Shown one piece after another: positions 1 to 20,127 of a stretch of DNA of 20,127 nucleotides. How positions within the stretch are numbered: position 1 is the first letter of the stretch; every line of letters begins with the position of its first letter. The DNA comes from a virus. Location: positions 1-20,127 of IMG/VR virus record IMGVR_UViG_3300042406_000220, one strand, 5' to 3'. The position numbers and the translations under genes were made by a program. The notes under the pieces are model-generated. The model had not been told where the DNA came from and made no database searches. It was given only the letters and a program-made list of their open reading frames with translations.

Positions 1-213
1 TGCTGCTTGTATTGTTGGCAAGTTAGCCAATGCATCAATTCTGTATTTTTCTGATTTAGCGAAGTTCTTAATTGATTCAACAATTACATCTGTGCTAGTG
101 GGTAGGTTAGTGACAACTTCTGTGTTGTATATCTGCCCATCAATATTATATTCAACGCTAGTGAAGAATGCTCCATCTGGAGTAGTTCTAGAAGAAAGTA
201 TTTTGTATGTCAT
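1..213 (-). CDS. Partial hypothetical protein downstream of the tail fibre (5' part only)
   Basis: An open frame begins with ATG at 213-211 and runs off the left edge after 71 codons with no stop. The peptide starts MTYKILSSRTTPDGAFF and continues as a hydrophilic sequence with alternating polar and hydrophobic residues that suggest beta-strands. I do not recognise a family. Its start overlaps the stop of the upstream 755-residue fibre gene in an ATGA arrangement (4 bases), which implies translational coupling. An AACTAA plus A-rich leader just before the ATG resembles the leaders of three other genes in this cassette, supporting this start. Position in the fibre cassette suggests a virion or fibre-associated protein, perhaps a fibre chaperone or accessory protein. 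That role is inference only. Most of the gene may lie outside the window. Confidence 0.75.
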   Translation of the reverse strand, partial: MTYKILSSRTTPDGAFFTSVEYNIDGQIYNTEVVTNLPTSTDVIVESIKNFAKSEKYRIDALANLPTIQAA

Positions 214-2477
214 ATTATTTTAGTTATTGATATTGATAAGTTCACCAATTGTACTGCTGATGTTCCTGTTATTGTGAATGAAAACCAATCCCCTGCTGTG
301 ACAGCTAAAGATAATCCTGTTGCTGAACTTGTTTGTGTTCCTGATAATGCAGCAGTAAATATAGTTGTTGTAGGAGGAAATGGAGAAAATACTCCTTGCT
401 TAACTTCAATACTACAACTTCCTGATTGGTCTGCTACTAACTGCCATCCTGTTATAGTCCCCTTATATGGAACTCTAACATATGCTATCTTACCACTTGT
501 AATTAATGCTCCTCCACCATCAAACGTAACACCGAATGAACCTACACTAAATAAATCAAACTCTGACTTACTTATTAACCCCGCTGTTACACTTGCTGTA
601 CTCGCTAATGGAATGTTTAGTGTATGGTTAGGCGAAACAGAATTCCAATTAGGTGCTGTTCCCGTTGTCCCTGGTGTTGCGAAGTTCTGTATTTGGTCAG
701 TTAATCCATTTAACGCTGTAATACCCGTAGTAAATGTTGTAATAATTTGACACAAATGACCATTCTCAGTATGTAGTTCTATAGTTCTACCTGATGTGTT
801 TACAAATACTCTTAAAGCTATCCTATCTGTTAACGCAAGTGGAGTTGTGGGAACAGCTAATGCAGTAAAATAGGCATCTAATACAGTACCATTTGTAATG
901 CCTTCAGGTGTTAATACATCAGTTGCAATTAAAGTAAAAGCAAGTCCTATGGTATCATACTTGAGCAATTCAACATAATATGATGGACTACCACCACTTG
1001 ATGTTGCTCTAAAAAATAGTTCTAAATTCCAATTTCCTCCTGGTATTGATAGTAAATTAGGATCACCTGCATCTGTAATAAATTGTGCAATCAATCCATT
1101 ACCTGCTGAATTAAGTCTTGTAAATGTAGTACCGCCTCCTAAGACTGGAGTCCTGCTCATCTCGTAATAAGTAGAACCACCAAAAGTACCTTGGTTTACT
1201 GAGCCATTTAGATAATAGCTAACACTTGAACCACCACCTGTTGATGATGGGAAGTTAGCTAATGAACCATCACCACGGATATACTGACTTACAATTCCAT
1301 TAGCTGTAATATCAATACTTGGTGTAGTAGTTGGATTAGGAACATTAACACTAAATGCAGGATTTGTAGGGTTAGGTACTGTTGCTGATACATTTGTAAC
1401 TGTTCCTGAACCACCACCACCACCTGTAAATTCTACTACATTACCACTAGCATCAACTCCTAATGAATAAGTTGGAGTACCTGCAAATGTATTAACACCA
1501 TATTGATGTAAAACAAATTTACCATCACCTCTTACACTTGCATTTAATAATGCCCCACCATTAGAATAACCATATATATCAAATCTTGATAATCTTGATA
1601 ATACAGCAGGACCAGGATTTTCCCACAATCCTGCTAATCTAACTGTAGGATCTGTTGGTATTGGTGCTGGTATAGTTTGCCTTTCTTCTATCCAAAAATC
1701 TATACTACCACCTATACCTCCACCTGGTACACCTGTTGAACTTCTATTTAATCTTATTATTCCTTCAATATTATTAGTTGATGCTGCATTTCTTATAAGC
1801 TCTGCTGTATAATCTAGTTGTGTGACACCTTCAAATGCTATACCACCAGTTGAGGTTGCTCTTATAGACCTACCATCTGCAACTTCTACTCTTAATCCTG
1901 TACCAACATTAAGCCCTGTTCCAAGGTGACTTAAATATAATGCATTTGTTGCAGCACCAGTTTGGTCTATTCTAAATGTATAACCATCATTAGTAATATA
2001 GGTATCTCTTATTAAATTACCACTTCCTAATGTTGCACCACCTAACTGAAAATTATTAGCAGGTGATTCTGTAAGTCCATTATCTGCTGTATAAGTTCCA
2101 CCACTTCCTCCTGTAGCATCAAATGTAATATTACCTAGACCATCATCAGTGATAGTCATGTTGGTACCTTCTATTAAATTTAATATAGTTTGTATAGGAT
2201 TATCTACACTATTAGTTTGTAATAGCAGCTGCGGTATTGCAGCAGTAGTTATTCCTGTTACTCTACCATAAACATCAAGAGTTATTACAGGTACTGTAGT
2301 AGAACTACCATAAGTACCTGCTAATATTCCTGTTGCAGTTAGATTAGCAGTTAAATTTAAGTTCTCTAATGTAAAGTCTATATTAGCACTATCAGTAACA
2401 AAAAAAGGAGTACCATCCACTTGTTGTCTAGGTGGTCTAATACTAAAATCATTTCTCTTATTACCAAAAAATGCCAT
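210..2477 (-). CDS. Modular tail fibre / receptor-binding protein (755 aa)
   Basis: This is a long, glycine-, serine- and threonine-rich beta protein with the architecture of a phage tail fibre. Residues 1-25 form a short basic N-terminus that probably anchors it to the particle. Residues 45-83 (GTYGSSTTVPVITLD, then YGRVTGITT) match a repeat type I know from many environmental phage fibres. Glycine-rich hinges lie at about 123-127 and 352-358. Residues 390-600 form a beta-domain with LNGSVNQGTFGG and HTENGHLCQIIT, and NHTLNIPLAS follows at 617-626. The last 110 residues form a separate beta-sandwich-like tip (FDGGGALITSG to the end), a likely candidate for sugar or receptor binding. No enzyme motif is visible. 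Its start overlaps the preceding gene's stop by one base (TAATG), and its stop overlaps the next start by four. Fibre identity is well supported by composition and repeats; receptor binding is inferred. Confidence 0.85.
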   Translation of the reverse strand: MAFFGNKRNDFSIRPPRQQVDGTPFFVTDSANIDFTLENLNLTANLTATGILAGTYGSSTTVPVITLDVYGRVTGITTAAIPQLLLQTNSVDNPIQTILNLIEGTNMTITDDGLGNITFDATGGSGGTYTADNGLTESPANNFQLGGATLGSGNLIRDTYITNDGYTFRIDQTGAATNALYLSHLGTGLNVGTGLRVEVADGRSIRATSTGGIAFEGVTQLDYTAELIRNAASTNNIEGIIRLNRSSTGVPGGGIGGSIDFWIEERQTIPAPIPTDPTVRLAGLWENPGPAVLSRLSRFDIYGYSNGGALLNASVRGDGKFVLHQYGVNTFAGTPTYSLGVDASGNVVEFTGGGGGSGTVTNVSATVPNPTNPAFSVNVPNPTTTPSIDITANGIVSQYIRGDGSLANFPSSTGGGSSVSYYLNGSVNQGTFGGSTYYEMSRTPVLGGGTTFTRLNSAGNGLIAQFITDAGDPNLLSIPGGNWNLELFFRATSSGGSPSYYVELLKYDTIGLAFTLIATDVLTPEGITNGTVLDAYFTALAVPTTPLALTDRIALRVFVNTSGRTIELHTENGHLCQIITTFTTGITALNGLTDQIQNFATPGTTGTAPNWNSVSPNHTLNIPLASTASVTAGLISKSEFDLFSVGSFGVTFDGGGALITSGKIAYVRVPYKGTITGWQLVADQSGSCSIEVKQGVFSPFPPTTTIFTAALSGTQTSSATGLSLAVTAGDWFSFTITGTSAVQLVNLSISITKII
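214..225 (-). promoter_or_regulatory. AACTAA-type A-rich translation leader
   Basis: On the minus strand the bases AACTAAAATAAT stand directly before the ATG at 213. The same AACTAA plus A/T-rich pattern stands before three other genes of the fibre cassette (starts at 2830, 6574 and 7985). Here it also encodes the last residues of the upstream fibre, so it is kept inside coding sequence. A role in ribosome recruitment is inferred from the A-rich leaders typical of Bacteroidota. Confidence 0.45.
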
Positions 2478-2830
2478 TAAGGTGTAGGTTTAATATACAA
2501 AGCAATTTTAGAACTTGATACATTCATAGCTTCAAAATTTTGAGCACCTGTAAAAAACTGACCTGCAGCAGGTGTTGTAATTGTGTTACTACTTCCTGCA
2601 ACAGAATAAGTACCTCCAGTTTGAATTTCAAATAAATTTACTTTATTTAAAGCTTCATCAAAAGCGGCTTGTGATGAAAAATTAGGGTATTTTGCTAATG
2701 TATAATCAGCAGATACTGCAGCTTTAATATTACCAGTAACAGCAGATGATATTCCTATACATACAGCTTCGCCACTAAGGGCAATCATTAGTTTTTGGTA
2801 CAGCCTTCCAGCTGGATAATAATTACTCAT
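2477..2830 (-). CDS. Small hypothetical virion protein between fibre genes (117 aa)
   Basis: I do not recognise this protein. It begins MSNYYPAGRLYQKLM and is alanine- and serine-rich, with one probable helix near residues 52-66 (SSQAAFDEALNKVNLF) and otherwise short beta-like segments, ending IALYIKPTP. There is no signal peptide and no convincing membrane segment. The gene lies six bases after the 1245-residue protein and its TAA overlaps the ATG of the 755-residue fibre by one base, so the three are almost certainly translated from one message. A typical guess from position is a fibre-associated structural or decoration protein. The A-rich leader AACTAACAAAATAAAAAAAT before ATG supports the start. 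Confidence 0.72.
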   Translation of the reverse strand: MSNYYPAGRLYQKLMIALSGEAVCIGISSAVTGNIKAAVSADYTLAKYPNFSSQAAFDEALNKVNLFEIQTGGTYSVAGSSNTITTPAAGQFFTGAQNFEAMNVSSSKIALYIKPTP

Positions 2831-2850
2831 ATTTTTTTATTTTGTTAGTT
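2831..2850 (-). promoter_or_regulatory. AACTAA-type A-rich translation leader
   Basis: The minus strand reads AACTAACAAAATAAAAAAAT immediately before the ATG at 2830. It lies mostly inside the last codons and stop of the upstream 1245-residue gene. It is the clearest copy of a leader pattern shared by four genes in this cassette. There is no GGAGG-like Shine-Dalgarno motif. Confidence 0.5.
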
Positions 2851-5800
2851 TGTTTATATGTGTTATAATTTTACTTACTTGATTGTTAGTTAAGCAAGTT
2901 TGTTCTGCTACTGTAGGTGTACAAGGGTTAGTGTTTATAAAATCACCTAATACTCCTGCTGCAAATATACCTTCATAAGGTGTTAATACAGGGTCTACAC
3001 CATTTTCAAGTGGTAATGATTGTCCATAATTATTTACAGCATATTGAGGTGAATCATAAGTATAGAATAATTCTATATCATTGTTACCATTAAAATAAGC
3101 AAAACTATTTAAAGGTGAATTTATTATAAAGTCAGTTAATAAACTGTTAGCACCAAAACCTAAGTTATTAATAGAATTATCTATAGCAGTACTCCACTGT
3201 TGAAATGAACTATAATTAACTGGAGAACCATCATTATATAATGTATAAGGAGATGTTCCTGGAAAAAATGGTACTGCTGTACCTGTTAATAATAAAGATA
3301 AACTACCTATAGTAGTATCTATACCACCAGTAAATTGGTCAGGGTCACTATAACTATCTGTAACATTATTATATATAAAATCTTCACCATTATAAATCCA
3401 AGTTTGTTCATTAGGATCTGCTGTGAATCTAACTTCATCATATGTAGTAAAACCACCTCCTGTAAAGTTACTAGTAATTATAGTAGTTGTAGTATCAGTA
3501 CCATTACTAAATGTAGGTGTTGGAACTGTTTGTATTGCAACACCTCCAGTAGTTACTGCTGAAATAGTAGCATTATTTAAAATAGTACCTGTATTTACAG
3601 GAGCAAATATTAATATTGTAGTACCAATAGCTACTGCTGTATAACCATGTGTCCCTGTACCAGAATTAATTCTATCTTTATACAATGTTGCACATTGTGC
3701 AGCAGTTTGTGGTATTGGAAAATTTCTAACTCCTAAACTAACTGAACCAAGAGATACAGTTAATTCCATTGAACCTGATACTACAGCACCTGTTGTAACT
3801 ATAACTGGTACACTTGCTCTAGCATTAGGTATTGTTTTAGTTATGATAGATAAATAATTATTATAAGAACCAAAAGTACCTGAAGGTGATAATAATTTTA
3901 AAGTAGAAGTTATTGCAGATGCTGTACCTGTCCAAGGATTAAGGTTTATAGCAGATGCTAATCCTGAAGCTAATCCATTAGCTGTATAATCTGCAGATAT
4001 AGTAGGTGTAAATGTACCTATTAAAACTGGTGGAGAAGGTGGAAAACCAATAGGTTGATAGTAAGTTTTTAATACAGTATTTGGTATTTCAGATAATCCA
4101 AACATATTAAGCAAACTTTGAGATAATATCTCAGGTAAAGCCTGTTGAGTGCCAAGTAGTGTTGCTGAATAATTAAATGGACTAAGGTTATTAAAATAAT
4201 CTACAAATCCACTAATACCATCTACATCATAACTGTTTTGAAGTAAGTTTAAAATAGTAAGAGGAATTTGGTCATTAACAAAATTAATTTCTGGAGATAC
4301 AGCATTTATACCATTGGCCATTATACCAATAGTACTTATAAAATCATTTGCTGTATATTGTAATGATGTATAATCTAAAGTTAATTGAAAAGTATAATTA
4401 TTAAAAAAAGCTCCTTGTAAACTATATACTGTTGTAATTACAAGATTAGTACCACTTAATGATGCTATAAAATTTGAATTAAAAGTAGGTTGACTATTTA
4501 AATCATTTACAATACTTTGTAAATTTATAAAGTTACCAGTATTAGTAATTGGTAACCCATATGGGATATTACCACCATCAAGTATAACTAATGTGTAAGT
4601 AGCTTCTGTAGTATCTGCACCTCCAGAATATGTACCAACATCTACATAGGTTCTACCAACAGATGGGTCATATGTATAAGTTAAAGTAGTACCATTATAA
4701 GCCCAAGCTGGTGGTGCAGGTAATTCTACATTTACTGTATAAGTTATTCCATTATTACTTACTATAGTTGCAATAGCACCAAAAGGATTAAGATTAAAAT
4801 CAATTAACATCTCTTGTATACTAGTAAATACAGTACCAGGAGCACTTTGATAAAGTGTTACACCACCTGAACTATTGAAAAAATTAACACTACCATCAGT
4901 ATCATTTACAGCACCTGCAAATTGACTACCATCAGGTTCATAAAATTCTACTGGATATTGGATTTCAATTATATCTCCATCATAATCTGTTTGTGGATAT
5001 ATATTAGGTGCTGTTATATTCAATAAATGTACAGGTGTTGTTGGAGTACCTACACCACCATTAAAATAATAAAGAATTGGTCTATCACCAGGTTTCTCTA
5101 TTGAAAATGCATATGTAGAAACACCTGCATTATAATTCCAAGAATTTCCTGTACCTAATGGTGCAGTTAATGTAATAACTGTTCCAGATACACTAACAGT
5201 GCCTTGAAAAATACCTTGAGCAATAATGTTAGCAGCTATAAAATTTGCTACATCTGCAGGTGAATCACCAGAAGCTACTGTATATGTACCTATAGTAGTA
5301 CTTATATTACCTAATGGTACATTAACTAACTTAACTGTATATACATTTCCTAATGCAGCAGTATTAAAAATTGTTAATGCATTAGAAGCTGTTGCTAATA
5401 CTTCACCTGGTATTGGTGCAAAACCACCATCACTTGCTGTAAATCCTTGACCATTATTTGAATCAAAACTATTTATTAATGCAGTCATATCAGCATAACT
5501 ACCAGAATGGCTAAACATTAAAGCACCTTCATAATAAAAATCTTGTGCTGTAGAATTAAATAATTCTAACAATGGTATAGACATTGTTGCTGGCTGACCA
5601 AGAGCAAATTGATTTATTGGTATTAATATATTAGCAGATGCAGGAGTTGGAGTAGTTTTATAAGGTAATCTACCTGAAGGTAATGTTATTAAAGTATCTG
5701 CTACATGACTAGCTACAAAAGTAGGTTGTTGAAATAGTATATCAGCATAAGCAGGTGTACCTTGAGTTACAAAAGCAGGTAATCCCGATAAATCAAAGTT

Positions 5801-6574
5801 TACAAAAGAATCACTTCCACCTTCATATTGCCTAAATTTTACAACATAGTTATTATAATCTACATTATCAAAAGGAGAGTATAAAACAAACTGTCCTCCA
5901 GAATACTGTAAAATCCAATCAGGATATGTAGTATTCCAAAGTTCTAGAATAGCTTCTATATTATCCATATCAACTGCAGGAATAGTTAAACTTACAGGTG
6001 GTGAAAGATTTGTAACTCCATCAGGTTCATATACAGTTATACTACCATTCCAAGTACCAAAATCATTATCTACTGTAACTGCAAGTTCATGGTCTATTAT
6101 TGGTAATTCAGCTACTTCTATAGGTGAAACAGCAGTACCTGTTATATCACAAGTATCTGTAAATTGTACACCAGTAATAGTAATAACTACATTATTTAAT
6201 GTTCCTGTAAAATCTATTACTATTTTTTGATTAAATTCATCATACCAATATGTAAAATTATATCCAACATTATTAAATACCATATACCCTTGATTATTAC
6301 AATCAAATTGTATAGGTGTATTAGTTACTGGTAATTGAGAATTTAACAATACAGTGTAATCACCTTCAATACAGCAACTACAAGTAATAGTACTACCTAC
6401 TATCTCAAAGTTTCTAAGTATTTCTATATAAGCTCTAAGTAATCTTATCTCTTTAAATAGACAAGTGTTATTCTTACCCAAAGCAAGTCCTGTATAGTAC
6501 TTAACTGATTTTTTAGCTAAAGCATAAAATGCTTTAATTATTGCTACTTGTATATTTAATGGTGTTAATATCAT
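2837..6574 (-). CDS. Giant beta-repeat tail/adhesin-type structural protein (1245 aa)
   Basis: This is the largest protein in the window and is made mostly of beta-strand-rich repeats with little charge. Residues 1-60 are different: a helical segment with KYYTGLALGKNNTCLFKEIR and AYIEILRNF, followed by a cysteine cluster (C65, C67, C68) and C92 and C142. Two internal module types recur. Type A (about 428-480, 852-907, 938-1001) has the pattern GTYTV, a short helix, then a strand ending ITLTAP-GTG. Type B (about 620-664 and 1052-1097) has W-x-YNG and then GGADTT or GGIDTT. YEPDG also occurs twice (about 182 and 545). The C-terminus (1218-1245) has C1218 and C1227 and a helix QVSKIITHINKL. No catalytic motif is visible. 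It is most likely a fibre, whisker or adhesin on the tail or capsid. Family unknown. Confidence 0.8.
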   Translation of the reverse strand: MILTPLNIQVAIIKAFYALAKKSVKYYTGLALGKNNTCLFKEIRLLRAYIEILRNFEIVGSTITCSCCIEGDYTVLLNSQLPVTNTPIQFDCNNQGYMVFNNVGYNFTYWYDEFNQKIVIDFTGTLNNVVITITGVQFTDTCDITGTAVSPIEVAELPIIDHELAVTVDNDFGTWNGSITVYEPDGVTNLSPPVSLTIPAVDMDNIEAILELWNTTYPDWILQYSGGQFVLYSPFDNVDYNNYVVKFRQYEGGSDSFVNFDLSGLPAFVTQGTPAYADILFQQPTFVASHVADTLITLPSGRLPYKTTPTPASANILIPINQFALGQPATMSIPLLELFNSTAQDFYYEGALMFSHSGSYADMTALINSFDSNNGQGFTASDGGFAPIPGEVLATASNALTIFNTAALGNVYTVKLVNVPLGNISTTIGTYTVASGDSPADVANFIAANIIAQGIFQGTVSVSGTVITLTAPLGTGNSWNYNAGVSTYAFSIEKPGDRPILYYFNGGVGTPTTPVHLLNITAPNIYPQTDYDGDIIEIQYPVEFYEPDGSQFAGAVNDTDGSVNFFNSSGGVTLYQSAPGTVFTSIQEMLIDFNLNPFGAIATIVSNNGITYTVNVELPAPPAWAYNGTTLTYTYDPSVGRTYVDVGTYSGGADTTEATYTLVILDGGNIPYGLPITNTGNFINLQSIVNDLNSQPTFNSNFIASLSGTNLVITTVYSLQGAFFNNYTFQLTLDYTSLQYTANDFISTIGIMANGINAVSPEINFVNDQIPLTILNLLQNSYDVDGISGFVDYFNNLSPFNYSATLLGTQQALPEILSQSLLNMFGLSEIPNTVLKTYYQPIGFPPSPPVLIGTFTPTISADYTANGLASGLASAINLNPWTGTASAITSTLKLLSPSGTFGSYNNYLSIITKTIPNARASVPVIVTTGAVVSGSMELTVSLGSVSLGVRNFPIPQTAAQCATLYKDRINSGTGTHGYTAVAIGTTILIFAPVNTGTILNNATISAVTTGGVAIQTVPTPTFSNGTDTTTTIITSNFTGGGFTTYDEVRFTADPNEQTWIYNGEDFIYNNVTDSYSDPDQFTGGIDTTIGSLSLLLTGTAVPFFPGTSPYTLYNDGSPVNYSSFQQWSTAIDNSINNLGFGANSLLTDFIINSPLNSFAYFNGNNDIELFYTYDSPQYAVNNYGQSLPLENGVDPVLTPYEGIFAAGVLGDFINTNPCTPTVAEQTCLTNNQVSKIITHINKLTK
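3284..3421 (-). repeat. Protein repeat module B, copy 2 (in the 1245-aa protein)
   Basis: Encodes residues about 1052-1097, with QTWIYNGEDFIYN, then FTGGIDTTIGSLSLLL. It is the counterpart of the copy at 4583-4717. Confidence 0.55.
3572..3763 (-). repeat. Protein repeat module A, copy 3 (in the 1245-aa protein)
   Basis: Encodes residues about 938-1001: VSLGSVSLGVRNF, a helix (TAAQCATLYKDRIN), then TILIFAPVNTGTILN. It is the most diverged of the three module A copies and follows copy 2 after about 30 residues. Confidence 0.4.
3854..4021 (-). repeat. Protein repeat module A, copy 2 (in the 1245-aa protein)
   Basis: Encodes residues about 852-907: IGTFTPTISADYT, a short helix (LASGLASAIN), then LKLLSPSGTFGSYNN. 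The order of elements equals module A copy 1, but sequence identity is low. Confidence 0.4.
4583..4717 (-). repeat. Protein repeat module B, copy 1 (in the 1245-aa protein)
   Basis: Encodes residues about 620-664, with W-AYNG-T-LTYTYD, then YSGGADTTEATYTLVI. It matches the spacing of the copy at 3284-3421, which has W-IYNG, then FTGGIDTTIGSLSLLL. Confidence 0.55.
5135..5293 (-). repeat. Protein repeat module A, copy 1 (in the 1245-aa protein)
   Basis: Encodes residues about 428-480: a strand (TIGTYTV), a short helix (SPADVANFIAANI), a strand, then VITLTAPLGTG. Related copies lie at 3854-4021 and 3572-3763. Similarity is at the level of protein pattern, not of DNA identity. Confidence 0.5.
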
Positions 6575-6585
6575 ATTTGTTAGTT
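6575..6585 (-). promoter_or_regulatory. AACTAA-type A-rich translation leader
   Basis: The minus strand reads AACTAACAAAT directly before the ATG at 6574. The TAA inside the motif is also the stop codon of the upstream 134-residue gene, so one short site ends one gene and may help start the next. Confidence 0.45.
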
Positions 6586-6984
6586 GTAAACGCGGATTTC
6601 TATGGAGGTATTAGTTAACATTTGATCTGATGTAACTACAGGAAAAACATTTGCTGAATAAGTAAAAAATGTTATATTAGATAAACCAACATCATTTATT
6701 ACAGCAAAACCATCAACTAATCCATTAGCTAATGGTGAAATAAATATAGTTGTTTTATTTACGGTAAAAAGAGAATCAGAAATTATTGAATATCTACCTA
6801 CAGCATTATAAGTATAAGATATATCTCCAATAGTATTTTCTAATTCTATTGCAGTAGGTACAGCATCAACTCCTTCTTGAGTAACTAAAGCAGTATATAC
6901 TTTATAAGGTAATTCGCCTGCAGGTCCTTGTGGGCCAGTTGGTCCTGGAGGACCTATTGGTAATTCTGAGTTATAGCAAGTCAT
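6580..6984 (-). CDS. Short collagen-like fibre protein (134 aa)
   Basis: After a short N-terminus with one cysteine (MTCYNSELPI), residues 11-25 are five Gly-X-Y triplets (GPPGPTGPQGPAGEL), the signature of a collagen-like triple helix. The remaining 110 residues form a compact beta-domain (KVYTALVTQEG, ELENTIGDI, GRYSIISDS, KTTIFISP, ending SIEIRVYN). I know this pattern as a recurring small domain in environmental Bacteroidota-phage fibres; it plausibly trimerises the stalk. The protein is likely a minor trimeric fibre or a fibre base. It starts two bases after the stop of the 332-residue collagen-like gene and ends five bases before the 1245-residue gene. The collagen repeats are seen directly; trimer formation is established for such repeats in general and inferred here. 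Confidence 0.8.
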   Translation of the reverse strand: MTCYNSELPIGPPGPTGPQGPAGELPYKVYTALVTQEGVDAVPTAIELENTIGDISYTYNAVGRYSIISDSLFTVNKTTIFISPLANGLVDGFAVINDVGLSNITFFTYSANVFPVVTSDQMLTNTSIEIRVYN

Positions 6985-6986
6985 AG

Positions 6987-7985
6987 TTATAAAGTTGTAT
7001 TATATCTTAATATGTTTATCATACCTGTAGATCCACCAGAACCATCATCAGATGTTGATGATACAATAGTAAAATTTGTAGAATAATTAAATCCTGAATC
7101 TAACCTCCAAATTTTTTGAGCAAATTGAGATTCTCCAAACAAAGCTTGAAATTCTTTATTATATCCATAAATTGTACCTTCAATTCTAGCTGCATTAGTT
7201 GCTATTCTAGTTATTTTAACATCTGCTTTTATAAAATTTATAACTTCATTTGAAGTATAGCCTGATGGAGGAGTATTAGGATCTTTATCAAATTTAATTT
7301 TTGCAGGATCAATTCCAAAATTAGGTCCAGCAGAACTTATAGAAAATAAAGATGTTGTTGTTAATCCATCATTAATAGAAAATCCAGTTGAATTAAAGAC
7401 ACCTGTAGCATCTCCTGTAGTACTTTCTATTGTAAAAGTAATTATTTTACCAATAGCATCTAACTCATTAAAAGGAACAGTAATAAGAGCATTAAGTCCA
7501 GGTCCAGGATTACTAAATATATCAGCTTTAATTCTTTCTACACCAGCACTAGCTGATGCTCCTATAGTTCCTGAAGGTGTTACTATAGTACCTGCAGCTC
7601 CTACAGCTGTTGTAGTTGCTCTAAAAGTTACACCTGGAATAGTCCAATCCATTCTTGTTACTACCATAGATGTAGGTGTTAATATATTTGTAACTCTATA
7701 AAAACCTCCTGGATCAGGAAAACTGATTGAATTTCCTACATAAATAATTTGATCTTCGGCTGCCCAAGCAGTATTTGCTACATTTATTTGTACTGTAGAA
7801 TTAGCTGCTGGTTGAATAAAAAAACCTGTTAGAGTAGTAAAAGCATTTATACCATTATTACCTACAGGTCCTACACTTCCTGTATCTCCTTTATCACCTT
7901 CATCACCTTTAGGTCCTGGAACACCTTGTGGTCCTCTTGGTATTGTTGTTGAATTGCAGTTACAACTGCCTGAACATGAACACAT
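6987..7985 (-). CDS. Collagen-like tail fibre protein with cysteine-rich N-terminus (332 aa)
   Basis: The N-terminus has four cysteines in nine residues (C2, C4, C8, C10; MCSCSGSCNCNS). It is followed at 18-47 by ten perfect Gly-X-Y triplets, of which several have charged residues (GPKGDEGDKGDTG) that commonly stabilise bacterial and phage collagen-like helices. Residues 48-332 are beta-rich: a first domain around QINVANTAWAAEDQIIYVG, a central part (about 150-250) and a C-terminal domain rich in aromatic and glycine residues (AQKIWRLDSGFNYS), ending in MINILRYNTTL. The likely form is a trimeric fibre with a collagen stalk and globular tip. The clustered cysteines could bind metal or form interchain links; neither can be decided from sequence. 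The gene lies in the fibre cassette 23 bases after the 162-residue gene. Confidence 0.82.
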   Translation of the reverse strand: MCSCSGSCNCNSTTIPRGPQGVPGPKGDEGDKGDTGSVGPVGNNGINAFTTLTGFFIQPAANSTVQINVANTAWAAEDQIIYVGNSISFPDPGGFYRVTNILTPTSMVVTRMDWTIPGVTFRATTTAVGAAGTIVTPSGTIGASASAGVERIKADIFSNPGPGLNALITVPFNELDAIGKIITFTIESTTGDATGVFNSTGFSINDGLTTTSLFSISSAGPNFGIDPAKIKFDKDPNTPPSGYTSNEVINFIKADVKITRIATNAARIEGTIYGYNKEFQALFGESQFAQKIWRLDSGFNYSTNFTIVSSTSDDGSGGSTGMINILRYNTTL

Positions 7986-8007
7986 ATTTTATATTTTTAT
8001 TTTAGTT
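7986..8007 (-). promoter_or_regulatory. AACTAA-type A-rich translation leader
   Basis: The minus strand carries AACTAAAATAAAAATA and further A/T bases up to the ATG at 7985. This is the only copy of the shared leader that lies wholly between genes. It has no Shine-Dalgarno motif. Confidence 0.45.
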
Positions 8008-8008
8008 G

Positions 8009-8497
8009 TTATAAATCAATTTCGTAGTAAGTTCCTAATATACGTACAAATCCATCTCCTTGGGTAGCATTATTTTCATCTCTAGTTGTTATATATGCAT
8101 TACCTTGACCTATTGGATTTTCTAAAGATAAGTTAGTTGTAAGAATAGTATTTTTATTACGTGTTAATAATACATTATCACCATCAGCAGCTTGAGGAAT
8201 TTTTAAAGCAGTTGTTGTAATAATAATTACTTCTAAAAAATCAAATGCTTCTGTTTGCCCTGTAAGTATAGCAGCAGCAGAAGTAATTATTACAGTTCTA
8301 TTAGATTGTACTACTACTAATGGAGTTGTAGGTATATTGCGAAACTCTAATCCTGTAAATGTTACATCAAATTTATTAGCACTGCTGTTAATAGCATCTA
8401 CAATTTCATTTAAATGCCCAAATCTAGCAATAGTTGCATCATTGGCAGTTACAATTGTTGGATCTAATCCTGTATTACCTAGTTTAAATTTTTCCAT
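8009..8497 (-). CDS. Small fibre-type structural protein (162 aa)
   Basis: The N-terminal segment ARFGHLNEIVDAIN (residues 24-37) is a motif I associate with the start of many phage fibre and tail-needle proteins in environmental phages. It is followed by a beta-rich domain (KFDVTFTGLEF, TPLVVVQSNRTVIITS, FDFLEVIIITTTALKIP) and ends in a strand-turn segment (DGFVRILGTYYEIDL). There is no signal peptide or membrane helix. It lies three bases after the cysteine-rich 205-residue gene, so the pair is co-translated. It probably forms part of a fibre attachment or tip. The family name is not known to me, and the structural role rests on the motif and on neighbours. Confidence 0.72.
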   Translation of the reverse strand: MEKFKLGNTGLDPTIVTANDATIARFGHLNEIVDAINSSANKFDVTFTGLEFRNIPTTPLVVVQSNRTVIITSAAAILTGQTEAFDFLEVIIITTTALKIPQAADGDNVLLTRNKNTILTTNLSLENPIGQGNAYITTRDENNATQGDGFVRILGTYYEIDL

Positions 8498-8500
8498 AGC

Positions 8501-9118
8501 TTAACTGCAGCCACAACCACAACCACCAGTTGTAGATGTTCCACATAATTTTTGAAGTTTGTTTAATAGTTTAGTAAACTCTGCAGTACCTAAAGATTCT
8601 GCTGTTGCTTTTAATGCTTGCAAAATACCATCTGCAAGTAAGAAATCTTCATAAGCTTGTGAATCACAATCATTACATAATTCTGCTGCAACTGCTGCTG
8701 CTTTATTAGCAACACAACAAGCTACATTACAATACACTACAAAAGTAGTATCTACTACATATACAGCATCACTGCTATCTGTTATAGTATATACAATAGT
8801 ATAATAACCATCAGCTAAATTGAAAGTACTTCCTGTACTATCTACAGGAGTATATTGGTATAATTCAAATTCAGGAAATACAGAATTTTGTATTTTATCT
8901 AGTACACTAACTGTAGTTGCTGCACCACCATTTAATGATATGTCAATAGTAGCTGCAGTAACATATGGAGTATTGCTATTTGCATTTGTTCTCCATAATG
9001 TAAGATTATTATTCCAACCATAAATGTTATTAGGATTGTTATAAAACCCAGTAGTGTCGTTAAATGTTATACCTGTGCATCCATTAAGACAAGCAGATAT
9101 TGTTGGTATAAATGCCAT
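8501..9118 (-). CDS. Cysteine-rich beta-domain virion protein, probable fibre adaptor (205 aa)
   Basis: Residues about 50-130 look like an immunoglobulin- or fibronectin-like beta-sandwich (AATIDISLNG, LADGYYTIVYTITDSSD, VVDTTFVVYC). A cysteine-rich helical part follows: C130, C134, C135, C148 and C151, a helix-loop-helix (DFLLADGILQALKATAES, FTKLLNKLQKLC) with C192, and an ending GGCGCGCS with C200, C202 and C204. Two more cysteines (C10, C14) are near the start, giving eleven in 205 residues. I recall similar beta-domain plus Cys-Cys plus helix-pair proteins in Bacteroidota phages, but cannot name the family. This is the first gene after the terminator at 9149-9188 and so begins the fibre cassette. 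A role as adaptor between particle and fibres is inference. An alternative is a metal-binding structural plug. Confidence 0.72.
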   Translation of the reverse strand: MAFIPTISACLNGCTGITFNDTTGFYNNPNNIYGWNNNLTLWRTNANSNTPYVTAATIDISLNGGAATTVSVLDKIQNSVFPEFELYQYTPVDSTGSTFNLADGYYTIVYTITDSSDAVYVVDTTFVVYCNVACCVANKAAAVAAELCNDCDSQAYEDFLLADGILQALKATAESLGTAEFTKLLNKLQKLCGTSTTGGCGCGCS

Positions 9119-9148
9119 AATATATTATAGGTTTTATTCTAAACAAAA

Positions 9149-9188
9149 ATAGTGAAAAACCTAATCCGAAAACTAGGTCCTTCACTAT
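9149..9188 (-). terminator. Strong intrinsic terminator after the 439-aa structural gene
   Basis: On the minus strand ATAGTGAAGGACCTA pairs with TAGGTTTTTCACTAT across a ten-base loop. The stem has 15 pairs, of which two are G-U. It is followed at once by TTTTGTTT. It begins 20 bases after the stop of the 439-residue gene and divides the head and neck genes from the fibre cassette. Confidence 0.85.
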
Positions 9189-9208
9189 CCTTATCTAGAG
9201 ATTAATTG

Positions 9209-10528
9209 TTATGCGTTAGAATTTGAATCTGGAAAAGGAGATACTAAATCTAAAGTTGCAGGAACCCATGCATTAAATACAGTTACAAAAGTAGCTTGGT
9301 TATCAGTTGGTGCAAAATTACCAACACCATCACCACCAGCCATGTAAAGGATAACTTGTCCTTTATTTTCACCAGCACCAATAAGTGAATTAAGTCTGCT
9401 TAACCAGCTAATAACTACTGGGTTATATTGTGTACCAACAATAGCATCTTGTTCACGGAACAATGGTGGAACTTGATCAACAAATACTTGACCTTCATCA
9501 CCCCAAGAAATGTACTCATCATTAGCAGCTTGCTCATAAACAGCAACACCATCAAAGGCAGCAGTTGTAGTTACTACAGCAGCATCAAATCCTTCAAGGA
9601 ATGTGTTAAATCTAACTTTGTCATATTGTCTCCAACGGTTAACGTCATATTTTTGCTTAAGACCTGTAATTTTGATACCAACATTACCTGGAGTAGCTAC
9701 TGTGTAAAGATTAGCTCCAGTTGCTACTGTTGTATCACCTTGCCATACAAAATCAAGTACAAGGTTAAAAGTACCAGTACCAGCTTGAGAGCCAGAAGAA
9801 ACTACTTTTACTACAGGGTTAGTGTAAGTTGTAATACCTGCACCAACTCTAATATAAGTACCTGCAGCAATTGCAGAAACAGCACCATTAGTAGTTACTA
9901 CTGCAGTTTTAGAATACTTAGTAAAAGTAATACTAACAATATTTGCATCAAGAGTAGTAATTACTGTACCAGCTCCATCAGCAACTAGTTCAGATTTTAC
10001 TCTCCAATCAATAGTTCTGTTTGCACGGAAATTTGTAATTAAAGATTTAATCAAACCAATTGAGTTACTTAATGCAGAAGCAGAAGCACCTGATTGGAAT
10101 GTACCATACTTGTAACTTGCAGGACGTTTACCATACAAGAAAGCATTTGGAGTGTGTTCTAACTTAATAAGAAAGAAGTTATTAACTGTTGCATCCATAG
10201 TACCAGAAGTACCATTGTATCCAATGTAAGATACTTGTTCTGAAGCAACAGCACCAGAATAAGCAGATGTTTTAGCAAGTTCAGATAAACTTATTACTAC
10301 TTGTTGTAATGGTAAATCAGCACCACGATCTTTGATGATTTTGATTTTATCATAAGCAAGTACTGTAGTTGCATCTAGTACTATGTTAGACATATTAGTA
10401 ATACCTACCCAACCAGCTGTACCACTATTAGTGGATCCTGGAGTTACTACTGTTCCAGCAGTTGGAGCAGCTGAAATAGAAGGCATAATAAATACGCTTT
10501 TAATGTTATTTTTTGAATCTAAAGCCAT
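9209..10528 (-). CDS. Probable major virion structural protein, unassigned (439 aa)
   Basis: The protein is alanine-, threonine- and valine-rich with few cysteines and an unusual start (MALDSKNNIKSVFIMPSIS). A helix-bearing region (about 110-185, NNFFLIKLEHTPNAFLYGKR and IGLIKSLITNFRAN) separates an N-terminal beta part from a central beta-domain (about 190-280). A C-terminal region has conserved-looking aromatic stretches (YISWGDEGQVFVDQ, NPVVISWLSRLN). The gene has its own promoter-like box upstream and a strong terminator downstream, and its composition is closer to the capsid gene than to the fibres. This suggests high expression, as for a tail tube, tail sheath or another repeated subunit. 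No sheath or tube signature is clear enough to choose. A crAss-like podophage would have no sheath, so this gene could decide the tail type. Confidence 0.7.
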   Translation of the reverse strand: MALDSKNNIKSVFIMPSISAAPTAGTVVTPGSTNSGTAGWVGITNMSNIVLDATTVLAYDKIKIIKDRGADLPLQQVVISLSELAKTSAYSGAVASEQVSYIGYNGTSGTMDATVNNFFLIKLEHTPNAFLYGKRPASYKYGTFQSGASASALSNSIGLIKSLITNFRANRTIDWRVKSELVADGAGTVITTLDANIVSITFTKYSKTAVVTTNGAVSAIAAGTYIRVGAGITTYTNPVVKVVSSGSQAGTGTFNLVLDFVWQGDTTVATGANLYTVATPGNVGIKITGLKQKYDVNRWRQYDKVRFNTFLEGFDAAVVTTTAAFDGVAVYEQAANDEYISWGDEGQVFVDQVPPLFREQDAIVGTQYNPVVISWLSRLNSLIGAGENKGQVILYMAGGDGVGNFAPTDNQATFVTVFNAWVPATLDLVSPFPDSNSNA

Positions 10529-10564
10529 TTTTTTAAAATGTTAATTTGTTGTTTGTTTGTTTTA

Positions 10565-10572
10565 CAAATATA
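10565..10572 (-). promoter_or_regulatory. Promoter-like box TATATTTG before the 439-aa gene
   Basis: The minus strand reads TATATTTGTAAAAC, matching the Bacteroidota -7 element TAnnTTTG, about 36 bases before the ATG at 10528. A good -33 TTTG is not seen at the expected distance. It shares the extended form TANNTTTGTAA with boxes at 12325, 15114 and 17715. Confidence 0.5.
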
Positions 10573-10580
10573 TAAAATAT

Positions 10581-11354
10581 TTATTCTAAATTCTCTGCAC
10601 TTAATTGGTTAGCAGGTATCTGTTCTCTCACTGCTGCAGAGAGTAATTTTACAGCGATGTCACAGATACTTTGATGTGATATGGGGTCTAACTCACAACT
10701 TACTTGTGAACTAGGGTTGGATAAATTAATTTGAATATCTTGAGGATATTTAATATATCTCATGTAATAATTAGTAACATTTTCATTAGGATTAGTACTG
10801 TATATAATACCATGTATTTTTCTTTCTTGAGTTACAGCATTATAAGTTACATTTTGAGTACCATGTTCTAATCTCCATAAAATACCTTCAGTACCATCAG
10901 TCCAAGGTTTTTTATAAGGGTTAGAAAAGTTTAAATTATACTCATCATGAGATATTGGTATTGTCATGATTCTATTATATGTAGATGTAGTACCACATTG
11001 TTTAGTATTTGTAGTACAACCTTCATAAATAGGCAGCATGCAATCAACTGGAATTGCCCAGAGAGTTTCTCCAGGCAATGTACCAGTTTGTTGGTTGTCG
11101 GGTAATTTTATAATAGGAGGATTTGCATTTCCACTATCTTTTACTAATGATGATAACTCTTGTATTCTAATTTCAGTTTCTTCAAAACCCTCCATGTTTC
11201 TGTTACTCTTAGGGTTGATTCTCTGTAATACATAATACCATTGAGCCTTTGTTAAAATAATGCTTGCTTCAGGGTCAACAAACCCAGGAGCACTTTGTGA
11301 GTAAAGTGCATCATATGTTACAAGGACATTATCCCACATTTCATTAGCTGTCAT
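10581..11354 (-). CDS. Head-tail connector / neck ring protein candidate (257 aa)
   Basis: The N-terminus is mainly helical (MTANEMWDNVLVTYDALYSQ, then ILTKAQWYYVLQRINPK) and leads to a helix FEETEIRIQELSSLVK at about 57-72. A beta-rich middle contains ALWAIP-like ETLWAIPVDCMLPIYEGC (96-113). The end has the run YYMRYIKYPQDIQINL followed by CELDPISHQSICDIAVKLL (220-238). The final pattern, a tyrosine-rich strand, a proline turn, then C/SELD and a helix beginning near H227, is one I associate with adaptor (ring) proteins below the portal in crAss-like and related phages. Its position two genes after the capsid agrees. Its start overlaps the preceding stop by four bases (ATGA). No enzyme motif is seen. 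The exact ring (R1 or other) cannot be fixed. Confidence 0.68.
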   Translation of the reverse strand: MTANEMWDNVLVTYDALYSQSAPGFVDPEASIILTKAQWYYVLQRINPKSNRNMEGFEETEIRIQELSSLVKDSGNANPPIIKLPDNQQTGTLPGETLWAIPVDCMLPIYEGCTTNTKQCGTTSTYNRIMTIPISHDEYNLNFSNPYKKPWTDGTEGILWRLEHGTQNVTYNAVTQERKIHGIIYSTNPNENVTNYYMRYIKYPQDIQINLSNPSSQVSCELDPISHQSICDIAVKLLSAAVREQIPANQLSAENLE

Positions 11355-12310
11355 ACACCAGATTGTTCTTTAAGTCTTTCTACAATAGCAAAGTTTTCAG
11401 AGTCATTAATAAATTTAATTGCATTTATTTGTGGTCCAATGTCTTTACCATCTAGGAATTGGTAAGTTTTTTCTTTAGTTAAAACTAGAGCACCATTCTT
11501 TAAAGCTTTCATTAGTAATAGTTTTGCATCTTTATTAATATCATTAACTACTTTTAAGAATTGGCTAGGTGAATCATTAACGAGTTTTCCAACATAGGCA
11601 AACACATAATCATAGTTTGTAGTATTACTAATTCTTGAATCATACAGCCACATAATTTCTTTTAGTTGTTCAATATCTGCTTTAACTCTTGCAAACCAAG
11701 AATATGCTTCTAGTTTTACATTTAATTCTTCTTTTTCTTGTACTTCAGCAACTTCTTGATCTACTATCATAAATCTGTAGGTACGCTTTTTGTTTTTCTC
11801 AGAAGGTGATGGAGCCACCACATTCTTGTTTAACATTAGTACTTTATATTTTAGCATATCCATTGGAAGAGATAAATCCAAAGTGTTTGCTTCATTTCTC
11901 AATTTAACTGTACCACCTCTTTGCCAAAATGTATCAGGAAAACGATTACCTTTTTCATCAGTTTTATACTTAGTGATGTCAAGGTCTCCTTTATTCATTC
12001 CTAACATTCTTTCAAAGAAATCCTGTTCAGTAATTTCATCATCAGGAAACTCAGGAGTTCTAACTTTCTTGATATTGTCAAGTGGTCTAACATATAGACC
12101 TGTCTTTTTACTTACTGGTACTGACAAATAAGTGAGTGCAGTATTAAACTGATAAGAACCATTAGTCTTATCTTTACCATCTTCACTAATTTGATATTTG
12201 TGTCCCCAACTATTGGGTCTTACAATTGGTACAACTTTAACCACTTTATCTATAAAAAAACTTTCTAGTGGTGTATTCATTGTGTCTGTGTCATTAATCT
12301 TTTTAGCCAT
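11351..12310 (-). CDS. Conserved-looking structural protein next to the capsid gene (319 aa)
   Basis: The protein is highly charged and has no signal peptide or membrane helix. Residues 20-80 are basic and proline-containing (VVPIVRPNSWGHKYQ, then GLYVRPLDN). A central region holds TFWQRGGTVKLRNEANTLDLSL (128-149). The C-terminus (about 255-315) is a helical segment: KDAKLLLMKALKNGALV, TYQFLDGKDIGPQ, IKFINDSENFAIVERLKEQ. I recall a similar ending, an asparagine-bearing helix after a G-x-x-IG turn, in structural genes of Bacteroidota phages, but cannot name a family. It sits directly after the capsid terminator with its own promoter-like box and overlaps the neck gene by four bases. Possible roles are head completion, decoration or a cargo protein; none is shown by sequence. 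Confidence 0.68.
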   Translation of the reverse strand: MAKKINDTDTMNTPLESFFIDKVVKVVPIVRPNSWGHKYQISEDGKDKTNGSYQFNTALTYLSVPVSKKTGLYVRPLDNIKKVRTPEFPDDEITEQDFFERMLGMNKGDLDITKYKTDEKGNRFPDTFWQRGGTVKLRNEANTLDLSLPMDMLKYKVLMLNKNVVAPSPSEKNKKRTYRFMIVDQEVAEVQEKEELNVKLEAYSWFARVKADIEQLKEIMWLYDSRISNTTNYDYVFAYVGKLVNDSPSQFLKVVNDINKDAKLLLMKALKNGALVLTKEKTYQFLDGKDIGPQINAIKFINDSENFAIVERLKEQSGV

Positions 12311-12324
12311 TTTCTTATTTTTTA

Positions 12325-12332
12325 CAAAGGTA
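12325..12332 (-). promoter_or_regulatory. Promoter-like box TACCTTTG before the 319-aa gene
   Basis: The minus strand reads TACCTTTGTAAAAAATAAG, 14 bases before the ATG at 12310. It fits the Bacteroidota -7 element TAnnTTTG. A weak -33 candidate, GTTG, lies 21 bases upstream within the loop of the capsid terminator, so promoter and terminator overlap. Confidence 0.55.
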
Positions 12333-12335
12333 TAA

Positions 12336-12367
12336 ATAAAGGAGGATGTATTTCAACCCTCCTTTAT
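12336..12367 (-). terminator. Hairpin terminator after the major capsid gene
   Basis: A perfect ten-base inverted repeat (ATAAAGGAGG and CCTCCTTTAT) flanks a twelve-base loop, starting 13 bases after the capsid stop codon. The following bases are TTATACC rather than a long T-run, so termination may be partial and allow read-through into the next genes. Confidence 0.65.
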
Positions 12368-12380
12368 ATTAATATATTTA

Positions 12381-13895
12381 TTAAACTAGGTTGTAACGGA
12401 AATCCACTACTTTTGTTGGATCAGTAATCATCATTCCACCCCACATCATTCTGTGAATTTCATAACCATCAGATCTAGATACTGCCATTGAAGGAGAACC
12501 TTTACCTGCAGGTGTGAATGGATCACGCATACCTGGGATATAACGGAATACAGATGGTTGACCTTTTACAGATACTCTCTTAATTCCTGATTCACCACCA
12601 AAATCCATAGCAATCATTCTACGAGATTCAGTAGTTCCACCTTCTGGGTGAGTTTCAGGGAAAAGAACTTTATCATCAAACATTGGACAGTACATTAATT
12701 CAAATGTAATACCATTGATTGAATAGTATTTAGTAAACTGGAAACCAGCAGAAAGTGGCTTAGGAATACCATTAAGTTTTCCACCATTTTCTTTATGGAT
12801 AGAAGTATCATTACTACGGCCTGGACCATTACCTAAGCTAGTAGTAATCATTAATTCAGTACCACCTTTAGCAAGTACAGCTCTGTGGAAATCACGGATA
12901 CCATATTCACCTGTACACAAAGTAACAACTCTGTTACCCATTTCAATTCTACCAATAGATAGATCCAAGAATACTTCAGTTAAGAAATCTAAGTCAAGAG
13001 TTGAGTAATAGTGAATGTTAGATGGTGCAATTTGCTCAAATAAACCAGCACCTGATTCCAATGGATATTTACCAGAAGCATCTTTGTTCAAGAACAAATC
13101 TTTTTCTGTAAAGTTGTGTAGACCATAAAAGTGCATAACTACGTTAGCAACTTCAGCTTGGTACATAGCTACCATATCAAGGTAGTTAATCCAAACTTTT
13201 TCTTGCTTACCATCAAGTCCAGGGAAAGAGAACTCTAATGGATAGTTTTTACCTTCGTTAATCATGTTACCAGGAACTTCATACTCAAAACGCTGCATTG
13301 TAATTCTGTTACGCATTCTGAATGGTGAAGTGAAATTAGGCTTCTGACCACGGCTAGAAAGTGTAGATGGTGCTACGTTGAAAAACTTAGCCCAACGCTG
13401 ACCAGCTTCAAGTTCTTCTGCAGGAACAGAAAGAGTTGGATCTGATGTCAAAAGTTCTACTTCATACTCATAGTTAGTACCTTTAGGCTTAACAGAGATT
13501 ACACGTAGTAAATATTCTGCTTTATTACCTTTTAAGATGTTATCTGGCTCAAAATACTCTTCACCAAATACTACATAGAAAGCAGCAACTCCAGCACCTA
13601 GTTCACCTGCATTAGCAGCAGAAGTTCCAGTAGCATCATATGCTTCTAACAAAGGAATATTTTTATCATGTTGACCTTGGAGCATCCACTCATAGTAGTT
13701 ATTTTCTTCAACTTCCACAACTGGAAATTGGTTAAGGAAGTCAAACATCGCATTCTTCAAATTTGTTCTGAAAATCTGGTGAATGGTGTTAGTTACAAGC
13801 TGAGGTCGCTTCATGTATAAAGCTCCCAAGTTATTTGCAGTTACTAGACCATTGTAGTCTTTGGCTGCGTATTTCTGTAGTTGAAATAATTGCAT
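12381..13895 (-). CDS. Major capsid protein, HK97-fold type (504 aa)
   Basis: Size, position after portal and scaffold, a dedicated terminator and a relatively higher GC content all point to the major capsid protein. The N-terminal arm is helical (LQKYAAKDYNGLVTANNL, then TNLKNAMFDFLNQFPVVEVEE). Residues about 75-110 are glycine- and alanine-rich and could be the extended loop. The middle has DYLDMVA-like WINYLDMVAMYQAEVANVVMH (about 235-256), and a later beta part contains GRIEMGNRVVTLCTGEYGIRD. The C-terminus ends in SDGYEIHRMMWGGMMITDP and DFRYNLV, a closing strand pattern I associate with capsid proteins of large Bacteroidota phages. It begins eight bases after the scaffold-like gene with an A-rich leader. 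There is no transcription box of its own, so it is probably co-transcribed with that gene. Assignment is confident; subfamily (crAss-like) is not proven. Confidence 0.88.
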   Translation of the reverse strand: MQLFQLQKYAAKDYNGLVTANNLGALYMKRPQLVTNTIHQIFRTNLKNAMFDFLNQFPVVEVEENNYYEWMLQGQHDKNIPLLEAYDATGTSAANAGELGAGVAAFYVVFGEEYFEPDNILKGNKAEYLLRVISVKPKGTNYEYEVELLTSDPTLSVPAEELEAGQRWAKFFNVAPSTLSSRGQKPNFTSPFRMRNRITMQRFEYEVPGNMINEGKNYPLEFSFPGLDGKQEKVWINYLDMVAMYQAEVANVVMHFYGLHNFTEKDLFLNKDASGKYPLESGAGLFEQIAPSNIHYYSTLDLDFLTEVFLDLSIGRIEMGNRVVTLCTGEYGIRDFHRAVLAKGGTELMITTSLGNGPGRSNDTSIHKENGGKLNGIPKPLSAGFQFTKYYSINGITFELMYCPMFDDKVLFPETHPEGGTTESRRMIAMDFGGESGIKRVSVKGQPSVFRYIPGMRDPFTPAGKGSPSMAVSRSDGYEIHRMMWGGMMITDPTKVVDFRYNLV

Positions 13896-13903
13896 GGTTT
13901 TAT

Positions 13904-15097
13904 TTATTTATTTTTAAGGAAATGTTCAAGTGAGGATAATACATCAGATTCTTTTTCAGATATATTATTACTCAAGTTTGAGCCTGATCTAAATGCAGCC
14001 TTTTTTAGTCTGTCATCAATAGATCTTGAAACTTTAGTTTCTGCTAATCTCATAAGTTTAGTTAAGTCAGGTTTAAGATTACCTCTTTCATCTGTATTAA
14101 ATAAACCGAGTTCAGTCAGATAATGCAACTGCATTCTAAAAGCTTCAGGATTTTTTCTTGACAATGCTGCTACTTTGTTTAATGGTTGTTTATTTTCGTC
14201 ATAAGCAACTGTTTCTGTCATTGACTTATACAGTTGGTCTTTCATTTTATCAGTAAGTGCAACTCCTTTGAAAATCTCTGGAGTATTTACAATTGCTGAT
14301 TTTAAAGCTTGAAGCCTTTGACCAGCTTCTTGCTGTTTACGTTGAGCAATATATTGTTCTTCTTGTTTTTTAATTTGAATCTGTTTCTGAGTTTCTTGAT
14401 TTAATGACTGCGCTGCTTCTAAACCTTCATCAGCTAATTCATCTAAATCTCTAGCTCTTTCTACATACTTATTAATTTTCTCTGCAGAAAATCCTTTAGT
14501 TCTAAGAAGTTCTCTATAAAGTTGTTCTGCTTTTGCAGGATTACTTTCTAAATCTTCTTTAGTAACATTAGAATAATCTACTAATTTACTACCAATATCA
14601 GATGCTGAATCTTCATCTAACCCATCCATAAATAATTGGAACTGAGTTCTCATTTTAGCTGGCATCTCAGATACAACTTCTTCAAAGATTTTTAATCCTC
14701 TTTTAAAGTCACGTCTTTCCATCAAGTATTTAAAACTCTCAGGAGAACCATCAAATTCAAAATCATCATCAGAAGCAAAATCTTCATCATCAAATAAACC
14801 TTCAGATTTTAACTGTTCAGCTAAAACTTTATATAAAGGTTCATCTTCTTTATCATCATCCTTCAAAGAACTATCACTAGGAGCAAAATCTTTTGCTTTC
14901 TTTTCAATACTCTTTTCTTGGTCAATATCATCATCATCTGAATCACTAATCAGATTAGACAATTCTGTATCAAAATCAAAATCACTTCCCTCAACAGTAT
15001 CTTTAATTAAATTCTTGTCTGAAGAGTTGTCAATTGTTTCAATCCCATCACCATCTGGTTCACCAAACTCGGGGGAATAATACTTATTTACTTTCAT
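13904..15097 (-). CDS. Scaffold-like head assembly protein (397 aa)
   Basis: It lies between portal and capsid, where crAss-like and many other tailed phages place the scaffold. The first 115 residues are extremely acidic and low in complexity (runs such as DSDDDDID and DDEDFASDDDFEFD). The middle and C-terminus are helical and coiled-coil-like, glutamine- and glutamate-rich (about 220-270: ETQKQIQIKKQEEQYIAQRK). The last 80 residues become basic (AETKVSRSIDDRLKKAAFR and EHFLKNK), as expected if the C-terminus contacts the capsid shell. No protease motif is visible. An alternative is an internal head protein that stays in the particle. It precedes the capsid gene by eight bases and has its own promoter-like box upstream. 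Confidence 0.75.
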   Translation of the reverse strand: MKVNKYYSPEFGEPDGDGIETIDNSSDKNLIKDTVEGSDFDFDTELSNLISDSDDDDIDQEKSIEKKAKDFAPSDSSLKDDDKEDEPLYKVLAEQLKSEGLFDDEDFASDDDFEFDGSPESFKYLMERRDFKRGLKIFEEVVSEMPAKMRTQFQLFMDGLDEDSASDIGSKLVDYSNVTKEDLESNPAKAEQLYRELLRTKGFSAEKINKYVERARDLDELADEGLEAAQSLNQETQKQIQIKKQEEQYIAQRKQQEAGQRLQALKSAIVNTPEIFKGVALTDKMKDQLYKSMTETVAYDENKQPLNKVAALSRKNPEAFRMQLHYLTELGLFNTDERGNLKPDLTKLMRLAETKVSRSIDDRLKKAAFRSGSNLSNNISEKESDVLSSLEHFLKNK

Positions 15098-15113
15098 TTT
15101 TCTTACTTGTTTA

Positions 15114-15121
15114 CAAAATTA
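15114..15121 (-). promoter_or_regulatory. Promoter-like box TAATTTTG before the scaffold-like gene
   Basis: The minus strand reads TAATTTTGTAAACAAGTAAG, 16 bases before the ATG at 15097. It matches TAnnTTTG and the extended form with TAA. No -33 TTTG is seen at a normal distance. Confidence 0.5.
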
Positions 15122-15150
15122 TGTTTATTAATTCTTATCTTATTGTTATG

Positions 15151-15172
15151 TAAGCTTATTCTATATAGCTTA
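15151..15172 (-). terminator. Weak hairpin at the end of the portal gene
   Basis: TAAGCT and AGCTTA form a six-base inverted repeat around a ten-base loop, overlapping the portal stop codon at 15170-15172. No T-run follows. It may act as a weak terminator or RNA end, or may be chance in AT-rich sequence. Confidence 0.3.
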
Positions 15173-17704
15173 TTTTTTATCATATTTATTCTTATTTTCT
15201 TTTGCAACCTTTAGAGCTGTCTCTGCTTTTAGTTCCTCAATCTCTTTTTTAGAAACAATTTCTTTTTCTTTAACAGCTATTTTCTTTCTTTCAATTTCAT
15301 TCTTTTGTCTATCTGCAGAATACTTTAATTGATGTTCTCTATCTTTTTGTACTTGCTCAAAAGTTTGCTTTTGTTGTTGTAGGGCAATCTTACTTTGCTC
15401 TAATACATCAGGTATCATATTTTCATTAACATCTGTTTCTTGTGCAAAACCTAATGCTTTAAGAGTTTCAACTTGAATTTTATTATCTCTATCTAATTGT
15501 CTATTAACATCTTCTCTATCAAGTTTAGCATACTCAAGCTGCAATGCTTGTTGTTGTAATTCAGCTTGTTGAGCTGCAAGTTCTTTTTCATGCTGTCTAT
15601 TAGCTTGTTCTTGTTCTTGCATTTCTTGTGCTGTTTTATCTTGAGCTTCTTCTAGATATCTTGCCAAGCTTGATATACTATCTTTTTTATAGATTTCAAT
15701 AAGATCTCTAAACTTAATCTGACCTGTCTGCATACCTGCATGAGCCAATTGATTAAGAGCTTGCATAAGTTCTTGAGTATTTGGACCATCATCTATATGT
15801 ATATCATATTCAGATTCACAGAATTCATCATAACTATTAACTACTTCAACCATCATATCATCACCCACATATTGTACTTTCTTAGGGTTTTGTTTCCATA
15901 CATACTTAGCAACTTCTAATAATCTCTGCATACAATCTCTTTTAAATGAGTTGTGTAATGCAAAGTATTTCTCAGTCATTGAGTTAGATGCTGACCATCC
16001 CATATTAGATGTACCTACATTGGCATCACCTTTAATATCACCTTGTCTGTATTCATTAACTCCAGATATTAAATCCATCTGTTGTTTAATAAATCCAATA
16101 AGGTTAACGTGCTGTGTAATATAGTTACCCATTTCAAGGTTAATACCTTGTGCTGACATTTGATTAAAAGTACCTGCAGATTTACCTTGCATTGGTCCTT
16201 TAATTACTTCATTAGTTGGGTCTAAGAATAAAATGTTAGTTGCTTCTGCATACTGCAACCACTTCAAAGGATCCCACTCTGATGGAATCATACTTACATT
16301 GATTCCTAACATTGGGCCTTTGTATTTTGATAAGGCTAGGTTTAATCTGTGAAAATAAATATCATATAAATAATCCATTGGTTTAAGATTGTCCATAAAA
16401 GACATTACCCTTGAATTATTAGTGTTACAGTAAATACCTACATAAGGTGGTTTACTTTCTGATAAATTAGCCATACTCCTTGATTGATAAGGAATTGGTC
16501 TAATCTTTACATAAATATCGTTTGCTATCTTCGTTCCTTCCCACCACTCATTAATCCATAACCAATCTACTGTTTCGCCAGCATCTTTATCTAGTGTGTA
16601 ATACTCGTCTACAATCTTTTCTTGTTGGCTACCATCATCATCATAATACTTTACTTTACCAATCTTTCTTCTTGACTTCCAGCATACACGCATAATTCTG
16701 ACGTTTCCTCTTTGGTCGTATGCTCCCCCAAAATAATGTGTAGCAATTTGATTGGGTACAAATAACTCCCCTGCTGTATATCCAAATCTTTCTTCTACTG
16801 TTATATCTCTATTATAAGCCATTTGAATACCACCAGTTTTCATACTGTTGTATTCCTTGCTTTGCTCTAGTGTATCTATCTCATCCTTAGTAAGTTCTGT
16901 ATGGTAGTAATCTACTACTTGACCTACTGACATCATTGTGTATTCTACAATCCAATCTGCATCTTCCAATTTATAAGTCTCAGGAGATTGTATAGTAAAC
17001 AAATACAAAGGATTAACCTTTCTAAATACTATATCATTACCTAATTCTTCAATACACACTACTTCTTCACCACAAACTAGAAAATCTTCCCAACATCTTA
17101 AAAATACATCTGATACATCAAGTCTTTTATATTCATACTTAAGTATCTTATTAGCAGTCATTTCTTTTAAATCTTGATAATTATACTTAAGATATTTATC
17201 AAATTTTCCAATCTCTTTCTGCATTTCTTCTTCCATGGTTTTTTGGTCAATCTGTTGACCTTCCATAGAAATTTGTAATTTTTGTGTTGCTATATCTACT
17301 AATTTCTGATACCACATATCTCTAATATTCTCCTCTTTAGAAGAAATACCCATTTGGTCATCAGATGATATATAAGCTTTAAATGGATATCTAGTTAATC
17401 TCTTAGCTTCTTCACCTACTAAAGTGTTAATCTTAGAGTTACCTAATCCAATATGTTGCATACTTTTAGGAGCAGCAGAAAACTCTACTCCATAAGGCTC
17501 ACAAATCTGTTGTATATCTTTATCTGTAAGCATGTTGTTCCTAAGTCTGTAATTAACTTTTTTATTATAAAAAGTCTGTCTTACTACAGAGGAATCAAAC
17601 ATCAATACATTCTCCCCAGCATCTACGCATCTCATTCCCCACTCTAAATCCTTCTTGGAATCTGGTAAAGCTTGTTCTGGTACCTGTATTACTAAATTAT
17701 TCAT
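15170..17704 (-). CDS. Portal protein (844 aa)
   Basis: The protein forms the dodecameric DNA gate of the head and binds the terminase. It is long, as in crAss-like phages. The N-terminal part has IGLGNSKINTLVGEEAKRL (about 85-105), then a wing region and a glutamate-rich helix. The core contains ESKPPYVGIYCN, then DYLYDIYFHRLNLALSKYKG and SGVNEYRQGDIKGDANVG, a conserved-looking stretch I associate with portals of Bacteroidota phages. From about residue 683 to the end is a continuous glutamine-, glutamate- and lysine-rich coiled coil (about 160 residues). It is interrupted by DVNENMIPDVLE (758-769), a calcium-loop-like motif. The gene follows the terminase by 40 bases, which include a promoter-like box. 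Identification rests on order, length and these motifs; it is strong but not proven by search. Confidence 0.85.
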   Translation of the reverse strand: MNNLVIQVPEQALPDSKKDLEWGMRCVDAGENVLMFDSSVVRQTFYNKKVNYRLRNNMLTDKDIQQICEPYGVEFSAAPKSMQHIGLGNSKINTLVGEEAKRLTRYPFKAYISSDDQMGISSKEENIRDMWYQKLVDIATQKLQISMEGQQIDQKTMEEEMQKEIGKFDKYLKYNYQDLKEMTANKILKYEYKRLDVSDVFLRCWEDFLVCGEEVVCIEELGNDIVFRKVNPLYLFTIQSPETYKLEDADWIVEYTMMSVGQVVDYYHTELTKDEIDTLEQSKEYNSMKTGGIQMAYNRDITVEERFGYTAGELFVPNQIATHYFGGAYDQRGNVRIMRVCWKSRRKIGKVKYYDDDGSQQEKIVDEYYTLDKDAGETVDWLWINEWWEGTKIANDIYVKIRPIPYQSRSMANLSESKPPYVGIYCNTNNSRVMSFMDNLKPMDYLYDIYFHRLNLALSKYKGPMLGINVSMIPSEWDPLKWLQYAEATNILFLDPTNEVIKGPMQGKSAGTFNQMSAQGINLEMGNYITQHVNLIGFIKQQMDLISGVNEYRQGDIKGDANVGTSNMGWSASNSMTEKYFALHNSFKRDCMQRLLEVAKYVWKQNPKKVQYVGDDMMVEVVNSYDEFCESEYDIHIDDGPNTQELMQALNQLAHAGMQTGQIKFRDLIEIYKKDSISSLARYLEEAQDKTAQEMQEQEQANRQHEKELAAQQAELQQQALQLEYAKLDREDVNRQLDRDNKIQVETLKALGFAQETDVNENMIPDVLEQSKIALQQQKQTFEQVQKDREHQLKYSADRQKNEIERKKIAVKEKEIVSKKEIEELKAETALKVAKENKNKYDKK

Positions 17705-17714
17705 ATTAAGGTTA

Positions 17715-17722
17715 CAAATTTA
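17715..17722 (-). promoter_or_regulatory. Promoter-like box TAAATTTG before the portal gene
   Basis: The minus strand reads TAAATTTGTAACC, ten bases before the ATG at 17704. A TTTG lies 15 bases upstream, closer than the usual -33 spacing. It shares TANNTTTGTAA with three other gaps. Confidence 0.5.
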
Positions 17723-17734
17723 CGTTTATTTAGC

Positions 17735-17755
17735 TTACAAATTATTACTTTGTAA
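17735..17755 (-). repeat. Inverted repeat across the terminase stop codon
   Basis: TTACAAA, seven bases, then TTTGTAA form a perfect inverted repeat that spans the TerL stop at 17745-17747. It also contains a second copy of the TTTGTAA half of the promoter-like box. It could be a weak terminator or a protein-binding site; its function is unknown. Confidence 0.35.
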
Positions 17756-19787
17756 ACATATTGTTAAAAAAAGCACCACCCTCACTATAGCTGTTATCAG
17801 CAAATGGGTCATCACTGTGTTTTAAAAAACCTCTTTCTTTAAAGAAATCAGATTCTAAAAAATTCTTGGTACTTCTTGTCTCAGCTTGTATTGCTTGTTT
17901 GTTCAAAGTTACATCTAAAATTAATACAGCAATCAAAGCTGACACTCTATCAAAGTTACCATCTTTATTCCACTTAATCAATTCTTGTATTAAACCTGTA
18001 GAACGTAGTCTATTTACATTGAGTATTTCTGAGTTAGGTTCAATTGGGTCTAATAACCACTCTCTAATTAACTCTCTACCCCATGTATTTGTTCTTTCTG
18101 TAGCTTTAAACCCATAAGATGTATTTAAATTAGGTTTCCATTCAATCTTATCTCTAAGTTGCATTGGAGTTTCTGCTAACATATGCAAACATTTCCTATG
18201 TTCCATATAAGTAACAAAACCTAACTTATTAATCTCGGGAAATCCTGCAGCATTGTAGTACACAATTAACTTTCTACAGTTTTCGTAGAATTCTTTAGCT
18301 AATTGTGGTCTACCTGTGTACTCAGCTACTATTCTTCTAGTAAATCTATCAAATACAAAAGCACAACCCACAGAATCTGTAGTAGAATAGTCATCATCAT
18401 AGGGGTCAATCCCTACAATATACCTTCTAACAAAGACTTTCCCATCACTATCTTTTTGAGGCTGTTCATAAATCTCAATACACCCCTTAATATCATCATC
18501 TGGTCTACGTTTAATAGGATAATCTCTTAATGGCATTACATTATCTACAGACATGAACCTTAATTCACCATCTTCTTGAGGTGCAATGAACCCAGTCCAA
18601 TTACTCTCAACATATTTTTGAGAATTTACTTTAATATCAGCTAATCTTTCATTAAGTAACATAGTAGGAAACATATTTCCTGATGTTACTAAGAATGCTT
18701 CTGATGGTGTAAGTGGATACTGTGTTACTGCATCTCTATAAGCTGATGGATTACCTTTTTTAGTTTCTCTATAAGCCATAATTGACTTTAAAGCATACTC
18801 TTCATTAGAATTTCCATCATTATCTACTAGTGGAAAAGTCTTTTTAGTCTCTTTATCTGTATATACACCAAATCTTTGCTTAGTTGATGGTAAAAACCAC
18901 CCACATTGTTGGTTACCCTTTTCAGGTTCCCACTCATTAGGGAATGCTAACAGATTAAACCTTTCTGGATCATAATACATTTCAGAAAATGCAGCAGTTC
19001 CACCACCCATGTCTCCACCTGTACCATAAATAATAGGAATACCAATAACATCATCACCATCTTTCCAGCAAGGCTCAGAAATATTGTATGATTCTATGAT
19101 ATTACTAAAGATACCTGCTTCTTCAAACAGGAAAATAGAGCTACTCATACCTGCAGATGCAAATGAGTTGTCTTTAAATGTAATTTTTCTAATATCAGAT
19201 TGATAACCTACCCATACATCTCTACCATCCTCCATCTTTTGTTGATGTCTAGACTTTACATAGTCTTGAGTATTAGGGTTTCTAGGTTTATACCATACAG
19301 TATTCTGATCTAAAAAGTTAATATTATTCAATGTCATAGCCATTGTATTATCTGAATATTTATTTTCATAAGCAGAGATAATACACTTAGCATTTCTAAA
19401 GAAGTTATATTCATGTACAACTAGTGCAGCATTCTTGTAAGAGAATCCAGTTCTTCTTGGCTTAACCATGATAAAACCTTTTTTCTCTTTTCTAGCCTGC
19501 TCAATAAGAGTAAAGAATTCTAAATCTACATCTGTAAATCTAGGAAATCCTTCAGTCTTTCTACCAGTCTTTTCATCTTTTAAAAGCATCCTAGTGTAGT
19601 TCAGGTAGAAATAATATGTTCCAGGTATTGTGACATTACCTATAGTTACACCTTCCATACACTTTCTTACTTCCTCTTTCCAAAACTCATTATACTGGTA
19701 TGTACCAATAAGAGCTTTAGTATAAAATCCCGTAGTTTCAAACTCTGTTCTAGCCTCTAGGAATGCTTTTGTATTACTTAATATCAT
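17745..19787 (-). CDS. terL: Terminase large subunit (680 aa)
   Basis: This is the DNA-packaging motor that cuts concatemers and pumps DNA through the portal. The ATPase domain has a P-loop region at 107-117 (MVKPRRTGFSY), with phenylalanine at the usual GK[S/T] lysine position and basic residues just before it, as known for deviant terminase P-loops. It also has a Walker B at 218-223 (IFLFEE) and a coupling motif at 254-257 (YGTG). The nuclease domain (RNase H-like) shows D461 in GIDPYDDD, a possible second acid at E529 (YMEH) and D613 in NFDRVSAL. Length is normal for the large terminases of crAss-like and related phages. The start overlaps the preceding stop by four bases (ATGA), so it is coupled to the probable small subunit. 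No frameshift or damage is visible. Confidence 0.93.
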   Translation of the reverse strand: MILSNTKAFLEARTEFETTGFYTKALIGTYQYNEFWKEEVRKCMEGVTIGNVTIPGTYYFYLNYTRMLLKDEKTGRKTEGFPRFTDVDLEFFTLIEQARKEKKGFIMVKPRRTGFSYKNAALVVHEYNFFRNAKCIISAYENKYSDNTMAMTLNNINFLDQNTVWYKPRNPNTQDYVKSRHQQKMEDGRDVWVGYQSDIRKITFKDNSFASAGMSSSIFLFEEAGIFSNIIESYNISEPCWKDGDDVIGIPIIYGTGGDMGGGTAAFSEMYYDPERFNLLAFPNEWEPEKGNQQCGWFLPSTKQRFGVYTDKETKKTFPLVDNDGNSNEEYALKSIMAYRETKKGNPSAYRDAVTQYPLTPSEAFLVTSGNMFPTMLLNERLADIKVNSQKYVESNWTGFIAPQEDGELRFMSVDNVMPLRDYPIKRRPDDDIKGCIEIYEQPQKDSDGKVFVRRYIVGIDPYDDDYSTTDSVGCAFVFDRFTRRIVAEYTGRPQLAKEFYENCRKLIVYYNAAGFPEINKLGFVTYMEHRKCLHMLAETPMQLRDKIEWKPNLNTSYGFKATERTNTWGRELIREWLLDPIEPNSEILNVNRLRSTGLIQELIKWNKDGNFDRVSALIAVLILDVTLNKQAIQAETRSTKNFLESDFFKERGFLKHSDDPFADNSYSEGGAFFNNMFTK

Positions 19788-20127
19788 ACATTAAAAGACG
19801 TATTTACAATTTTATCTCCTCTATTCTTAACAGCAGTAGTTTCTTTTTCAGATTTAACTGCTGATTCCAATGTCTTATACTGTGAGATTACCTTACTAAT
19901 AGAATCCATTATCTTTAATACTGGTGTAACTGATTCACTATCAAGGGTATTTTCTTTTAAATAGTCTGACATCTCTTCTATCTTATCCTTAACACTATTA
20001 AACAACCTTTCAATAGGTGTTTCCTTTAGTCCTTTGTATATCTTACAAGCCTGCTGGACTTGCTCTGAAGCTTGATATTCTTTGTTACCGATAACTTCCT
20101 CTTTGATTGCTTCAATTCTTTTTTCTT
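19784..20127 (-). CDS. Partial helical protein upstream of terL, small terminase candidate (C-terminal part)
   Basis: The frame is open from the right window edge to the TGA at 19784-19786, about 114 codons, with no ATG inside. A TTG at 20003-20005 lies in frame, but reading continues upstream (KRIEAIKEEVIGNKEYQ, then QQACKIYKGLKETP), so that TTG is probably not the start and the true start is outside the window. The peptide is charged and almost wholly helical (LFNSVKDKIEEMSDYLKEN, VTPVLKIMDSISKVISQYK) and ends VNTSFNV. Position directly before the large terminase with a four-base overlap suggests the small terminase subunit, which recognises DNA and oligomerises through coiled helices. The DNA-binding part would be in the missing N-terminus, so this is a guess from context. 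Confidence 0.65.
   Translation of the reverse strand, partial: EKRIEAIKEEVIGNKEYQASEQVQQACKIYKGLKETPIERLFNSVKDKIEEMSDYLKENTLDSESVTPVLKIMDSISKVISQYKTLESAVKSEKETTAVKNRGDKIVNTSFNV

Follow-up and report, generated by a model that had tools for sequence, protein, structure and literature searches.

A cysteine-rich protein in a metagenomic crassvirus cassette as a probable diverged counterpart of tail hub protein A

The structural cassette and its cysteine-rich protein

The window, i.e., the whole 20,127-base virus record that was analysed (IMG/VR IMGVR_UViG_3300042406_000220), comprises a structural cassette of Crassvirales type. In gene direction, the order is terminase-like, portal-like, a 397-aa protein, capsid, a 319-aa protein, ring 3/4, a 439-aa protein, a 205-aa protein and fibre-like genes; the labels ‘terminase-like’ and ‘portal-like’ were assigned from place and size. 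The crassvirus major capsid protein (12,381–13,895, minus strand; Pfam PF23898, E = 1.7e-105) is about 33% identical to that of the nearest named crassvirus, and tail ring protein 3/4 is encoded at 10,581–11,354 on the same strand (Pfam PF25710, E = 4.7e-22). The 439-aa protein (9,209–10,528, minus strand) occupies the slot of the auxiliary capsid protein (gp36). It has no match in Pfam, and its profile matches the auxiliary capsid family (P = 0.0042) as opposed to eight other families (P = 0.37–0.82). In two of the sequences compared, which carry L-numbers and are mostly contigs of relatives, the protein in this slot has a cysteine-rich C-terminus (GTCDCG in L010, 6632–7909; GTCCG in L011, 6635–7909), while most relatives have no or one cysteine. 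Elsewhere in the window, a 117-aa protein (2477–2830) has a weak and probably chance match to Pfam Colicin_M (E = 0.0035; 16.9 bits with a cut-off of 27).

The 205-aa protein is encoded on the minus strand at 8,501–9,118, from ATG to TAA. It contains 11 cysteines (positions 10, 14, 130, 134, 135, 148, 151, 192, 200, 202 and 204) and ends in GGCGCGCS. The cysteine richness and the CGCGC end that drew attention in the initial annotation are real: 1.36 cysteines are expected from the mean rate in the other 13 window genes examined (0.66%), giving a binomial P of 1.7e-7, or 2.4e-6 after multiplication by 14 genes. An AlphaFold2 model built from 15 sequences (mean pLDDT of 73, medium confidence) divides the protein in two. 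Residues 1–128 (8,735–9,118, minus strand) are predicted to form an Fn3/Ig-like beta-sandwich with an N-terminal C10-x3-C14 and model strands running from E7-11 to E119-128, in line with the beta-sandwich that had been proposed at the outset. Residues 129–205 (8,504–8,734, minus strand) comprise a predicted three-helix domain (H130-145, H154-175 and H178-192), which holds C130, C134, C135, C148, C151 and C192, and a tail. Within this tail, the C-terminal CGCGC (C200, C202 and C204; 8,507–8,521, minus strand) is predicted to be disordered.

Relatives of the 205-aa protein were collected in two scans of IMG/VR contigs, which yielded 17 contigs, 14 of them common to both scans. All 11 cysteines are invariant in the 16 complete relatives (16/16), and L009, cut off at a contig end, retains the first seven (7/7). 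Three of the 16 (L030, L031 and L032) share the same 205-aa sequence; the family alignment (A3) omits L009 as well as L031 and L032, which are identical to L030. In its 15 rows, 66 of the 205 columns are invariant and include all 11 cysteine columns (hypergeometric P = 2e-6), with a mean column identity of 75%. The cysteines are thus conserved, a point on which the earlier idea of a cysteine-based scheme depended, but since three out of the eight patterns that seeded the search include cysteines, relatives without those cysteines may be under-sampled. No relative was confirmed in the bacterial and archaeal genome contigs scanned, no match was obtained among the named phages searched at protein level and no usable match in Pfam or PHROGs. 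Among PDB sequences, the best match is a single helix of a designed protein (E = 0.0077), and no stretch is significant alone.

A homology chain to tail hub protein A

The slot of the 205-aa protein, after the genes for the major capsid protein, the gp33 counterpart, ring 3/4 and the auxiliary capsid protein, is that of tail hub protein A (THA). In phicrAss001, the order is capsid gp32, gp33, rings gp34/gp35, auxiliary capsid gp36, a homing endonuclease and gp38, the THA (gene-product names as in Bayfield 2023, PMC10172136). In the Cellulophaga phage phi14:2, capsid gp102 is followed by gp101, gp100 in the ring position, auxiliary gp099 (Pfam crAss_AuxCP, E = 6.9e-93) and gp098, a 186-aa protein annotated as structural from MS/MS proteomics. 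The same slot in Flavobacterium phage Fpv3, whose gene order is unannotated, holds a 248-aa protein with 13 cysteines (ANB40420, phrog_15330). The latter resembles the window protein in slot, in its many cysteines and in being followed by a fibre-like gene with a cysteine-rich start, but the HMM of the window family does not match it significantly (whole sequence, E = 1.6; best domain, E = 0.043; among 276 ORFs).

Searching these 276 ORFs of crassvirus loci with the family HMM placed two members of the gp098 family at ranks one and two (E = 1.2e-4 and 6.4e-4) and a THA at rank three (E = 0.059). Likewise, hhalign aligned the window family with the gp098 family (P = 4e-4) and with THA (P = 3e-3, or 0.0027), as opposed to P = 0.29–0.79 for eight other families, so that the match is selective; the associated probabilities are low (35% for gp098, 10–11% for THA) and only the helical part is covered. 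At the structural level, a Foldseek search of BFVD with the 205-aa model retrieved the phi14:2 structural protein S0A0T4, i.e., gp098 (E = 2.4e-4), and the 167-aa cr128_1 protein A0A7M1S1J4 (E = 0.019), which is linked to the cr128_1 THA homologue by length alone, as the sole annotated 504-nt CDS of cr128_1. Two better-ranked entries (E = 2.6e-7 and 1.7e-5) carry no informative name.

The second link of the chain is provided by a gp098 model (three sequences, mean pLDDT of 72, medium confidence). Its best matches in the PDB are 7qol_W (E = 2.1e-5), 7qoj_G (5.4e-5) and 7qoj_H (7.3e-4), the next one following at 3.9e-3. All three are phicrAss001 tail chains, and 7qoj_G is the THA gp38. The alignment of the gp098 model to the phicrAss001 tail entries reaches a Z of 12.2 over 143–144 residues at 4.9 Å, with 8.7 for the next entry. 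Sequence profiles alone relate gp098 to THA with P = 0.051 and in a different register. The succession of a beta-sandwich and three helices, as in 7qoj_G, is therefore reached via the gp098 bridge and not by a direct match: among the best 50 PDB matches listed for the 205-aa model, which are filled by Fn3-type domains, there is no THA, which does not exclude THA. Pfam crAss_THA (PF25724, cut-off of 27 bits) has no match in the window, the records of four relatives, phi14:2 or the relative of phi14:2, while three out of three control records matched; we therefore call the 205-aa protein a counterpart that lies outside PF25724 as drawn.

The Fn3-type domains deserve attention, as they suggest another reading in which the protein is a fibre-associated or fibre-tip Ig-like adhesin, found in the hub slot by coincidence, with cysteines that merely stabilise the monomer in the environment. 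The best VIA-align rows for the sandwich are mostly domains of this type (Z of about 8; 85–98 residues at 2.5–3.4 Å), and the fibre genes come directly after the 205-aa gene. By itself, the resemblance of residues 1–128 to such common domains may reflect nothing beyond a common fold. Against it, the 205-aa protein agrees with THA and gp098 in helical domain, slot and cysteine register. It also remains constant (mean column identity of 75%) while the adjoining fibre genes vary in length and number, and the odd number of cysteines together with the unstructured CGCGC tail suggests intermolecular bonds. We regard an adhesin as improbable.

Compared with phicrAss001 gp38 (PF25724; PDB 7qoj, 7qol and 8ckb), the 205-aa protein shares the slot, a similar length (205 versus 215 aa), the number of cysteines (11 each), the beta-sandwich followed by three helices (via gp098), cysteine in the loop that precedes helix 2 and a CGC at the end. 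It differs by its extra CGCGC, by a family in which all 11 cysteines are invariant versus three in the gp38 family, by an N-terminal sandwich that is not alignable by sequence, by the lack of a recognisable THB gene downstream and by its position outside PF25724. With gp098, its best HMM match, it has in common the slot, the architecture, a CxxC loop, a KxC ending helix 3 and a CxxCG tail; gp098 differs in having six cysteines, a shorter sandwich and a cysteine-free C-terminal extension. Taken together, we consider it probable, at roughly 80%, that the 205-aa protein is a diverged THA counterpart, the 11 cysteines of which most likely serve as disulfide staples of the tail collar.

Cysteines of the hub and of rings 1 and 2

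In an alignment of 12 THAs, C163, C211 and C213 (gp38 numbering) are the only invariant cysteines (12/12). A weak hhalign alignment (P = 0.0027, probability of 11%) pairs them with C151, C200 and C202 of the window protein, through which the latter shares the invariant cysteines of THA. In the gp098 family, C97, C108, C111, C152, C156 and C159 are kept in three out of three members, and hhalign pairs C108, C111, C152 and C159 with C148, C151, C192 and C200 of the window protein. According to Bayfield 2023 (PMC10172136), the phicrAss001 hub consists of two THA and one THB and takes up residues 1–26 of the trimeric fibre gp22; disulfides within the hub and between it and rings 1 and 2 are described there, as is the stabilisation of hub, collar and both rings by such bonds. 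A literature search on crassvirus tail hubs and disulfides found this paper alone, and searches on cysteines and redox in crassvirus-type tails and on cysteine-rich collagen-like fibres of crassviruses returned nothing judged relevant, all within a coverage that subscription papers mostly fall outside.

Alternatively, the hub cysteines (C-x2-C, C-x3-CC and CGCGC) may bind metal, as zinc or as an iron-sulfur cluster, instead of forming disulfides. C148-x2-C151 and the closely spaced CxC motifs would fit metal sites, and phi14:2 gp098 likewise has two CxxC. On the other side, Pfam and PHROGs gave no match of the 205-aa protein to a metal-protein family, the CGCGC tail is predicted to be disordered and the bonds published for the phicrAss001 counterpart are disulfides. 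The word ‘zinc’ is absent from Bayfield 2023 (PMC10172136), and ‘metal’ appears a single time, within a reference. Metal binding by the hub is deemed unlikely.

For disulfide staples, candidate partners would be supplied by rings 1 and 2. In four longer relatives, ring 1 contains nine cysteines (4/4) versus two in phicrAss001, two in phi14:2 and four in cr128_1; the identity of ring 1 in this lineage follows from Pfam CrAss_Ring_1 (E = 3.2e-50, one relative tested). Six of these nine, all conserved, belong to an insert with the motifs LCGC and CDEC, which is absent from ring 1 of phicrAss001, phi14:2 and cr128_1. This insert (the LCGCNAFTTCDEC region) is present in L073 (7709–8674), L075 (9538–10506), L076 (10140–11078) and, on the reverse strand, L074. 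One ring 1 cysteine is kept in six out of the seven proteins compared. Ring 2 has six cysteines in 4/4 relatives, and three ring 2 cysteines are kept in 7/7.

Ring 2 was found in all five long relatives’ records (5/5), but THB was not: a 10-row THB alignment detected none in these five records, phi14:2 or its relative, with three out of three control records matched, one of them itself in the alignment. Pfam THB (PF25711) matched in 0/7 records without a Pfam THA and in 3/3 controls. The window gene in the interval between the hub and the collagen-like fibre (8,009–8,497, minus strand) encodes 162 aa without cysteine, is not a recognisable THB and is missing from the corresponding place in several relatives. 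The A2B hub of phicrAss001 may therefore not apply here. As the THA of this lineage lies beyond Pfam, THB may also merely be diverged.

Cysteine clusters on the fibres and a model of the collar

Cysteines are also concentrated at the ends of the 332-aa and 1245-aa neighbours, as the initial annotation had pointed out. The 332-aa protein (6,987–7,985, minus strand) is a collagen-like fibre with Gly-x-y repeats, PHROG tail fibre matches and a Pfam Collagen match (E = 1.1e-4) below cut-off. Its N-terminus, MCSCSGSCNCNS, contains all four of its cysteines (C2, C4, C8 and C10; residues 1–10 at 7,956–7,985, minus strand) in the pattern CxCx3CxC. With a cysteine-free anchor for this N-terminus, 16 matches were obtained in 14 out of 18 sequences, and each of the 16 carries the cysteine cluster; the remaining four sequences break off no more than 1.2 kb from the hub gene. 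In L031 (8045–9488), two successive collagen-like genes have differing cysteine-rich starts, MCSCTGSCDCNS and MCDSNCGCGCNS. A DNA-pattern scan for the fibre N-terminus across 2.9 million viral contigs returned 25 contigs, of which 13 are known hub contigs. In the other 12, the frame spans only 2–17 codons and the hub gene was not found. The real fibre N-terminus thus co-occurs with the hub in 13/13 contigs, all of one lineage, which makes this association weak evidence.

The 1245-aa protein (2,837–6,574, minus strand) has cysteine-rich conserved ends and a middle that varies among relatives. Residues 38–92 hold five cysteines and the last 28 residues two, with single ones at 142 and 961. The N-terminal cluster (6,299–6,463, minus strand) consists of C38, C65 and C67, kept in 10/10 rows, and C68 and C92, kept in 9/10, while the C-terminal pair C1218 and C1227 (2,894–2,923, minus strand) is present in eight of the nine rows that reach the C-terminus; these counts leave out the relatives in L004, L030 and L031, which the start pattern missed. 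Both ends are kept by relatives of 407, 425 and 1149–1245 aa. The shortest, in L006 (10342–11619, 425 aa) and L013 (9993–11216, 407 aa), retain both cysteine-rich ends, so that the middle of the protein is exchangeable. No homology between these ends and the hub profiles was detected (P = 0.29–0.36 against THA for the N- and C-terminal parts, taken separately or together), and they are hence not one domain shared with the hub. A fusion of THB into the 1245-aa protein was also considered and rejected, as comparison of the same parts with the THB profile gave P = 0.41–0.48.

In phicrAss001, the docking residues 1–26 of gp22 contain no cysteine, and the 12 fibre-region and nearby proteins examined in phicrAss001 and phi14:2 have no or one cysteine in their first 40 residues. 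Among the proteins examined, both phages thus combine hub cysteines with fibre starts that are not cysteine-rich, phi14:2 differing in this respect from the window, whereas Fpv3 has both. The Fpv3 gene after the cysteine-rich hub-slot protein (L048, 13934–15925) is fibre-like and starts with MCKQQNCGCNDPCK, a second instance of such a pairing. Given the cysteine-poor fibre starts of phicrAss001 and phi14:2, cysteine-to-cysteine docking of fibres on the hub is at most a lineage feature. The originally suggested docking based on disulfides finds partial support: the hub cysteines are conserved, the cysteine-rich fibre start is found in the hub contigs, and the phicrAss001 counterpart is held by disulfides according to Bayfield 2023 (PMC10172136). 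A bond between hub and fibre would be a further step, which the cysteine-free start of gp22 does not favour.

The fibre cluster could also be unrelated to the hub and form a cystine knot at the N-terminus, by which the chains of the collagen-like trimer are brought into register and locked. It immediately precedes the Gly-x-y repeats, and animal collagens employ cystine knots of this kind. On the other hand, the real fibre N-terminus is seen only in contigs with the cysteine-rich hub, which is weak evidence as they form a single lineage, and the 1245-aa protein, which is no collagen, has cysteine-rich ends too. We give this explanation of the fibre cluster slightly less than an even chance.

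The slot, the predicted fold, the homology chain to THA, the cysteine conservation and the cysteine clusters of ring 1 and the fibres were obtained here. From phicrAss001, we infer the collar location, the fibre docking and the disulfides to the rings; by this analogy, the 205-aa protein is very likely a part of the virion collar that docks fibres. As a hub subunit with a beta-sandwich and three helices, it would form a collar around rings 1 and 2, which make up the upper tail barrel, and supply the socket for the tail fibres. Some staples would lie inside the three-helix domain (the C-x2-C loop and KLC). Others, made by the flexible tail with its CGCGC and by further exposed cysteines, would link neighbouring hubs, attach them to both rings and possibly reach the cysteine-rich first residues of the fibres. 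These disulfides would form after lysis, once the virion meets oxidising conditions. Both this timing and any covalent link between hub and fibre are our own proposals. A more far-reaching reading, in which the whole collar is one covalent disulfide network of ring 1, ring 2, the 11-cysteine hub A and the fibre starts that forms outside the cell, in which hub A works without a recognisable THB and in which the collagen-like and other fibres are covalently docked, is put forward as a tentative and rather doubtful extension.

New points are how far the family extends, the conservation of all its 11 cysteines and the parallel cysteine enrichment of ring 1 and of the fibre ends. The assignment of the tail hub, hitherto based on a single cryo-EM structure and on a Pfam family that does not reach phi14:2, is extended to metagenomic crassviruses, and a redox-locked tail collar is indicated as a recurring solution among crassviruses. 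Covalent docking of the fibres is an attractive reading of their cysteine-rich starts and, if true, would represent an unusual mode of phage adhesin attachment.
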